A DNA stretch of 64,000 bases, taken from contig JACRMT010000012.1 in the NCBI GenBank assembly GCA_016214855.1, forward strand, positions 186,001-250,000, given 5' to 3'. The notes under the pieces are model-generated. The model did not search any database and had not been told where the DNA came from. It saw only the letters and a list, made by a program, of their open reading frames with translations. Within the stretch, counting starts at the first letter, position 1. Each line of letters starts with the position of its first letter. This document shows positions 1-64,000 of this stretch, piece by piece. The translations under genes and the position numbers were made by a program. Source of the DNA: Nitrospirota bacterium. GTDB lineage: Bacteria > Nitrospirota > Thermodesulfovibrionia > Thermodesulfovibrionales > UBA6898.

Positions 1-63
1 ACCGCCTGCGGCAATGATATCGTTTATGAAATTGACATCAGGTTTAATGATCTGCTCTGCCAT
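1..63 (-). CDS. qmoC: QmoC, N-terminal fragment (gene continues beyond the window start)
   Basis: Only the first 21 codons are inside the window, starting at the ATG complementary to 61–63 and reading MAEQIIKPDVNFINDIIAAG and on. A good Shine-Dalgarno (AGGAGG) lies just upstream at about 73–79. QmoC is the membrane-anchored heme b/Fe-S subunit of the quinone-interacting oxidoreductase complex. The call rests mainly on position directly after qmoA and qmoB and on the family's N-terminal style; the diagnostic CCG and cytochrome b parts are outside the window. Confidence 0.7.
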   Translation of the reverse strand, partial: MAEQIIKPDVNFINDIIAAGG

Positions 64-89
64 ATATTTCTTCCTCCTGTAAATACGTT

Positions 90-140
90 AGGTTGAGGCT
101 TAGGTCGAGGTCGAGTTTTTCTCAGCCTTAACCTTAACCT
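90..140. repeat. Palindromic intergenic repeat between qmoB and qmoC
   Basis: The qmoB–qmoC gap holds an imperfect inverted repeat: a left arm rich in AGGTTGAGG/AGGTCGAGG words, a T5 loop, and a right arm CTCAGCCTTAACCTTAACCT. It could form a long hairpin in RNA of either strand. It looks like a dispersed intergenic repeat rather than a terminator, because no T-run follows the stem on the qmo strand. A role in mRNA processing is possible but unproven. Confidence 0.5.
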
Positions 141-154
141 GTAGTCTCTGTCTT

Positions 155-2380
155 TTAGAAGCCCTTGAACGGATTAGGGCCTACTTCGTCGATCCTCTTC
201 ATAAAATCATCGATCATTGCAGGCAGTTTATCATAGTCGGAAATCGACACCTGCATGAGCTGGCACCGGTCTGCCTCAAGCTGCAGTTTGCTGAGCGTCT
301 CCTGGAGTTTGCTGAAGCGATAATTTGCAAGTTCGCTGCCTTTGACGAAATGGCACTGATAGTTCTCGCCGTATTTACAGCCAAGAAGGATCATGCCGTC
401 AATGCCTTTTGAAAGGGCGTCTGTTACCCAGACAAGGTTTGTGGAACCCAGACACCTGACCGGGACGATCCTCACGGCCGGATGGAGCTTCATCTTCTTT
501 ATGGCTGCGCTGTCGAGCGCGGGGTACGCATCGTTCTCACATGCCAGAACAATGACCCGGTACCCTTCATCAGGGACATCGATACCTTTTATCATGGATC
601 CGACAATATCAACGCTAAAGTCCTTGAAGGATACGATCCTTTCAGGGCAGGCTCCCATGCAGGTACCGCAGCGCCTGCAGCGGTTGAGCCTGTAGAACGG
701 AATACCCTTTTCATCCTCGTCAATGGCGCCAAAAGGACACTCTTCAGTGCACCGCTTGCATGCCGTACACTTTATCAGCATGGGATCAGGATACGTAGTA
801 TCCCATGCCCTTGGGTGAACAGCCATGCCTTTTGCCACATGCTCAACGCACTGGATTGCCTTAAGCGCAGCGCCTGCAGCATCATCAGCAGCGTCTGACA
901 TGGTCATCGGCTGCTTAACACATCCCGCAGTATAGATACCTGTTCTTCTGGTCTCATACTGGAAGCAGATGAAGTTTGAATCTGCAAAACCATAGGCTCC
1001 TTCAAGTGTCGGAATTTCCGGGCCCTGGCGATAGTTAAGGTTCAATATCGAATCAGGCTTCGGCGTTTCCTCAAGAAAAGCTTTTTTTGCATCATCACCC
1101 TTCTTGCCTGCTTCAGTAAGTCCGTCAAAATATTCCTGGGTGGCCCTGGTTGCAGGCACAATACCGGTTGCCAGCACGACGAGGTCAGCCTCAACCTTTA
1201 TTTTTTCGCCAAGGAGCGTATTCTCTGCCTCAACATAGAGGTTGCCGTTTCCGGCATCTGTGATTGCCGTGACATCGCCTTTGGTCAGGAGCACACCGGG
1301 GTCATTCTGCATATTCTTATAGAAGAGCTCGGTCTGGCCAGGGGTTCTGATATCCTTATAGAAGATCATGGCAACAGCATCGCTGCTCTTTTCCCGTACA
1401 TATTTTGCCTGCTTGAGAGACGTGCCGCAGCAGAAGGAGGAACAGTAGGGCAGATGGTTTGCATCCCGGGACCCCGCACACTGAATAAAAGCTACGTTCT
1501 TGGCCTCTTTGCCGTCAGAAGGCCTGACAATCTTGCCTTTCTTTGCAATCTCTTCCATCTGTACGTTGGTGATAACGTTCGGATGGCCGTATCCCAGATG
1601 TCCAAGCTTTGTCGCATCATACGGCTTCCAGCCTGCTGCCATGACAAATGCGCCGACCTTGATCGTCTGGCTGGTACCGTTCGTGTTCAACGTCACATCA
1701 AAGAGGCCGGGCTGGCCGTCCGTGTTTTCCACTATTGTTGACTTATATATCGTAACGTCAGGGTGTGCTTCCACTTCCCTGATCTTGTCGAAGATCCTCG
1801 GCTCATCAAGTTTTTCATAGGGATAGACTCGCGGCGTTTCCTTGTAAAGCTTTGCTGACCAGCCTCCGAGCTCTGCCTCTTTTTCTACGAGAATGACCTT
1901 GTATCCGGCATTGGCAGCCTCAAGTGCCGAGGTGATACCGGTAATGCCGCCACCGACGACCATGATCGTATTGCTCAGGTCCTCAAGAATGTTCGGCGTC
2001 GGCATATCGCCCTTCTGCACCTTGATAACGCCCATCTTCATGTAGTCTTCGGCAACCGCCTGCGTGTCTTCGTTCTGCGGTTCCATGGTCCAGGCAATAA
2101 ACTCTCTGAGATTCACCCGTTCTGTGATCGTGCCGGGGAAGTCGAACTCCTCGAACTTTACGCGGGGGGAGCAGGCACCAACCACAACGCAGTTCGTCCC
2201 TTCCTTGATGTCATTCTTTATCATTTCAAGACCGGCCGGGCTGCAGAGTATCTCGTGGTCTTTGATCGCATCAGCAGCAACCTTCGCGCCGCCGGCTGTG
2301 GCCTTTTTCAGGTCATCCACATTAATAGCCTCTCCAATGCCGCAGCCTTTACAGATATAAACGCCGAATTTCTTTTCCAT
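155..2380 (-). CDS. qmoB: QmoB, HdrA-like flavoprotein/Fe-S subunit of the Qmo complex
   Basis: 741 aa. QmoB passes electrons between the menaquinone pool and APS reductase in the cytoplasm, together with QmoA and QmoC. An FAD-binding glycine motif (VVGGGITG) sits near residue 140, as in HdrA. Two [4Fe-4S] ferredoxin motifs begin near residues 538 (CTACKRCTEECP) and 568 (CRRCGTCMGACP). The C-terminal ~145 residues are MvhD-like with scattered Cys. The ATG at 2380 has a strong upstream AGGAGG. It lies 9 bp after qmoA and before qmoC in one operon. Length and domain order match the family. Confidence 0.93.
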   Translation of the reverse strand: MEKKFGVYICKGCGIGEAINVDDLKKATAGGAKVAADAIKDHEILCSPAGLEMIKNDIKEGTNCVVVGACSPRVKFEEFDFPGTITERVNLREFIAWTMEPQNEDTQAVAEDYMKMGVIKVQKGDMPTPNILEDLSNTIMVVGGGITGITSALEAANAGYKVILVEKEAELGGWSAKLYKETPRVYPYEKLDEPRIFDKIREVEAHPDVTIYKSTIVENTDGQPGLFDVTLNTNGTSQTIKVGAFVMAAGWKPYDATKLGHLGYGHPNVITNVQMEEIAKKGKIVRPSDGKEAKNVAFIQCAGSRDANHLPYCSSFCCGTSLKQAKYVREKSSDAVAMIFYKDIRTPGQTELFYKNMQNDPGVLLTKGDVTAITDAGNGNLYVEAENTLLGEKIKVEADLVVLATGIVPATRATQEYFDGLTEAGKKGDDAKKAFLEETPKPDSILNLNYRQGPEIPTLEGAYGFADSNFICFQYETRRTGIYTAGCVKQPMTMSDAADDAAGAALKAIQCVEHVAKGMAVHPRAWDTTYPDPMLIKCTACKRCTEECPFGAIDEDEKGIPFYRLNRCRRCGTCMGACPERIVSFKDFSVDIVGSMIKGIDVPDEGYRVIVLACENDAYPALDSAAIKKMKLHPAVRIVPVRCLGSTNLVWVTDALSKGIDGMILLGCKYGENYQCHFVKGSELANYRFSKLQETLSKLQLEADRCQLMQVSISDYDKLPAMIDDFMKRIDEVGPNPFKGF

Positions 2381-2389
2381 TATATAATC

Positions 2390-3643
2390 CTACCTCCTTG
2401 CGCTCTGAATGCTTTTGATAGCAACTCCTGTTGCATCCTGCACTGACCGGGCAACGTCAACAGGACTTTTGAGAGTCCCGACCGCGTATATGCCCCTTTT
2501 CAGCGAAGCTGCTGCAACAAAACCATCAGGCGTGTATGAGATGTCACCCGGTATCTTTGCCGTCTTGGTCGAGGGGACCATGCCTGCTGCAAGCACAACC
2601 ATATCGAACTTTACTTTTATCTTTTTACCCGCCATGATATCCTCAGCCTCGACGATCACATCCTTTGTCTCAGGATCTTCTGTGATTCTCGCAACCTTTC
2701 CTTTTGTAAAAGAGACATTCGGATCCTCCTTCACCTTCCAGTAGAACTGCTCGTATCTTCCCGGCGTTCTCAGGTCAATGTAGAAGATGCTGGCCTTGGA
2801 ATCCTTATATTGCTCCCTGAGGTAGGTTGCCTGTTTCATGGATGCCATGCAACAGATATAGGAACAATACGGCAGATGGTTCTCGTCCCGCGAGCCTGCA
2901 CACTGCACAAAAGCTATGTTCTTGGCCGGCTTGTTATCTGAAGGCCGGAGGATCTTTCCGCCCGTCGGGCCATTCGGTGATGCAAGCCTCTCCATCTGCA
3001 TGTTCGATATGACGTTTGCCACCTTGCCTCCGCCGAGGTTGTCGAGCTTGGAGATATCATAGATATCCCAGCCGGTAGCCATTACTATGGAGCCGACATT
3101 TACATTGAGGGTCTGGGGCTTCATAGCCAGGTCTATTGCATCATACTTGCAGGCCTCGGCGCATTTGCCGCATGATGACCCTTTGCAATTCTTGCCATCA
3201 ATGGCATAAAGGAACGGGAATGCCTGATTATGCGTTATGTAAGCTGCCTTTGTCTGATTCAGACCAAAGTTAAAATCATTGGACATTTCTACCGGGCAGG
3301 CCTCAGCGCAGGCATTGCATCCGACACATTTGTCGTTAACAAACCGCGGGCTCAGCTTGATCGTAACATCATAGTTGCCTTCCTGGCCTGAGATCTTCTC
3401 GACCTCAGCAAGCGTATAAAAGGTAATGTCACCGCTGTTCTTGATCCTCTTATAATTCATTTCAAGGCCGCAGTTCGGAGGGCAGAGCTTTGGAAAGTAT
3501 TTGTTCAGCTGCGTGACCTTTCCGCCAAAGAACGGGGACTTCTCTACGATAATGACCTCGAAACCGGCCTCAGCAGTCTCAACTGCTGCTGTCAGGCCGC
3601 TAAAGCCTCCGCCGATCACCAGGACTTTCTTATGTTCTGCCAT
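2390..3643 (-). CDS. qmoA: QmoA, HdrA-like flavoprotein subunit of the Qmo complex
   Basis: 417 aa when started at the ATG at 3643, which has an AGGAGG site; a longer frame reaches 3700 but its extra 19 residues look untranslated. The N-terminus carries the FAD motif VIGGGFSGL. The middle carries ferredoxin-type Cys clusters near residues 106 (CVGCNACAEACP) and 155 (CGKCAEAC). A second glycine-rich nucleotide site is followed by the usual C-terminal FAD region. The partner is QmoB, 9 bp downstream. A strong terminator separates it from aprA upstream, so qmoABC is probably transcribed partly from its own promoter in 3644–3748. Confidence 0.93.
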   Translation of the reverse strand: MAEHKKVLVIGGGFSGLTAAVETAEAGFEVIIVEKSPFFGGKVTQLNKYFPKLCPPNCGLEMNYKRIKNSGDITFYTLAEVEKISGQEGNYDVTIKLSPRFVNDKCVGCNACAEACPVEMSNDFNFGLNQTKAAYITHNQAFPFLYAIDGKNCKGSSCGKCAEACKYDAIDLAMKPQTLNVNVGSIVMATGWDIYDISKLDNLGGGKVANVISNMQMERLASPNGPTGGKILRPSDNKPAKNIAFVQCAGSRDENHLPYCSYICCMASMKQATYLREQYKDSKASIFYIDLRTPGRYEQFYWKVKEDPNVSFTKGKVARITEDPETKDVIVEAEDIMAGKKIKVKFDMVVLAAGMVPSTKTAKIPGDISYTPDGFVAAASLKRGIYAVGTLKSPVDVARSVQDATGVAIKSIQSARR

Positions 3644-3748
3644 ATCTATCCTCCTTGAGGCAGTAATTCTCCACTGTTTCTCGAAAACTGCAGATTGCAA
3701 TGAACAAGATTATAGTTGCGCACTGGAATATGCAGTTTTAATTGATAG

Positions 3749-3779
3749 AAAAAATTGGGGAGGGCATTGCCCTCCCCAA
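3749..3779 (-). terminator. Rho-independent terminator after aprA
   Basis: On the minus strand an 11-bp perfect GC-rich stem (TTGGGGAGGGC pairing with its complement, 3-nt loop) is followed at once by six U residues. It starts 11 nt past the aprA stop. It should end most aprBA transcripts before qmoA, which may set a higher APS reductase than Qmo level. Confidence 0.88.
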
Positions 3780-3790
3780 ACAGTCTTTAA

Positions 3791-5794
3791 CTAAGGATAC
3801 ATCTGCACATAGGGAACCTTCTTGAATTCCCATGTGTTGGCCTCGCTGTTGTACTTTGAGTTCGTAAAGCACTTCCAGTTTACGTCGTCGATCTTGTTGA
3901 AGTCGCCTCTATAGTAGTAGCCAGGATACCTGGACTCTTCCCTGAAGAGGATATGCCTTGCGTGTGCCTCTACCGACAGGATTCTGTGGTAGTTTTCGAA
4001 GCACCTGAGAAGTTCATGGAGGTCTTTTGCCGCCATCTTGGCTGCGTCCTCTTTCAGCATCTCGAGCTTTGCAAGACCTGCTTCAAGCATCGTCCTTGAG
4101 GTCATATACCAGGTTGCTACGCCGCCAAAATACTCGTCAGCAATCTTCTGAAGTCTCAGCTGCAGTGATTTTGGTCCGATGTAGTTCGGATTGATCGTAG
4201 GATCTGTGGTGTATGTCTTGTACTTCTCATACATCTCAAACGGCAGATACAGTTCAGCAGCAATCTCGTCGAGGCTCAGCTTCGGAGAAGGCTTGTAGTC
4301 AGCATGGTCCATTATATACTGAAGTGCTGACTTGGCTGCTATCCTGCCCTCTGCATGAGAACCGGAGGAGAACTTGTGGCCTGATGCGCCGACAACGTCG
4401 CCAGCCATGAAGAGGCCGGGAACGGTGGACATCCTGTTGTAACCCCAGCTGTAGTGCTCAGGGGTGCCCGGCAGATCGCCAGGGCCGCTTACCCAGAAGC
4501 CTGCGCAGCCTGCATGCGAACCAAGGAGATAAGGCTCGGTAGGCATGATCTCTGAAGGGGTCTTGTCAGGCTCGGTGTTGGTAGCTGCCCAGATGGACGC
4601 CTGACCGATAGCCATATCAAGGAAGTCTTCCCAAGCTTCTGCCTCGAGGTGCTTCATCTTCTTGGCGCCTTCTTTTTCACCAAGCTTCTCTTTAAATGCC
4701 GCACCCAGCTCAGCCATGGCCGTATGGGTGTTCATCAGGATGGGGCCCTTGCCGTCCTTCATGGCTCTCATCATCAGATGATTTCTGATCGCGGTGCCCA
4801 TACCCTTTGCGTAGTCTCCGTATCTTGCTACTGCATCATCAAAATATTCCTTGTTTGTGCAATAGTCTTCACCAAAGCTGTCTGTAGCCTTTGCCTTGAA
4901 GAAGAGGAACCATGCGCCTACAGGACCATAACCGTCCTTGAATCTTGCAGGCACGAACCTGTTTTCCATGAGTGAGAGCTCAGCACCTGCCTGCATACCG
5001 AATGCATAGCCTGAGCCTGCGCTGAATACGGGGTACCATGTTCTTCCCATACCCTCGCCGACAGACCTCGGCCTGAAGCAGTTAACAGCTCCAGCGGTCG
5101 CACAGATCATTGCCTTCGCCTTGAAGGAGTAGATCTTGTTCTCTCTGGTGCTGAAGCCGATGGCAGCAGCAACGTTCTTGCCGTTGGTATCCATAACAGC
5201 CTTAACGATGAATACTCTTTCAAAATGGTTCTGGTCCATGCCGGTCTTTTCGCGGTTGGTCGCAAGGGCCTTCTTGGCAGCCTCTGCCACGATTACCTTG
5301 TAAGACTCACCGTTGATCATGATCTGCCACTTGCCGGACCTGACCGGTGTTCCGCCATCCTTAAGGCTGGCCTTGCCGGCATCCCTTGCCTGGAAGCCGT
5401 CGAGCGAGAAACCGTCATCGCCTTTCTTCCAGATAGGGAGTCCCCACTCTTCAAAGAGCTGAACAGAATTGTCGACGTGTCTGCCAAGATCGAATACAAG
5501 ATCTTCCCTGATGATGCCCATGAGGTCGTTTCTGACGTATTTGACATAGTCAGCGACCTGGTTTTCGCCCACGTATGTGTTGATAGCCGACAGACCCATA
5601 GCGACTGCGCCGCTTCTGTCTGTTGCTGCCTTATCGACCATGACCACCTTCAAGCCTTTTTCATTTGCCCAGCGGGCGCCTTCAAAAGCTGCACCGCATC
5701 CTGCCATACCGCCGCCCATGATCAGGAGATCGCACTCGACCTCGGTGACTGCAGGCTTCTGACAGTATGAAAATGTACACGTTTCTTTTTCCAT
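3791..5794 (-). CDS. aprA: Adenylylsulfate (APS) reductase, alpha subunit
   Basis: 667 aa, normal for AprA. It holds the FAD at which APS is reduced to sulfite and AMP in the cytoplasm. The N-terminal dinucleotide motif LLIMGGGMAGCGAAFEG is near residues 23–40; the fumarate-reductase-like core includes SGSHAEGR close to the middle. The C-terminal part ends in KKVPYVQMYP, the AprB-contacting tail region. aprB lies 13 bp upstream, and the pair forms the AprAB heterodimer. The intrinsic terminator follows directly. The ATG start has an AGGAGG-type site. Confidence 0.96.
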   Translation of the reverse strand: MEKETCTFSYCQKPAVTEVECDLLIMGGGMAGCGAAFEGARWANEKGLKVVMVDKAATDRSGAVAMGLSAINTYVGENQVADYVKYVRNDLMGIIREDLVFDLGRHVDNSVQLFEEWGLPIWKKGDDGFSLDGFQARDAGKASLKDGGTPVRSGKWQIMINGESYKVIVAEAAKKALATNREKTGMDQNHFERVFIVKAVMDTNGKNVAAAIGFSTRENKIYSFKAKAMICATAGAVNCFRPRSVGEGMGRTWYPVFSAGSGYAFGMQAGAELSLMENRFVPARFKDGYGPVGAWFLFFKAKATDSFGEDYCTNKEYFDDAVARYGDYAKGMGTAIRNHLMMRAMKDGKGPILMNTHTAMAELGAAFKEKLGEKEGAKKMKHLEAEAWEDFLDMAIGQASIWAATNTEPDKTPSEIMPTEPYLLGSHAGCAGFWVSGPGDLPGTPEHYSWGYNRMSTVPGLFMAGDVVGASGHKFSSGSHAEGRIAAKSALQYIMDHADYKPSPKLSLDEIAAELYLPFEMYEKYKTYTTDPTINPNYIGPKSLQLRLQKIADEYFGGVATWYMTSRTMLEAGLAKLEMLKEDAAKMAAKDLHELLRCFENYHRILSVEAHARHILFREESRYPGYYYRGDFNKIDDVNWKCFTNSKYNSEANTWEFKKVPYVQMYP

Positions 5795-5807
5795 TTATAT
5801 AGTCCTC

Positions 5808-6227
5808 CTATTCTGTTCTTGCAGGCCCATTGAAGAACCCGGGCTTGTTGAGATTCGCAAAATCCGGTGCCGGCTTGCCTGCATACGGATCGACTGAACC
5901 TTCTGCGGTTGTTCTGATCGGGAATTTAAACCTCTTGAGTATTCCGTTTCTGAACTTGATCGTCCACATGATGGAGTCTGTGCCTCTCATCGGGACATTG
6001 CTGGAACCGAGGGGAACAAAATCTGAATAACCCCTGGTCTCGATCGCCTGCTGCGGGCAGATCTTTACACAGTTAAAACACTCCCAGCACTGCTCCGGCT
6101 CCTGGTTGTACGCCTTCATCAGTGTCCTGTCAAGGGCCATCAGGTCATGAGGGCAGATATACTGGCAGGCGGTCCTGTCCTGCGCCTTGCAACCGTCACA
6201 CTTCTCAGTAATAACAAAACTTGGCAT
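5808..6227 (-). CDS. aprB: Adenylylsulfate (APS) reductase, beta subunit
   Basis: 139 aa ferredoxin-like subunit that feeds electrons to the FAD of AprA. Two [4Fe-4S] motifs are visible: CDGCKAQDRTACQYICP near residue 10, with the long spacing typical of AprB, and CWECFNCVKICP near residue 47. A C-terminal tail wraps AprA in known structures. Start ATG at 6227 with AGGAGG. Order aprB–aprA, as in sulfate reducers. Confidence 0.96.
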   Translation of the reverse strand: MPSFVITEKCDGCKAQDRTACQYICPHDLMALDRTLMKAYNQEPEQCWECFNCVKICPQQAIETRGYSDFVPLGSSNVPMRGTDSIMWTIKFRNGILKRFKFPIRTTAEGSVDPYAGKPAPDFANLNKPGFFNGPARTE

Positions 6228-6265
6228 TGCTTGATCCTCCTGTAAAATTTTTGAGACTTATATTG

Positions 6266-6282
6266 AGCCTGAAAAACAGGCT
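6266..6282. other. Small hairpin in the sat–aprB leader
   Basis: AGCCTG, five A, CAGGCT: a perfect 6-bp stem with a 5-nt loop, about 40 nt before the aprB start on the minus strand. No U-run follows, so it is not a classical terminator. It lies close to the larger palindrome at 6338–6371. Confidence 0.4.
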
Positions 6283-6337
6283 TTGCAAACCGAACCGGGT
6301 TCCACCCCCTCTCACCATAATTGGGGCTTTGAATTCT

Positions 6338-6371
6338 GAATGGGGCTTGACTGATTTGTCAACCCCCATTC
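6338..6371. other. Strong hairpin between sat and aprB
   Basis: GAATGGGGCTTGAC, a 6-nt loop, then GTCAACCCCCATTC give a 14-position stem with one C·C mismatch. It is 44 nt past the sat stop and ~110 nt before aprB. There is no U-tract on either strand, so it may be an mRNA-stability or processing element, or a repeat. Confidence 0.5.
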
Positions 6372-6414
6372 CATAACCCCTTACAATTTATGCGCCTTCT
6401 GACTGAGCATGAAC

Positions 6415-7614
6415 TTATTTTTCAAGGCTCTGATAATACTTGATCAGAATTTCAGCCACTTCAGGACGTGAGAATTCTTTAGGTGGTGCAATACCATTAC
6501 CTAACATTTCACGAACCTTTGTTCCTGACAGCAGGACAAAGTCCTCTTTTTTATGATCAGGCGCTTCACACATCATGACAACCTTGTTAAGTTTCTTTGA
6601 GTAAGCAGTGTGGTCTGCCTTGAATATCTCAATTTTAAGTGCACCAGCAGGCACCTCATTATCAAAGATAGTCTGGGCATCGAATGCTCCGTAGTGATCT
6701 CCTACACCGGCATGGTCACGGCCCACGATGAAGTGAGTTGCACCCATATTCTGGCGGAAAATTGCATGCAGAACGCCCTCTTTCGGTCCTGCATACAGCA
6801 TATCAAAGCCATAGCCGGTCACCATTGCGCTGTTTTTCGGGAAGTACAGCTCGACCATCTTGCGGATAGCGGCATCGCGCACAGGAGCCGGGATATCGCC
6901 CTTCTTCAGCCTGCCCAGCAGCATATGGATCACGAGACCGTCGCAGCCGAGGCGGTCCATCGCCATGTGGCAGAGCTCTTCATGGGCCAGATGCATCGGA
7001 TTTCTGGTCTGGAATGCAACAACCTTCTTCCATCCGCGCTCCTTGATCTCGTCGCGTATCTCGACTGCGGTGCGGAAGGTGTCCGGGAACTCGGCCTGGA
7101 AGTACGAAAAGTTCAGCACCTGGATCGGACCGGAAAGCAGGACCTTGCCCTGGGCCTTGAATGCGTCAACCCCCGGGTGCGCCTCTTTGTCGCTGGGGCG
7201 GTACACACTCTTACAGATCATCTCGACGTCCGCATCGCTGAACTCTTCCACTGCCTTGACATCCATGACCGCTAGCACAGGATTGCCTTCGACATTGGGG
7301 TCTTTCAGAGCAATGCGGTCGCCTGCCTTGATAGAACCTGCATTCTGCACCAGGTTCAGGACAGGCACGGGCCAGAAGAGGCCGGACGCAGTCTTCATGT
7401 TGTTTGCAACAGACAGGGCATCAGCCTTGTTCATGTATCCGGTGAGCGGGTTAAAATACCCGGAACCCATCATAACGGCATTAGCTGCCGTTGCGGAACT
7501 TACAACAATTGAAGCAAGGCCTTTTGCTTCCTTCTGCAGGGCCTCGTTCTTCTCTGAGTCATAGACAAACAGCGGATTCAGTTCGTCAGAACCATGGGGC
7601 TTGATCAAAGACAT
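6415..7614 (-). CDS. sat: Sulfate adenylyltransferase (ATP sulfurylase), dissimilatory type
   Basis: 399 aa. It makes APS from sulfate and ATP, the first step of sulfate reduction. The ATP-binding signature QTRNPMHLAHEEL and the later GRDHAG motif are both intact. A GTG two codons upstream (7620) is in frame, but AGGAGG sits only 2 nt from that GTG and 8 nt from the ATG at 7614, so the ATG is preferred. adk lies 47 bp upstream. aprB follows after a 187-bp gap with hairpins. Confidence 0.95.
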   Translation of the reverse strand: MSLIKPHGSDELNPLFVYDSEKNEALQKEAKGLASIVVSSATAANAVMMGSGYFNPLTGYMNKADALSVANNMKTASGLFWPVPVLNLVQNAGSIKAGDRIALKDPNVEGNPVLAVMDVKAVEEFSDADVEMICKSVYRPSDKEAHPGVDAFKAQGKVLLSGPIQVLNFSYFQAEFPDTFRTAVEIRDEIKERGWKKVVAFQTRNPMHLAHEELCHMAMDRLGCDGLVIHMLLGRLKKGDIPAPVRDAAIRKMVELYFPKNSAMVTGYGFDMLYAGPKEGVLHAIFRQNMGATHFIVGRDHAGVGDHYGAFDAQTIFDNEVPAGALKIEIFKADHTAYSKKLNKVVMMCEAPDHKKEDFVLLSGTKVREMLGNGIAPPKEFSRPEVAEILIKYYQSLEK

Positions 7615-7661
7615 TTGCACTTCCTCCTGTTCAGGTTATAGATATTGATACGGTAAATACG

Positions 7662-8312
7662 CTATTTCAGGTTCAGGGCATTACAGACCTTGACGAAGAT
7701 CTCGTCAATCGTGCCTGTGCCGCCATCAACTGATTTAAGGATGCCCTTTTTGCCGTAGTAGTCTATCAGCGGAGCTGTCTGGGCAGTGTACACATCAAGT
7801 CTCTTCTTGATCGTCTCTTCCTTGTCATCATCCCTCTGGAAGAGCTCGCCGCCGCACTTGTCGCAGGTACCCTCTTTTTTCGGCGCGCCAAAATATACAT
7901 TGTACATCTGGCCGCAGGCCTTGCAGGTCCTCCTGCCGGTGAGCCTCTTCATCAGATTCTCAAGGGGAACATCAACACTGAGCGCTGCCGTAAGCGACAT
8001 GTTCAGTTTTCCCAACATTGCATCAAGGGCCTCTGCCTGCTTCGTATTCCTCGGGAAACCGTCCAGGATATACCCGTTCTTGCAGTCATCCTGCTTGATC
8101 CTCTCCTCCACCATGCCCAGAACAACACTGTCAGGCACGAGTTCTCCCCTGTCCATTACAGCCTTTGCTTCCTTGCCAAGCGCTGTTCCTGCAGCAACAG
8201 CTGCGCGTAACAGGTCGCCTGTAGATATTTGCGGCACAGCGTGCTTCTCTATGATCTTCTTTGCCTGCGTTCCTTTACCGGCTCCAGGCGCTCCAAGCAG
8301 TACTAACCTCAT
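7662..8312 (-). CDS. adk: Adenylate kinase, zinc-lid type
   Basis: 216 aa. It converts AMP + ATP to 2 ADP. The P-loop GAPGAGKGT is at residues 7–15; the LID domain has four cysteines (CKACG … CDKCG, near residues 130–153), so it is the long zinc-binding form. It is probably the first gene of the sulfate-reduction operon. The placement makes sense because APS reductase releases AMP and Sat consumes ATP. An upstream gap of 215 bp probably holds the promoter. Confidence 0.95.
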   Translation of the reverse strand: MRLVLLGAPGAGKGTQAKKIIEKHAVPQISTGDLLRAAVAAGTALGKEAKAVMDRGELVPDSVVLGMVEERIKQDDCKNGYILDGFPRNTKQAEALDAMLGKLNMSLTAALSVDVPLENLMKRLTGRRTCKACGQMYNVYFGAPKKEGTCDKCGGELFQRDDDKEETIKKRLDVYTAQTAPLIDYYGKKGILKSVDGGTGTIDEIFVKVCNALNLK

Positions 8313-8527
8313 GCAGCCTCCTCATGAATTAACTGTATTTGCATCCAGAAAAACCACAACCGCGTGTAGACCTACTACAGACAGCAGTTTAAACCTTTTG
8401 AAACCCTATAACTATATAGGCCGGCATTTTTGTTAGTCAAATTCATATTTTTGATACGCAGATAAGAATTATTTATTTTCAGCTCTCAATAAGAAAGGGG
8501 CTACTGTATAAAGGTCTCTGGTGGCTG

Positions 8528-9121
8528 TTATAGGATTGATTTTAGATATGCATGAAGCTTCTTCATTGCCCTTCCTCTGTGGCTCAGCGCATCCTTCTCA
8601 AGGTCGGTCATCTCGGCAAAAGTCCTGTCATGCCCTGCAGGGTAAAACAGAGGGTCGTATCCGAACCCATTATAACCTTTCGGCTTCTCAGCGATCCTGC
8701 CGCTGACATATCCGGTAAACGTCCTGCATTTCCCATCAGGGAGGGCAAATACCATACAGCAGACAAATCTGGCCTTTCGGTCCTTCTGGTCTGTTACAGT
8801 TCTCATTTCCCTGAGTATTTTCCTGACATTTTTCCTGTCATCCGCATTTTCTCCGGCATACCGGGCAGAAAAAACCCCGGGGGCATTGTCCAGGGCTCTC
8901 ACCTCAAGGCCTGAATCATCAGCAAGGGCCGGACAGCCGGTATAGCGTGCTACGGCAAGGGCCTTCTTCCTGGCATTTGCCCGGAATGTCTGCCCGTCCT
9001 CATCGACCTCGGGACATCCGGGAAAGGCATCGAGGGTCTTAAACGTGATCTTATGGCCGGGAAACATCCTTTTCATCTCCTCGACCTTTTTTCTGTTCCT
9101 GGTTGCAAGCACGATATTCAT
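8528..9121 (-). CDS. rdgB: dITP/XTP pyrophosphatase (RdgB/HAM1 family)
   Basis: 197 aa. It hydrolyses non-canonical purine triphosphates (dITP, XTP) to keep them out of DNA. Family landmarks: N-terminal ATRNRKKVEEM, the central ADDSGLEVRALDNAPGVFSA segment, the GYDPLF stretch near residue 155 and a C-terminal LSHRGRAM. Start ATG at 9121. It stands alone, divergent from the RDD gene that follows on the plus strand. Confidence 0.93.
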   Translation of the reverse strand: MNIVLATRNRKKVEEMKRMFPGHKITFKTLDAFPGCPEVDEDGQTFRANARKKALAVARYTGCPALADDSGLEVRALDNAPGVFSARYAGENADDRKNVRKILREMRTVTDQKDRKARFVCCMVFALPDGKCRTFTGYVSGRIAEKPKGYNGFGYDPLFYPAGHDRTFAEMTDLEKDALSHRGRAMKKLHAYLKSIL

Positions 9122-9208
9122 ACGAAGTTATCTCCTTCCTGGATTGAGAGAGCATGCTATTCTATGTTAATTATTGAAAAATATTAAAGGGTTTTGTTAG
9201 TATTCCCA

Positions 9209-9613
9209 ATGTCCGAGGAACCGAGAAGGGCTGGGCTCCTTCTGAGAGCAGCCGCAAAAATCCTTGATTTTATTCTCATTGCAGCAGTAATCGAAATTAT
9301 ACCAAGGGCCGGTTTTCTTGCCGGTTTGGCCTATCTTCTTTTAGGAGATGGTCTGTTCGACGGCAGAAGCCTTGGGAAAAAACTGATCCGGCTGAAGGTG
9401 GTTTCCCCAGACACCCTGCAGCCCTGCACCTTCAGGGAGTCTCTGCTCAGAAACAGCACACTTGGTCTGGGATATGTCTTATGGCTTGTGCCATGGATCG
9501 GATGGATCGTTCTTCCTGTGATAGCTGCAGTGGAGTTTATTCTGATCCTCGGCAATAAAGAGAGCAGGCGCCTGGGCGATGAGATCGCCGGGACAACCGT
9601 AATCGAACGTTAA
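9209..9613 (+). CDS. RDD-family membrane protein
   Basis: About 134 aa with three hydrophobic stretches (near residues 20–40, 90–105 and 106–125). The RDD signature is in the sequence PRRAGLLLRAAAKILDF near the N-terminus. The ATG at 9209 is used here; an in-frame TTG at 9194 sits closer to a weak AAGGG site, so the start is uncertain. Family function is poorly defined. It lies 20 bp before mreB and may be the first gene of that operon. Confidence 0.7.
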   Translation: MSEEPRRAGLLLRAAAKILDFILIAAVIEIIPRAGFLAGLAYLLLGDGLFDGRSLGKKLIRLKVVSPDTLQPCTFRESLLRNSTLGLGYVLWLVPWIGWIVLPVIAAVEFILILGNKESRRLGDEIAGTTVIER

Positions 9614-9633
9614 TTCTACTTTGAGGAGCTGAC

Positions 9634-10665
9634 ATGTTTTTTCATAATATACTTGGAATGTTTTCAAACGACCTTGCCATTGATCTGGGTACCGCAAACA
9701 CCCTGGTGTACGTAAAAGGACGGGGTATCGTCTGCGACGAACCTTCTGTTGTCGTTATCAGAAAAGACAACCGGAAGACCATCGCAGTAGGGGCAGAGGC
9801 AAAGAAGATGCTGGGCAAGACCCCTGCGAATATTATGGCGATCAGACCCATGAAAGACGGTGTTATTGCCGACTTTGACGCCACCGGCGAAATGCTGAAA
9901 TACTTCATCAAGAAGGTTCACAACAGACGGAGTTTTGTCTCGCCGAGAGTTATCATCGGCGTTCCATCAGGCATTACACAGGTCGAACAGCGGGCTGTCA
10001 AGGATGCGGCAGAGGCATCAGGAGCCCGTGAGGTTTACCTGATCGAAGAACCGATGGCCGCAGCTATCGGCGTCGGCCTTCCCGTGGGAGAGCCATCCGG
10101 GAACATGATCGTTGATATCGGCGGAGGCACGACTGACGTAGCGGTCATCTCTTTGGACGGCGTCGTGTACAGCAAGGCTGTCCGCGTGGGCGGCGACAAG
10201 ATGGACGAAGCGATCATGGCTTACATAAAACGTAGATACAACCTCATGATAGGCGAAACAACGACCGAGCAGATCAAGATCAATATCGGTTCTGCATTCG
10301 GTTCCGGTGGTCCTGATAAACGGGTCATGGATATCAAGGGCAGAGACCTGATCTCGGGCATTCCAAAGACGATCACCATAAATGAAGATGAGATCCGTGA
10401 AGCACTATCTGAGCCGACGAACATTATCCTCGATACCATCAAGGCAGCGCTTGAGAATACGCCGCCTGAACTTGCGGCCGACATCGTGGACAGAGGCATT
10501 GTTCTTGCCGGCGGCGGAGCGCTTTTGAGAGGGCTTGATATGCTGATCAAACAGGAGACGAACCTTCCGGTCATTGTGGCCGAGAATGCGCTCACCGCAG
10601 TTGTGCAGGGGGTCGGCAAGATGCTCGACGAGCTGGAACTGCTCAGAAGAATTGCAATAAACTGA
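9634..10665 (+). CDS. mreB: Rod-shape determining protein MreB (bacterial actin)
   Basis: 343 aa. It polymerises under the inner membrane and guides the elongasome. Actin-fold phosphate and adenosine motifs are clear: [14 protein letters not shown] near residue 15, [11 protein letters not shown] near 165, and [11 protein letters not shown] near 290. A hydrophobic N-terminus ([10 protein letters not shown]) precedes the first motif and may help membrane contact. GAGGAG Shine-Dalgarno before the ATG. First core gene of mreB–mreC–mreD–mrdA–rodA. Confidence 0.97.
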
Positions 10666-10678
10666 TCTCGACAATGTA

Positions 10679-11458
10679 ATGTTCAGAAAAAAGGCAGTTC
10701 TTTTCTTTATCATTGTCATTATCCTTTTTTCTTTCATGACCTACCAGAGCAGAAAAGGATATTCCCTTATGGACAATCCTGCGTCCTTTCTCCTCAATGG
10801 AGCCTCTTCTGCCATATCCGCTGTTCTTGAGACACTGAAGCGCCCTTTCCAGATGATCGCGGTCAGGGACGAGGACAACAGAGCGCTGCAGAAAAAAGTG
10901 GACGAGCTCATGCTCGAACGTATGAGATACCAGGAAGCCCTCCTGGAGAATAAGCGTCTGAAGGACCTGCTCAAGCTTAAAGAAGACCATAAGGATACCA
11001 TCGCTTCAGCCAGGATCATCGGCAGAGGCACGAGCCACTGGACGCATACCTTTATTCTTGACAAGGGTATGCAGGACGGCATAACAAAAGACTCGACCGC
11101 CATCACGCCAAAAGGCCTTGCCGGCAAGATATTCAATGTCTCTGATTCGTTCTCGAGTGTCCTGCTCCTTACGGACATCAACTTTGCAGCAGCGGTCAGG
11201 CTGCAGGAAAGCAGAAAAGAGGCGATTCTGTCCGGAACCGGAACCGGCAAGACCATCCTGAAATATCTGCCGCCGGAACATGAAGTAAAAGAGGGAGAGA
11301 TCGTGGTCACCTCAGGGCTGGATCTGCTCTTTCCTCCGGGCATCCCGGCAGGATATGTATCAAAGGTCAACAGGCAGGGTGCCGGCCAGTTTCAATATAT
11401 CGAGGTTATTCCCTTTGTCGACAACGCAAGCATAGAAGAAGTGCTTATCATAAAATGA
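10679..11458 (+). CDS. mreC: Rod-shape determining protein MreC
   Basis: 259 aa. One N-terminal membrane helix (residues ~5–20), then a coiled-coil (about 60–100, rich in K/E/L) and the periplasmic beta domain with the family's SGTGTGKTILKYLPPEHEVKEG-like region. It links MreB, MreD and PBP2. It starts 13 bp after mreB; no clear Shine-Dalgarno is seen, so translation may be coupled. It overlaps mreD by 4 bp. Confidence 0.93.
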   Translation: MFRKKAVLFFIIVIILFSFMTYQSRKGYSLMDNPASFLLNGASSAISAVLETLKRPFQMIAVRDEDNRALQKKVDELMLERMRYQEALLENKRLKDLLKLKEDHKDTIASARIIGRGTSHWTHTFILDKGMQDGITKDSTAITPKGLAGKIFNVSDSFSSVLLLTDINFAAAVRLQESRKEAILSGTGTGKTILKYLPPEHEVKEGEIVVTSGLDLLFPPGIPAGYVSKVNRQGAGQFQYIEVIPFVDNASIEEVLIIK

Positions 11459-11910
11459 ACTACCTGCTCTGGGCATTGATCTTTTTCATCGCATTTCTGC
11501 TTCAGGCAAAGATCTCTCTGCTCTCTGTGGCGCCGAATATCACAGCCCTTCTCGCGTACTACGCCGGCATAAAATACGGCCAGAACAGAGGGGTGATCTT
11601 CGGGCTGCTGATCGGCGCGATCGAAGACAGCCTCTCATCGCCTATTCTCGGCCCGAACATGCTGGGCAAGAGCCTGGTGGGTTTTCTCTCCTCTTTTTTC
11701 ATTTCCGGCGGGATCTTTGTATGGACGCCTCTGTTGGGCATGCTCGGCATTGCCCTTTTCACCGTTATCGACAACTCGGTCGTCTTCCTTTCGCTCAGCA
11801 TTTTTGACAAACCTCCGACAGACCCGGGATCTGCCCTGTTCATAACCATCATGCAGGCTCTCCTGAACTCGGCAGCAGGCATGTTCATAAAACCGGCCCA
11901 TGCAGACTGA
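11455..11910 (+). CDS. mreD: Rod-shape determining protein MreD
   Basis: 151 aa, almost wholly hydrophobic with about five membrane segments. Recognised by size, hydropathy and strict placement between mreC and the PBP2 gene. It starts with the ATGA overlap on mreC and overlaps mrdA by 11 bp, suggesting tight translational coupling. Confidence 0.88.
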   Translation: MNYLLWALIFFIAFLLQAKISLLSVAPNITALLAYYAGIKYGQNRGVIFGLLIGAIEDSLSSPILGPNMLGKSLVGFLSSFFISGGIFVWTPLLGMLGIALFTVIDNSVVFLSLSIFDKPPTDPGSALFITIMQALLNSAAGMFIKPAHAD

Positions 11911-13681
11911 AAAGTCAGGCACAGAAAAGATCATACTCATCAGCTACCTGCTCATTGCAGGGTTCGTGGTCGTTCTCCTCAGGCTTTGGCAGCTCCAGGT
12001 CCTGCAGGGAAATGAATTGCGAAAGATATCAGAATCGAACAGGCTGCGGGTCATCGGTGTGCCTGCGCCGCGTGGCATTATCTTTGACAGGAACAGGGTC
12101 CCCCTTGTAAAAAATACCCCCTATTTCTGCGCCTCCGTGATACCGCAGGAATTCAACAAAGGCAATATCACTGCCCTGTCAGGGCTGCTGAACGTCCCGG
12201 AACCTGAGCTGTATGACAGGATCATGCGTAAAGCTGCAAGCCCTTTTACGCCTGTCAGGGTAAAAGAAGGCCTCAGCTTCAGCGAGATCAGTGTTATCGA
12301 AGCCCGGCGATCTGATTTTCCGGGCCTTCTTGTCGAGGTCGAAACGAGCAGGGAGTATATGTATGGCAGCGTAGGTTCTCACCTGATCGGGTACCTCGGA
12401 AAACTGAATCCGGCCCAGGCAAACGATCCGAATTTCAAGGATGTCCCCCCTGAGGCCTTCATCGGGCAATGGGGAGTTGAGAAACTGTATGACAAAACCC
12501 TGCGTGGAACGGCAGGCCAGCGGATCATCGAGGTTGATGCTGTGGGCAGGGAGATACGGCTTCTTTATGAGACAGCGCCCATCAAGGGCTCTGACCTTGA
12601 CCTGAGCATCGATATTGCCCTGCAGAGAGAGGCTGAGAAGGCTTTTGAAGGCAGGGCCGGCGCGCTCGTTGCCCTCAAGACCGATACGGGCGAGGTCCTG
12701 GGCCTCGTCAGTTCCCCCTCGTTCGATCCGAACCGGTTTGCAAAAGGCGTGAGCTACAACGACTGGAAAGACCTCATGGAGGATAAAAAGAAGCCCATGC
12801 TGAACAGGGCGATCCAGAGCCAGTATCCGCCGGGCTCCACATTCAAGATCCTGACCGCTATCGCTGCACTTGAAGAGGGCGCCATTGATACCGGCACAAA
12901 GGCCGACTGCAGGGGCGGGCTGAATTACGGGAAATGGCGGTTCGGCTGCTGGAAAAAAACAGGACACGGCGTTGTCTCCATTCATCGCGCCCTTGTTGAG
13001 TCCTGCGATGTCTTCTTCTATGAGACCGGAAAGCGTGTGGGTTTTGACAAGGTCCACGACTATGCACTGAAACTCGGCCTCGGCGCTGAGACCGGCATTG
13101 CTCTCGGCAGAGAGAGGAAGGGCCTGATTCCGAATTCCGACTGGAAGCTCGAAACGAAAAAGACAGCCTGGTTCCTTGGCGAGACCTTTATCAATTCAAT
13201 TGGACAGGGCTATGTTTCAACGACCCCCTTACAGCTTGCGGTCATGATGAGCGCAGTTGCAAATGGAGGCTCTGTATACAAGCCGCTTATACTCAAGGAC
13301 ACGGTTCCGGAGCTTGTTCGAAACGCGGGGCTCAGGCAGGAAACCCTTGAGATTGTGCGGGATGCACTCAAAGGTGTTGTCAATGAGCCGGGAGGCACAG
13401 GGGCAGCTGCACGATCATCCATGGCAACCGTGGGCGGCAAGACAGGGACTGCCCAGGTCGTAGGCATCAGGAAGGACTCGAAATATCTCTCCGAAAAATT
13501 CCGGGACCACGCCTGGTTCGTCTCCTTTGCCCCTGTGGAAAAACCGGAGATCGCCATGTCGGTCTTTGTGGAGCATGGCGGCCACGGCGGCAGTGCAGCC
13601 GCACCTATTGCAAAAAAAGCTCTTGAGGCCTATCTCCTGCCTGAGGAAAAGAAGAAGGAACTGCTCAATGTTCAGAATTGA
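11900..13681 (+). CDS. mrdA: Penicillin-binding protein 2 (elongation-specific transpeptidase)
   Basis: 593 aa. It cross-links peptidoglycan during side-wall growth. One N-terminal membrane helix (residues ~10–28), a PBP dimerisation domain with APRGIIFDRN near 52–61, then the transpeptidase domain. The active-site triad is intact: PGSTFK (SxxK serine, near 312), SCD (near 370) and KTGTAQ (near 512). Ends 14 bp inside rodA. Confidence 0.95.
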   Translation: MQTEKSGTEKIILISYLLIAGFVVVLLRLWQLQVLQGNELRKISESNRLRVIGVPAPRGIIFDRNRVPLVKNTPYFCASVIPQEFNKGNITALSGLLNVPEPELYDRIMRKAASPFTPVRVKEGLSFSEISVIEARRSDFPGLLVEVETSREYMYGSVGSHLIGYLGKLNPAQANDPNFKDVPPEAFIGQWGVEKLYDKTLRGTAGQRIIEVDAVGREIRLLYETAPIKGSDLDLSIDIALQREAEKAFEGRAGALVALKTDTGEVLGLVSSPSFDPNRFAKGVSYNDWKDLMEDKKKPMLNRAIQSQYPPGSTFKILTAIAALEEGAIDTGTKADCRGGLNYGKWRFGCWKKTGHGVVSIHRALVESCDVFFYETGKRVGFDKVHDYALKLGLGAETGIALGRERKGLIPNSDWKLETKKTAWFLGETFINSIGQGYVSTTPLQLAVMMSAVANGGSVYKPLILKDTVPELVRNAGLRQETLEIVRDALKGVVNEPGGTGAAARSSMATVGGKTGTAQVVGIRKDSKYLSEKFRDHAWFVSFAPVEKPEIAMSVFVEHGGHGGSAAAPIAKKALEAYLLPEEKKKELLNVQN

Positions 13682-14789
13682 CCGGCGTTTTATCCAGAAC
13701 TTCGACTGGGTCACCTTCATTACCATCATCGCGATCTCATGTATCGGCATAATGACGATATTCAGCGCAACGCGGCAGCCGGGAGATGCGCCGCAGGCCT
13801 CATTTTATATAAAACAGATCGTATGGCTTATGATCAGTATCTGCGCGCTCATCGCAGTTGTCAGCTTTGACTATATCTGGCTGGGAAGGATCGCCCTGCC
13901 CCTGTACGTGATCGGTGTTCTGCTTCTGGTCCTGGTGCTTGTTTCCGGGAGAACCGGCATGGGTGCGCAGCGATGGCTCAGCTTCGGCTTCTTCTCATTT
14001 CAGCCCTCTGAATTCTTCAAGCTCATATTCATCATCATGCTGGCGAGCTATTACAGTCTGTCACGGGAAGCTCTGCAGGCCATCTCCCTCATGCGCGTCT
14101 TCTTTACGGTCGTGTTCCTGCCGTTCCTGCTCCTCTTCAAACAGCCTGACCTCGGCACTGCCATTGTCGTTTTTCTGATCTTTGCATCCGTTTCCCTTGC
14201 AAAAGGTTTCCAGAGAAAACTTCTGGTAACACTCGTGGTCATTGGGCTTGTGTCGCTTCCTTTTGTCGGCAATATCGCCTGGACAGGGTTGAAGGACTAC
14301 CAGAAGAACCGCCTTATCGCGTTCATCGATCCCCAGGCTGACCCCACAGGCATCGGCTATCATATAAACCAGTCAAAGATCGCAATAGGATCAGGAGAGT
14401 TCTCGGGAAAAGGATATCTTAAAGGAACGCAGGGTCCGTTTCGGTTCCTGCCGGAAAAACATACTGACTTCATCTTTGCCGTGTTTGCAGAAGAATGGGG
14501 TTTTATGGGCTCGTTCTTTCTCCTGTTCCTCTACTTTATCCTGCTCGTGCGCGGCCTTGATACAGCAAGAAAGGCAAAAGACGATTTTGGAAGGCTGCTT
14601 GCGCTCGGCATCACCTTCATGTTCACGATCTATTTTTTCGTCAACATCGGTATGACCCTGGGTATCATGCCTGTTGTCGGTATCCCTCTGCCGTTCATGA
14701 GCTACGGAGGCACAGCCCTGCTTTCCAACTTCATCTCGGCAGGCGTTCTGATCAATATCAGGACGCGGCGCTTCAGCCTCTTTTATTAG
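13668..14789 (+). CDS. rodA: Rod-shape determining protein RodA (SEDS glycosyltransferase)
   Basis: 373 aa from the ATG at 13668. A longer in-frame reading from 13527 overlaps mrdA deeply and is rejected because its N-terminal part is basic and non-hydrophobic. It is a SEDS peptidoglycan polymerase with ~10 membrane segments. The long extracytoplasmic loop contains the PEKHTDFIFAVFAEEWG signature, and the C-terminus has PFMSYGGTALLSN. It works as a pair with PBP2, encoded just upstream. Confidence 0.95.
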   Translation: MFRIDRRFIQNFDWVTFITIIAISCIGIMTIFSATRQPGDAPQASFYIKQIVWLMISICALIAVVSFDYIWLGRIALPLYVIGVLLLVLVLVSGRTGMGAQRWLSFGFFSFQPSEFFKLIFIIMLASYYSLSREALQAISLMRVFFTVVFLPFLLLFKQPDLGTAIVVFLIFASVSLAKGFQRKLLVTLVVIGLVSLPFVGNIAWTGLKDYQKNRLIAFIDPQADPTGIGYHINQSKIAIGSGEFSGKGYLKGTQGPFRFLPEKHTDFIFAVFAEEWGFMGSFFLLFLYFILLVRGLDTARKAKDDFGRLLALGITFMFTIYFFVNIGMTLGIMPVVGIPLPFMSYGGTALLSNFISAGVLINIRTRRFSLFY

Positions 14790-14801
14790 ACCGGTTGAAT
14801 C

Positions 14802-14810
14802 TGGTATAAT
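14802..14810 (+). promoter_or_regulatory. Extended -10 promoter for tRNA-Met
   Basis: TGGTATAAT is a perfect extended -10 element located 12 nt after the rodA stop and about 46 nt before the tRNA. The -35 region is weak, as is usual for extended -10 promoters. Confidence 0.6.
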
Positions 14811-14855
14811 TTCAATCTTGCTGAAAGCCAACAGCTGTCAGCTATCAGCTTTCGC

Positions 14856-14931
14856 GGCGGTGTAGCTCAGGTGGTAGAGCATGCGACTCATATTCGCAGT
14901 GTCCGGGGTTCGAATCCCTGCACCGCCACCA
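14856..14931 (+). tRNA. tRNA with CAT anticodon, probably elongator tRNA-Met
   Basis: 76 nt including the encoded CCA. Acceptor GGCGGTG pairs with CACCGCC; D-stem GCTC/GAGC; anticodon stem TGCGA/TCGCA around the loop CTCATAT (anticodon CAT); T-arm with TTCGAAT. The full G1–C72 pair argues against initiator tRNA-Met. A tRNA-Ile(CAT) modified by TilS cannot be excluded by eye. Confidence 0.93.
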
Positions 14932-15022
14932 ACTTTCCCCATGACCAGCCCCATTGCATGGCCAAGATCCCTTTCACAAACATCGTTGCCCTTTGATCTC
15001 TTTTCCTTTTTTGCCCTGCTGC

Positions 15023-15724
15023 TTATAGTGGGGCTATATTGAAACTCATGGATCCCTCAAGCACGGTAAATTCTATCTGCACCCTGGTATAGCCGAGCGA
15101 AAAGGCAGCCGGAGCAGGTACAAAACCCCAGTTGATCTCATCGAGAAAGGCCTTCAATACTGGTGACGCAGAATCGACAACAATCTCATGCAATGTACGA
15201 TCAGGCCCAAACGTTAAACTGACGACAGCAGTGCCGCCGAAGAATTCTCGTCTGTTCACCTTAAGCGCCTCGCCCAAGAGCTCATGTATTCTGGCCCCGG
15301 CCTTTTGCGCGAAGATTTTTTTATGGAGAATGATGAATTGATAATAGGCTTCCCGGCTGGTGAATCCCTCTCTCTGGATAGAAGGCTTTTCGGCATCTTC
15401 AGTCTTCGGACTGGCTGAGGGTTCGACTTTCTTTTCAGGCTCAGGGATATTTGTTGACTCTGTTATGAGATTGTTGACAGCCTGATCCAACAGGCTTATC
15501 CCTTCATCAGAGGGCGGGCTGGACTCCAGGGGCTGAACATATTCAGAATCGCTCAGCGTTGCGGACTGGTCTTTACTTTCTTTCATCGCGAGATCAACCG
15601 AGAGGATCTTCTGGACGTCCCCCAGGCGGCCCGTCGTATAATTCGACACTGCTATCATGAGCAGGAATAGAATTAGGTGAAAGAATAAAGAAGATATTAT
15701 CGTTTCTTTTAGATTCATGACCAT
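15023..15724 (-). CDS. TonB-like energy-transducer protein
   Basis: 233 aa. An N-terminal membrane helix (residues ~9–26) is followed by an acidic, proline-containing linker and a C-terminal domain of ~90 residues (AGARIHELLGEAL … RVQIEFTVLE) that resembles TonB/TolA C-terminal folds. Likely periplasmic with an inner-membrane anchor. There is no exbB/exbD next to it, and no long Pro-Lys repeat as in classical TonB. Start at 15724 has a GGAAG site; an ATG two codons later is also possible. Function beyond the fold is not known. Confidence 0.55.
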   Translation of the reverse strand: MVMNLKETIISSLFFHLILFLLMIAVSNYTTGRLGDVQKILSVDLAMKESKDQSATLSDSEYVQPLESSPPSDEGISLLDQAVNNLITESTNIPEPEKKVEPSASPKTEDAEKPSIQREGFTSREAYYQFIILHKKIFAQKAGARIHELLGEALKVNRREFFGGTAVVSLTFGPDRTLHEIVVDSASPVLKAFLDEINWGFVPAPAAFSLGYTRVQIEFTVLEGSMSFNIAPL

Positions 15725-15891
15725 GCTGTTCTTCCGGATTTATTATAACCGATGATTGGCCGGTATCATGAACGTCCTGCGGGCAGTTTGATTTTCGACT
15801 CGTGGCTCATACATCGCCTGATACACTGAAGACTTGCTGCCGGGTCCTATTTATGAAGAGTGCAGACCTGCCCCGTTCCGGCGCCCCTTTC

Positions 15892-16377
15892 TCAGTCCTC
15901 TTCCCCAACAATGATCAGGGGCAGTCCGCAATCCTGGCATTCGCGGCTATCATGACCGATAGGGGACCCGCAGGCCGGGCATTTCCCTTTCCCGAACATC
16001 TCTTTTGCGATCCTCAGGTCTGGGTCCAGTTCCATAAGGTATTCTTCGATCGTCTGCTGAGACCTTTCGAGATCCTCCAGCGAGACCTTCAGCTGCACCG
16101 TATTACCGCAGCAGCCCTTCCTGCAGCCGGCATCGGAATGGAGCATGCACGGGATGCCGGCATCCAGGAGTACCGTCCTGAGTTCGCTCATCCAGCTCAA
16201 GTCACCTTCCATGACCTTCATCGAGTTATCAACAGCCGTCTCCTCTGTCCGCTCCCGTTCCTCCTGCGCCTTTGCTAATTCTTCAGGCAAAAGCAGGACC
16301 ACACCGCAGTCCGCGCATTTCTCGATATGCGGCTGATACTCAGCCCCGCAGTCAGGGCACATTTTATTCAGGTTCAT
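15892..16377 (-). CDS. Double zinc-ribbon protein with a central DUF2007-like domain
   Basis: 161 aa. An N-terminal zinc ribbon (CPDCG … CADCG, residues 8–25) and a C-terminal one (CPACG … CQDCG, about 133–153) flank a central segment. The centre (SELRTVLLDAGIPCMLH) resembles DUF2007-type signal-transducer domains and has an unusual Cys-rich patch (CRKGCCG). No signal peptide, so cytoplasmic. Function unknown. Confidence 0.5.
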   Translation of the reverse strand: MNLNKMCPDCGAEYQPHIEKCADCGVVLLLPEELAKAQEERERTEETAVDNSMKVMEGDLSWMSELRTVLLDAGIPCMLHSDAGCRKGCCGNTVQLKVSLEDLERSQQTIEEYLMELDPDLRIAKEMFGKGKCPACGSPIGHDSRECQDCGLPLIIVGEED

Positions 16378-16504
16378 GGTTCACGACCGTCCTCATTATT
16401 TTCTCAAAAAATTAATTGCAGCTATTATATTTCATTGCACCGGTATCCGCCAATTACCGTCTGCAGATTCGGAGGCTGGAAGAACAGTTATCCCCTTCAG
16501 CGTT

Positions 16505-17191
16505 TCACCGATATATCACGATCTCTCCGGTTTCAGCATCCTGCGCAACTCTATCGCTTCTTCTTTTTTCGCCGGAGTATTGAAAATCATCCAGAGAATA
16601 GGCGACGATAGGTCTAAGACCTCTACCTGCATATTCCAGTGTCTTGAACAGATACCGGATAAATGAGCCTGAATAACGATATCGGCGGATACAGCCTTCA
16701 ATATGTTTCTGAATCAGATCGTCAAGTCCTTGCCAGCATGATATCCTTGGGTGCTGTTCGATCCACTGATCGATAGTGAACCTGAGCAGCCTGACAAGAT
16801 CCTCTTTGGCATCTGGATTTCCTGCCTGGGCAATTCGTACCAGGGCAATGCTGATGATGTCCCGAACTTCTCTATCCTGTTTATCCACCGGAGAGAGAAA
16901 TGTATAAAGTTTGTCCTGATATTTTTTCAGGATAATTTCAACCGCTCTCTTATCCCGACAGGATCTTGATCGTCTGCCACGAGGCGAAGCAGTCCATTTT
17001 CGTTGAACTTTGCGGTCCAGGGCTCTGGTGATCCTGTCCCAATCTATGCCGCCTATTTCTGTTCTGATATTTTTCTGAATAAAACGGTAAACCTGCGGAG
17101 CATTGTGCAGTATCCAGGAACCATTAAACGTATGAGGCTGAATCGTTTTTAGAAGACTATTTATGACCTTTACTGCAGAGGCGAAATTCAT
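16505..17191 (-). CDS. Hypothetical protein at the end of the hsd operon
   Basis: 228 aa, basic and helical, not recognised. It begins 18 bp after the hsdR stop on the same strand and may be cotranscribed. The middle region (VRDIISIALVRIAQAGNPDAKEDL) looks like an alpha-helical repeat, followed by an Arg-rich segment. A sigma-factor-like or accessory nucleic-acid-binding role is conceivable but not supported by a clear motif. Confidence 0.45.
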   Translation of the reverse strand: MNFASAVKVINSLLKTIQPHTFNGSWILHNAPQVYRFIQKNIRTEIGGIDWDRITRALDRKVQRKWTASPRGRRSRSCRDKRAVEIILKKYQDKLYTFLSPVDKQDREVRDIISIALVRIAQAGNPDAKEDLVRLLRFTIDQWIEQHPRISCWQGLDDLIQKHIEGCIRRYRYSGSFIRYLFKTLEYAGRGLRPIVAYSLDDFQYSGEKRRSDRVAQDAETGEIVIYR

Positions 17192-17209
17192 GGTCTTAGA
17201 AAAAAACCT

Positions 17210-20200
17210 TTATCTCTGGGCTGCTCCGATATATACGCTTTTGCCTTCGCCGTAGTAGCTCTCGTACACATGTTCAAAGAGCGTCGCGCATTTCGCCTGA
17301 TATAAATCTTTCGAATAGGCCCGAGGCAGACCATCATCAAGCACATCCTCGATCTGTATGCGCACCTGTGCGCGGGTGGCTGAGCGGGTTCTCCAGTCCA
17401 GCACAAGTAAGGCCTTCAGTCTCTCCAGCAACATCCTCGCGACTTTCTTGACCTCCTCGCGCTCTTCAGTTGCCAGCTCCGGCCCCGGCCTTGTAAGTAT
17501 GTCGAAGATGGTCAGCTCTTCATCAGTCAGGTGCTCGCGTACATGGCGCGTCTGTTCTTCGCTGAGAATCTGTGACATTGCGAGCAGTTCACGGAAGATC
17601 TCCTCGATGTTTCGACTGCCATTGTTGTAACTCTCAATGAGTTCCTGAAACTTCGTCAGATAGTCTGTTCTGGTGCGGTTCAGTCTTACCATCCGTTCAA
17701 GCTGGGCCCGAACTGCAGACTTCAGTCTTTCCACATCAGTATTAGTCGGGGCTGTCCGTTCAAAACGTTTCCGGAGGGCCTCAAAGTCGATAAGGGAAAG
17801 ATTAACCGCACCAATATAGGGCGCTGATTGTTCGCTAATGCGGAATGGATCAGATGCTATCGATTCATCAAGAAGCACCTTAATACCCTGCATAACCGCT
17901 GAAATGTCCGGCGGCTCAGTAGTACCGCGGACAACCTCGGCAATTGCACGCAAGCATGCGCATCGTGATGAAAATTCAAAAGCAACAGGATCGGGCTTTA
18001 CTGCACGATACAATCCATTCACCAGCCCTTCCTTTGCAAGAAACTCCCTGCGAAGATACTCCGGAGCCATGAAACGGTCTGCTGCTTGAGCAATGGCTCC
18101 TGCCTGCTCGAAATTGACAGCAGGTATTGTTTCGATGTTTGTAAGATTTACACCATGATCTGCGCAGAAGTCTGTTGCCTCAGCCAGTGCAGTGCGGAGC
18201 TCTGCAACCAACTCTTTCTTGTCCCGCACCGGCATTGCGCCGCCCTGACCTTTTCCATAGATCGCCAGCGCCCTTTCGAGGGAAGCAAACACATTGGCAT
18301 AGTCAACGATCATACCGCTCTTCTTTTCAGGAAAGACCCTGTTTGCGCGCGCAATCGCCTGCATCAGGGAATGGTTGCGCATGGGCTTGTCGAGGTAGAT
18401 GGTAGAACAGCTCGGCGCATCAAAGCCGGTCAGCCACATGGCGCAGACAAATACCAGACTCAAGGGGTCAGCCGGGTCTTTAAACTTTTCGTCAAGCGGC
18501 TCGTCATTCATGCGCTTCCGGTGCGACACGATATCAAGGCCGAGATTTTTCATCTGCTCGATCTCATTCTGTCCCGGAGAGACGACTACCGCCATATCTG
18601 CAGTTGTCAGCACCTTCAGCCGGTCCTCCAACTCCCGGCGTCGCTCATCCGGCAGGCCTGCAGCAGCAAGCTCCTTCTCGATCCGCGCTCGATCTTCCTG
18701 CCAATATTTTCTGACCTTGTCATACATGCGCAATGCCGTGGCTTTATCAATAGAAACGACCATGGCCTTGCCCTGAAAACCCCTGCCTAAAAAATGCTGC
18801 ACTATGTCCTTTGCAATCACCTCAAGACGCTCGTCGCGGGTAATAAGGTGATACTGCCTGCCGAGTTCCCGCTCCAGCCTCTTTTCAGCATCTTCGCTCA
18901 GTTCCGCAGCTTCGACCAGTTCGTAGATATCATCGTTAAGGTTCGGGTTATCCAGATGCAGTTCCGGTGTCCGGTTCTCATAGAAGAGCGGAACCGTGGC
19001 ACCGTCATCAACAGACTGCTGAAAGTCATAGATAGAGACATAATCGCCGAATACCTCGCGCGTCCGCTCTTCCCCTGCGATAAGCGGCGTGCCGGTAAAG
19101 GCAAGGAAAAGCGCATTCGGCAGGGCGGTCCGCATATTGAGCGCCAGAGTGTCGTACTGGCTCCGGTGCGCCTCGTCAGTCAGCACGATCACATCGCGCC
19201 TGTCGCAGAGGACTTCAGCTGTCTGGAACTTATGGATAAGCGTGAAGACGTACCGGTGGTTTTCGGCCAATAACTGCCTGAGATGCGCGCCGCTTTCTGC
19301 ATGGCAGACCTTGCTTTCTGTCTCGCTCACAGCTCCGCAGGCCTTGAAGGTCCTTGCGATCTGATCATCAAGCTCTGTGCGGTCGGTGATAACAACAAAG
19401 GTCCAGTTCCCCGGCACCTTGCGCATGATCTTCTGCGCGAAAAAGACCATCGAAAAACTCTTGCCAGCACCCTGCGTCTGCCAGAACACACCGCCCCGGC
19501 CATGACCCTCCTGCCTTGCATTGAGCGCTGCGGTTATGGCGTTGTTCACGCCAAGCACCTGATGGTTCTGTGCCAGCACCTTTACCAGCCCTGCCTTATG
19601 TTCGGAAAAGAGTGTGAAGTTCTCAACAATATCTATCAGGCGTGCAGGTTCACAGGTGCCGCGAATCATAACGTCAAGCGATATCCGGCGCGGCTCGTCT
19701 TCCCGTTCGATCCGTTTCCACTCGAAGAACCGGTTCCAGTCAGCGGTGAGCGATCCGACGCGGCTGTCAGTTCCGTTCGAGGCGATCATAAAGGCGTTAT
19801 ACCAGAAGAGCGCGGGGATACCATTCTGCAGGTGCTTATAACTGGTTAGGTTTTCGTCAAAGGCCTGTTTGGCCGGAACGCTCGGCTTCTTCAGCTCGAT
19901 AACAACAATAGGCAGACCGTTCAAATACCCGATCAGATCAGGCCTACAGGTATAGAGCGGGCCGGTAATGGTCATCTGACTCACAAGCAGAAAGTCGTTC
20001 TCTTTCGGGTTGTCCCAGTTCACGACCTGCACGCGCTCGATCTTCTGTCCTCCGCTTTGATTCCCTCGCCCGCTGGGAGAGGGTTGGGGTGAGGGTCCGT
20101 GATCAGGAACCGAAACCTTGATCCCGTCCTTGAGCAGCTCCCATACTTCACGGCTCGCTGCAGCAGGACTCATGGCTGAGCGGTCACGGGATATCTCGTC

Positions 20201-20506
20201 AATTGCCGCTAAAATCGCCTCAGGCTGGAGTGTTGGGTTCAGCTTTTCGAGTGTCGACCGCAGGCGGGGAAGAAGGATTACTTCGCTTTTTGTTTCACGT
20301 CCCAACGCTACGCGTCCCTCACCCGCTCCCTCTCCCAGAGGTAGAGGGCCATCACTTTTCACTCCCTCGCCCTTGAGGGGAGAGGGCTGGGGTGAGGGTG
20401 TAATGAAAACCTCTTCCATCGCCGACACTGTCTGCCAGCCAAGCTCAGCAAAGAGCTGGATCGCAGGCTGCTCGACAAGGTGGTTTTCAGTGTAGGAATG
20501 CGGCAT
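17210..20506 (-). CDS. hsdR: Type I restriction enzyme, R subunit (HsdR)
   Basis: 1098 aa. It is the motor and nuclease of the type I complex, which translocates DNA and cleaves far from unmethylated sites. The N-terminal nuclease (PDLIGYLNGLPIVVIELKK, a PD…ExK core) is followed by an SF2 motor with QGAGKS (Walker A) and LTDEAHRS (Walker B). The C-terminal helical domain would bind HsdM. Two foreign low-complexity stretches interrupt the N-terminal part (near residues 35–70 and 138–150), encoded by palindromic repeats. The start agrees with the family's N-terminal HLVEQPAIQLFAELGW. It lies 203 bp downstream of the DUF488 gene. Confidence 0.93.
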   Translation of the reverse strand: MPHSYTENHLVEQPAIQLFAELGWQTVSAMEEVFITPSPQPSPLKGEGVKSDGPLPLGEGAGEGRVALGRETKSEVILLPRLRSTLEKLNPTLQPEAILAAIDEISRDRSAMSPAAASREVWELLKDGIKVSVPDHGPSPQPSPSGRGNQSGGQKIERVQVVNWDNPKENDFLLVSQMTITGPLYTCRPDLIGYLNGLPIVVIELKKPSVPAKQAFDENLTSYKHLQNGIPALFWYNAFMIASNGTDSRVGSLTADWNRFFEWKRIEREDEPRRISLDVMIRGTCEPARLIDIVENFTLFSEHKAGLVKVLAQNHQVLGVNNAITAALNARQEGHGRGGVFWQTQGAGKSFSMVFFAQKIMRKVPGNWTFVVITDRTELDDQIARTFKACGAVSETESKVCHAESGAHLRQLLAENHRYVFTLIHKFQTAEVLCDRRDVIVLTDEAHRSQYDTLALNMRTALPNALFLAFTGTPLIAGEERTREVFGDYVSIYDFQQSVDDGATVPLFYENRTPELHLDNPNLNDDIYELVEAAELSEDAEKRLERELGRQYHLITRDERLEVIAKDIVQHFLGRGFQGKAMVVSIDKATALRMYDKVRKYWQEDRARIEKELAAAGLPDERRRELEDRLKVLTTADMAVVVSPGQNEIEQMKNLGLDIVSHRKRMNDEPLDEKFKDPADPLSLVFVCAMWLTGFDAPSCSTIYLDKPMRNHSLMQAIARANRVFPEKKSGMIVDYANVFASLERALAIYGKGQGGAMPVRDKKELVAELRTALAEATDFCADHGVNLTNIETIPAVNFEQAGAIAQAADRFMAPEYLRREFLAKEGLVNGLYRAVKPDPVAFEFSSRCACLRAIAEVVRGTTEPPDISAVMQGIKVLLDESIASDPFRISEQSAPYIGAVNLSLIDFEALRKRFERTAPTNTDVERLKSAVRAQLERMVRLNRTRTDYLTKFQELIESYNNGSRNIEEIFRELLAMSQILSEEQTRHVREHLTDEELTIFDILTRPGPELATEEREEVKKVARMLLERLKALLVLDWRTRSATRAQVRIQIEDVLDDGLPRAYSKDLYQAKCATLFEHVYESYYGEGKSVYIGAAQR
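20063..20095. repeat. Palindromic GAGGG/CCCTC repeat unit inside hsdR
   Basis: CCCTCGCCC … GAGAGGG … GGGTGAGGG word pattern. On the hsdR strand it is read in frame as a GPSPQPSPSGRG-like peptide between conserved segments (VSVPDHG and GGQKIERV). It matches the other units in hsdR and hsdM. Confidence 0.75.
20316..20399. repeat. Pair of inverted palindromic repeat units inside hsdR
   Basis: Two copies of the same element in opposite orientation (20316–20348 and 20364–20399), separated by 15 bp. They are read in frame as a PSPQPSPLKGEG … PLPLGEGAGEGR stretch near the HsdR N-terminus. Together they could form a large hairpin. Confidence 0.75.
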
Positions 20507-20521
20507 TAAAAGTAGTCCTTA

Positions 20522-20630
20522 TGTCCGCTAAAATGTCCACTTTTTATTTTCGTATTTTTTATTAATATCAAGATATTAGCGTTAATAAGCTGAATATTTG
20601 TCATGAAAAATGTCCACTAATTTGTCCAGT
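20522..20630. promoter_or_regulatory. Cluster of four TGTCC direct repeats upstream of hsdR
   Basis: TGTCCGCT (20522), TGTCCACT (20534), TGTCCACT (20611) and TGTCCAGT (20623) lie in the AT-rich hsdR leader; two share the 12-mer AAAATGTCCACT. They could be operator sites or a decayed end of a mobile element. No transposase remains. Confidence 0.4.
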
Positions 20631-20709
20631 TGTATTGCCTATACAATATTGTGAAAGTGTTGGGTAGGTTTTGACGGTTATTAGGATGCGTTCTTTTGGC
20701 ATGTCACCG

Positions 20710-21603
20710 TCATAGGTGCTGCGCAAGACTGGAACTGTCCAGCCGCTCTATGGCATTAGAAACCCGCTGCCGGTGGCACATTGAGGGTTTCTCTTCATAG
20801 CAGGTGAGCGCCACGCGGTGCCCCTCATGCTCGATCCAGTTCCTGATCTTTTGAAGCGCTGCAGCCTGTTGCGGCAGGCAGGCCTGTTCATATCGTTCAA
20901 ACAGTGCCTCGTAGTCAGCCTGAGTTTCGAGCTTGCCCCGTTCGGAAGATGCTATGCCAAGCTCCGGCAGATGCTCATAACGTATACCCACGCCCTCGCA
21001 TGCCTTGCTCAGCGAACCCTTTGAGAAGCCATATTTCCGACTAAGCGGATTTCTGCGTACGTCACACAGCAAAGTAACGGATGCCTTGAGCAACTGATTT
21101 AAATATCTTTCCAGTGTCTTACCCTCATATCCTATTGTCAGGAGGCTGGGGTCAAGGTGCGCTGGGCGTGCAGCATCAACCTGCTCACGCACAGCAGGAT
21201 CGGTCAAGACTCTATCAACAATTTCGCTGCGTGTTGCATAGTAGGGATAGCGGCGATAGACCTCTGCGATAAGTTCATCGCCGTGCAGTGCAGAGTGCTG
21301 AGTGCAGAACTCTGTTACTGCTTTCTGATCAACAGGTTTATGTCGAGCTTCTGCCTGACCTGCCTCTGTAAGTTTCCAGTTTTTGTCGTCGTTCACAAGC
21401 AGACCAGCTTCGATCATCTTGCGCTTGTCTGCATAGGAAGTGAACGAAAAAGCGCCGAAGTGGTATGGCACAAACTCATAGCTGGGTGTTTCTTCATGCT
21501 CCATGGTGTAAAGAAAAAGCAGTTTCTGGAAGTCTGTACCGCTCACCTTCTGCCCAAGGGTATCAAGCAGCGTTAATAATAGTCTCCGACGGTTAAATAG
21601 CAT
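20710..21603 (-). CDS. DUF488 protein with an extra N-terminal domain
   Basis: 297 aa. The C-terminal ~145 residues are DUF488: LTIGYEGKTLERYLNQLL near 152, then CDVRRNPLSRKYGFSK, ending with a CYEEKPSMCHR motif near 270. The N-terminal ~110 residues (GQKVSGTDFQKLLFLY … FVPYHFGAFSF) resemble the Panacea/SocA-like helical domain; this second assignment is inference. DUF488 is of unknown biochemical function. It sits between the hsdR fragment (2 bp away) and full hsdR, inside the hsd operon. Confidence 0.65.
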   Translation of the reverse strand: MLFNRRRLLLTLLDTLGQKVSGTDFQKLLFLYTMEHEETPSYEFVPYHFGAFSFTSYADKRKMIEAGLLVNDDKNWKLTEAGQAEARHKPVDQKAVTEFCTQHSALHGDELIAEVYRRYPYYATRSEIVDRVLTDPAVREQVDAARPAHLDPSLLTIGYEGKTLERYLNQLLKASVTLLCDVRRNPLSRKYGFSKGSLSKACEGVGIRYEHLPELGIASSERGKLETQADYEALFERYEQACLPQQAAALQKIRNWIEHEGHRVALTCYEEKPSMCHRQRVSNAIERLDSSSLAQHL

Positions 21604-21605
21604 AA

Positions 21606-21746
21606 TTAATGATACCTTACGCTTGACGTCATAACAAATAAATTCAGCCCAGAGGCAGTAATCTGATCGGGCTGCCAGCCAAGGTTGGCGAAAAGGCCTA
21701 TGGTGGGCTGCTCGACAAGCTGGTCTTCAGTGTAGGCGTGTGTCAT
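21606..21746 (-). pseudogene. Vestigial hsdR 5' end
   Basis: A 46-codon frame whose first half (THAYTEDQLVEQPTIGLFA, then NLGWQ) is a clear copy of the HsdR N-terminus; the full hsdR at 20506 reads PHSYTENHLVEQPAIQLFAELGWQ-like. After LGWQ the frame soon runs into unrelated sequence and a stop. It lies between DUF2290 and DUF488. It is best explained as the original hsdR start, cut off when DUF488 and a different hsdR were brought in. Confidence 0.8.
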
Positions 21747-21749
21747 GGG

Positions 21750-22421
21750 TCAGCTCGTCGTACCGAGCGAAAGATGAGGGATTTTTCTTTCATTCGCAGT
21801 GATGGTGTTGGCAAATGAGAGTATAGGCGCAGGGATCTCATCTGAATACTTACGAAATGCAGTGTTATAGAAATTCCGTAGAATGAAACCTCCGAAAGTT
21901 AACGGAGTAACTGGTGAGCACAAGGGAATACGACAATTCTTATATTGGCCTAGTGTAAGGTGCGAACGGGGATGATGGATTTCCACAAACTTTGCATCAT
22001 CATTACTAAAATCGAAGCGGATTGGAAACGGCACAATGTTCCTTGCGATAATGTCAGCGTAGACCTCGTCCAGAAGATAGACTTCGGGATCATTTTGGAA
22101 ATGCTCCAAGTCTGGCGAAGGGAAATAGGAAAGCACATGCTCGCGTATGTCGCCATTACAAAACCTATACTGAAGCGTCACAAGTGCGCCATCAAGCATC
22201 TTTAAATTGAAGCATCGTGCTTGCTCCAGTTCGGCATAAATATCACGGTAGGCGATGTTCTTCAGCGCTGTCGTCATGCGATCCGATCCATTGACCGTTA
22301 TCTCAAAATCCCGATCGATTTGTCCATGAGTAGAGGGGAAGTTCTGATCATTCGAAAGACTCAGGCCTACCATCGTCTCTGTCAATTGCGCTAACTGTTG
22401 CAGCGTTTCTCTGGAGTTCAT
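21750..22421 (-). CDS. DUF2290 protein, partner of the NERD-like helicase
   Basis: 223 aa. Recognised by the C-terminal stretch with HPRSHLTLGQYKNCRIPL, followed by PVTPLTFGGFILRNFY, typical of DUF2290. Function unknown. The His-rich H-x-R-S-H region could be a nuclease or metal site, but that is speculation. Its start overlaps the helicase stop by 4 bp, so the two are translationally coupled and probably work together. It ends 3 bp before the hsdR fragment. Confidence 0.6.
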   Translation of the reverse strand: MNSRETLQQLAQLTETMVGLSLSNDQNFPSTHGQIDRDFEITVNGSDRMTTALKNIAYRDIYAELEQARCFNLKMLDGALVTLQYRFCNGDIREHVLSYFPSPDLEHFQNDPEVYLLDEVYADIIARNIVPFPIRFDFSNDDAKFVEIHHPRSHLTLGQYKNCRIPLCSPVTPLTFGGFILRNFYNTAFRKYSDEIPAPILSFANTITANERKIPHLSLGTTS

Positions 22422-24562
22422 CTCGATCGCCTTTTAGGTTTTTTATCAAGGAGCTTTTGCAACTTACTAATGACGTCGGCCGGATAATCTTCAATAAACG
22501 TATCGCCTGATTCCAACGACTCAATGATATCAAGCATGTTACTTTGTTTCTTCGCAAATCTTTCCTTTTCCTCCTTCGACATATCACGATTCACGATTGT
22601 CATCTTCTGTCGCTCCGGCTCTGTCGGGTATTTGAATCGTAACTCGAAACCGGCCTGTCGAATCATCATGAATTCAGCCTGCAACGCCTCCATGGCTTGC
22701 CCATAGCCAAGAACACGCACCCATGCTTTGCTGCGGGTGATAGCGGTAAAAAGCCGATTGCGAACACGAGCGCGATCTCTCGGCAGCAACGCAGTGAAAC
22801 AATCCTGCGCGTTAATAACATACACCATTGCGGCCTCATTTCCCTTTGCGCGGAAGATGCCAGTGAAAGTTACTGTGCCAGGCTCTGAAAAGATATCTAC
22901 AGATGTGGTGACCCCTGCCAAGTTGGAATTGATCCCCTTCTGAAGGAGGAGCTTTCTTGGTTCGGCCACAGCTTCTCTCGTAGTTAGCGGATTGGGATTG
23001 ATGACAACAATATCATCCGGCAGGAGTTCATCTGTCCTGAGGTTTTGCTCAATAGCCTTTGCGAGCCATGCTGTTTGTTCGGCTTCTGACTTGAAAGTTT
23101 CAAACGCAATTAAATCTTCAATCGGCGAGTGACTTGCCAAAAAAGCCGGGCTCGCCTTTGATGTGCGAACCATTGTGACCATCTGGCCGTCCTCAAGCTC
23201 TCCATCTTTGACAGTGTAGCCGATATCCAGCCACAGGCTTTTGTTCTCAAATATCTGCACGAGTCCCTCGCTGCGATATACTCCAAATCCGAGTGCATGT
23301 GCAGTTGACAGCACTGGACCGGAATTTCGGTAGCAGACGTCCAAAACAATGTCCTGTTTAGGTTTGCCCGGCTCTTCAGGTTGCAAAACGACACGAGGAG
23401 TTCCATCCGGGTTCTTGCCAAAAATATCTTCGACTGGTGGCAGTGATCTTTTCCCAAGGTTCTGCAATTCGTCATATGCGAATACAAGTCGCTTTGGATT
23501 CTTCAAATACTCGTAGCACAGGAGAAGGAAATTCGATGCGAAATCTTGCGCCTCGTCTACAAGGATAACGTCATACTTCGGAACGAAGCCTTTCACGGAA
23601 GAGAGGGCGAGATCGCAGGCCCCCTCAAACTGCCGGTCAGGGCCAAATTGCCGGGCGGAACCGAAATCAAGGTATTCCACACCGTGATCACGGCAAAACT
23701 CATAGTAAATTCCTGTTCGGTCTTTGCCCCCGGGTGCGCCCCAAGCGTTCAGTATTCTTACTTTCTCCCAATCCGGCTCTTCGTTTGTCTGTTCAAAAAC
23801 AAACATAGTTATGAGCTGTTCAAACTGCTTTTTAAGCGAGCGTGTGTTAAACGTGACTGCAATCAGCCAATCGGGATGACTTGCATGCAAATAAGCAACT
23901 TTTAGTGCCAGTACGATTGTCTTGCCCGAACCGGCCAAACCTCGGATCCGCTGTACCCCATCAGAAGTTTCCACGACGGCTGCACTTTGTTGGGTATCGA
24001 GATTAGCGATTGAGTCCTCGAGCGACTTGATTATCGCTCCCTTGGAAGTAGTGCTACGCAGTTCTCTTCTCTTTCTTCCGCGGCGAAGAGTGGAAATGGC
24101 CTGAATGACAGCAACCAATGACTCGAACACGCTTGGATCGCTATCCTCAAGCGAATCCAAAGTCCCCAACAGTGATTCTCCGTTGCAGATCGGGTGTTCT
24201 TCGTCAGCCTGATTAAGTTGCGCCACCGCTGGTGCAAACGTGATTGTATGAATTTTCACCAAGAGTTGCCGTTTCCGAATCAGAGACTGATGCTGAAGCA
24301 ATTTAGCCTGCATCTTATTGAAGGCTTCATCTTGTGCCGCCCCATATTCTTCAAGAAGTCTGCCCTCGATAAGATTGAATAACACCAAGCCTTTTGATGC
24401 AGATACAAAAAGGGCATCAATAGGAAAGGATCCCTCAGAAGTTCCGATAATAGGGTAGCCGATATAGAGCGTCCCGTTGAGCTCTCGCTGAGCGGCCAGC
24501 AGCGTAGCCAGTTGCTTACTCGACACTGGTTTGTCCGTGCTACCCCAAACAGTGTTAATCAT
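22418..24562 (-). CDS. Superfamily 1 (UvrD-like) helicase with NERD-like N-terminal domain
   Basis: 714 aa. The N-terminal region (residues ~35–110, GYPIIGTSEGSFPIDALFVS and on) resembles a NERD nuclease-related domain. A Q-motif (NLDTQQSAA, ~188) precedes Walker A GLAGSGKT (208–215) and Walker B VILVDEAQDF (~335). The late motif TAITRSKAWVRVLG is the SF1 motif VI arginine region. It overlaps hsdS by 4 bp and DUF2290 by 4 bp. It is not part of canonical type I restriction, so it is an embedded accessory defence gene by context. Confidence 0.78.
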   Translation of the reverse strand: MINTVWGSTDKPVSSKQLATLLAAQRELNGTLYIGYPIIGTSEGSFPIDALFVSASKGLVLFNLIEGRLLEEYGAAQDEAFNKMQAKLLQHQSLIRKRQLLVKIHTITFAPAVAQLNQADEEHPICNGESLLGTLDSLEDSDPSVFESLVAVIQAISTLRRGRKRRELRSTTSKGAIIKSLEDSIANLDTQQSAAVVETSDGVQRIRGLAGSGKTIVLALKVAYLHASHPDWLIAVTFNTRSLKKQFEQLITMFVFEQTNEEPDWEKVRILNAWGAPGGKDRTGIYYEFCRDHGVEYLDFGSARQFGPDRQFEGACDLALSSVKGFVPKYDVILVDEAQDFASNFLLLCYEYLKNPKRLVFAYDELQNLGKRSLPPVEDIFGKNPDGTPRVVLQPEEPGKPKQDIVLDVCYRNSGPVLSTAHALGFGVYRSEGLVQIFENKSLWLDIGYTVKDGELEDGQMVTMVRTSKASPAFLASHSPIEDLIAFETFKSEAEQTAWLAKAIEQNLRTDELLPDDIVVINPNPLTTREAVAEPRKLLLQKGINSNLAGVTTSVDIFSEPGTVTFTGIFRAKGNEAAMVYVINAQDCFTALLPRDRARVRNRLFTAITRSKAWVRVLGYGQAMEALQAEFMMIRQAGFELRFKYPTEPERQKMTIVNRDMSKEEKERFAKKQSNMLDIIESLESGDTFIEDYPADVISKLQKLLDKKPKRRSR

Positions 24563-25725
24563 ATATCAGCACCTCCGAGATTATTGAAAATATTTACCTC
24601 CCCCGACAGCAACCGCGGCAGCAACAGATCGCGGGTGCTGCGGAGATTAGCAGTCTGCGTTGAAAGCACAGCTATTTCTTCATGCAATGGCGTTAGGTGG
24701 CTCTCTGCAGAACAAATAACTGACTCAGTCGGGCAGATTAATTGGATGTTTTGCATGTCATCGCGCGTAACCGCAGCAAATATTGCACCGTTTCCTATCG
24801 TGTCTTCTTCTTGAAATCTGTCACATAACTGCTCCCACAGGAAAGTCTGATGGCCGTCCTTGTGGCGAATTGCCGAAAGGCCACGACCAAGGATCATTTT
24901 CTTTTCAGCTATATTCATACGCCCGACAGGAGCACGAACACTGAAAAGTATATCGCCCGGTTCGGCAATGCGTCCCTCGACTGAGCAATAGAGTCGATCA
25001 GTCGGGAACCTGTCGCCAAAGTTAGTTACGCCCTGATGGAACGGCAAACCCTCGCCGATTTTATTGTAGTACTCTGATTTTGGTGACTGTCCCATTGTAA
25101 GGTGACAAACATCATTGAGCTGCTTGACCTCCCACCCTTTCGGAATCTTGCCAAGAGGCGAATCGACGAGAGGGATTTTTTCATGGTCGGGGAAGCGAAA
25201 GAGGACGAACCACTCGCGGTAGAGGGCGCGGGCCATTTCCTCCAGAATCTTTATCCGCCGCAGGTTGTTTTCGATCAGCTCGTCATAGGCAGACAGGATA
25301 CCCGCGATGCGCCGCTGCACGGGGAGAGGAGGAACTTTAATCTCTGTATCGTTGAGAATCGTCAGTGTCAAAAACTTAGTTGCCGCCCCCGTCGAGACAC
25401 TACGAAACTCTGAAAGCTTAGGGCGGAGCGTATAGTAGAGAAATCTGGTTGTCAGTTGATTGGGGTCGCGAGGCGTCACCACATACGTTCGCTGATAAGC
25501 ATCGAACTTCCCGTGGAAATACTTCAGCGGGTAAATTCCGTTAGCGTTGTTCCCGGCCAACAGCACGCACTCAGTATCGAAGCTGAAAGTATTTGTCCGC
25601 AGAGTCTCCTGGGAGCAGGTGAAGAAAGGGTAGTCCCCGTTGGGCACAGCGGCATTTGAGTCGAGCTTGCCTGTTTTGAAAGCAACAACCTCTCCGAGCT
25701 TAGCAGTTCGCCACTCGCTCACCAT
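24559..25725 (-). CDS. hsdS: Type I restriction-modification specificity subunit (HsdS)
   Basis: 388 aa from the ATG at 25725, which has a GGAGG 7 nt upstream; an in-frame ATG at 25758 (overlapping rhuM) would add a Gly-rich leader and is less likely. Two target-recognition domains are visible, each starting with a WRTAKLGEVV- or WEVKQLNDVC-like segment and ended by a conserved helix (RRIAGILSAYDELIENNLRRI; and the C-terminal STRDLLLPRLLSGEV). HsdS sets the DNA sequence recognised by the complex. Confidence 0.9.
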   Translation of the reverse strand: MVSEWRTAKLGEVVAFKTGKLDSNAAVPNGDYPFFTCSQETLRTNTFSFDTECVLLAGNNANGIYPLKYFHGKFDAYQRTYVVTPRDPNQLTTRFLYYTLRPKLSEFRSVSTGAATKFLTLTILNDTEIKVPPLPVQRRIAGILSAYDELIENNLRRIKILEEMARALYREWFVLFRFPDHEKIPLVDSPLGKIPKGWEVKQLNDVCHLTMGQSPKSEYYNKIGEGLPFHQGVTNFGDRFPTDRLYCSVEGRIAEPGDILFSVRAPVGRMNIAEKKMILGRGLSAIRHKDGHQTFLWEQLCDRFQEEDTIGNGAIFAAVTRDDMQNIQLICPTESVICSAESHLTPLHEEIAVLSTQTANLRSTRDLLLPRLLSGEVNIFNNLGGADI

Positions 25726-25754
25726 CCCCCCGCCTCCAGCATCTCCGCCAGGCT

Positions 25755-26795
25755 TCATTTCTTCCCACCCTTCTTCTTCGCCTTGGGCTGTGTCGGCAGA
25801 TGCATGATCGCCTTCTCAAACTCCCCGCCGTCCGCGTCGGCCTGTTGGATGCGCTGGAGGTTGAACTTGTCATATTCCGACTCGGCCAGTTCCTTCGCCA
25901 TTTCGTGCGAAATCTTTCCGGCATGAGTAAGAATATCGCGATCGTTAATGGTCAGAAAACCGTGGAGCTTGGCGAGCCAGTCGCGCATATGCATGGGCAC
26001 GCGGCGCATTGCCTGGCCTTCGGCAAAGACCAGATATTGCTCGACAAGATTGTTCAATGCCGCCAGTTCCGGCTCATTCAGATAATTCTTGGCAATGGCA
26101 ACATCCTCCTTGCGTACCTTGACGCCGCGCCAAGTGGTCAGCCCCATGTTGGGTTTGGCGCTATCGGCACGGGTGTGGATAATCTCCGCCGCAGTCTGGC
26201 CGGTGATGGCCCAGTGCATCTTGTTCTGTACGGTCTGGAAGAACTCGATGCTCTCCTGCTGGGTGGGGTCGTAGTCAATGCTGGTTGCGTAGATATCGGT
26301 GATCTTCTGGTAAAAGCGCCTCTCGGAGGTGCGGATATCCTGTATCCGCCGAAGCAGTTCGTCAAAATAGTCGAAAGGACGATCAGGGTTCTTGAGGCGT
26401 TCGTCATCGAGGACGAAGCCTTTGACGATAAACTCGCGCAGCTGCTGTGTGGCCCAGATGCGAAAGCGGGTGGCAACAGCGCTTTTGACCCGGTAGCCGA
26501 CGGAGATGATGGCGTCGAGGTTGTAATGTTTTGTGGCGTAGTTTTTACCGTCAACGGCAGTTATTAAGAATTCCTTAATAACTGAATCCGCCTGTAATTC
26601 TCCTTCGGCAAGCACGTTGCGCAGGTGCATGCTGATATTGGGTATGGTCGTCTGAAAAAGTTTTGCTATATGCGCCTGGGTTAGCCAGACAGTTTCGTTT
26701 TCCAGGCGGACTTCGAGCTTTGTCCGCCCATCCTCGGCCACGTACACAAGGAATTGGCCTTTGGCAGGTAGCTTGCTCTGATCTGAATCACTCAT
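25755..26795 (-). CDS. RhuM family protein
   Basis: 346 aa. The N-terminal half matches RhuM: VWLTQAHIAKLFQTTIPNIS, followed by ADSVIKEFLITAVDGKNY and ISVGYRVKSAVATRFRIWAT. The family was named from a Salmonella pathogenicity island gene; molecular function is not established. It is often found between hsdM and hsdS, as here. 22 bp after hsdM, overlapping the longer hsdS reading. Confidence 0.82.
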   Translation of the reverse strand: MSDSDQSKLPAKGQFLVYVAEDGRTKLEVRLENETVWLTQAHIAKLFQTTIPNISMHLRNVLAEGELQADSVIKEFLITAVDGKNYATKHYNLDAIISVGYRVKSAVATRFRIWATQQLREFIVKGFVLDDERLKNPDRPFDYFDELLRRIQDIRTSERRFYQKITDIYATSIDYDPTQQESIEFFQTVQNKMHWAITGQTAAEIIHTRADSAKPNMGLTTWRGVKVRKEDVAIAKNYLNEPELAALNNLVEQYLVFAEGQAMRRVPMHMRDWLAKLHGFLTINDRDILTHAGKISHEMAKELAESEYDKFNLQRIQQADADGGEFEKAIMHLPTQPKAKKKGGKK

Positions 26796-26817
26796 CGTTC
26801 ATCTCCGGGTATCGGAA

Positions 26818-28536
26818 TCATGACTCTAAAATCTCCGCCACATTCCTTGCAATGGTAGCTTCCAGTTCCCGCGCCTGGGCGTTCAGAACTTCCAACTCTT
26901 CATTCAGCGTCTCCAGCTTCTCCTTGAAATCCTCATCACTCACTACCTCGCCCGGAGCAACGCCGACGTAACGGCCGGGATTCAATGACCAGCCCTGCGC
27001 TTCGATCTCTTTCAGCGTAGCGACCTTGCAAAGGCCGGGGATATCGCGATACTGGAGATACCCCTCACCCCCGCCCTCTCCCCCAAGGGGCGAGGGGGTT
27101 ACTTTCTTGGCGGCCCCCTTTTTCAAAGTGGGCGAACCAAACACTTCTTCAAGTTTTGCTTTTGCCTCATCTCCACCGAGGGTGAAGTCAGGCTCTTCTC
27201 CGCGATAGAGTCTTACAATGTTGGCAAGGAAACCGATCTGAACATCTGCCCAGTCCCGATGTGCGCGGTCTATCTGCCGGTAGATATGTCTGGCATCTAT
27301 GAACAGCACGGTATCGCAACCCCTCACCCCAGCCCTCTCCCCCAAAGGGCGAGGGGGCAAATTCTTCTTGCCGCGGTCGAAGAACCAAAGCGTGCAGGGG
27401 AGTGTGACGGTATAAAACAGATTCAGCCCGACAGCGACCATTACATCAACCGCGTTGTCATCAAGAAGCTTGCGTCTTAAATCCTGCTCAGACGAGCGGG
27501 CGTCTGAGGCTGAGTTGGCCATCACAAAACCTGCACGGCCCTTTTCATTCAGCGCAGAATAGAAGAGCTGAATCCAGAGATAGTTTGCATTATCAGTCCG
27601 GGGCAGACCAAAGGGATACCTGCGGCCTTTGCCGACCTCTGCCTCAAGCCTCTCCTTATCCACTGCGTTGACATTGAACGGAGGATTGGCAAGGAGAAAG
27701 TCGAACCGGCCAGTGGACTGGTGCAGGTCGTCATAATAGGTGATCGCCTCGCGGATGTCGCCTTCAAGCCCGTGCATGGCAAGGTTCATGCGGCAGAGCG
27801 CAATGGTCGCAGCAACCTTTTCCTGGCCGTGTATGGATAATTCTGAGGAAGGGTTCTTCTTATGCTCGGCAACAAAGCGCGCACTCTGCACGAACATGCC
27901 GCCTGAGCCGCAGGCAGGATCGAGTATGCGGCCATGATAGGGCTCGATGATCTCGACAAGAAGCCGGACAATGCTTGCCGGTGTGTAGAACTCGCCGCCC
28001 TTCTGTCCCTCTGTCCTGGCGAACTCGCCTAAGAAATATTCATATATTCTGCCAAAGGCGTCGTAGTCAATAGTTGCCGGGATTTCCGAGACTTTTTTGA
28101 GCAGTTCCTTGAGCAGTGTTCCTGAAAATATCTCATACGTCTTCGGCAGGACGCCTGCAAGCTGGGGGTTGTGCTTCTCGATGTCCCGCATAGCCTCGTT
28201 GATCGTCTTGCCGATATTGCCGCCTTCAGGAAGAGACAGGAGGGAATCGAACCGGGCGTTCGGCGTGAGATAGATCACACCTTCTGCATGATAGGCTGCA
28301 GGCTCGTCAATGCGTGAGGTGGACCGCCGCGATGATTGGCCTGCCTTTTCGAGTTTGCTGCGCAGGACATTGAAACGGACTTCGGCAAAACGCAGGAAGA
28401 TCAGGCCTAAAACAGGGGCTGAGTATTGAGCAGAGGTAAGGCCGGAGTTGGCCCGAAACTGGTCCGCCGCATCCCAGAGCTTTTTTTCGAGTGTGTCTGT
28501 GGCAGTATCCTTTTCAGACGGCGCGACCCACTGCAT
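26818..28536 (-). CDS. hsdM: Type I DNA methyltransferase (HsdM)
   Basis: 572 aa. N6-adenine methyltransferase of the type I complex. The helical N-terminal domain starts [13 protein letters not shown]; the SAM motif DPACGSGG is at ~206–213 and the catalytic NPPF at ~284–287. Two repeat-encoded inserts disturb the C-terminal part: [13 protein letters not shown] near 395 and [12 protein letters not shown] near 490. The catalytic core is intact. It is the first gene of the operon, with a 169-bp upstream gap. Confidence 0.93.
27062..27096. repeat. Palindromic repeat unit inside hsdM (copy 1)
   Basis: CCCTCACCC … CCCTCTCCC … GGGCGAGGG pattern, read in frame within hsdM as [12 protein letters not shown]. 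Same family as the units in hsdR. Confidence 0.75.
27321..27355. repeat. Palindromic repeat unit inside hsdM (copy 2)
   Basis: Same CCCTCACCC … GGGCGAGGG element, read in frame as [13 protein letters not shown]. It nearly matches copy 1 in sequence and orientation. Confidence 0.75.
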
Positions 28537-28554
28537 CTATGCGCATCTCCACTG

Positions 28555-28688
28555 TTTGGAAGAGTAAATCAGATCGTTTTGCAAAGCGCCTGTAACCCCC
28601 TGTTTGTCCCCTTATGGTCTGACTAAAGATAACAGCACTATTTTAGTGAGCAACAGCCTATTTTACAAGAACAATGCTCTCTTCCAAA
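28555..28688. repeat. Perfect 10-bp inverted repeats at the hsd operon edge
   Basis: TTTGGAAGAG (28555–28564) and CTCTTCCAAA (28679–28688) flank a 114-bp AT-rich segment that also has the palindrome CACTATTTTAGTG (28636–28648). It lies in the hsdM leader and could be a regulatory structure or the remains of a small mobile element. Confidence 0.4.
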
Positions 28689-28705
28689 GAGTCTGGCTGG
28701 ACTTC

Positions 28706-29380
28706 CTATTCTTTCTCAGGAGACATCAGTTCCCGGAAATCATGGATCGCGGGGAAGTGGGGGGAATGGCCTTTCTCAGCCTTTGAGCTGGCATAGGCCT
28801 TATAAAGAATGTATTTGATGCCGTACTGCTTTGCCGTCTTCAGGACCGCCTCGGTGTCATCAATAAAAAGGGTCTTTTCCTTGTCGAACTTGAGCCGCTT
28901 CTGGACCTTTTCCCAGAACCCGATCTCTTCCTTGGCATACCCCATCTCGAACGAAGTGACTGCTGCATCAAAATACTTGCCGATCTCTGTCTTTTTCAGC
29001 TTGATCTCAAGCACCTTGTAATGGGCATTGGTCACCAGAAATACTTTTTTCTTCTGCTGCCTCAGCATCTGCAAAAACTCCTCAACATGGGGATGCACCT
29101 CGATCAGGTGGCGCATCTGCTCCTTCAGCGCCGGGATGTCTATATCCACCTCCCGGGACCAGAAGTCAATGTCAGTCCAGTTCAGGGTGCCTTCGTGCAT
29201 TTTGTATCTGGCAAGGAGTTCTTCCTTTGCCATGCCAAAGGTGATCTTCTTTTTCTCTGCATATCTTTCCGGCAGGAGGTGCTCCCAGAAATAGTCGTCG
29301 AAATACTTGTCAAGGAGGGTGCCGTCCATATCCAGAAGGACATACTTGATCTCATGAAGAGGGATGAGGGGCTTCAACAA
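28706..29380 (-). CDS. HAD hydrolase, GMP/IMP nucleotidase (YrfG)-like
   Basis: 224 aa. HAD motif I DMDGTLL is at ~18–24; motif III/IV lies in KTLFIDDTEAV near 165. The stretch DDYFWEHLLPERYAEK and EGTLNWTDIDFWSRE are close to the GMP/IMP 5'-nucleotidase group. Probable soluble phosphatase of purine monophosphates; substrate is inferred from family resemblance. It is the last of a bamD–siroheme–HAD minus-strand run. Confidence 0.75.
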   Translation of the reverse strand: MLKPLIPLHEIKYVLLDMDGTLLDKYFDDYFWEHLLPERYAEKKKITFGMAKEELLARYKMHEGTLNWTDIDFWSREVDIDIPALKEQMRHLIEVHPHVEEFLQMLRQQKKKVFLVTNAHYKVLEIKLKKTEIGKYFDAAVTSFEMGYAKEEIGFWEKVQKRLKFDKEKTLFIDDTEAVLKTAKQYGIKYILYKAYASSKAEKGHSPHFPAIHDFRELMSPEKE

Positions 29381-29417
29381 CTATGCTCCCTGTGACGTGG
29401 TCGAATCATGAGCAGCG

Positions 29418-30044
29418 TCAGATCAACTTCGCGAGCCTTTCTTCAACGGCTTTTCTGGCCACCCGAAAGCCCTCTGTGCGCAGGCTCTGCAAGGTCTTGT
29501 TTGAGGCAAGACCCTTCAGGAAACGTTCTCTTTTTTTCGCGTCACTTATGCCGGCCAAAGCCCTCTTTCTCATGCCCCTTACAAAACAAAGGTATTCTCC
29601 GATCTCCTGGCCATAGATCTTTTCCAGTTCCTGCCGAATGGTCCTGGAAAAAGCAGGGCTTATTCCTCCTGTTGAGATCGCGATCGTCAAGGGCCCGCGC
29701 TTAATGACCGAAGGCGCAATAAAGGAACACTCTTTCGGGACATCAACGACATTGACCAGGGCCGGCGCATCAGCAGCAACCCGCGTGTTTACCGAGGGAT
29801 CATCGGTTGCAGCAACAACGAGCACACTCCCCTTGAGGTCACCCTTCCGGTAAGAACGATTTATATGCGTCAGGTGTTTCTTCTCTTTTTCTTTGCGGAG
29901 TCTGGCAGTTATTGAAGGGCTGACAACAGTCACTGCAGCGCCTGCCTTCAGGAGCGAGAGGATCTTTCGTTCGGCTATGGTGCCGCCCCCCACAACAACC
30001 GTTTTTTTTCCCTGGAGATTGAGAAACGCAGGATAATAGTTCAC
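29418..30044 (-). CDS. Precorrin-2 dehydrogenase / sirohydrochlorin ferrochelatase-type (CysG N-terminal)
   Basis: 208 aa. It oxidises precorrin-2 with NAD to sirohydrochlorin, on the way to siroheme. N-terminal NAD site VVVGGGTIAERKI at ~16–28; the ATDDPSVN and CSFIAPSVIKRG, then AISTGGISPAFSR segments are family hallmarks. It lacks the C-terminal methyltransferase part of CysG, which is normal outside enterobacteria. Siroheme is the cofactor of dissimilatory sulfite reductase, so it suits the organism. Confidence 0.9.
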   Translation of the reverse strand: MNYYPAFLNLQGKKTVVVGGGTIAERKILSLLKAGAAVTVVSPSITARLRKEKEKKHLTHINRSYRKGDLKGSVLVVAATDDPSVNTRVAADAPALVNVVDVPKECSFIAPSVIKRGPLTIAISTGGISPAFSRTIRQELEKIYGQEIGEYLCFVRGMRKRALAGISDAKKRERFLKGLASNKTLQSLRTEGFRVARKAVEERLAKLI

Positions 30045-30060
30045 AAAAGGCAGGATGAGA

Positions 30061-30834
30061 CTACTTCTTCTTCTCGTCTTTTGTCAGGGAGCCGAGCTCT
30101 TTTTTTGCTTCCTTTGACAAAGGACTGTTCGGATATTTTTCAATAAGACGGTTCAGGAGCGACTCGGCTTTTTCCTTCTGACCTGCCCCTCTATATGCCA
30201 TGCCGAGCTTCAGCAGGACCGTATCTTCTTTCTTGTAGTCAGGGAATTTCTTCATCAGGGTCTCAAAACGGTCAATGGCAGCGCTGTAGGATTTCTTGTT
30301 CAGATAATAATCTCCCACCAGATACTCATAGTCGGCCATTATTGTCCTGCACTTCTCGATCCGTATATCGATAAGGTCCTTATACGGATTCCGCGGAAAA
30401 TCCTTTTTCAGTTTCTCGAATTCGGCAAGGGCCTTTGCAGCACCGCCATACCCTCTCTCAGGGCCTTCGATCTGGCCGAAATAGACCATGGCAACCTGGT
30501 ACTGGGCATACGCTGCATGCTGGTGGTCAGGATAGATCTCAAGGAACCGGCGGTACTCGGCAACTGCCAGCTCAGGTTCGCTATCCTTGGCATAGGCATC
30601 TGCTATCCTGAGCTGCGCAAGAGGGGCATATTTCTTGGTAAGGTCCCTGTTTTTTATTTCGAGGAGCAGCGCCCTGGCCTGTTCATAGTCTTTGCTTTCA
30701 ATAAGTTTATTTGCCTTCTCAAACGAAAGTTCAGCATTAAATTCCTCATTGGCAGCAGGCTTCACCGCAGACTTCGAGCAGGCGAAAAGAAGCAGAAGCA
30801 GGGACAGAGCTGAAAGTATTCTTATTATTTTCAT
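30061..30834 (-). CDS. bamD: Outer-membrane assembly lipoprotein BamD-like (TPR)
   Basis: 257 aa from the ATG at 30834, chosen because it places a lipoprotein signal (MKIIRILSALSLLLLLFAC, lipobox LFAC) at the very start; a longer reading to 30870 does not. It has several TPR helical pairs with the BamD-style pattern (YAQYQVAMVYFGQIEG, then GYGGAAKALAEFEKL). Likely anchored to the outer membrane, helping insert beta-barrels. 16 bp upstream of the siroheme gene. Confidence 0.82.
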   Translation of the reverse strand: MKIIRILSALSLLLLLFACSKSAVKPAANEEFNAELSFEKANKLIESKDYEQARALLLEIKNRDLTKKYAPLAQLRIADAYAKDSEPELAVAEYRRFLEIYPDHQHAAYAQYQVAMVYFGQIEGPERGYGGAAKALAEFEKLKKDFPRNPYKDLIDIRIEKCRTIMADYEYLVGDYYLNKKSYSAAIDRFETLMKKFPDYKKEDTVLLKLGMAYRGAGQKEKAESLLNRLIEKYPNSPLSKEAKKELGSLTKDEKKK

Positions 30835-30912
30835 GAAGTTATTAAAGCTGTACCCATAAAGCGAAGTCAAGGCAAGCCCGGAATCCGTTGCCTTGCCAAA
30901 GCGGTTTCACGA

Positions 30913-33372
30913 GTGCTATCGTTATGGGTGAATCTTTTGCATTTCCAGAAGCCGGGCAGATATATAAACAGCGAGTACAACTCTGTCCATAAAAATGCCC
31001 CCCTGTCCATTGCCCTGGCCTTTCCGGACATTTATGATGTGGGCATGTCCCACCTCGGGCTCAGGATCCTTTATGCTGTTGTCAATGATCTTGACTATGC
31101 CTCTGCTGAACGTGTCTTTTCTCCCTGGCCTGATCTTGAAACAGCCATGCGAGAGCAGAAAGAACCGCTCTCGTCCCTTGAGTCAGGCAAACCCCTGCAT
31201 GCCTTTGATATCGTCGGCTTCAGCCTTCAGTATGAGCTTGCCTTTACCACGGTCCTGAATATGATCGATCTTGGCAATATGCCCCTGACAACTGAAGAAC
31301 GCTTAGCACGCAAGGATCTTCCTCTGATCATTGCAGGAGGGCCCTGCACGGTAAATCCCTATCCCATGTCTCCTTTTATTGATGCCTTTCTCATCGGTGA
31401 CGGCGAGGAAGCGGTCAGGGAGATCCTTTCGGTCTTTCACCACTGGAAGACCGGCGGCTCAGGCGAAAAACTCGGTCTGCTGAAAGCCCTTGCCAGGATA
31501 GAAGGCGTCTTTGTGCCTCTTTTCGGCAAAGACAGAATGGTGAACCGCCGGTACATTGATTCCCTTGATAATGCTCCTTTTCCGGCTGAGCCTGTTGTGC
31601 CTTTTACGAATATCGTCCATGACAGGATCAATATCGAGATCTCCCGGGGCTGCACCATGGGCTGCAGGTTCTGCCAGGCAGGCATGATCTATCGGCCTGT
31701 GCGCGAACGGTCACCGGAAAAGGTGCTGGCGATCGCCGGGCAGTCGCTGAAGTCAACGGGATATGACACGGTCTCCTTTACTTCCCTGAGCTCGGGCGAT
31801 TACTCATGTCTGGGTCCTCTCATGAAGGAGTTCAACCGGCGGTTCTCTTCTGAGCGGGTTTCCCTCTCCCTGCCGTCACTGCGCGTCGGCTCGGTAAATG
31901 ACGAGATGCTCAAAGAGCTCCGTGCTGTGCGCAAGTCCGGTTTTACGATCGCTCCTGAGGCCGGCACAGACAGGCTGCGGGCGGTCATCAACAAGGATTT
32001 CACGAGCGATATGTATGCACAGGCGCTCGAAAAACTTTTCAGGGCAGGATGGCAGAGCCTCAAGCTCTATTTCATGATAGGCCTGCCGACCGAGACTGAT
32101 GAGGACATCACTGCCATCCCTGAGATGGTCTGGCAGGCGATCAATACCTCAAAAAGGCTGACCAATAGACGCGCCACGCTCAGTGTCGGTGTTTCTCCCT
32201 TTGTGCCGAAGCCGCATACGCCGTTTCAATGGTATGGACAGAACAGCCTTGAGCTTATCATCGAAAAGAACCGGTACCTGAAGGGAGCTCTTCTGAGAAA
32301 AGGCATCCAGTTCAGAGGGCATGATCCTGAGATGTCCGTGCTTGAGGCAGCCTTCGCACGCGGCGACGAAACCCTTGCACGACTCATTGAAGAAGCCTGG
32401 CGTCTCGGTTGCAGGCTCGATGCCTGGACAGAATATTTTGATATGGCCAAATGGAAACAGGCTATGGAGAACACCGGGATTAATGCTGCTGATTATGCTG
32501 AACGCACCATTGATCCTGAGGCAGCACTTCCCTGGGACAACATCAATATCGGCGTCACCAAAAAATTTCTCTGGAAGGAATACCAGACTGCTTTAGCCGC
32601 CCAATTCACCTCTGACTGCAGAAAGGTCTGCCATGCCTGCGGCCTGAAATGCAGGCCTGAGGATATGGCGCAGGAGACCGCTGCTGACCTGTCCATCACA
32701 GCAGATAAAGAAACAAAAAAGTCCTTTCCTGTTGCAGGCGTATCCATGAAAGTGAGGCTCCAGTATGCCAAGACCGGAAGGCTGCGATATCTTTCTCATC
32801 TTGAGACAACGACAGCCCTGCTGCGCGGCATGAGACGGTCAGGGTTTCCGTTCAAATATACCGAGGGATTTCATCCCGGACCAAAGACATCGTTCGGGCC
32901 TGCGCTCAGCGTCGGCACAGCAGGCCTGAAAGAATATCTCGACATGGAGCTGATCCCGCCTTTCGATATAGCAACAGGGCTCCTGCTGCTGCAGGGAAAT
33001 CTTCCCCGGGGCCTTCAGGCCCTGACCATGAAAGCGATAGACAAAGGTGAAAAATCCCTGACAGGGTTTGTAGTAAGATATACCTATGAGATCATTGGTA
33101 AAAAGGGGCTTTCCCTTGATGCCTATCTCGAAAACAGGGATATGCCCGTGCAGAGAAAACAGAACTCATTCCGCATATCTGATATGGTCGAGGAAGCTGT
33201 TACAACAGGGGATACGTCTGCCCGCATCACCGTAAAGGACCTTGGAGATATAAAGGTGAGGCTTGATGAACTCCTCCCTCTGATCTTCGGCAAGCCTGCT
33301 GATGACCTTGAGATCACCAGGATTGCCATGTACGGCTGGGACAACGGCTGGAAAGAACCACTGGAGGATTAG
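30913..33372 (+). CDS. Radical SAM protein fused to DUF2344 (TIGR03960/TIGR03936 type)
   Basis: 819 aa. N-terminal B12-binding-like region, then a radical SAM core with the cluster motif CTMGCRFC near residue 247. The C-terminal ~220 residues are DUF2344 (VRLQYAKTGRLRYLSHLE … EGFHPGPKTSFGPAL). In many bacteria the two are encoded as one or two genes beside RNase G, as here. The exact reaction is unknown to me. GTG at 30913 is taken; GTG at 30928 is equally possible since neither has a good ribosome site. Confidence 0.85.
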   Translation: MLSLWVNLLHFQKPGRYINSEYNSVHKNAPLSIALAFPDIYDVGMSHLGLRILYAVVNDLDYASAERVFSPWPDLETAMREQKEPLSSLESGKPLHAFDIVGFSLQYELAFTTVLNMIDLGNMPLTTEERLARKDLPLIIAGGPCTVNPYPMSPFIDAFLIGDGEEAVREILSVFHHWKTGGSGEKLGLLKALARIEGVFVPLFGKDRMVNRRYIDSLDNAPFPAEPVVPFTNIVHDRINIEISRGCTMGCRFCQAGMIYRPVRERSPEKVLAIAGQSLKSTGYDTVSFTSLSSGDYSCLGPLMKEFNRRFSSERVSLSLPSLRVGSVNDEMLKELRAVRKSGFTIAPEAGTDRLRAVINKDFTSDMYAQALEKLFRAGWQSLKLYFMIGLPTETDEDITAIPEMVWQAINTSKRLTNRRATLSVGVSPFVPKPHTPFQWYGQNSLELIIEKNRYLKGALLRKGIQFRGHDPEMSVLEAAFARGDETLARLIEEAWRLGCRLDAWTEYFDMAKWKQAMENTGINAADYAERTIDPEAALPWDNINIGVTKKFLWKEYQTALAAQFTSDCRKVCHACGLKCRPEDMAQETAADLSITADKETKKSFPVAGVSMKVRLQYAKTGRLRYLSHLETTTALLRGMRRSGFPFKYTEGFHPGPKTSFGPALSVGTAGLKEYLDMELIPPFDIATGLLLLQGNLPRGLQALTMKAIDKGEKSLTGFVVRYTYEIIGKKGLSLDAYLENRDMPVQRKQNSFRISDMVEEAVTTGDTSARITVKDLGDIKVRLDELLPLIFGKPADDLEITRIAMYGWDNGWKEPLED

Positions 33373-33375
33373 ACT

Positions 33376-34875
33376 ATGGGCATGGAACTTCTGATCAATA
33401 TAACGCACGGCGAGACACGGGTCGCCCTTCTGGAGAGCGGTCAGGTCATTGAGTTCTATGTCGAACGCAGGCGCGATACAAGCTTTGTCGGCAACATATA
33501 TAAAGGGAAGGTTGTCAAGATCCTGCCGGGCATGCAGTCAGCCTTTGTTGACATCGGCCTTGAAAAGGCCGCTTTTCTCTATGTGGCTGATATCCAGACA
33601 GATGCAGATGAATATGCCCCGATGTTCGAGGAGAAGGACTCCTCAACAGATCTCTTCCCCAGAAGGTCCCGTGCCGAGACTCCCATTGATGAAGTGCTCC
33701 AGGACGGTCAGGAGCTTCTGGTCCAGGTCTCGAAAGACCCCATCGGCAGCAAGGGTGCGCGGGCGACATCCTATATAACACTCCCCGGAAGATATCTGGT
33801 GCTGATGCCGAATGTTGAACATGTCGGCATCTCACGAAGGATCATGAGCGAAGATGAGCGTGTCCGGCTGAGTGCGATCGTTGAACGCATAAAGCCTGAA
33901 GGGTACGGCCTTATCATCCGCACGGCAAGTGAGGGCTCCCCAGAAGAGGACCTCAAAAAAGACCTTGAATTCCTCGTACTGCTCTGGGAAAACCTCCAGA
34001 GGAAAAAGGACCGTGTGCCTGCCCGCGGTCTGCTCTACAGCGATCTTGATCTGGTGATCAGATCGATCCGTGACCTGATGAGCCAGGAAGTTGAGCGCCT
34101 TGTCATAGATTCCAGGGAAGAATATGCCCGGGTGATCGAGTTCGTGAAGACCTATTTCCCCAAGCTGCTCAACAGGATCGAACTCTATGAAGAGGCAGAA
34201 CCGATCTTCGACGCCTTCGGCATTGAGCTTGATATCTCACGCGCCCTGGGCCGCAGGGTCTGGCTGAAATCAGGCGGCTATATTGTCGTTGACCAGACAG
34301 AGGCAATGACCGTCATAGATGTCAACACCGGAAAATTCGTCGGCAAGGAAGGGCTCGAAGATACGATCCTGAAGACAAATCTCGAGGCAGTGAAAGAGAT
34401 CGCTTACCAGATAAGGCTCCGGAACCTCGGCGGCATCATCATCATAGACTTTATCGATATGGACATTATCGAGAACAGGGAAAAGCTCTTCAATGCCTTT
34501 TCCGAGGCGATGAAAAAGGACCGGGCAAAGAATACGATCCTTCACGTCTCAGAGCTCGGCCTTATCCAGATGACCAGAAAGCGGGTCAGGGAAAGCCTGG
34601 GCAGGACGCTCTGCACTACCTGCCCTTACTGTGAAGGGAAAGGATTTATAAAATCTCCTGATACGCTTTCGTATGAGATCCTGCGCACCATAAAAAAGAT
34701 GGCGCGCCACGGCAGCACCAAGATCATCATTACTGCCCATCCTCTCGTTGCCGAACTTCTCTCTGACGAGGAGATGCTGGGCATCGAGGATGTCGAAAAA
34801 CAGTACGGTGCAAAGGTGATCATCAGGCCTGACAGCAAGATGCATCAGGAAAATTATGAGGTCAGCTCCCTGTGA
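33376..34875 (+). CDS. rng: Ribonuclease G (RNase E/G family)
   Basis: 499 aa. Endoribonuclease for rRNA maturation and mRNA decay. N-terminal S1 domain (GNIYKGKVVKILPGMQSAFVDIG, ~36–58), catalytic DNase I-like region with the metal-binding Asp in VIDVNTGKF (~310) and FIDMD (~355), and a zinc-link CTTCPYC near 415. No long disordered C-terminus, so RNase G rather than E. 3 bp after the radical SAM gene; GGAGG before the ATG. Confidence 0.93.
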   Translation: MGMELLINITHGETRVALLESGQVIEFYVERRRDTSFVGNIYKGKVVKILPGMQSAFVDIGLEKAAFLYVADIQTDADEYAPMFEEKDSSTDLFPRRSRAETPIDEVLQDGQELLVQVSKDPIGSKGARATSYITLPGRYLVLMPNVEHVGISRRIMSEDERVRLSAIVERIKPEGYGLIIRTASEGSPEEDLKKDLEFLVLLWENLQRKKDRVPARGLLYSDLDLVIRSIRDLMSQEVERLVIDSREEYARVIEFVKTYFPKLLNRIELYEEAEPIFDAFGIELDISRALGRRVWLKSGGYIVVDQTEAMTVIDVNTGKFVGKEGLEDTILKTNLEAVKEIAYQIRLRNLGGIIIIDFIDMDIIENREKLFNAFSEAMKKDRAKNTILHVSELGLIQMTRKRVRESLGRTLCTTCPYCEGKGFIKSPDTLSYEILRTIKKMARHGSTKIIITAHPLVAELLSDEEMLGIEDVEKQYGAKVIIRPDSKMHQENYEVSSL

Positions 34876-35705
34876 GCCCTGAGGATCCTGAAATCCTCGA
34901 CCAAAAATTATCTTCCCTCATAACGATACTGAAAGATACACCGTCTGCGCTGCTCGCCTTTTCAGGCGGTGTTGACAGCTCGTTCCTGCTCAGGGCAATG
35001 AAGATCTCGGGCGTCCCCTTTCTCGCAATAACAGGAAAATCCGAAACAGTCCCGGAAAAGGATCTGCAGCAGGCCATTGCCTTTGCCCTGCAGGAAGGTG
35101 TTCAGCACCGGGTGATCATGACCGGAGAGCTGCAGAACGAATCCTTTCTGAACAACCCTCCTGACCGGTGCTTCTTCTGCAAGCAGGACCTTTTTCAGAG
35201 AATGCAACAGATCGCAGAAGCAGAATCCTTTGATGCTCTTTTCGACGGAAGCAATGCAGATGATCTGAAGGATTTCAGGCCGGGGAGAAAGGCTGCCCGG
35301 TTGTACGGCGTGCAGAGCCCCCTTGCTGAAGCAGGGCTTTTAAAAGACGATATCAGGCTGCTTTCAAAGAAATTAGGGCTCGATACCTGGAACAGACCCT
35401 CTTCTCCCTGCCTCTCCTCACGTTTCCCCTATGGTCAGAAGATAACCCTGCCTCTCCTTCGCCGGGTCGAGCAGGCAGAGGGGTATCTAAAATCGATCGG
35501 CATCGAGGTCGTGCGCGTCAGGATCCATAATGATGTTGCCCGCATTGAAGTGCCTGAGCATGAAATGATGACCGTGCTCAAAAACCGGCAGGCTGTTGCT
35601 GAAAATTTCAGATCGTTTGGATTCAGCTTTATTTCTCTTGATCTTGAAGGCTTCACGAGCGGAAGTCTGAACCGCGTTCTGCCACAGGACCCGGCAGGAA
35701 GCTGA
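34872..35705 (+). CDS. larE: LarE-like ATP-dependent sacrificial sulfur transferase
   Basis: 277 aa. N-type ATP pyrophosphatase with the PP-loop SGGVDSS near residues 35–41. LarE donates a sulfur from its own cysteine, or a bound Fe-S cluster, to the nickel-pincer cofactor of lactate racemase. The three cysteines seen here (two in CFFCK near 100, one in PSSPCLSSRFPYG near 178) suit the cluster-type variant. GTG start in a GTGA overlap with rng. larA/larB are not in the window. Confidence 0.82.
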   Translation: MSPEDPEILDQKLSSLITILKDTPSALLAFSGGVDSSFLLRAMKISGVPFLAITGKSETVPEKDLQQAIAFALQEGVQHRVIMTGELQNESFLNNPPDRCFFCKQDLFQRMQQIAEAESFDALFDGSNADDLKDFRPGRKAARLYGVQSPLAEAGLLKDDIRLLSKKLGLDTWNRPSSPCLSSRFPYGQKITLPLLRRVEQAEGYLKSIGIEVVRVRIHNDVARIEVPEHEMMTVLKNRQAVAENFRSFGFSFISLDLEGFTSGSLNRVLPQDPAGS

Positions 35706-35749
35706 GAGAGAGCGCAGCAGCTCTGCTGTCTGACCACATCTTAATTGTT

Positions 35750-35755
35750 TATAAT
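35750..35755 (+). promoter_or_regulatory. Probable -10 box just before the glcF-like gene
   Basis: A perfect TATAAT ends 5 nt before the ATG at 35761, and no Shine-Dalgarno is present. If used, the transcript would start at or next to the start codon (leaderless). The -35 region is poor. Confidence 0.35.
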
Positions 35756-35760
35756 ACCTC

Positions 35761-36951
35761 ATGCATAAAGAAGACTTTCCTGACCTTTCACGATGCACCC
35801 TCTGCGGCAGCTGCAAGGCCACCTGTCCGACCTATGACGACAGCCTGACAGAGGGCATGAGTGCGCGTGGGCGGCTTAAGCTGGTCAAGGGTCTTATGAG
35901 CGGTGAACTGGAGCCCTCCCCTCTTCTGAGCGAGCGTCTGTACAGCTGTATTCTCTGCGGTGCATGTTCCAGCATATGCCCTCTCGGCATTGACATCCCG
36001 GAATTGATCCACAAGGGACGGACCCTGCTCAGAAATCGTGACAAGCGGAGAAGGTTCCTGAGATATCTCCTGAAATTTTCGACATTGTGGCCGGACCTGA
36101 CATTCAGGATCCTCTCTATGGGCCAGGATTTTTTTATACCATTCCTCTCCAAGCGGAAAATCATACCCTTCAGTCCTGAGATCCCTGACCAGCCCTTTCA
36201 TGCCATTGAACAGGTGCATAAAGTACCGAAGAAAAAAGGCAGGGTAGCAATTTTTACCGGATGCAGTGTCAATTATCTTCTCCCTCATCTCGGCGAATCC
36301 CTTATCAATGTGCTTCAATCCCTCGGTTATGAGGTCGTGCTGCCAAAAGACGAGGTCTGCTGCGGTGCCCCTCTTCGTGCGCTCGGCATGGCAGAAGAGG
36401 CTGCAGAGCTCGCACGCAAGAACCACCGCGTCTTCAGCAGGCTCAAGGTAGATGCCATACTGAGCCTCTGCCCCACCTGCACGCTGACATTGAAACATGA
36501 ATATGTCACCCTGATCGGCAAGGGACTTGAAAAGGCGACCGACATCTCTGTTTTTCTGCAGGACAAACTGGAGCGGGTTGAGGCCATTGACCGTACCGTG
36601 ACCTATCACGACCCCTGCCATCTTCAATACAGCCTCGGCGTGAAAAAAGAACCGCGGGATATCATCACCAGGGCCGGGCTCGGCCTTATTGAGCCCGCCA
36701 CTCAGGAGTGCTGCGGTTTCGGAGGGACGTTCTGCGTCTCTTACCGGAAGATGTCCGAAAACCTGCTTTTCAAACAGTCGGCAAGTATTATGGCAACAAA
36801 GGCCTCGACCGTTGTCACGTCATGTCCGGGCTGCATGCTCCAGCTCGGCAGGACCATCACCGACAGACCGGTTATTCACCTCATAGAACTGATCGAAGAG
36901 GCGTACTGCATGAGAACGCTTTACCAGGAGCCGGTGCTTGCAAAGAAATAA
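35761..36951 (+). CDS. GlcF-like (Fe-S)-binding oxidoreductase subunit
   Basis: 396 aa. Two N-terminal [4Fe-4S] motifs (CTLCGSCKATCPTYD at ~12 and CILCGACSSICPLG at ~62), followed by two CCG domains whose CCGAPLRALGM and CCGFGGTFC motifs bind Fe-S or a heterodisulfide-type site. The family works with a GlcD-type FAD subunit to oxidise glycolate or lactate; a GlcD-like gene is at 47334. It ends 32 bp before the GalT-like gene. Confidence 0.85.
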   Translation: MHKEDFPDLSRCTLCGSCKATCPTYDDSLTEGMSARGRLKLVKGLMSGELEPSPLLSERLYSCILCGACSSICPLGIDIPELIHKGRTLLRNRDKRRRFLRYLLKFSTLWPDLTFRILSMGQDFFIPFLSKRKIIPFSPEIPDQPFHAIEQVHKVPKKKGRVAIFTGCSVNYLLPHLGESLINVLQSLGYEVVLPKDEVCCGAPLRALGMAEEAAELARKNHRVFSRLKVDAILSLCPTCTLTLKHEYVTLIGKGLEKATDISVFLQDKLERVEAIDRTVTYHDPCHLQYSLGVKKEPRDIITRAGLGLIEPATQECCGFGGTFCVSYRKMSENLLFKQSASIMATKASTVVTSCPGCMLQLGRTITDRPVIHLIELIEEAYCMRTLYQEPVLAKK

Positions 36952-36983
36952 TAGATCAAATTTCAGACGAATTGGATAACCGA

Positions 36984-38093
36984 ATGGGAAAACAGGCTGA
37001 TTCTGCTCAGGGAGCAACAAGGATCATAAGGGAGATACGGATCAATCCGGTTGTGCCGACCGAATCGGTGCTGGTTGCCACAGCCCGAAGCATGAGGCCC
37101 AGGAAAGATGAGGCTCCTGCGCCGCATGATGCCCGTCCGCATCTGGATACCTGTCCGTTCTGCAAAGGCAATGAGGGGATGACGCCGCCGCCTATTGCCC
37201 AGATTCCAAAAGATGGACCGTGGCAGCTCCGCATTGTCGAAAACAAATATCCTATCCTCGGGGATGATCGTGAGAACCCGGATTTTGGTTTTGGTCTGCA
37301 GCAGGCAATAGACGGGTACGGCAGGCATGAGGTGGTTATCGATCATTCTTCACACGGCATCAGGATCCATGAAATGGATGAGGAGCATCTTGTTCTTCTT
37401 TTTTCAACATACCGTGAGCGGATGGAGCAATTGTATTATTCTGACGACAGGCTTCAGCATGTGCTTATATTCAAGAATTTCGGGCCGGCAGCCGGCGCGA
37501 GCATTGCGCATACGCATAGCCAGATCATTGCAATGCCCGTTGTCCCTGACAACGTGCAGGCTGAAGTCAGCAATAGTCGGGCATTTTATCAGAAATCCCA
37601 TAAATGCATATTCTGCACGCTCATTGATGAGGCACTGACATTTGAAGCAACCATTTACGACAGGGAGTCAGGGGAGATCCGCCGCAGGATCGATCTGGGC
37701 CAGTTCGTGATAGAAAGAAGCGACAGGTTTATCGCAATAAAACCCTTTGCCAGCCGCTATGAGTGGGAGGTGCATATCCTTCCGCTGCAGCATGGCGCAG
37801 ATTTCATTGATATGGTGTCTGAAGATTGTGCGGATCTTGCAAGACTGTTCAGGAGAACCATGGCCAGGCTCAATGCAGTCCTTGGTGGCGCCCAGTACAA
37901 CTTCTTCATCCATTCCCTGCCGCACGGTCAGGCATTTAGCGACAGCCTCCCTTCGTTTCACTGGCATATTGAGATATGTCCCCGCACAAGTATCCCGACC
38001 GGTTTTGAGCTGGGCTCAGGACTCTTTGTGAATACCCTCTGTCCGGAAGATGCAGCCGAACGGCTCAGAAACGCAGATTTGGAAAATAGATAG
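36984..38093 (+). CDS. GalT-like nucleotidylyltransferase (HIT superfamily)
   Basis: 369 aa from the ATG at 36984; an in-frame extension upstream runs inside the glcF-like gene and is rejected. Zinc cysteines in CPFCKGNE near 55 and the active-site AHTHSQ motif near 174 (HxHxQ) identify galactose-1-phosphate uridylyltransferase-type enzymes. A second CIFC and a late HWHIEICPR follow the same fold. Not certain to act on galactose; related enzymes transfer ADP or UDP to other sugar phosphates. Confidence 0.8.
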   Translation: MGKQADSAQGATRIIREIRINPVVPTESVLVATARSMRPRKDEAPAPHDARPHLDTCPFCKGNEGMTPPPIAQIPKDGPWQLRIVENKYPILGDDRENPDFGFGLQQAIDGYGRHEVVIDHSSHGIRIHEMDEEHLVLLFSTYRERMEQLYYSDDRLQHVLIFKNFGPAAGASIAHTHSQIIAMPVVPDNVQAEVSNSRAFYQKSHKCIFCTLIDEALTFEATIYDRESGEIRRRIDLGQFVIERSDRFIAIKPFASRYEWEVHILPLQHGADFIDMVSEDCADLARLFRRTMARLNAVLGGAQYNFFIHSLPHGQAFSDSLPSFHWHIEICPRTSIPTGFELGSGLFVNTLCPEDAAERLRNADLENR

Positions 38094-38098
38094 GGCGC

Positions 38099-38242
38099 TT
38101 ACGGTTTGTTACTGTTACCCTTTAGAACGCCTGCAATAAAGTCCTCTGCATATGAAGACAGCGTTTTCCCCCTTCTTGAAACCACGGTAAGATAGTCAGT
38201 CCCGAAATATTCAGTTAAGGGCAGAAACTTGATTTTCCTGCC
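38099..38242 (-). pseudogene. C-terminal fragment of a LysR-type regulator
   Basis: A 47-codon open stretch (KFLPLTEYFGTDYLTVVSRR … SYAEDFIAGV) with the look of a LysR/CysB substrate-domain C-terminus. The frame is closed upstream by a stop, and there is no start or HTH. The truncation point coincides with that of the neighbouring thioesterase fragment. Confidence 0.5.
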
Positions 38243-38264
38243 TTAATCAGAAGAGTTTCAGCTT

Positions 38265-38588
38265 ATGCCGAAGGTCTTTGCAACCGGCTTTATGGTCGGG
38301 CTTTTCGAATGGGCCTGTATCAGGGCGATCAAACCGTATATGGACTATCCGCATGAGCAGACCGTTGGAATCCATGTCAATTTCAGCCATATCGCAGCCA
38401 CTCCTTCAGGGCTGTCCATCACGGTCAGGGGAAGATTGGATAAGGTTGAAGGCCGCAAGTTGTCCTTCAGTCTCGAAGCCCATGATGGGATCGAAAAAAT
38501 ATCCGAAGGGACCCATGACAGGTTTATTATTCATACCGAGAAATTCAACAGGAAGGTCCAGGAGAAAAAGCACCAGGACCGAGGTTAG
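38265..38588 (+). CDS. FlK-type thioesterase, apparently N-terminally truncated
   Basis: 107 aa. It matches fluoroacetyl-CoA-thioesterase-like hotdog proteins from VFATGFMVGLFEWAC onward (IHVNFSHIAATPSG; FSLEAHDGIEKISEGTHDRFII). Usual members are ~130–140 aa and start ~25 residues earlier, and the in-frame upstream codons hit a stop at once, so the first strand is missing. It may be non-functional. Confidence 0.6.
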   Translation: MPKVFATGFMVGLFEWACIRAIKPYMDYPHEQTVGIHVNFSHIAATPSGLSITVRGRLDKVEGRKLSFSLEAHDGIEKISEGTHDRFIIHTEKFNRKVQEKKHQDRG

Positions 38589-38621
38589 GGGCTGGGCTCC
38601 TCCAGCTAATATTTCTGAAGA

Positions 38622-39389
38622 TTATTCTTTAAGATTGGACCTGCGCCAGAAATCGGCAGCAACAGAAATCTCGTACTGTTCTATGGCATTGTTGAAGAAT
38701 TCGTATATCTCGTCAATGGATGTTTTAACGCTTACCGTGGCCAGACCTTCATCTTCCACATCCAGAGGTATCTTCCCGGTCATAACAGCTTTGTAATATT
38801 CAGGATCGTTGTTAGTGCCGAGATTTTCCACTATATCCAATGCTTCTGTTATCGAAAAACCATAATCACGAATCAAAATCATCAGATCAAAGAGATCCCT
38901 TGATCTGGCCCTATTGGCCAGGACAAGAGTTTTTGCAGTCTTGAGACCTTCAAGCCCAAGAATGGGAAAGGAGACCTTGCTGGATACAATAGAGAGTGTC
39001 CGCTGGTAGAAATTTCTCAGCTCCTTATTATGGCCATAGGCAAAGAAGGTAATTTTGACGTTATCGATTGTATAATCGCGGGCAAAACTGAGCAGATTTT
39101 CGCCCGTATTGATTTTGAAAACGCTTATTTGTGATGGGTCAGTAATCAAATTGACGCTATGCCCCTGTTCCTTTAGCTTTGCAACCAGATTATCTACCTT
39201 CTGTGTTGGCAAATGTTCTGAAAATACTGCAAAATCAAGGTCATTACTTACCCTGTGGCCGATCTGCAAAGAAAGGGCAGTGCCGCCTATAAGGGTAAAC
39301 GCCGCGGCATCGGGGAGTGCTGCTATCACACTGAATACCTTGCGCGTGGCAGGATTCAGGTGTGACAGCTTAAGTTTTGAATTCCCCAC
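38622..39389 (-). CDS. AbiEii/AbiGii-type nucleotidyltransferase (toxin-like)
   Basis: 255 aa. Motif IGGTALSLQIGHRVSNDLDF near residues 34–54 is the AbiEii nucleotidyltransferase signature (GG…S-x-D-x-D). Family toxins transfer nucleotides onto tRNA or other targets and act in phage abortive infection. It starts inside its upstream partner (20-bp overlap with 39370–40020). Outside the tRNA-Sec island proper, but adjacent. Confidence 0.82.
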   Translation of the reverse strand: MGNSKLKLSHLNPATRKVFSVIAALPDAAAFTLIGGTALSLQIGHRVSNDLDFAVFSEHLPTQKVDNLVAKLKEQGHSVNLITDPSQISVFKINTGENLLSFARDYTIDNVKITFFAYGHNKELRNFYQRTLSIVSSKVSFPILGLEGLKTAKTLVLANRARSRDLFDLMILIRDYGFSITEALDIVENLGTNNDPEYYKAVMTGKIPLDVEDEGLATVSVKTSIDEIYEFFNNAIEQYEISVAADFWRRSNLKE

Positions 39390-40020
39390 TTGCTATCTCT
39401 TTTCCAATACGGATACGTTTTAAGGTCTGCTCTGCAGCAGTACGGATATCAGGGTCCTTAATGCCGGCTGCAACTGCGGAAATCTTATCAAGACCATACT
39501 GTACACAGATACTCATGACATCGTGAAATCGATTCTTCCGTAGTACACCAGAAATCAAAGTGTCGTCGCTCATATTGCTGTTTGCCCAGTTATAAGGAAA
39601 GCTTAAATGGTCAACGGCTTGCGCGCCCGGGAAGGCTTTGACAGGTGTATATTCATAATACTTGCGGTTTTCGGCCAAGCCCGCACTCCCCTTAGCTGAC
39701 TGTTTTAGATCTATTCCGTGGGGTTCTGCTTTATCAAGAAACTTTAAGCGGTATCTTGTTGGCTTATGAGAAGAGCCGCGTTGAAGAATTTCCACAAGCC
39801 CTTTAGATTCGAGAGTTTTTATCGCATGGCGAAGGGTTACCGTCGTGAGCCTGGCATTCGCAGACAAGCTCGCTGAATCATATTCGAAAGAATCCCCGTC
39901 AGATTTAGAAAATTTCAAAAATAATTGATTGAGCACGGCTTGATTATGCACCGTTAGTGTCGGGAGAATATCTCCTGCCATTAGAGAGTAGAGCTGACCT
40001 ATATCCGCGGCTGACTTCAT
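39370..40020 (-). CDS. Winged-helix partner of the AbiEii protein (putative antitoxin/regulator)
   Basis: 216 aa. An N-terminal winged-helix domain (residues ~25–95, SASLSANARLTTVTLRHAIK, typical of MarR/GntR-like folds) plus a C-terminal helical part (GVLRKNRFHDVMSICV). Genes of this shape commonly precede abiEii and act as antitoxin and repressor. Function inferred from context and overlap. Confidence 0.65.
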   Translation of the reverse strand: MKSAADIGQLYSLMAGDILPTLTVHNQAVLNQLFLKFSKSDGDSFEYDSASLSANARLTTVTLRHAIKTLESKGLVEILQRGSSHKPTRYRLKFLDKAEPHGIDLKQSAKGSAGLAENRKYYEYTPVKAFPGAQAVDHLSFPYNWANSNMSDDTLISGVLRKNRFHDVMSICVQYGLDKISAVAAGIKDPDIRTAAEQTLKRIRIGKEIASGEFKT

Positions 40021-40104
40021 GTTAATAGTTTACATGAATTATTTTAGGTAAATCAAGATTTCAACTCATTGGCTCGCCCGAGGCTTACTGAATAAACAAT
40101 ATAA

Positions 40105-40130
40105 TGGCGGGAGCGTGTGGGAATCGAACC
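40105..40130. repeat. Distal attachment-site copy of the tRNA-Sec 3' end
   Basis: 26-bp perfect copy of the last 26 nt of the tRNA-Sec gene (43244–43269), from the T-loop to CCA, in the same orientation. The match stops at exactly that length on the inner side. It marks the far end of an integrated element of ~3.1 kb. Confidence 0.85.
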
Positions 40131-40188
40131 ATACTACTGCACCTGTAACTACTTGATATTGAACACTATTTTAGATATCAAAAACGCC

Positions 40189-40210
40189 CTGTTCACGGTC
40201 TGTTCACGGT
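40189..40210. repeat. Tandem CTGTTCACGGT repeat inside the island end
   Basis: Two adjacent perfect 11-bp copies (40189–40199, 40200–40210), ~60 bp inside the distal att copy. They look like integrase arm-type binding sites, but no integrase gene is present to test that. Confidence 0.45.
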
Positions 40211-40257
40211 CCTGCTAAACGATCTATGAGGATATTTAGAGTAAGGCGCGAATAAAA

Positions 40258-40902
40258 TTAGTTAGCAGGATAAGTGCTCTTGAGTTGCAAGGCTCTCTCA
40301 ATGATATCAAAACGAACTTTTCCACGGAAAGGAAGATTAATAAAATTATTTTCTATCCTTTCGTGGTCTACATCAGATTGAGAAAGAAAAGACACATCCT
40401 CATCTTCAATTACCACATCATCTTGGAATAATGGGGTTTTATTCGACGTATAAGTCGTCAAATGAAACTTGCGGCATAACAATGTCAAATCCTCAATTTT
40501 TAAAAAATCAAAAACTCGGCGAGCGAATTCTTTATTTTGTCCTTTATAGATCGTTATATGAGGATTAAACCCGTATTGGCTAATTGGATAATCCGGCTTC
40601 CACCATAACTTTCTCAGCCCTTCACTCACAACCTTAACATAAACTATATATTCGCCATGATTGTTAAAGATTCCGACATTACCAATAAAGAGAGGAGCAT
40701 ATTGTTGCAATAATAATTCGTATCTATCAAGGTCGCCAGGTTTTATTTTATGTGAATAAGGACCACGAACAGTGATATGAATATTGCTACTACTTTTCTT
40801 CTCATTGAAAGCGTTTCTCAATCCATTAAGGATAGCGTTTACATCGATATCCAACAACTCCAAAAAAACAAATCGATTAATAAATGATTTTGATGAATTC
40901 AT
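40258..40902 (-). CDS. 2H phosphoesterase (2'-5' RNA ligase/LigT-like)
   Basis: 214 aa. Two H-x-T motifs spaced as in 2H phosphoesterases: HITV at 42–45 and HITI at 115–118. Such enzymes cut cyclic or 2'-5' phosphodiesters in nucleotides and RNA. The gene overlaps the stop of the upstream nucleotidyltransferase by 4 bp (ATGA), so they are coupled. AT-richer than the core genes around. No signal peptide. Substrate unknown. Confidence 0.75.
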   Translation of the reverse strand: MNSSKSFINRFVFLELLDIDVNAILNGLRNAFNEKKSSSNIHITVRGPYSHKIKPGDLDRYELLLQQYAPLFIGNVGIFNNHGEYIVYVKVVSEGLRKLWWKPDYPISQYGFNPHITIYKGQNKEFARRVFDFLKIEDLTLLCRKFHLTTYTSNKTPLFQDDVVIEDEDVSFLSQSDVDHERIENNFINLPFRGKVRFDIIERALQLKSTYPAN

Positions 40903-41864
40903 ATAACCAAATATTTTCTTAGATCCGCTTCTATTTTATTATGGCAAAGAACAGTATAAATAAAACCTGACACTTGTCGAGCCGCCTTAGCACACTCATC
41001 ATCAAAAGATGGCGTATGAATTAATTTCTTGTCTTCCTTCCAACATAAGAATGTTTCGTAATTATTCAAAAAAGCCCTATACTCAATTTCTAAAGTAGAA
41101 TCATCCAACATATCAAGACCAATAGCAAAACGCTCATGCGGTGAATACTTTGTCAATTGTAGGATATCACTAGCGTCAGACACAGGTTTAGCAATTACCG
41201 GCAGCACTGTGCCAAACACAGTGAGCATGCGACTAAATTTCAAATTAATATTTTTTTTGCGCCAATGCCGACGTGGGTCATCGCGTATCAATTCATAATT
41301 AAGGCAAAGTGTCCGCCAAAATCGCAATAAATCATTAAGAAAAAAAAGTGGACGAAATGAGCGTTTCCCTCGCTTGTCTCTAAAATAATGTTCAACAATA
41401 GCCTTCAAATATCTTTCATAGAGTGCCATTTGGTAGACAGGCCGACTTTCCAAAATCATTAGCATGCGAGCGGTGAAAAGATTTTCACTGTCATCCCAAG
41501 GTTCCCCCAAGACATCCAACATTTTTTCGAGAGAATAAACCTTTAAATATCGGCCATCGTTACTGATTTCTTCGTAGCCAAGACTTTCGTTTATGCCAAT
41601 AATAGCAGAGAGCATTTTTAGCTCTTCCAATTTTGAACAGTGATTTTCCGATAAGACAAAAACATCTAAATCAGAAAGCGAACACACCTCACCTCGACCA
41701 ATAGAACCCGCACAATATACAGATAAATTCTTAGATCGAGATATTTTTCTGAACTCATCCTCTAACTTTGCTAAACGAGTTGATGATTCTGTCTTTCGTT
41801 TGGCTAAAGCTGAGTGTTTTCCAAGAATGCCGAAATAGGTGCCTTTCCTAACTGAATCCACCAT
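40899..41864 (-). CDS. Nucleotidyltransferase paired with the 2H phosphoesterase
   Basis: 321 aa. A polymerase-beta-type motif GSIGRGEVCSLSDLDVFV at ~53–70 gives G-S and two Asp (65, 67); a third carboxylate is not obvious by eye. The rest is helical (DLLRFWRTLCLNYELIRDD near 188), like DUF294-type nucleotidyltransferase proteins rather than MNT antitoxins (much longer). Not a CD-NTase by any clear signature. The partner gene encodes a phosphoesterase; together they might make and remove a nucleotide mark. Confidence 0.72.
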   Translation of the reverse strand: MVDSVRKGTYFGILGKHSALAKRKTESSTRLAKLEDEFRKISRSKNLSVYCAGSIGRGEVCSLSDLDVFVLSENHCSKLEELKMLSAIIGINESLGYEEISNDGRYLKVYSLEKMLDVLGEPWDDSENLFTARMLMILESRPVYQMALYERYLKAIVEHYFRDKRGKRSFRPLFFLNDLLRFWRTLCLNYELIRDDPRRHWRKKNINLKFSRMLTVFGTVLPVIAKPVSDASDILQLTKYSPHERFAIGLDMLDDSTLEIEYRAFLNNYETFLCWKEDKKLIHTPSFDDECAKAARQVSGFIYTVLCHNKIEADLRKYLVI

Positions 41865-41939
41865 TGCCCCCCTTTTTGGGAATCAAATTATTTCAACAGC
41901 TGTTTTTCTTTTTTTGCTTATGGGTTTTGATTGATGATT

Positions 41940-41990
41940 TCAGAAGGCGTGCCTTTCAGCCTTAGACTTGATGATCCATTCACGGACATT
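41940..41990 (-). pseudogene. Possible remnant of a HEPN toxin N-terminus
   Basis: Just past the nucleotidyltransferase stop, an overlapping frame reads NVREWIIKSKAERHAF then stops; NVREWIIKA-like starts are typical of HEPN partners of MNT proteins. Too short to be sure. Confidence 0.25.
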
Positions 41991-42327
41991 AGGCCTTCTT
42001 TTCATAAAGGACCATCCCGTTCTTTTGGATATTGTTGATGAATGGATCAAAATACTTTTCCCGCTTCTTGATCTCTTCAGGCGTCTTGACGATTATATCC
42101 ATCGGAAGTTTTCTCGGTTCAAGAAGTGCGCTTACATACGCATACCTCTTAACTCCTTTTTCCTTTGTCTTTGCAACGACGAAAAGATCAAGATCACTGT
42201 CTTTGGTAAATGTGCCGGTGCTGTATGAACCGAACAGGACGATTTTGATTACGTCGATATTCCCGACGAGCCTTTTAACAACATCGTCCAATAAGGTCTT
42301 TGTTTCTCTGGTCAATGATCTCTTCAT
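41989..42327 (-). CDS. MNT-type nucleotidyltransferase (orphan)
   Basis: 112 aa minimal nucleotidyltransferase. GSYSTGTFTKDSDLDLFV near residues 33–50 holds the GS and D-x-D residues. MNT proteins usually pair with a HEPN RNase and act as its antitoxin by AMPylating it; no intact HEPN follows here. It is 11 bp downstream of the DUF4926 gene. Confidence 0.8.
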   Translation of the reverse strand: MKRSLTRETKTLLDDVVKRLVGNIDVIKIVLFGSYSTGTFTKDSDLDLFVVAKTKEKGVKRYAYVSALLEPRKLPMDIIVKTPEEIKKREKYFDPFINNIQKNGMVLYEKKA

Positions 42328-42338
42328 GAAATTGTCAA

Positions 42339-42575
42339 TTATGCTGCCTGCCGATCTACTTCCCTCACATGCAGTATTTCTGTGCTACTCATAAGTCTGA
42401 CATCGTTTAAGTTCAGTGGCAAGACTGCAATTGTCCTTCCATCGGCTGTCACAAATTCAACCTCATAGGCACTATCATCAGCATAACAATGCACCACGAC
42501 GCCGATATCGCCCTCGACTAATCCATGCTTTGCGATATCACGTGTCAGAACAACTGTGTCCAGTTCCTTGATCAT
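42339..42575 (-). CDS. DUF4926 small protein
   Basis: 78 aa with the DUF4926 pattern DTVVLTRDIAKHGLVEGDIG, then YEVEFVTADGRTIAVLPL. An SH3-like beta fold is likely. Members are often found with toxin-like genes and may be antitoxins or immunity proteins, but the function is not known. It lies between the two MNT genes. Confidence 0.75.
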   Translation of the reverse strand: MIKELDTVVLTRDIAKHGLVEGDIGVVVHCYADDSAYEVEFVTADGRTIAVLPLNLNDVRLMSSTEILHVREVDRQAA

Positions 42576-42625
42576 GTTATGCCTCCCTGTCTACACCGCA
42601 TAAGCAATCACAAATCAGAACGTGT

Positions 42626-42952
42626 TTAAGCTGCAATTTTTGAGTTTTCAAGCACCTCAGCAAGAAACGAATCCTTCTCTTTTGATCCCATTTCCTGAGG
42701 CGTATAACCTTTTGCCTGAATAGGCTGCATTATTCTTGCCGAGGCGATCCCGAGTATCTCAAGCCTTTCCCTGATATTCATTTTCTCAAAGTCCTTTGAT
42801 ACCACGATGAGGTCAATATCGCTGTCTTCCCTCGGATGCCCCTTTGCGTAAGAGCCGAATAATATCACTCGCTCAACTTCCATACCCAGGTCTGCGAGTT
42901 TTGAAGTATATTGTTTTATTATCTCTTCAATCTCTTGTCCTGTCTTAACCAA
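42626..42952 (-). CDS. MNT-type nucleotidyltransferase (antitoxin of the broken HEPN)
   Basis: 108 aa. GSYAKGHPREDSDIDLIV near residues 31–48 keeps the GS and D-x-D residues. It overlaps the 3' end of the HEPN pseudogene upstream, the usual HEPN–MNT order. The antitoxin is intact while the toxin is not. Confidence 0.82.
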   Translation of the reverse strand: MVKTGQEIEEIIKQYTSKLADLGMEVERVILFGSYAKGHPREDSDIDLIVVSKDFEKMNIRERLEILGIASARIMQPIQAKGYTPQEMGSKEKDSFLAEVLENSKIAA

Positions 42953-43171
42953 TTCAGGGCCTCCTTTGTCTTGTCAAAATATTGCTTTGCAATATCCTTT
43001 GGGTAAGCAGAAATTACCTTCGACAGCTCCTCAGGATATCTCGTTACAATGCTTGAACTGTTGACTTTGCCGATAAAATCAAGAAGGCTTTCCGGGAATT
43101 TTAAACAGATGCTCCGCAGTAACAAGATCGTATTCAGATGCGGACAGCCAGTTTTCGGTCTCTTTCCTCAT
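42919..43171 (-). pseudogene. HEPN toxin gene with an internal deletion and frameshift
   Basis: ATG at 43171 opens MRKETENWLSASEYDLVTAE, a normal HEPN N-terminus, but this frame stops 30 codons in. The HEPN C-terminus (SLLDFIGKVNSSSIVTRYPE … KTKEALNWLRQ) continues in the next frame to 42919. The middle ~45 residues, with the R-x4–6-H catalytic motif, are missing. Toxin activity is not expected. Confidence 0.75.
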
Positions 43172-43243
43172 GATGCTAAGTATAATACAAAAGCCAACTT
43201 ATTCAAATGAAGTAATTAAATATGGAGTCCTAACGGAGTTTTC

Positions 43244-43341
43244 TGGCGGGAGCGTGTGGGAATCGAACCCACCCTGCCCGCTTTTGGCAGGCAACACTGG
43301 ATTTGAAGTCCAGGAGGGACACCAGAACCCTATGCACTCCC
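43244..43341 (-). tRNA. selC: tRNA-Sec (selenocysteine, anticodon TCA)
   Basis: 98 nt with encoded CCA. Anticodon stem CTGGA/TCCAG around CTTCAAA, anticodon TCA. Long variable arm (CCTGCC … GGGCAGG) and an extended acceptor (GGGAGTG with CGCTCCC, plus discriminator G). The T-arm is GTGGG TTCGATT CCCAC. It decodes UGA as selenocysteine. Its 3' 26 nt are copied at 40105–40130. No selA/selB are in the window. Confidence 0.95.
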
Positions 43342-43403
43342 GTGCTTGATATTAAAGGATTTTTCCGGGATAAAGCAACCCTGTTTTTATCGGGCTAAAT
43401 AGC

Positions 43404-43433
43404 TTGTCACTGAATTTTCAGATAAGGTATACT
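43404..43433 (+). promoter_or_regulatory. Sigma70-type promoter for smc
   Basis: TTGTCA (43404–43409) and TATACT (43428–43433) with an 18-bp spacer, ~55 nt before the smc ATG. It is on the opposite strand from tRNA-Sec and divergent from it. Confidence 0.5.
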
Positions 43434-43488
43434 AACAGGCCTAAAGACAGTGATTTGCATTCATTTCTATTACTAATAATACAAACAC

Positions 43489-46400
43489 ATGCGCGTCGAA
43501 AAAATCGAACTCATAGGCTTCAAGTCCTTTGCGGACAAAACCGTGTTCAGCCTGCACCCGGGCATAACCTGTATTGTCGGCCCCAACGGATGCGGCAAGA
43601 GCAATATTGTCGACGCCTTCAGATGGGTGTTGGGCGAGCAGAGCGCAAAGAGCCTCAGAGGCGAGAAGATGGAAGAGGTGATCTTCAACGGTTCTGCTTC
43701 CAAAAAGCAGAAGGGCATGTCAGAGGTGACGCTGCTCGTTTCCGGCCTAAGCGCAGCGACTCCTTCAGGCAACGGCGATAATGGACAGTCGTCGTCTGAC
43801 CTGGTCTCGGTCTCCCGCAGACTCTACCGCTCGGGCGAAAGCGAATACCTGATCAACAAGCAGCCCTGCAGGCTGAAGGATCTCAAGGACGTCTTCCTCG
43901 ATACCGGTCTTGACTTCAGGAGCTATTCCATATTGGAGCAGGGAAGGATCAGCGCGATCCTGAACTCAAAACCCCTGGAGAGAAGGTTCATTATCGAGGA
44001 AGTTGCCGGGGTCATGAAATACAAGGTGAGGAAGGCAGAAGCGCTTTCGAAGCTTGAATCGTCCCGCCTTAACCTTGCCAGGATCGGCGACATCATCTCT
44101 GAGGTTAAGAAGCAGATCAATATCCTTGACCGGCTTGCAAAAAAGGCTGAGCGGTACAAGAAGCTCAGAGCAGAGCTCAATACGATCGAACTGAAGATCG
44201 CCCGCAGAGAATACCAGCAGATGACCGATTCCCTGTTCGCGATAAACGAGGAATACGGCGCGCTTAAAGAGAAGGAAGCAGTTCTGGGCGCCGGGATCAC
44301 CGAGATAGAAAACAGGACTCAGACAAGGAGGATCAACCTTGTCGAAAAAGAGAAGGCCCTTGACCTTGTCCAGCAGGACTTTCAGGCAGTGGAGAAGGAT
44401 ATTGCCGAGATCAACCGGCTCATCTCGGTCAGCGGGCAGGACATTATCAACTATGAGGAGTTCCACGCAAAGTTCCTCCAGCAGGCAGAAGAGATCGTGC
44501 AGAGGATAGCTGCATTGACCGCCCGGTACAGCGAACTTGAGGCTAACGGGGCACGGATCTCCGAGGAGATCGAGGCTGCCACTTCAGTGCTCAGGGAAAA
44601 GACCGATGCCTTTAAGGTGGTAGAACAGGAACTGTCGCAAAAAGAAGAAGCTATAGAAGAGAAGAGGCGTCAGATCTTCGCCATATCCGAGCAGATCAGC
44701 AGGACCAGGAACGAGAAGGCCAGGCATCAGATCTCGTTTGATTCCCTTGAGAAGAAGGAAACGCTTGCGATCGCTGATTCTGAAGATTCCCGCAAGGTCC
44801 TTGCTGAAGTAGAATCAGCAATTGCTGCGGCAGAGTCAGAGATCCTCGGCAGGAACAACGAGGCCCTGCTGCTGAAAGAAAAAAAGGAGATCGTCGGTCA
44901 GGAGCTCGCCTCGCAGAAGGCAAGGCTGGAGAATATCACCAGAACACTTGCCGAGGCACGCGAAGAGTTTGCCTCCTTTACCTCAAGGCTCGATTCACTG
45001 AAAGAGATCGTGCTCGATAAGCCGACGAGAGAACTGCTTGCATCAAGCGGCAATGTGCGGCTCCTTGCCTCTGTTTCGGATGTTTTTGAGGTCCAGGCAG
45101 AATATGAGAAGGCAATAGAGAGCGCCCTGTCTGAAAAGGCCGATTCATTTGTGGTTGAGGCTTCCGAAGATATTGAACATGCAATCGATGACCTGAAGGG
45201 AAAATCCCTCGATAAGGCATCGTTCATCACCATAGCACCTCCCCTCTTTACCCTGCCGTCACAGGTCCCCGCGGGTATTGTCGGCAAGGCCCTGGACTTT
45301 GTGCGCATTAAGGAAGGATATACCCGGGTCGCAGAGAACCTGCTCGGCAACATTGTGATCGTGCAGGATGTGCGGGCTGCGCTTGAACTGCGGCAGAGCA
45401 CAGACCAGTTCCTTCTGGTAACGCTTTCCGGCGAGGTGATAGAACCGTCAGGGGCTGTTATCGTCGGCGGGGAAAGAGGCATATTCCGCAGAAAGCGCGA
45501 GATACGGGAGCTCGAGCAGCAGATAGAAGAAAAGAAGGCTGCCATAGAGGCAATAAACAGTGAGATGCGGCTTGTTCAAGAGTCCATACAGCAGAAAGAG
45601 GAAGAGATAAGGTCGGTCGAGAATTCCCTGCACAGCTTTGAGAAGGAGATCTCTCTTGCACGCATGACCGTTGAGACCTATTTTGCCGATAAAGAGCGGA
45701 TCGGCAAGAAGCTTTCCTATCTCACGATGGAACTGGAGCAGATCATCCGTGAAAAGGAATCCCTGAAAGGGTTCATGACCCATGCCGAGGCAGAGGCCGC
45801 TGCCCAGGAAGCGAAGAAGGCCGAAATGGAGCTGGAGATGCAGGGGCTTCAGGAAGGCATATCGCAGAAGAAAGAGGAGATAGAGCTGTTCAGGGCAGAG
45901 GTGACGGAACTGAGGATGCAGACTGCAACGAACCGTGAAAAGCTCGAGTCTGTCAGGAATGAGATGGAGGCATCTGTCAGCACGCGGGAAGAGCTCGGCA
46001 GGAAGAAGGACGAGGTCGGAAACGAGATCGGGTCGAATCAGGCAAGAATATCACAGAGAAAGGCCGAGATCAGGGACCATGAGGAACGGCTGAAGACACG
46101 GGTCACTGAGGCAGACAGCCTTGGCCAGGACATAACCAGGCGGAAAGATGAGATCGCCCTTGAGAATGAAGCGCTGTTTGCTGTTGACCAGGAGCTGAAG
46201 ACCCTGAGACAGAATGCTTCTGCTACCACGGCAAGGATCAGTGAACTGGATGTTGCCCGCGCAGAGCACAAAATGCGCATAGAGAATATATCCGAGCATG
46301 TCATGACAAATTACGGGATGGAAATAGCCAATGAGGAGCTTCTGGAGATCACTCCTGAAGAAGAGGAGAAGGTCATTGAGCTGAGAAGCAAGATCCAGGA

Positions 46401-47001
46401 GATCGGCCCGGTGAACCTCGGAACGCTTGACGAGTATGAAGAGCTTCGCACGCGGTATGAGTTCATGACAAAACAGCAGGATGACCTGAACAGGTCCATC
46501 ACGGAACTGGAAGAGGCCATAACAAAGATAAACAGCACCACACGGAAAAAGCTGAGAGATGCCTTCGAGGCACTCAGGACAAAATTTGCCGAGGTCTTTA
46601 CAACACTGTTCGGCGGCGGCAGGGCAGAGCTTGTCCTTACGGATGAAAGCAATATCCTCGAAACAGGCATCGATATCATAGCCCAGCCTCCGGGGAAAAG
46701 GGTGCAGAACATCCACCTTCTTTCCGGCGGCGAACAGGCGCTTACAGCCCTGTCGCTCCAGTTCGCCAGTTTCCTTATCAAGCCTACGCCTCTCTGCATA
46801 CTTGACGAGGCTGACGCGCCTCTTGATGAGTCGAATACCGAGCGGTATGCAAAGATGCTGCAGGGCCTTTCGCAGGAAACGCAGTTCATCGTTGTCACGC
46901 ACAACAGGACCACCATGGGAGTTGCCCAGCATCTTTACGGCATCACCATGGAGGAAGCAGGCGTTTCCAAGGTGATATCAATGCAGTTTGCCGAGGTCTG
47001 A
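43489..47001 (+). CDS. smc: Chromosome partition protein SMC
   Basis: 1170 aa. Condensin-like ATPase that organises the chromosome. Walker A GPNGCGKSN at ~32–40; two long coiled-coil arms (about 170–500 and 680–1000) around a hinge (~510–650, with GEVIEPSGAVIVGGE); C-terminal signature LSGGEQALTALSL (~1080) and Walker B LCILDEADAPLDESN (~1102). No clear ribosome site before the ATG. Length is typical. Confidence 0.97.
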   Translation: MRVEKIELIGFKSFADKTVFSLHPGITCIVGPNGCGKSNIVDAFRWVLGEQSAKSLRGEKMEEVIFNGSASKKQKGMSEVTLLVSGLSAATPSGNGDNGQSSSDLVSVSRRLYRSGESEYLINKQPCRLKDLKDVFLDTGLDFRSYSILEQGRISAILNSKPLERRFIIEEVAGVMKYKVRKAEALSKLESSRLNLARIGDIISEVKKQINILDRLAKKAERYKKLRAELNTIELKIARREYQQMTDSLFAINEEYGALKEKEAVLGAGITEIENRTQTRRINLVEKEKALDLVQQDFQAVEKDIAEINRLISVSGQDIINYEEFHAKFLQQAEEIVQRIAALTARYSELEANGARISEEIEAATSVLREKTDAFKVVEQELSQKEEAIEEKRRQIFAISEQISRTRNEKARHQISFDSLEKKETLAIADSEDSRKVLAEVESAIAAAESEILGRNNEALLLKEKKEIVGQELASQKARLENITRTLAEAREEFASFTSRLDSLKEIVLDKPTRELLASSGNVRLLASVSDVFEVQAEYEKAIESALSEKADSFVVEASEDIEHAIDDLKGKSLDKASFITIAPPLFTLPSQVPAGIVGKALDFVRIKEGYTRVAENLLGNIVIVQDVRAALELRQSTDQFLLVTLSGEVIEPSGAVIVGGERGIFRRKREIRELEQQIEEKKAAIEAINSEMRLVQESIQQKEEEIRSVENSLHSFEKEISLARMTVETYFADKERIGKKLSYLTMELEQIIREKESLKGFMTHAEAEAAAQEAKKAEMELEMQGLQEGISQKKEEIELFRAEVTELRMQTATNREKLESVRNEMEASVSTREELGRKKDEVGNEIGSNQARISQRKAEIRDHEERLKTRVTEADSLGQDITRRKDEIALENEALFAVDQELKTLRQNASATTARISELDVARAEHKMRIENISEHVMTNYGMEIANEELLEITPEEEEKVIELRSKIQEIGPVNLGTLDEYEELRTRYEFMTKQQDDLNRSITELEEAITKINSTTRKKLRDAFEALRTKFAEVFTTLFGGGRAELVLTDESNILETGIDIIAQPPGKRVQNIHLLSGGEQALTALSLQFASFLIKPTPLCILDEADAPLDESNTERYAKMLQGLSQETQFIVVTHNRTTMGVAQHLYGITMEEAGVSKVISMQFAEV

Positions 47002-47002
47002 C

Positions 47003-47341
47003 ATGGACCATAGAAGTGCGCTCCGCGTAGAGGTGAACGGGCAGATATGCGGCAAGATGATCCTTGTCGAGAGTCTCGAGATCCTGGACATCAGCATGAC
47101 CGGCATCAGATTCAATTGCATGCGGCGGGTGGATATGAACAGCCCGCACAGGATCAAGATAGAAAAGAACGATATCCTGGTGAACCTCAGAGGCACCATT
47201 GTGAGGGCCTCCTTTCGGGGGCTGCAGCAGATAGAAGAAAGAAGTCTGCCTGTGTATGAAGTGGCGATGCATTTTGACCATTTGACCGATGCTGACAAGC
47301 AGAGCCTCGAAAAGCTTATTGCCATCCTCTGTCATGAATGA
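47003..47341 (+). CDS. PilZ domain protein
   Basis: 112 aa, a single PilZ domain. Both c-di-GMP-binding motifs are present: RSALR (RxxxR, residues 4–8) and DISMTG (D/NxSxxG, near 31–36). It starts at the ATG at 47003 with GAGG upstream, right after the smc stop. It overlaps the glcD-like gene by 8 bp. It probably reads c-di-GMP made by GGDEF proteins, of which two are at 58–61 kb. Confidence 0.82.
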   Translation: MDHRSALRVEVNGQICGKMILVESLEILDISMTGIRFNCMRRVDMNSPHRIKIEKNDILVNLRGTIVRASFRGLQQIEERSLPVYEVAMHFDHLTDADKQSLEKLIAILCHE

Positions 47342-48686
47342 CCTTTCAGAACTCCTTCCCGGAAAAGTCTCCCTAGAACCTGAGGACCTGCTCTGCTACG
47401 GTTTTGATGCCTCAGGGCTTGAAGCGCCACCGGGGGCAGTTGTCTGGGCAGAGGATGTGCTTGATGTGGTCAAGGTCATGCATTATGCTCAGGAGCAGAA
47501 CATTGCGGTCATCCCCCGGGGAGCCGGCTCAGGCATGACCGGAGGATCGATACCCGCCAAGGGAGCTATTGTTCTGAGCACCGAGCGGATGAACAGGATC
47601 CTCGAGATAGACCGGGAGAACCTCACGGTCCTTGTCGAGCCGGGCGTGATCAACGGCAAGCTGCAGCGGGAACTTGAGCGCCACCGTCTTTTCTTCCCGC
47701 CTGACCCCTCAAGCATGAACTTCTGCACGATCGGCGGCAATGTTGCCGAGAATGCAGGCGGGGCGCGCGCCCTGAAATACGGCGTGACCAGGGATTATGT
47801 GATGGGCCTTGAGGCAGTGCTCCCGGATGGAAGGATCATCACGACCGGAGTCAGGACCGCTAAAGGGGTTGTCGGTTATGATCTCACCCGGCTCCTTGTC
47901 GGCTCCGAAGGAACACTCGCTTTTATAACCAAGATCAGGCTTAAGGTGCTTCCTCTTCCAGAGGATGTCATAACCCTGCTTGCACTCTTCCATGAGCTTG
48001 AACCTGCCGGCGATGCTGTTCAGCAGATCATCTCGGAAGGCATTGTGCCGCGGACCCTTGAGTTCCTGGATGCCGAGACCATACGGGCAGTCGAGAACTA
48101 TAAGACCATAGGTCTTCCCCGGGGGATCGAGGCAATGCTCCTGATCGAGCTCGACGGCGCACCCCCGGTCATCACGCGCGATGCTGAAAAGATAACCTCC
48201 CTCTGCAGAAAGCTTCAGGGAGATATCATTATGGCCGAGAACGAGCTCGCACGCCTGAAGCTTTGGGAAGCGCGCAGGGCCATTTCCCCCGCACTTTTCC
48301 ATATCAGCCCCACAAAGATCAATGAGGATATTGTGGTGCCGAGGAGCAAACTGTCAGAAATGCTGAAAAGACTGAAGATGCTTTCTGAAACGACCGGGAT
48401 AAAGATCGTGAATTTCGGCCATGCAGGCGACGGCAACATACACGTGAATCTTATGGTGGACAAGGCAAACAAGGAAGAGTATGAAAAGGCGCAGAAGCTT
48501 GTCCAGGATATATTCAGGATAACTCTTGAGCTTGGCGGCACGATCTCGGGGGAGCATGGGGTTGGACTGACCAAGCAGAACTATATTGCGATGGAGATCC
48601 ACCCTGCAGAGCTTGAGCTCATGAAGAAGATCAAGCAGGCCTTTGACCCGAAGAACCTGCTGAACCCGGGCAAGATCTTCCCGTAA
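47334..48686 (+). CDS. GlcD-like FAD-linked oxidase (glycolate/D-lactate dehydrogenase type)
   Basis: 450 aa from the ATG at 47334 (longer in-frame start at 47289 lies inside the PilZ gene). FAD_binding_4 domain with PRGAGSGMTGGSIP near 58–71 and a C-terminal domain ending in NFGHAGDGNIHVNL and GTISGEHGVG. Oxidises a 2-hydroxy acid; electron acceptor may be the GlcF-like Fe-S protein 11 kb upstream. Confidence 0.9.
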   Translation: MNDLSELLPGKVSLEPEDLLCYGFDASGLEAPPGAVVWAEDVLDVVKVMHYAQEQNIAVIPRGAGSGMTGGSIPAKGAIVLSTERMNRILEIDRENLTVLVEPGVINGKLQRELERHRLFFPPDPSSMNFCTIGGNVAENAGGARALKYGVTRDYVMGLEAVLPDGRIITTGVRTAKGVVGYDLTRLLVGSEGTLAFITKIRLKVLPLPEDVITLLALFHELEPAGDAVQQIISEGIVPRTLEFLDAETIRAVENYKTIGLPRGIEAMLLIELDGAPPVITRDAEKITSLCRKLQGDIIMAENELARLKLWEARRAISPALFHISPTKINEDIVVPRSKLSEMLKRLKMLSETTGIKIVNFGHAGDGNIHVNLMVDKANKEEYEKAQKLVQDIFRITLELGGTISGEHGVGLTKQNYIAMEIHPAELELMKKIKQAFDPKNLLNPGKIFP

Positions 48687-48699
48687 TACGACGCTATTC

Positions 48700-49425
48700 A
48701 TGGACAACATCCTTCTTGCCCTGGCCATTGTCTCTTCTGCCTGCTATGTCTTTGGCTATTACCGCATGCCTTTTTTGTTTGCAGGCCTCCTTCTTCAGAT
48801 CGCCTATCTTTTCGTCCGGGGGATCGCGCTTGACCGCATGCCGCTGGTGGGGCCGCATGATACGCTCTTCTTCATGTCGGCCTCTGTCGTGCTTTTCGCC
48901 CTGCCTGTTGCCTGGAGGATGAAGGAGCGAAAGCGGGTCCTGAATGCAGCTGTCGGCATGGCTGTCTTTTTCATGGCCATGTCATTTCTGTATAAGCCGC
49001 ACAACAGTCCGCTGCCGCCGGTGCTCAGGACATTCTGGTTTGAAACGCATGTGGCATTTTCATTTTTTTCATATGCGCTTTTCGGCATTGCCGCCATCCT
49101 TGGTGTCATGTTCATCATGAGCAGGGAGCGCGAGTTCGACCTGGTTCAGTACAAGATCAATCTTGTGGGATACTGTTTCTTTTCCGCAGCAATGATCTTC
49201 GGCGGCATCTGGGCATACCTTGCCTGGGGGACCTACTGGCTCTGGACACCCAAGGAACTCTGGACCGTGATCCTCTGGCTCTATTACAGCCTCTATCTGC
49301 ATGCGCGTTTGAGACCGTGGTGGTCCGGAAGGCCTGTGTCTGTGATGTCTGTTGCCGGTTTTCTGATAGTTCTCTTTACCTATCTTGGGGTGAGCCTCTT
49401 TATGAAGAGCTCGCATTCTTTCTGA
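48700..49425 (+). CDS. ccsA: Cytochrome c biogenesis protein CcsA (CcmC/CcsA family)
   Basis: 241 aa, about seven or eight membrane helices. It exports and presents heme for attachment to c-type cytochromes. The tryptophan-rich WWD-like motif is AWGTYWLWTPKELW (near 168–181): the usual Asp before PKE is Thr. His residues for heme ligation are in the flanking helices. 13 bp after the GlcD-like gene; pairs with the ResB-like gene downstream. Confidence 0.85.
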   Translation: MDNILLALAIVSSACYVFGYYRMPFLFAGLLLQIAYLFVRGIALDRMPLVGPHDTLFFMSASVVLFALPVAWRMKERKRVLNAAVGMAVFFMAMSFLYKPHNSPLPPVLRTFWFETHVAFSFFSYALFGIAAILGVMFIMSREREFDLVQYKINLVGYCFFSAAMIFGGIWAYLAWGTYWLWTPKELWTVILWLYYSLYLHARLRPWWSGRPVSVMSVAGFLIVLFTYLGVSLFMKSSHSF

Positions 49426-49469
49426 GGCAGTAATGAGTGATGCGTGATGAGTAACAGGAAAACACAAAG

Positions 49470-50207
49470 ATGGATTTAATAAAAAAAATATTGGGGTTCT
49501 TCATCTCGCTCAGGACAGCCATCTGGCTCCTGATAGCGCTGATCTGTCTGCTCCTCTTCGGGTCGCTTGTCATGCCGAACCATGAGGAATTCCTCGCCCT
49601 TCATACGGTTGCGCTTTTTGACTGGATGCAGGAGATGCCGATGAGCATTACCTGGTGGTTATGGGCCTGCATTGCCGTGCTCTCGCTGCTTACTGCCAAT
49701 ACGCTGGTCTGCAGCGTCGAGTCGCTGCTCAGAAAACGGGAATCGCGGCAATGGCTCCTGATCATCTCTCCCCAGGTGATGCATATCGGATTTCTTTTTA
49801 TCCTGCTTGCCCATCTCCTCAGCTCATACAACAGCTTTAAGGGAATTACCTATGCATACCAGAATTCAGTGTTCCAGCTGCCGAACAACCTTGAGGTGAG
49901 GTTCAACAAGGTCAATGCCGATGTTGATGCCATGGGATATGTAAAGGACTGGTCAGCAGATATAGAATATGTTAAAGATGGCAAAACGCTTTCTCAGGAC
50001 AGGATACTTCCTAACAGCCCGTCGTTCAAAGAAGGCCTCGGCATCTATATCAAGACCGTGAAGGTGGCTCCCTTTCCCGTTGCAATGATCGAGGTGAGCA
50101 GGGAACCCGGCGCGCCCTGGGCCCTTGTCGGCGGCATCCTCTTCATGCTCGGCATGGTCACGCTGCTTTCCCTGAAGATCAGGCAGGAAGAACCCAATGA
50201 ATCCTGA
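49470..50207 (+). CDS. ResB/Ccs1-like cytochrome c biogenesis protein, short form
   Basis: 245 aa. Three N-terminal membrane helices (ISLRTAIWLLIALICLL; TWWLWACIAVLSLLTANTLV; IGFLFILLAHLL), a periplasmic domain and a C-terminal helix (WALVGGILFMLGMVTL). The helix pattern matches ResB, though the family is usually longer. Partner of CcsA in system II cytochrome c maturation. Confidence 0.8.
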   Translation: MDLIKKILGFFISLRTAIWLLIALICLLLFGSLVMPNHEEFLALHTVALFDWMQEMPMSITWWLWACIAVLSLLTANTLVCSVESLLRKRESRQWLLIISPQVMHIGFLFILLAHLLSSYNSFKGITYAYQNSVFQLPNNLEVRFNKVNADVDAMGYVKDWSADIEYVKDGKTLSQDRILPNSPSFKEGLGIYIKTVKVAPFPVAMIEVSREPGAPWALVGGILFMLGMVTLLSLKIRQEEPNES

Positions 50208-50543
50208 GAGGCTGTAACGGACATCTAATGCGGCCCTTGGCTCAGCGCCGCATTAGACTGCGGTTCACTGATTTTTCTTCGGGTCTTTAATTAATTGGCT
50301 CAGAAGCGTGAGCTGTTCCTGTTGAATTGAAATAAGTTCTCTCCATTGCTTCTCCAGAATATACGGGTATGGATCAAATGCCTCGCCGTATCTGATCAGA
50401 ATAAATGAATTCAGGAATTCAAAAACAGGTATTGCATGAGCGGCCCAGGATATGCAATGCTATCCCTAAAGGGGGACTATTCATGGCTGCCTCCTATGTT
50501 TTCTTACAGCATGAGGCATGGTGCGAATAACAAAAATGAACCC
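50208..50543. other. Intergenic region before the histidine kinase
   Basis: About 336 bp without a firm gene. It holds a hairpin (50225–50256) and, on the minus strand, an open frame of ~60 codons (about 50268–50450, containing RYGEAFDPYPYILEKQWREL) that has no usual start codon. This may be a decayed gene. The HK gene has in-frame ATGs from 50436. Confidence 0.4.
50225..50256. other. Perfect 9-bp stem hairpin after the ResB-like gene
   Basis: CTAATGCGG and CCGCATTAG flank a 14-nt loop, 17 nt after the stop. No T-run follows, so a weak terminator or RNA end-protecting hairpin is the most that can be said. Confidence 0.45.
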
Positions 50544-53030
50544 ATGAACAGACTGACACCATTCAGGATCGTTTTTTTCTACATCCTTGCAGGAGGCCTC
50601 TGGATCCTGTTTTCTGACAAGCTCCTCGCATCCCTCACGAGGGACCCTGATAAGCTCATACTGATTCAGACCTATAAGGGCCTCTTTTATATCGCTTTGA
50701 CAGCTGCGCTGTTGTTTGTCCTCATCCGCAGGTACTCCCGTCAGCAGAAGGAGATCGAAGCTGCCCTCAGGACTGCGGTGGACCGGACCATTGAAGAGAG
50801 GAGCAGGGCAGACGCTATTGTTGCCGCGATCGGCGACGGCATAAGCATTCAGGATACGGACTTTAAGATCATCTACCAGAACGAGGCGCAGAAGAGAATC
50901 GTCGGAGACCACCTGGGTGAATACTGCTACATGGCTTATGAGAAGAGGGAAAAGGCGTGCGAAGGGTGCCCGGTCGGACTGTCGTTCGCGGACGGAGGCA
51001 TTCATACGGTTGAGCGGTCTGCACCTACAGAAAGAGGTCTGATCCATGTCGAGATTACAGCATCGCCGCTGAGGGATGCAACAGGGAAGATCATTGCAGG
51101 CATTGAAGCGGTCAGGGACATTACCGAGAGGAAGAAAAACCTTGAAGATCTTAGGGCCATGAATGAGCGCATGAATGCAATACTGCAGACCTCTCCTGAG
51201 GCCATTATGACCCTCACCCCGGAAGGGATCGTAACTTTGTGGAACAAGGCGGCAGAGAAGATCTTTGGATGGACAGCGGATGAAGTGATAGGGAAGTTCT
51301 ATCCTCTTGTTCCGGAAAATAAGCTTGCAGAGTTTCAGGCTACCGTGAAGAGAATGATGCAGGGAGAATCATTCTTCGACAGGGAGTTTATGCGTCAAAA
51401 GAAAGACGGTTCACCTGTCGTGATCAGTCTTTCCGGTGCGCCGCTTCGGGATGCTGACGGCAGGATTGTCAGTCTAATCGGTGTGTTGTCCGACATTACC
51501 GAACGCAAATGGATGGAAGAGGCGCTGAAAAAAAGCGCAAAGGATTACCGTCTGCTGTTCGATAGCAACCCCCATCCCATGTGGGTGTATGATCTTGAAA
51601 CCCTCTCGTTCCTCGCTGTCAATGATGCAGCAGTCAAACACTACGGCTACACAAAGGATGAATTCCTGCACATGACCATTAAGGACATCAGGCCGCCAGA
51701 GGATGTTCCTGCGCTTCTTGAAAATATATCCCGTGTGACAGAAGGAATGAACGAGGCAGGCATATGGAGGCATAGGAAAAAGGACAACTCCATTATCTAT
51801 GTTGAGATAATGTCGCATACCCTTGATTTCTCCGGCAGACAGTCAAAAGTTGTGCTCGCAAGTGATCTGACCGAGCGCATGAAACTTGAAGAGCAGCTGC
51901 GACATGCCCAGAAAATGGAGGCAGTCGGTCAGCTTGCCGGCGGGATCGCCCATGATTTCAATAACATTCTCACGGCAATCATCGGGTATGGCAACCTTCT
52001 CCGGATGAAAATGCGGGAAGATGATCCGCTGCGGATTGATGCGGATGAGATACTCAAGGCTGCTGAGAAGGCAGCAACCTTGACACAGAGCCTTCTTGCC
52101 TTCAGCAGAAAGCAGATCATCAGCCTGAAAGCGGTTGATCTGAACGAGATCGTGAGAAGAGTTGAGAAGCTGCTGCTGCGGGTCATGGGCGAAGATATTG
52201 AGCTCAAATCTGATCTTGCCAAAGAGAACCTGACAGTGCTTGCAGACAGCAGCCAGATCGAACAGGTCCTCATAAATCTTGCAACCAATGCAAGGGATGC
52301 CATGCCTGGAGCCGGGATGTTCATTATCGAGACGGAACTGGTGATGCTGGACAGAGAATTTCTCCATGCCCATGGCTATGGAAAACCCGGTCTGTACGCC
52401 CTTTTGTCTGTAGATGATACCGGGGAGGGTATGGATGAGTCTACACGGCAGAAGATATTCGAGCCTTTTTTCACGACTAAGGAGGTCGGCAAGGGTACCG
52501 GGCTTGGCCTCTCCATCGTTTATGGCATCGTAAAGCAGCATAACGGATATATCAATGTGTACAGCGAGATCGGTAAGGGGACGACATTCAGGATCTATCT
52601 CCCTATCGTAGAGGCTGAGATCAGTGAACTCAAACCTCCCGAACCGGCAGTAGCACGGAGGGGAACTGAAACCGTGCTTGTTGCAGAGGACGACGAGACC
52701 CTGCGAAAGCTGGTCAGCTCAGTTCTTCAGAACTTCGGGTATTCCGTGATAATTGCTGCAGACGGGGCTGAGGCTGTGGCGAAATTCATGGCTGATCAGG
52801 ACAGGATCCAGCTGCTTATTCTCGATGTGGTGATGCCCAAAAAAAACGGCAGGGAGGCGTTCGAAGAGATCAAGGCAATACAGCCTGATGTCAGGGTGCT
52901 TTTCACCAGCGGGTACACTGCCAACATCATCCACAAGAAGGGCATAATTGAGGCAGGACTGAATTTTATCCATAAGCCGGTTTCTCCCAACGAACTTCTG
53001 ATAAAGGTAAGAGAAATCCTTGATCAGTAA
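50544..53030 (+). CDS. Hybrid sensor histidine kinase with PAS domains and receiver domain
   Basis: About 828 aa from the ATG at 50544, chosen because the first membrane segment ([20 protein letters not shown]) begins at once; an in-frame ATG at 50436 exists. Two membrane helices are followed by three PAS-like domains (from ~85, 200 and 320). The HisKA motif [20 protein letters not shown] has the phospho-His, then the HATPase with [11 protein letters not shown]. The C-terminal receiver has the Asp in [13 protein letters not shown]. No separate response regulator is adjacent. Confidence 0.88.
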
Positions 53031-53039
53031 GCCTTTTTC

Positions 53040-53069
53040 TTGACAAACAATTCATGCAGTACCTATAAT
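53040..53069 (+). promoter_or_regulatory. Consensus sigma70 promoter for the TPR gene
   Basis: TTGACA and TATAAT, both perfect, with an 18-bp spacer. The -10 ends only 10 nt before the ATG at 53080, so the transcript would start about 3–4 nt upstream of the start codon (nearly leaderless). Confidence 0.7.
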
Positions 53070-53079
53070 CTTAACCACT

Positions 53080-53787
53080 ATGGACGAGCATTTACAGGAA
53101 CTCTACGAACTGGGCAAAAAGCTCTTCGAAGAGGCAAAATACGGCGAAGCTGAGCCGATCCTGCGCGAAGTTATCAGGAAAAGCCCCCGCTATGCTGACG
53201 TGCATAACAAGCTCGGCGTCATCTGTAACCTCAACGGCGACCTGAAGGCCGCAGCAGGCCACTTTGAGAAGGCCCTTGAACTGAATCCGCGGTACACAGA
53301 AGCATCCCTCAATCTTGCAGTAACCTATAATGACCTCGGCGAGTTCAAAAGGGCCCAGGAGGTCTTTACCGTAGCAGCGCAGATCGCACATCCTGACCCG
53401 AACATGATCGATCCCTATATTGCCGGAAAGCTTGCAAACGAACATTTCAGGGTCGGCAATATGTATCTCGAATTCAATATGAACGACGAGGCGATCGAGG
53501 AATATCAAAAGGCGGTCAAGCTCCATCCGAAACTTGCTGATGTTCATACAAAGCTGGGCATCGCCCTGAGGAACAACGGCAAGACAGAAGAAGCGATCGT
53601 TCATTTTGTAAAAGCCAAGGTGATCAATCAGAACTACGGCCCTGCCTGGGTGCAGCTGGGCCTGAGCTATTATATGGAAGGTCTCACCGGTCTTGCGTTT
53701 GAAGAGTGGCAGAAGGCCCTTGAAAACAACCCGGATCTGAAGGAAGCAGAGAACTACCTCAAGCTCTTGAAAAAAGAGGAAAAATAA
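53080..53787 (+). CDS. TPR repeat protein
   Basis: 235 aa, about six TPR units (for example ADVHNKLGVICNLNGDLKAA and ADVHTKLGIALRNNGKTEEA). No signal peptide, so a cytoplasmic scaffold. Ends 6 bp before dppD. Specific partner unknown. Confidence 0.8.
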   Translation: MDEHLQELYELGKKLFEEAKYGEAEPILREVIRKSPRYADVHNKLGVICNLNGDLKAAAGHFEKALELNPRYTEASLNLAVTYNDLGEFKRAQEVFTVAAQIAHPDPNMIDPYIAGKLANEHFRVGNMYLEFNMNDEAIEEYQKAVKLHPKLADVHTKLGIALRNNGKTEEAIVHFVKAKVINQNYGPAWVQLGLSYYMEGLTGLAFEEWQKALENNPDLKEAENYLKLLKKEEK

Positions 53788-53793
53788 CCTCCC

Positions 53794-54762
53794 GTGTCCC
53801 TGCTTGGCGTTAGGGATCTCAACATCTTCTTCCGGTCTGCAGCAGAACCCGTAAACGTCGTATCAAACCTCAATTTCGACATTAAAGAATCCGAGATATT
53901 CGGCCTGGCAGGCGAGAGCGGCTGCGGCAAGAGCATTACTGCCCTTTCTATTCTTGGCATCCTTCCTTCATCTGCCCGCGCTGAGGGAGAGATATCGTTC
54001 AAAGGGAATAATCTTCTCACGCTTGATCGGGAAGCGCTCAGGCGGATACGAGGCAACGAAATATCGATGATCTTCCAGGAGCCGATGACCTCGCTGAACC
54101 CTGTGCTTACCATAGGGTACCAGATAGCAGAGGTTCTGACGACCCATAAGGCCATGAAGAAGAAAGACGCCATGGACAAGGCAGTCGAACTCCTCAGGTC
54201 GGTCAGGATACCTTCTCCGGAGCTTCGTGCAAAAGAATACCCTCACCAGATGTCCGGCGGCATGAGGCAGCGCGTTATGATCGCCATGGCAATAGCCTGC
54301 AATCCGGCACTGCTCATTGCTGATGAACCGACAACAGCGCTTGATGTCACGATACAGGCCCAGATCCTTGAGCTGATCCAGGGGCTCAGGGAAGAAAAGA
54401 AGATGTCGATCCTTTTCATTACCCATGACCTTGCGATCATATCGGAGAATGCTGCGAGGGTCGGTATTATGTATGCGGGAAGGATCATGGAGCTTGCCGG
54501 GACAAGGGATATCTTCAGCAATCCGCGTCATCCCTATACCATGGGGCTGCTCGATTCCCTGCCTCAGCAGAAGGGCAAGGTCCTGAAGCCGATCCCCGGT
54601 TTTGTGCCGAGGCCTGAGGCGCTTCCTCCCGGCTGCAAATTCTCTGACCGGTGCAGCCATGTACGCGACTATTGCCGGCTGCAGGAACCGCAGCTCTCCG
54701 AGATTGCACCAATGCATTTTTCGCGCTGTATCAGGGCAAAAGAGATATCATGGAACTCCTGA
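53794..54762 (+). CDS. dppD: Peptide/nickel ABC transporter ATP-binding protein DppD-like
   Basis: 322 aa with a GTG start. Walker A GESGCGKS (~41–48), signature MSGGMRQR (~154), Walker B LLIADEP, and the C-terminal oligopeptide-transport extension with [10 protein letters not shown]. No permease or binding-protein gene is in the window, so these ATPases must serve a transporter encoded elsewhere. Overlaps dppF by 13 bp. Confidence 0.88.
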
Positions 54763-55769
54763 ACGTCCGGGGACTGACAAAACATTTTGCGATGTCCGGC
54801 GGCTTTGGCAAGGCCAAACAGGTGCTCAGGGCTGTTGACGGCGTCAGCTTTTCGATCAACGAAGACAGCGTTGTAGCGATCGTCGGCGAGAGCGGCTGCG
54901 GAAAATCAACGGTTGCCCGTCTCGTGCTCAGACTGATCGCTCCGACATCCGGCAGCGTTCTCTTTAAGGGCAAGGATCTTCTCAGCTTTAACAATAAAGA
55001 GCTCAAGACATTCAGAAAGTCTGCACAGATCATTTTTCAGGACCCCTTTGCATCGCTGAACCCCAGAAGAACGGTTTATGATACGGTCTCGGAACCCCTG
55101 GTGATCCATAAGCTTGCGGTACGCGCCGAAATGCGGGACAGGGTTGCTGCGATCCTCGGCAAGGTCGGTATGGGACCCGAGACCATGAGCCGCTATCCGC
55201 ATGAGTTCAGCGGCGGGCAGAGGCAGAGGATCTGCATAGCACGTGCTCTTGCCGTTTCTCCTGAGCTGATCATTGCGGACGAACCCCTTTCTGCCCTGGA
55301 TGTCTCCATACAGGCCCAGATTTTGAACCTGCTCCATGATCTCAAGCGCACGTCAAAGATAGCGTTTCTTTTTATCAGCCACGACTTGAGGGTTGTCCGG
55401 TATTTCAGCGACGAGGTCAATGTCATGTATCTCGGGAAGATCGTGGAGCATGCAAAAACAGAAGAACTTTTCCGGAAGCCGTATCATCCGTACACAGAGG
55501 TGCTGCTTGCCTCAGCGCCAAAGATAAAAAGCAATCAGCAGTCAGCAGTCAGCAGTCAGCAGATTACGGTCAAAGATTCTTCATTCCTTGCATCGCAGGG
55601 ATCACGCATCACGGATTTAGGCGACGTGCCCAGTCCGGTCAATATCCCATCAGGCTGTCCGTTCCATCCTCGCTGTCCTAAACGCTTTGGCCCCTGCGAC
55701 AAGGTCATTCCGGAACTGAAAGAAAAAGACGGGAGACTTGTGGCCTGCCATCTGTGGCATACGGTCTGA
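54750..55769 (+). CDS. dppF: Peptide/nickel ABC transporter ATP-binding protein DppF-like
   Basis: 339 aa from the ATG at 54750; a longer in-frame reading from 54651 lies inside dppD and is rejected. Walker A GESGCGKS, signature FSGGQRQR, Walker B LIIADEP. A foreign ~30-residue insert (SNQQSAVSSQQITVKDS and on, residues ~261–290) sits before the C-terminal GCPFHPRCP motif; it is encoded by repeat-type DNA. The ATPase core is intact. Confidence 0.88.
   Translation: MELLNVRGLTKHFAMSGGFGKAKQVLRAVDGVSFSINEDSVVAIVGESGCGKSTVARLVLRLIAPTSGSVLFKGKDLLSFNNKELKTFRKSAQIIFQDPFASLNPRRTVYDTVSEPLVIHKLAVRAEMRDRVAAILGKVGMGPETMSRYPHEFSGGQRQRICIARALAVSPELIIADEPLSALDVSIQAQILNLLHDLKRTSKIAFLFISHDLRVVRYFSDEVNVMYLGKIVEHAKTEELFRKPYHPYTEVLLASAPKIKSNQQSAVSSQQITVKDSSFLASQGSRITDLGDVPSPVNIPSGCPFHPRCPKRFGPCDKVIPELKEKDGRLVACHLWHTV
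55530..55620. repeat. Intergenic-type repeat read in frame inside dppF
   Basis: Three tandem 7-bp CAGTCAG-like units (about 55535–55562) and a GATCACGCATCACGG word, the reverse complement of the GTGATGCGTGATG word at about 49436–49448. Read as a low-complexity insert in DppF. Confidence 0.6.
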
Positions 55770-55780
55770 TCAGGAACCCT

Positions 55781-56566
55781 TCACTGCGATGCCCTGTTGC
55801 TGATATGCTGCCTGAGTGTTGACACTGCCCGTATAATCTCCTCTGTTGCCGGAAGTATTGAGATGATCCTGTCGATATGACCACGCTCTGAGGCAAGTCT
55901 GAATGAGACCGGAAAATTGAGGTCATATATCCAGGTGAGCTGCATGATGCCAAAGTCATTGAGCGTTTTCAGATCAGAGATGCGGGAAAGCCTTTTCCCC
56001 GCAAGACATGCCAGTACATTATCAGAGTATTCCGGTCTGTCAGGCAGACCGAGGCCTGCAGCTGTTTCCCGCTCTGACGGAGCTTTTTCATAATATTCGG
56101 CAAATACGCGCCAGATATCGAGCTTGTCAGCATCACGGATCATCCTGAGAAAGAATTTCTTTTCCGGGTCGAGGCCTTGAGGGATGGCATAGGCATTATG
56201 GAATCTGACGGCATCAAGGACAAGTTCCTGCTCATCACGGGAAAGCGCGGCCAGCATCTTCCTTTCCGTGAGCACCTCTGCACCAAGCCTGCCGTGATTG
56301 ACAGAGTCACTGTCTCTGAATGTCCGGTATTGCGCATACTGAGGGAATCTGCCTATGTCGTGCAACAGGCCGATAGTTTCGGCGATGAGCACCATATTCC
56401 TGTTCTGAAGTTCTGACTGAGCGATCGAAAGCATAGTTGCCGACACATTCAGGGAGTGCAGCTCTTTGAGGGTGTAATTTTTCGCTTCTTCTTTATTATC
56501 AGAAGCGAATGACCTGCAGTAATGTAAAAACTGCTGCTGAAGGTTCAGAAGATCAACAGGGTCCAC
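55781..56566 (-). CDS. HD-domain phosphohydrolase
   Basis: 261 aa with a GTG start. HD motif LLHDIGRFPQY near residues 67–77, preceded by a typical AETIG helix; later His/Asp residues (VRFHNAY; IRDADKLDIW) complete the metal site. Likely a nucleotide or cyclic-nucleotide phosphohydrolase; substrate not defined. It sits between dppF and hisB on the opposite strand from dppF. Confidence 0.75.
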   Translation of the reverse strand: MDPVDLLNLQQQFLHYCRSFASDNKEEAKNYTLKELHSLNVSATMLSIAQSELQNRNMVLIAETIGLLHDIGRFPQYAQYRTFRDSDSVNHGRLGAEVLTERKMLAALSRDEQELVLDAVRFHNAYAIPQGLDPEKKFFLRMIRDADKLDIWRVFAEYYEKAPSERETAAGLGLPDRPEYSDNVLACLAGKRLSRISDLKTLNDFGIMQLTWIYDLNFPVSFRLASERGHIDRIISILPATEEIIRAVSTLRQHISNRASQ

Positions 56567-56591
56567 GAAATAGCTGTCAGTTATTTACTGC

Positions 56592-57179
56592 TCAGAGCGA
56601 GCCCTTGGTAGAGGGAACGCCCTTGACCCTCGGATCAAGGGTCACAGCCTGCTTTAATGCCCTTCCCAGGGCCTTGAAGACCGCTTCTATGATGTGGTGC
56701 GTATTCCTGCCATACAATACGTTGACATGAAGGGTGATGCCTGCGCTGCCTGCAAAGGCCTGAAGAAAATCTTCGATAAGGTCAGGATCGAACTCCCTCA
56801 GCTTGCTCTTCTTCGGAAAAGCGACGTTGTACACAAGATATTGCCTGCCGCTGATATCAAGACTCACATGAGCCAATGCCTCATCCATGGGAACAGATGC
56901 CTGGCCGTACCGGGAAATGCCTTTCATGTCGCCAAGGGCCTCTTTGAGGACCTTTCCCAGGACAATGCCGGTGTCCTCGACTGTGTGGTGGTCATCGATC
57001 TCAACATCACCCTTTGCCATGAGCTTCATGTCAAAGAGACCATGCTTGCACATGAGGGTCAGCATATGATCAAAAAAAGGTATCGGCGTCTTTATCGTAT
57101 ATGATCCTGTTCCATCAAGCTTCATCTCAAGCGAGATCTGCGTCTCTTTTGTCTTCCTCTCGATCCGTGCTTTTCTCAT
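56592..57179 (-). CDS. hisB: Imidazoleglycerol-phosphate dehydratase
   Basis: 195 aa from the ATG at 57179 (GGGGAG site); an in-frame longer reading inside hisC is rejected. Step 6 of histidine synthesis. Metal-binding motifs FFDHML and [11 protein letters not shown] are near 40–75. It follows hisC by 25 bp. Confidence 0.95.
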
Positions 57180-57204
57180 AGTTCTCCCCTGTCCATGTCG
57201 TGAG

Positions 57205-58233
57205 TTATACGACCTTTTCGAGTGCCCTGAGAAACAGGACATTCTCTTTTGGCGTGCCGATCGTCACTCTGAGGCAGCCTGCAACTGCATCGCAGAGATC
57301 TCTGACCAGTATCCCTTTTTCAAGAAGCCGGTCATAGATCTTGCGGGGATCTTTTACCCTGAAAAGGATAAAGTTCGCCTCTGAAGGAAAAGGAGTTACC
57401 CCCTTTATATGCTCCATTGCTGAGATCATCCTGTCACGCTCCTCTGCTATCACCTGTATCGCCGCCTTCAGCGCTTTTTTCTTTTTCAGCGCCTCGATGG
57501 CAACAGCCTGGGAAAGCGCATTCACATTAAAAGGCAGTCTCACCTTGTTCACCTCACCGATGATCTGCTCATCGGCGATCAGAAAGCCGAACCTGAGGGC
57601 TGCAAGGCCGATCTTGGAGAGTGTCCTCATGATCACCAGGTTCTTATAGTCCTTCAGCAGGGGCACAAAACCCTTTTCGCTCGAAAAGGGCTGGTATGCC
57701 TCATCAACAACTACCAGGCCTTTTGAGGCCTCAATAATCTTCAGGATCTTTTCAGAGGAAAAGCAGTTGCCTGTGGGATTGTTCGGGGTACTCAGAAAAA
57801 CGATCTTAGGTCTTTCTTTTCTGAGGGCTGCCATCATAGGGTCAATATCGATATCAAAATCCCGGTCAAGGGGGATCTCTTTTTTCTTCTCGCCAAGGGC
57901 CTGGCTGATGATCCCGTACATGGAGAAGGTCGGCACAGGGTACAGGACCGGCCCTCCAAAGGCGGCGATGAGGTAATAGATGAGCTCATCAGAGCCATTG
58001 CCCTGGAGCAGGTTCTGCGGTCTTACACCAAGGTCTTTTGCAAGGACTGCCTTCAGCGCCTTTGCCTCAGGGTCAGGGTACCGGTTCGTCCGGATTTTTT
58101 TGACAGCTGCCAGTGCTTCGGCAAACCCATACGGGCTTTCATTGGCATCAAGCTTTATTCTGCAGGAGATTTCCTTTGCCTGGTATGCCCTGAGTGAAGC
58201 AACCTCTTTTTTAACAAGCCTGCGTATGTCCAT
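57205..58233 (-). CDS. hisC: Histidinol-phosphate aminotransferase
   Basis: 342 aa PLP enzyme of class I/II. Nucleotide-like N-terminal LDANESPYG near 28, central STPNNPTGN near 153, and the PLP lysine in [16 protein letters not shown] near 208. Converts imidazole-acetol phosphate to histidinol phosphate. First of a two-gene his block with hisB. Confidence 0.93.
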
Positions 58234-58304
58234 GGTTCGTGGATTATATCACAAAAGCAGGAAGTCGAAACAGGAGGGGGGAAAGGGAACGATGCGAAAA
58301 GAAC

Positions 58305-59630
58305 TTACCGGATCCTTCTGCGGTCCATGATGTAGATGCTCTTTGCAAATGATTTTGCATACTGCTTGAGCTCTGCCACCTTCTGGGATATCTCCATAGG
58401 ATCCCTGACAAGGGTGCGGTCCGTGTTGACCACAGCCAGAGAGACGGTCATGATGCCGAACATGGCAGGTTTGTCATTCCTGTCTATTGAGATAATAAAT
58501 CCCTTCTTGGCGTCCTCAGGATCATAGTGAGCGGGAATGCCCTTATCGAACTCCTCGATGATCTGGGTGCATATTTTCTGGATCCTGTCAGGCGAACAGA
58601 TGATCACAAAATCATCGCCGCCGATATGTCCGAGGAAATCCTCAGGCGCGCCGTATTCCTTTTTGATGGCGGTCAACATCTCCGCCATCCATTTGATCAG
58701 GTCACTGCCCCGCGCATAGCTGTACCGGTCATTGTATGCCTTGAAATTGTCCAGGTCTACGAGGCAGAAGGAGAAACTCTGCGTCTCATTGAGTCTCGTG
58801 AGCAGTTCTTTCTCTATTGCCAGATTTCCCGGCAGTTTTGTCAGGGGGTTGGCATCAAGGTTGATCACCTCAAGTTCCTTGAGGCGTGACGACATCTCTC
58901 TAAAGGATATCGCCAGGTCTGCAAGTTCATCCGCTCCCTTGATCTCGGGAATACTGTCAAAATCTCCGCTCCTGATCATATTCGTCGCCTCTTTCAGCCT
59001 CTCGATAGCAGCATTGAGATGATTCGTCAGGAGTGTGGCAAAGAGGAGGCCAAAAACAAAGGATATTGCGCTCAGCACGATCATGATGAGCAGAGCCCGC
59101 TCACTCAGGGCATTCGACTTATTAACATGCAGGTCCTGCTGGGATTTGATCCTCAGGTCCATGTCTTTGAGGGCAAGGAGGATCTTGTTGAAATGCGATT
59201 TCAGGTCATGGCCTGATATCTCTTCCGCTTCCCGGCTCTTATGATCCTTAATGAGCTGTATCTCTCTGGTAAAAAGGGTGTTGTATTTCTCATGAAGGGA
59301 AACGAGCGTTTCGACATTGACGCCGAGGTATGTCTCAGTCCTGCTGATATCACCAAGAAGGTTCCTGAACTCCCTGCTCCGTGTCCAGAACAGGTTCTCT
59401 GCATCCTGCTGCTGGAGCATGAGAGACCTTTTTTCATACAGATCCTGGGCAAGTATGCTGTCATTCAGGCGCGTCAGCTTTTCATTGACCGCAATGGAAT
59501 TAAAGACGATCGTCTTCGTAATGGCGCTCAGCTCCCTAAGGCTGAAAATGGCATACATGCCGACAAGCAGCGTAAAGGATATCATCACGATATATCCGAG
59601 AAAGATCTTTTGCCGTAAGGAAAAATTCAT
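58305..59630 (-). CDS. HAMP–GGDEF membrane sensor (diguanylate cyclase, GGDDF variant)
   Basis: 441 aa. Two membrane helices (near 12–30 and 180–203), an external four-helix sensor between them, HAMP, then a GGDEF domain whose signature is GGDDF (HIGGDDFVIIC), one Glu→Asp change. It starts 4 bp inside the stop of the next upstream gene, another GGDEF protein. Possibly a degenerate cyclase or receptor. Confidence 0.8.
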   Translation of the reverse strand: MNFSLRQKIFLGYIVMISFTLLVGMYAIFSLRELSAITKTIVFNSIAVNEKLTRLNDSILAQDLYEKRSLMLQQQDAENLFWTRSREFRNLLGDISRTETYLGVNVETLVSLHEKYNTLFTREIQLIKDHKSREAEEISGHDLKSHFNKILLALKDMDLRIKSQQDLHVNKSNALSERALLIMIVLSAISFVFGLLFATLLTNHLNAAIERLKEATNMIRSGDFDSIPEIKGADELADLAISFREMSSRLKELEVINLDANPLTKLPGNLAIEKELLTRLNETQSFSFCLVDLDNFKAYNDRYSYARGSDLIKWMAEMLTAIKKEYGAPEDFLGHIGGDDFVIICSPDRIQKICTQIIEEFDKGIPAHYDPEDAKKGFIISIDRNDKPAMFGIMTVSLAVVNTDRTLVRDPMEISQKVAELKQYAKSFAKSIYIMDRRRIR

Positions 59631-60850
59631 ATCGTTTCTTCGCTCGTGTTGAACCGGGGATGCTCATAGAGCGTTACCCTGTTCCTGCCTGATTCCTTGG
59701 ATTTATACAAAGCCGCATCTGCCAGTTTTGTCACAGCCTCTATTGTATCACCATCCGCAGGAAAAGTTGCCACCCCGCCGCTGACCGAGACAAAACCGAG
59801 GGGCTGTTTCTCCCGGTGCTTAAAGGGGGTGGCCTCGATCATCTTCCTGATCTTTTCTGCATACTGCGCTGCCCCGTGCTTGTCAGTGTTGGGAAGCATC
59901 ACAATGAATTCCTCGCCGCCGTACCGTGCCACGACATCCCGGCTCCGTGTATGTTTCTTCAGAAGACTGCTGAGCTCCCTCAGGAGATAATCTCCCTCGG
60001 CGTGGCCGTTCTGATCGTTGTATTTCTTGAAATGGTCAATGTCGAACATAAAGATCGATATGGGGAAACTATAGCTGAGTGCCTTCTGCACCTCATCCAG
60101 CGACCGCTCTGCAAAATATTTTCTGTTATAGAGCTTTGTCAGAGCATCAGTATTCGCCTCATCCTGGGCAGTCGAAAGCCTTTCACAGTTCTGCAGGGAT
60201 ATTGCAGCAAGGTCTGTCACCATCGCGATAAGGCGTTTTTCGTCTCCCGTAGGATTGAGGAGCCTGCCAAGACCGAGTATGCCGATCAGCCGCCCCCTTG
60301 AGATCATCGGCGCAGCATGCATCATCTGGCCGTCTAAAGCCTTTGTCCCGGTCCCATTGTTCTCCTGGGCAAGCATCATCTTCAGCTTGGCTGCCTTTCC
60401 TATGAGACCTTCGCCGACAGCGAATGAAACAGACTCTTTTCTTTTTGATCCGTATGCAGCCTCGAGCGTCAGCACGCCCGCTGCTTCATTATAGATGTAG
60501 GCTTCAATGCAGTCAGTATTGACCAGATCTTTCGTGACCCTGATAACGGATGATATGGTCTCGTCAAAGGTGAGGCTTGAGTTCAGATGCTTTACGGTCT
60601 CCGGTATGCGGACAACAAAATAGGCATATTTCTCATTCTGCTTTTTCAGCTCATCGACCTGCCGCCGGATTTCGTTCTTCGCGGCTTCTGACAGGGACAG
60701 CTTTTTTTCAAATTCTTTCTGCTCGTTCAGGAGCCTCTTCTTTTCAAAGATGCCGCCGGAAGCCTTGCCGATGAAGAAAAAAATGATCCCGGTTAGAGCT
60801 GCGATAACAAGGGCATAGGCTGTTTGAGTTTCAGCCAGCAGTTCCATCAT
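59627..60850 (-). CDS. GAF–GGDEF diguanylate cyclase
   Basis: 407 aa. One N-terminal membrane helix (~12–30), a coiled-coil (~35–70), a GAF domain (~75–215) and a GGDEF domain with an intact YGGEEFIVMLP signature. Synthesises c-di-GMP. Coupled to the downstream GGDDF gene by a 4-bp overlap. Confidence 0.85.
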   Translation of the reverse strand: MMELLAETQTAYALVIAALTGIIFFFIGKASGGIFEKKRLLNEQKEFEKKLSLSEAAKNEIRRQVDELKKQNEKYAYFVVRIPETVKHLNSSLTFDETISSVIRVTKDLVNTDCIEAYIYNEAAGVLTLEAAYGSKRKESVSFAVGEGLIGKAAKLKMMLAQENNGTGTKALDGQMMHAAPMISRGRLIGILGLGRLLNPTGDEKRLIAMVTDLAAISLQNCERLSTAQDEANTDALTKLYNRKYFAERSLDEVQKALSYSFPISIFMFDIDHFKKYNDQNGHAEGDYLLRELSSLLKKHTRSRDVVARYGGEEFIVMLPNTDKHGAAQYAEKIRKMIEATPFKHREKQPLGFVSVSGGVATFPADGDTIEAVTKLADAALYKSKESGRNRVTLYEHPRFNTSEETI

Positions 60851-60919
60851 ACGCGTCCTTATCCTTCGGCCGCATGGAACCGTGGCGTACTCTGCATCAT
60901 AGCATTAAGGCTGTTCTGC

Positions 60920-61657
60920 TTATTTCTGACTGCCGCACGTTGGACATTGAGGGTCCTTGAACCCCTTGAAGGTCCTGAAACTCATGTCATTGCCTGACCA
61001 GACAAGCAGTTTGCCCTTTAGCGGCTTGCCGATGCCTGCAAGATATTTGAGGGCCTCCATTGCCTGCAGGGTGCCTATTACGCCAGGGGTCGCGCCGAGC
61101 ACCGGAAAGACCTCTTTAGGAGGGGATTCAGGGAAATAGCATCTCAGGCACGGCGTCTCCGGCGACTTGATGAACGTAATCCTGCCGTCGAGCCCCCAGA
61201 TGCTCCCATGTACCAGAGGGATATTCTTCCGGATCGCGGATTCATTGAGCAGATACCGGGTAGGGAAATTGTCCATGCAATCAAGGATAAGGTCAGCCTT
61301 CCCGACCAGTTCATCCACATTCTCTGCAACGATCTTGTCCGTGATTGCTGTTATGGTAATGTGAGGGTTCAGCTCTTCAAGCGTCTGCTTTGCGGAAATG
61401 GCCTTGTTTGTGCCGATCCGGTTATGGTTATGCAGTATCTGGCGGTTGAGGTTCGACTGGTCAGGAGAGTCAAAATCGCAGATGCGGATATTGCCGACTC
61501 CGGCTACAGCAAGGTAAATCGAGACCGGAGAACCGAGCCCACCGGCTCCGGCGATAAAGATCGTTGAGTCCTTGATCTTTGCCTGGGTTTCTTCTCCCCA
61601 GCCTTCCATCATCATCTGGCGGGTGTATCTGCTGATCTCTTCCGGTGTGAATGCCAT
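60920..61657 (-). CDS. MoeB/ThiF/HesA family adenylyltransferase
   Basis: 245 aa. It adenylates the C-terminus of a sulfur-carrier protein (MoaD or ThiS type). ATP motif GAGGLGSP near 36–43; catalytic Arg in RYTRQMMMEGWG near 12; zinc Cys pairs CLRCYFP and CPTCGSQ at the end. No moaD or thiS gene is adjacent, so the carrier is not known. Confidence 0.85.
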   Translation of the reverse strand: MAFTPEEISRYTRQMMMEGWGEETQAKIKDSTIFIAGAGGLGSPVSIYLAVAGVGNIRICDFDSPDQSNLNRQILHNHNRIGTNKAISAKQTLEELNPHITITAITDKIVAENVDELVGKADLILDCMDNFPTRYLLNESAIRKNIPLVHGSIWGLDGRITFIKSPETPCLRCYFPESPPKEVFPVLGATPGVIGTLQAMEALKYLAGIGKPLKGKLLVWSGNDMSFRTFKGFKDPQCPTCGSQK

Positions 61658-61771
61658 ACCTTCCCTCCCCTTCTGCCTCGTGCTGCGGCAAACATGCTAA
61701 TATAAATTGAGGCCGCAGTTGAAAAAAGTATAGCAGATGACTGAACGAACCTTCAATACATTGCAGGGACT

Positions 61772-64000
61772 ATGGCAGAAAGCATAATTGACCTTTTCCG
61801 CAAGACAGCATCAACCTATCCCGATGCTATTGCCTTTCACTATTACGGTAACGGTTGGCAGACCGTTACTTACCGCGAGCTTGCCGACAGAGTAACGAAC
61901 CTTGCATCGCATCTGATACGGTCCGGGGGCAGAAAAAATGACCGTATTGCAGTCATCGCCGAGAATCGGCCTGAATGGTCTGTTGCGTACCTTGCGATCC
62001 TTTCTTCAGGCTGCATTGTCGTACCGCTTGATGCACAGCTTGCTCCGGCAGAAGTTCAGACTTTACTGAATGACGCAGAGGCGCATGTCGTCCTGCACAG
62101 CAATAAGACAGCCGGACAGATTGCGGGTTATGCAGAGCATTTCCGGAGATCTTCCGGCAGGGACCTCCTGCTCATTGATTTTGACAGCACTGACTACAGG
62201 GAAATAGAAAAAAAGCCTCCAACCGGATCCCTGCCTGCATGCGACCAGGACGATATCGCATCAATAATATATACATCAGGCACAACAGGAAATCCCAAGG
62301 GTGTCGTTCTCACCCACAGGAACTTCTGCTCAGATGCCCAGGCCCTCATTGAGGCACGCATTGTTTCGCATGAAGATAATGTTCTTTCCATCCTTCCTCT
62401 TCATCATACCTATGCATTCATGTGTACCCTCATGGTACCGCTGTTTCTCGGGGCTTCCATAACGTACCCCCTGAGCATGAAAGGCCCGGACATGATTGCT
62501 GCCATACAGGGAAAGGGTGTCAGTGTGGTGATCGGTGTGCCGCAGCTGCTCGGCATGATCAGAAATAACATTATTGCCAGGATCAATGCCCTGTCCAAAC
62601 CGCTCCGCTTTCTTCTGACTAAACTGACCGCTTTTTCAGGAGCTGTCAGAAAAAGGCTCGGCATCAACCTCGGGAAGTTGATATTCAGATCTGTGCACAG
62701 GAGTTTCGGAAACCGATTTCGGTTCTTTACGAGCGGCGGCGCCAGGCTCGATCCTGCTGTCATGGAAGATCTTGAGGCGTTAGGCTTCACGGTACTTGAA
62801 GGCTACGGCCTCACTGAAACCTCGCCCGTCGTTACCTTCAATCCTGTTGAAAAGCGGAAACCCGGTTCTGCTGGCAAGCCGCTTCCCTCTGTTTCGATCA
62901 GGATTGCCCATCCCTCAGATGCCGAAGAGGGAGAGATAGAGATAAAGGGGCCGATGGTCATGAAAGGCTACTACAACAGGCCTTCTGCAACTGCCGAGGT
63001 GCTGCATGACGGATGGTTCAGGACCGGAGATATCGGCAGGCTTGACCATGAGGGGTATCTTTTCATTACCGGCCGCTCTAAAGAGGTTATTGTTCTGAGT
63101 TCAGGCAAGAACATCTATCCCGAAGATGTCGAAAGAATGTATCTTTCATCAAAGCTGATCAAGGAGATCTGCATCATGGGAATTGAGCGTCAGGGGATAA
63201 CAGAATCACTGCATGCCGTGATTGTCCCTGATTTTGAGCATGCCAGGCAGGCTGCCATCTCAAACCTCTATGATGCAGTTAAGTGGGAGATAAATGCCCT
63301 TTCCGGAGCTCTGCCTTCCTATATGAGAATACAGGGGTTCACGCTTCAGAAAGACCCCCTGCCCAGGACGCCTCTCGGCAAGTTGCGGCGCTTTATGATC
63401 AAAGCCGCTCAAACACAACCTGAGCCAAAAAAGCAGGGTGTTTCTGATACCCCGGAGGCCTTGTTTGCAGAGGATACCGGCAGCAAAGTGCTTAAGGCCC
63501 TCAGGAACGTATCGAAGAAAGATCAGGAGATACAGGCAGATGACAATCTTGAGCTTGATCTCGGCCTTGACTCACTCTCCAAAATAGAACTTGTCGTGGC
63601 GATCGAAGCAGCCTTTTCCCTGAAACTCCCTGAGGATTTCATGTCTGATATCCATACCATCAGGGAACTCATCGAAAAGGTCAAGGCTTCTTCAGGCTCG
63701 CCCCGGGCAGCAGGGGCTGAAAAGACCGGCTGGAAAGAGATCATATCAGCAGACCCTGAAGAGCAGATAGTACTTGAGAAGCCTGAATTGATGATGCTTC
63801 CGTCAAAAATAGTGTTTGCCGTCATGAAACTTCTCGTGAAGTTTCTTTTTCGTCTCGAAACGCGGGGGCTTGAGAATATCTCTGCTTCCGGGAATTTCAT
63901 CATTACCCCAAATCATGCCAGCTATCTTGACGGATTTGTTGTCGTGCTTTCATTGCCCTTCTCTGTATTCAGAAACCTGTATCTGCTGGGAATCAGCGAT
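61772..64000 (+). CDS. Acyl-AMP ligase–ACP–acyltransferase fusion (3' part outside window)
   Basis: Open for 743 codons from the ATG at 61772 to the window end. An AMP-binding domain with the P-loop-like YTSGTTGNPKG (near 168) is followed by an acyl-carrier-protein domain with the phosphopantetheine Ser in DLGLDSLSKIELV (near 595). A PlsC-type acyltransferase then begins (NHASYLDG, the H-x4-D motif). A fused enzyme that could load an acyl group and transfer it to a phospholipid or lysolipid. The frame has no stop inside the window. Confidence 0.8.
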   Translation, partial: MAESIIDLFRKTASTYPDAIAFHYYGNGWQTVTYRELADRVTNLASHLIRSGGRKNDRIAVIAENRPEWSVAYLAILSSGCIVVPLDAQLAPAEVQTLLNDAEAHVVLHSNKTAGQIAGYAEHFRRSSGRDLLLIDFDSTDYREIEKKPPTGSLPACDQDDIASIIYTSGTTGNPKGVVLTHRNFCSDAQALIEARIVSHEDNVLSILPLHHTYAFMCTLMVPLFLGASITYPLSMKGPDMIAAIQGKGVSVVIGVPQLLGMIRNNIIARINALSKPLRFLLTKLTAFSGAVRKRLGINLGKLIFRSVHRSFGNRFRFFTSGGARLDPAVMEDLEALGFTVLEGYGLTETSPVVTFNPVEKRKPGSAGKPLPSVSIRIAHPSDAEEGEIEIKGPMVMKGYYNRPSATAEVLHDGWFRTGDIGRLDHEGYLFITGRSKEVIVLSSGKNIYPEDVERMYLSSKLIKEICIMGIERQGITESLHAVIVPDFEHARQAAISNLYDAVKWEINALSGALPSYMRIQGFTLQKDPLPRTPLGKLRRFMIKAAQTQPEPKKQGVSDTPEALFAEDTGSKVLKALRNVSKKDQEIQADDNLELDLGLDSLSKIELVVAIEAAFSLKLPEDFMSDIHTIRELIEKVKASSGSPRAAGAEKTGWKEIISADPEEQIVLEKPELMMLPSKIVFAVMKLLVKFLFRLETRGLENISASGNFIITPNHASYLDGFVVVLSLPFSVFRNLYLLGISD

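Follow-up and report, generated by a model that had tools for sequence, protein, structure and literature searches.

The 64,000-nt stretch of a Nitrospirota genome analysed here (the window; contig JACRMT010000012.1) carries on its minus strand a Type I restriction–modification operon with the order hsdM, RhuM, hsdS, UvrD-like helicase, DUF2290, a short frame (hereafter the stub) that repeats the beginning of hsdR, DUF488, a gene remnant and hsdR (Table 1). PADLOC recognizes the Type I subunits, PDC-S05 (the RhuM gene), Helicase and DUF2290, and PDC-M19A (the DUF488 gene). M19A is whole and its partner M19B is cut to an 18-codon start; the PDC-M19 pair of the window is therefore broken. Repeats of GGACA type between the M19B remnant and hsdR may be what is left of an old insertion sequence. 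A helicase and DUF2290 pair is known to inhibit phage T7 (PMC9122126). As in that system, a UvrD-like helicase adjoins DUF2290 in the window, and PADLOC assigns the two genes with its Helicase and DUF2290 models; the system described there occupies a P4-like satellite hotspot, whereas the putative anti-phage pair in the window lies inside a Type I operon. In nearly all of the relatives fetched, UvrD is accompanied by DUF2290, mostly with no recognizable hsd operon of this family alongside.

Table 1. Features of the Type I operon in the window (positions within the window; nt, nucleotide)
Feature	Position	Strand	Remark
hsdM	26818..28536	-	resident relative to G215; 89% nt identity to G215 (88.9%)
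RhuM family gene (PDC-S05) between hsdM and hsdS	25755..26795	-	not found at the G215 locus
hsdS	24559..25758	-	~40% identity to G215 HsdS, aligned part only
UvrD-like helicase	22418..24562	-	DUF2290 partner in nearly all relatives fetched
DUF2290 protein of the Helicase and DUF2290 anti-phage pair	21750..22421	-	absent from G215
hsdR-homologous part of the stub	21672..21746	-	codons 1–25 of an hsdR' allele unlike the resident hsdR; 72% amino acid identity, profile E 6.5e-11
Non-HsdR rest of the stub frame	21606..21671	-	junction zone; from ~21621, homologous again to the DUF488 upstream flank in G215
DUF488 protein (PADLOC PDC-M19A)	20710..21603	-	resident relative to G215; 86% nt identity to G215 (85.9%)
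5' remnant of partner gene PDC-M19B, MPKERILITVKTYPTLSQ, 18 codons	20649..20702	-	whole in G215
Complete hsdR	17210..20506	-	resident relative to G215; 86.7% nt identity to G215

The stub frame (21606-21746, minus strand) is open from ATG to TAA and encodes 46 aa, starting 3 nt past the DUF2290 stop and ending 2 nt short of the DUF488 ATG. It resembles a gene of the operon, yet it codes for just the first 25 residues of HsdR. Codons 1–25, MTHAYTEDQLVEQPTIGLFANLGWQ, align with the N-terminus of the complete HsdR at 72% amino acid identity, the DNA homology stops at 21672 after CTTGGCTGGCAG, and the 21 codons beyond this point are no part of HsdR. The stub and the HsdR start align with a local score of 99, against a best of 45 in 1000 shuffles. 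When the genome is searched with the stub, the sole other match is the start of the complete hsdR (E 5e-7), and an HsdR N-terminal profile run against the whole genome recovers the stub (E 6.5e-11). Pfam finds no domain in the 46 aa and no match to any family, so that no other family competes with HsdR for the fragment. At this length and with no Pfam domain, it lacks the nuclease and SWI2/SNF2 motor domains of a working HsdR and, judged by its sequence, is a relic of hsdR and not an HsdR protein. The initial annotation had described a frame that repeats the HsdR N-terminus and then breaks off, located immediately ahead of DUF488 and with a complete hsdR further downstream; both the homology and the positions bear this out.

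The closest comparison is with G215, which alone among eight genomes of the genus has the operon and a close hsdM; there the genes run hsdM, hsdS, HEC-01A/B, DUF488, M19B, hsdR. Nucleotide identity between the window and G215 is 85–87% for flanking genes, 88.9% for hsdM, 85.9% for DUF488 and 86.7% for hsdR. RhuM, UvrD and DUF2290 have no counterpart at the G215 locus, where the HEC-01 pair fills the UvrD–DUF2290 slot, and DUF2290 was not found anywhere in the G215 genome. From ~21621 onward the window carries the DUF488 upstream flank that is seen in G215. The stub is identical to the window's own hsdR at 57/75 nt and to the G215 hsdR start at 54/75 nt, against 67/75 between the two complete genes; the stub is therefore a different allele, and the hsdR starts closest to it are those of loci L122 and L163, not that of the window's own gene. 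Residues ~37–65 of the window's HsdR are an in-frame insert, PSPQPSPLKGEGVKSDGPLPLGEGAGEG, missing from G215 HsdR, and similar palindrome-derived repeats are present in hsdR starts or stubs of loci L269 and L294. Just before hsdS, TGGCGGAGATGCTGGAGGCGGGGGGATG at 25723-25749 (minus strand) resembles the 3' end of G215 hsdM (score 21, shuffle maximum 19.5), as if the arrival of RhuM had left a putative hsdM-tail relic too.

These identities bear on which side of the stub is new. The initial annotation proposed that hsdR once followed DUF2290 directly, with DUF488 and the present hsdR as later arrivals. An hsdR 5' relic, an implied operon with hsdR 3 nt after DUF2290 and a recombination event are all supported, but the order of arrival is not, as G215 has both genes at background identity (85.9 and 86.7%, against 85–87%) and has none of DUF2290, UvrD and RhuM. 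Since DUF488 and hsdR share the G215 identity of neighbouring genes, they are as old in the lineage as those neighbours, and they look resident. The later arrival is more likely the UvrD–DUF2290 side, of which the stub would be the truncated right edge, because of these identities and because hsdS directly precedes DUF488 in G347 and G268, as does an HsdS-tail relic in G147; this direction is drawn from one close comparison (G215) plus distant relatives. For this window, then, the history first proposed is probably to be reversed. The same anatomy would result had DUF488–M19B and a new hsdR been inserted into the old hsdR of a former DUF2290–hsdR' operon, with G215 later swapping UvrD–DUF2290–stub for HEC-01. 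That order is unlikely, though it deserves more weight than the other alternatives considered below: it requires the insertion to precede the split from G215 and G215 to have lost the stub in a further step, the upstream neighbour of DUF488 in other relatives is hsdS, and both genes stand at background identity between the congeners.

Our preferred reading, to which we give a probability of about 0.68, is that the 46-codon frame is a dead junction scar, left when a segment from another Type I operon was joined upstream of the resident DUF488. The incoming segment would have been hsdS–UvrD–DUF2290–hsdR', perhaps with RhuM, and the resident operon hsdM–hsdS–...–DUF488–M19B–hsdR would have received it at the same chromosomal site. 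Ordinary homology in or near hsdM, an anchor that we infer, would probably have served to join one side; hsdM is 85–95% identical to that of G215 along its whole length, with no crossover point visible. The other side would have been joined without real homology, the incoming hsdR' passing after codon 25 straight into the DNA just upstream of DUF488. At this illegitimate joint, hsdR' codon 25 meets the DUF488 flank with little or no homology. The motif GCAGCCC is common to the joint and the G215 flank, but by a hand estimate it is within chance and is not claimed, and no significant microhomology can be demonstrated at the window junction. A homologous joint at one end with an illegitimate joint at the other, the pattern of homology-facilitated illegitimate recombination (PMC3240628), would give the anatomy of the window; that process is inferred for the present case, with the homologous anchor not located. 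The complete resident hsdR downstream would keep the system whole, leaving the truncated copy free to persist. No donor operon UvrD–DUF2290–hsdR' of this hsdR subfamily was found in the genomes, plasmids and viral contigs searched.

The same kind of structure recurs elsewhere. When each hsdR start was compared with up to 8 kb upstream, stubs were found ahead of hsdR in 16 of ~184 hsdR loci, a total that includes a few redundant loci and a first set not randomly chosen. In that first set, 9/72 loci besides the window are positive (L012, L125, L163, L189, L199, L230, L231, L239 and L240, with two stubs each in L199, L239 and L240). An independent sample from the class of L012 gave 4/40 (L265, L269 with two, L289 and L294) and another, from the family of Paraglaciecola arctica, 2/59 (L334, which is P. 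arctica itself, and L352); 12 plasmid loci from isolates had none. The weakest positives are L265 (18 aa) and L289 (~14 aa). Three weak matches, L280 (on the opposite strand), L297 and L303, were left out of the count as apparently spurious, and an Escherichia coli match (H154) whose hsdR start is split reflects insertion of an IS3 element and does not qualify as a stub. Draft or metagenome-derived assemblies account for many of the positive loci; stubs are also present on contigs of >100 kb (the window, L125, L239 and L334), and one stub joint is common to L199 and L231, which are two genomes of one genus.

Stubs are ~14 to 80 codons long and lie on the hsdR strand ahead of accessory genes, which, named mostly by eye from sequence, are of antitoxin–PIN, RelE-type pair, HipA, RhuM, Schlafen-like, DUF262, PDDEXK and DUF3800 types. 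For most, the match starts with the hsdR initiation codon; in L231 and L240 it sets in at a later position, and the stub of L230 is located at a contig end. With HsdR cut into 100-residue segments, matches came from the N-terminal part only, 12 on the hsdR strand and 0 on the opposite one. Fragments of HsdM were absent from 60 loci, one of which has a second whole hsdM, and a scan for HsdS fragments returned C-terminal tails only, in 2 loci. The confinement of matches to the hsdR start and the hsdR strand, together with the stubs on contigs of >100 kb, argues against chance or artefact. In one further locus, L116 (genome G143), hsdS and hsdR appear as one open frame of 1200 residues, a possible HsdS–HsdR fusion.

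The joints of these stubs are informative. In L199, L230, L231 and L269, an HsdS C-terminus follows the stub without a break, and the joined DNA is therefore from another hsd operon. At the joint common to L199 and L231, the stretch CCGTGAC is retained from hsdR and codes for RD, residues that are likewise present at this point in HsdS tails. Such a fusion is what a junction between hsdR' of one operon and hsdS of a different one should produce; for L199 and L269, an HsdS tail behind the stub would fit just as well with the downstream module having arrived second, as in the reverse order considered above. Most stubs are closer to another species' hsdR than to the neighbouring one. In L012 (Verrucomicrobia), UvrD–DUF2290 is followed by a 215-nt copy of the locus's own hsdR start, then by RhuM and a complete hsdR. 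This locus independently supports the DUF2290–hsdR junction, as a separate event in a different hsdR family.

With gaps counted, the L012 stub matches the hsdR start of its own locus at 90% identity, as would suit insertion with long target duplication, whereby an accessory gene enters the hsdR start and duplicates the hsdR 5' end. Such insertion is known for restriction–modification genes (Nobusato 2000, as cited in PMC3031569 and PMC1643837), and, as represented in those citations, it may resemble the present loci in having a direct target repeat flanking the inserted DNA. In contrast, the repeat here is the hsdR start only, is usually of another allele and is sometimes fused to a foreign HsdS tail. 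For the window this explanation is very improbable: its stub is an allele unlike the adjacent hsdR, and HsdS tails fused to stubs elsewhere lie outside any hsdR target duplication and are not expected from mere target duplication.

A role for the stub itself, for instance as a translational coupler or leader peptide that takes ribosomes from DUF2290 into DUF488, would account for the tight spacing on both sides and the open frame. We regard this as the least credible of the alternatives, as most loci have no stub, the lengths vary widely, the stubs of L239 and L240 contain stops, and the codons at which the window stub differs from hsdR (6 synonymous and 7 non-synonymous changes) show no obvious constraint. 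The stops in L239 and L240 indicate that stubs decay. These two loci, which are from congeners, have the block from antitoxin to hsdR in common, with a different hsdR piece just upstream in each. Across the loci, the stubs are best read, from their sequences, as scars without function that illegitimate recombination from one hsd operon to another has left, probably accompanied by a homologous joint at the opposite end, as in PMC3240628. Events of this type, running one way or the other, would recur in Type I operons and leave an hsdR 5' stub when accessory modules are combined beside hsdR. In L199 the order is stub, toxin–antitoxin, stub fused to an HsdS tail, toxin–antitoxin, hsdR (oriented positions 4464-6196), as if modules had been added one after another. 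It is conceivable, but doubtful, that the hsdR 5' end is a general docking point, with modules moving as 'accessory genes plus hsdR start', integrating and excising via the short repeat and leaving behind stubs, stacked like a ladder, from which the sequence of gains could be read, as in L199.

That the hsdS–hsdR interval is a hotspot for defence genes is already known. Defence genes are embedded there in the RptR/DarTG2 island of enteropathogenic E. coli (EPEC), where the interval has been termed a potential recombination hotspot (PMC12255303), and in Campylobacter rlo/mlo genes occupy this interval of Type I operons (Miller 2005, as cited in PMC5183652). The interval and the type of accessory cargo are those of the window; unlike the window, the available parts of these accounts give no hsdR 5' stubs and no joining mechanism. 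No description of recurrent hsdR 5' stubs, the scars reported here, was found in the openly licensed literature, which is weak evidence of novelty.

Recurrent, strand-specific stubs of the hsdR start provide a readable fossil record of how extra defence genes reach the hsdS–hsdR interval. Stubs place the gains in relative order and expose the joints, and they point to exchange of modules among hsd operons rather than to delivery by a dedicated element. A warning for annotation follows as well, since such frames should be labelled neither as genes nor as hsdR. Similar seams are found in unrelated bacteria and therefore record how Type I restriction operons gather extra defence genes.
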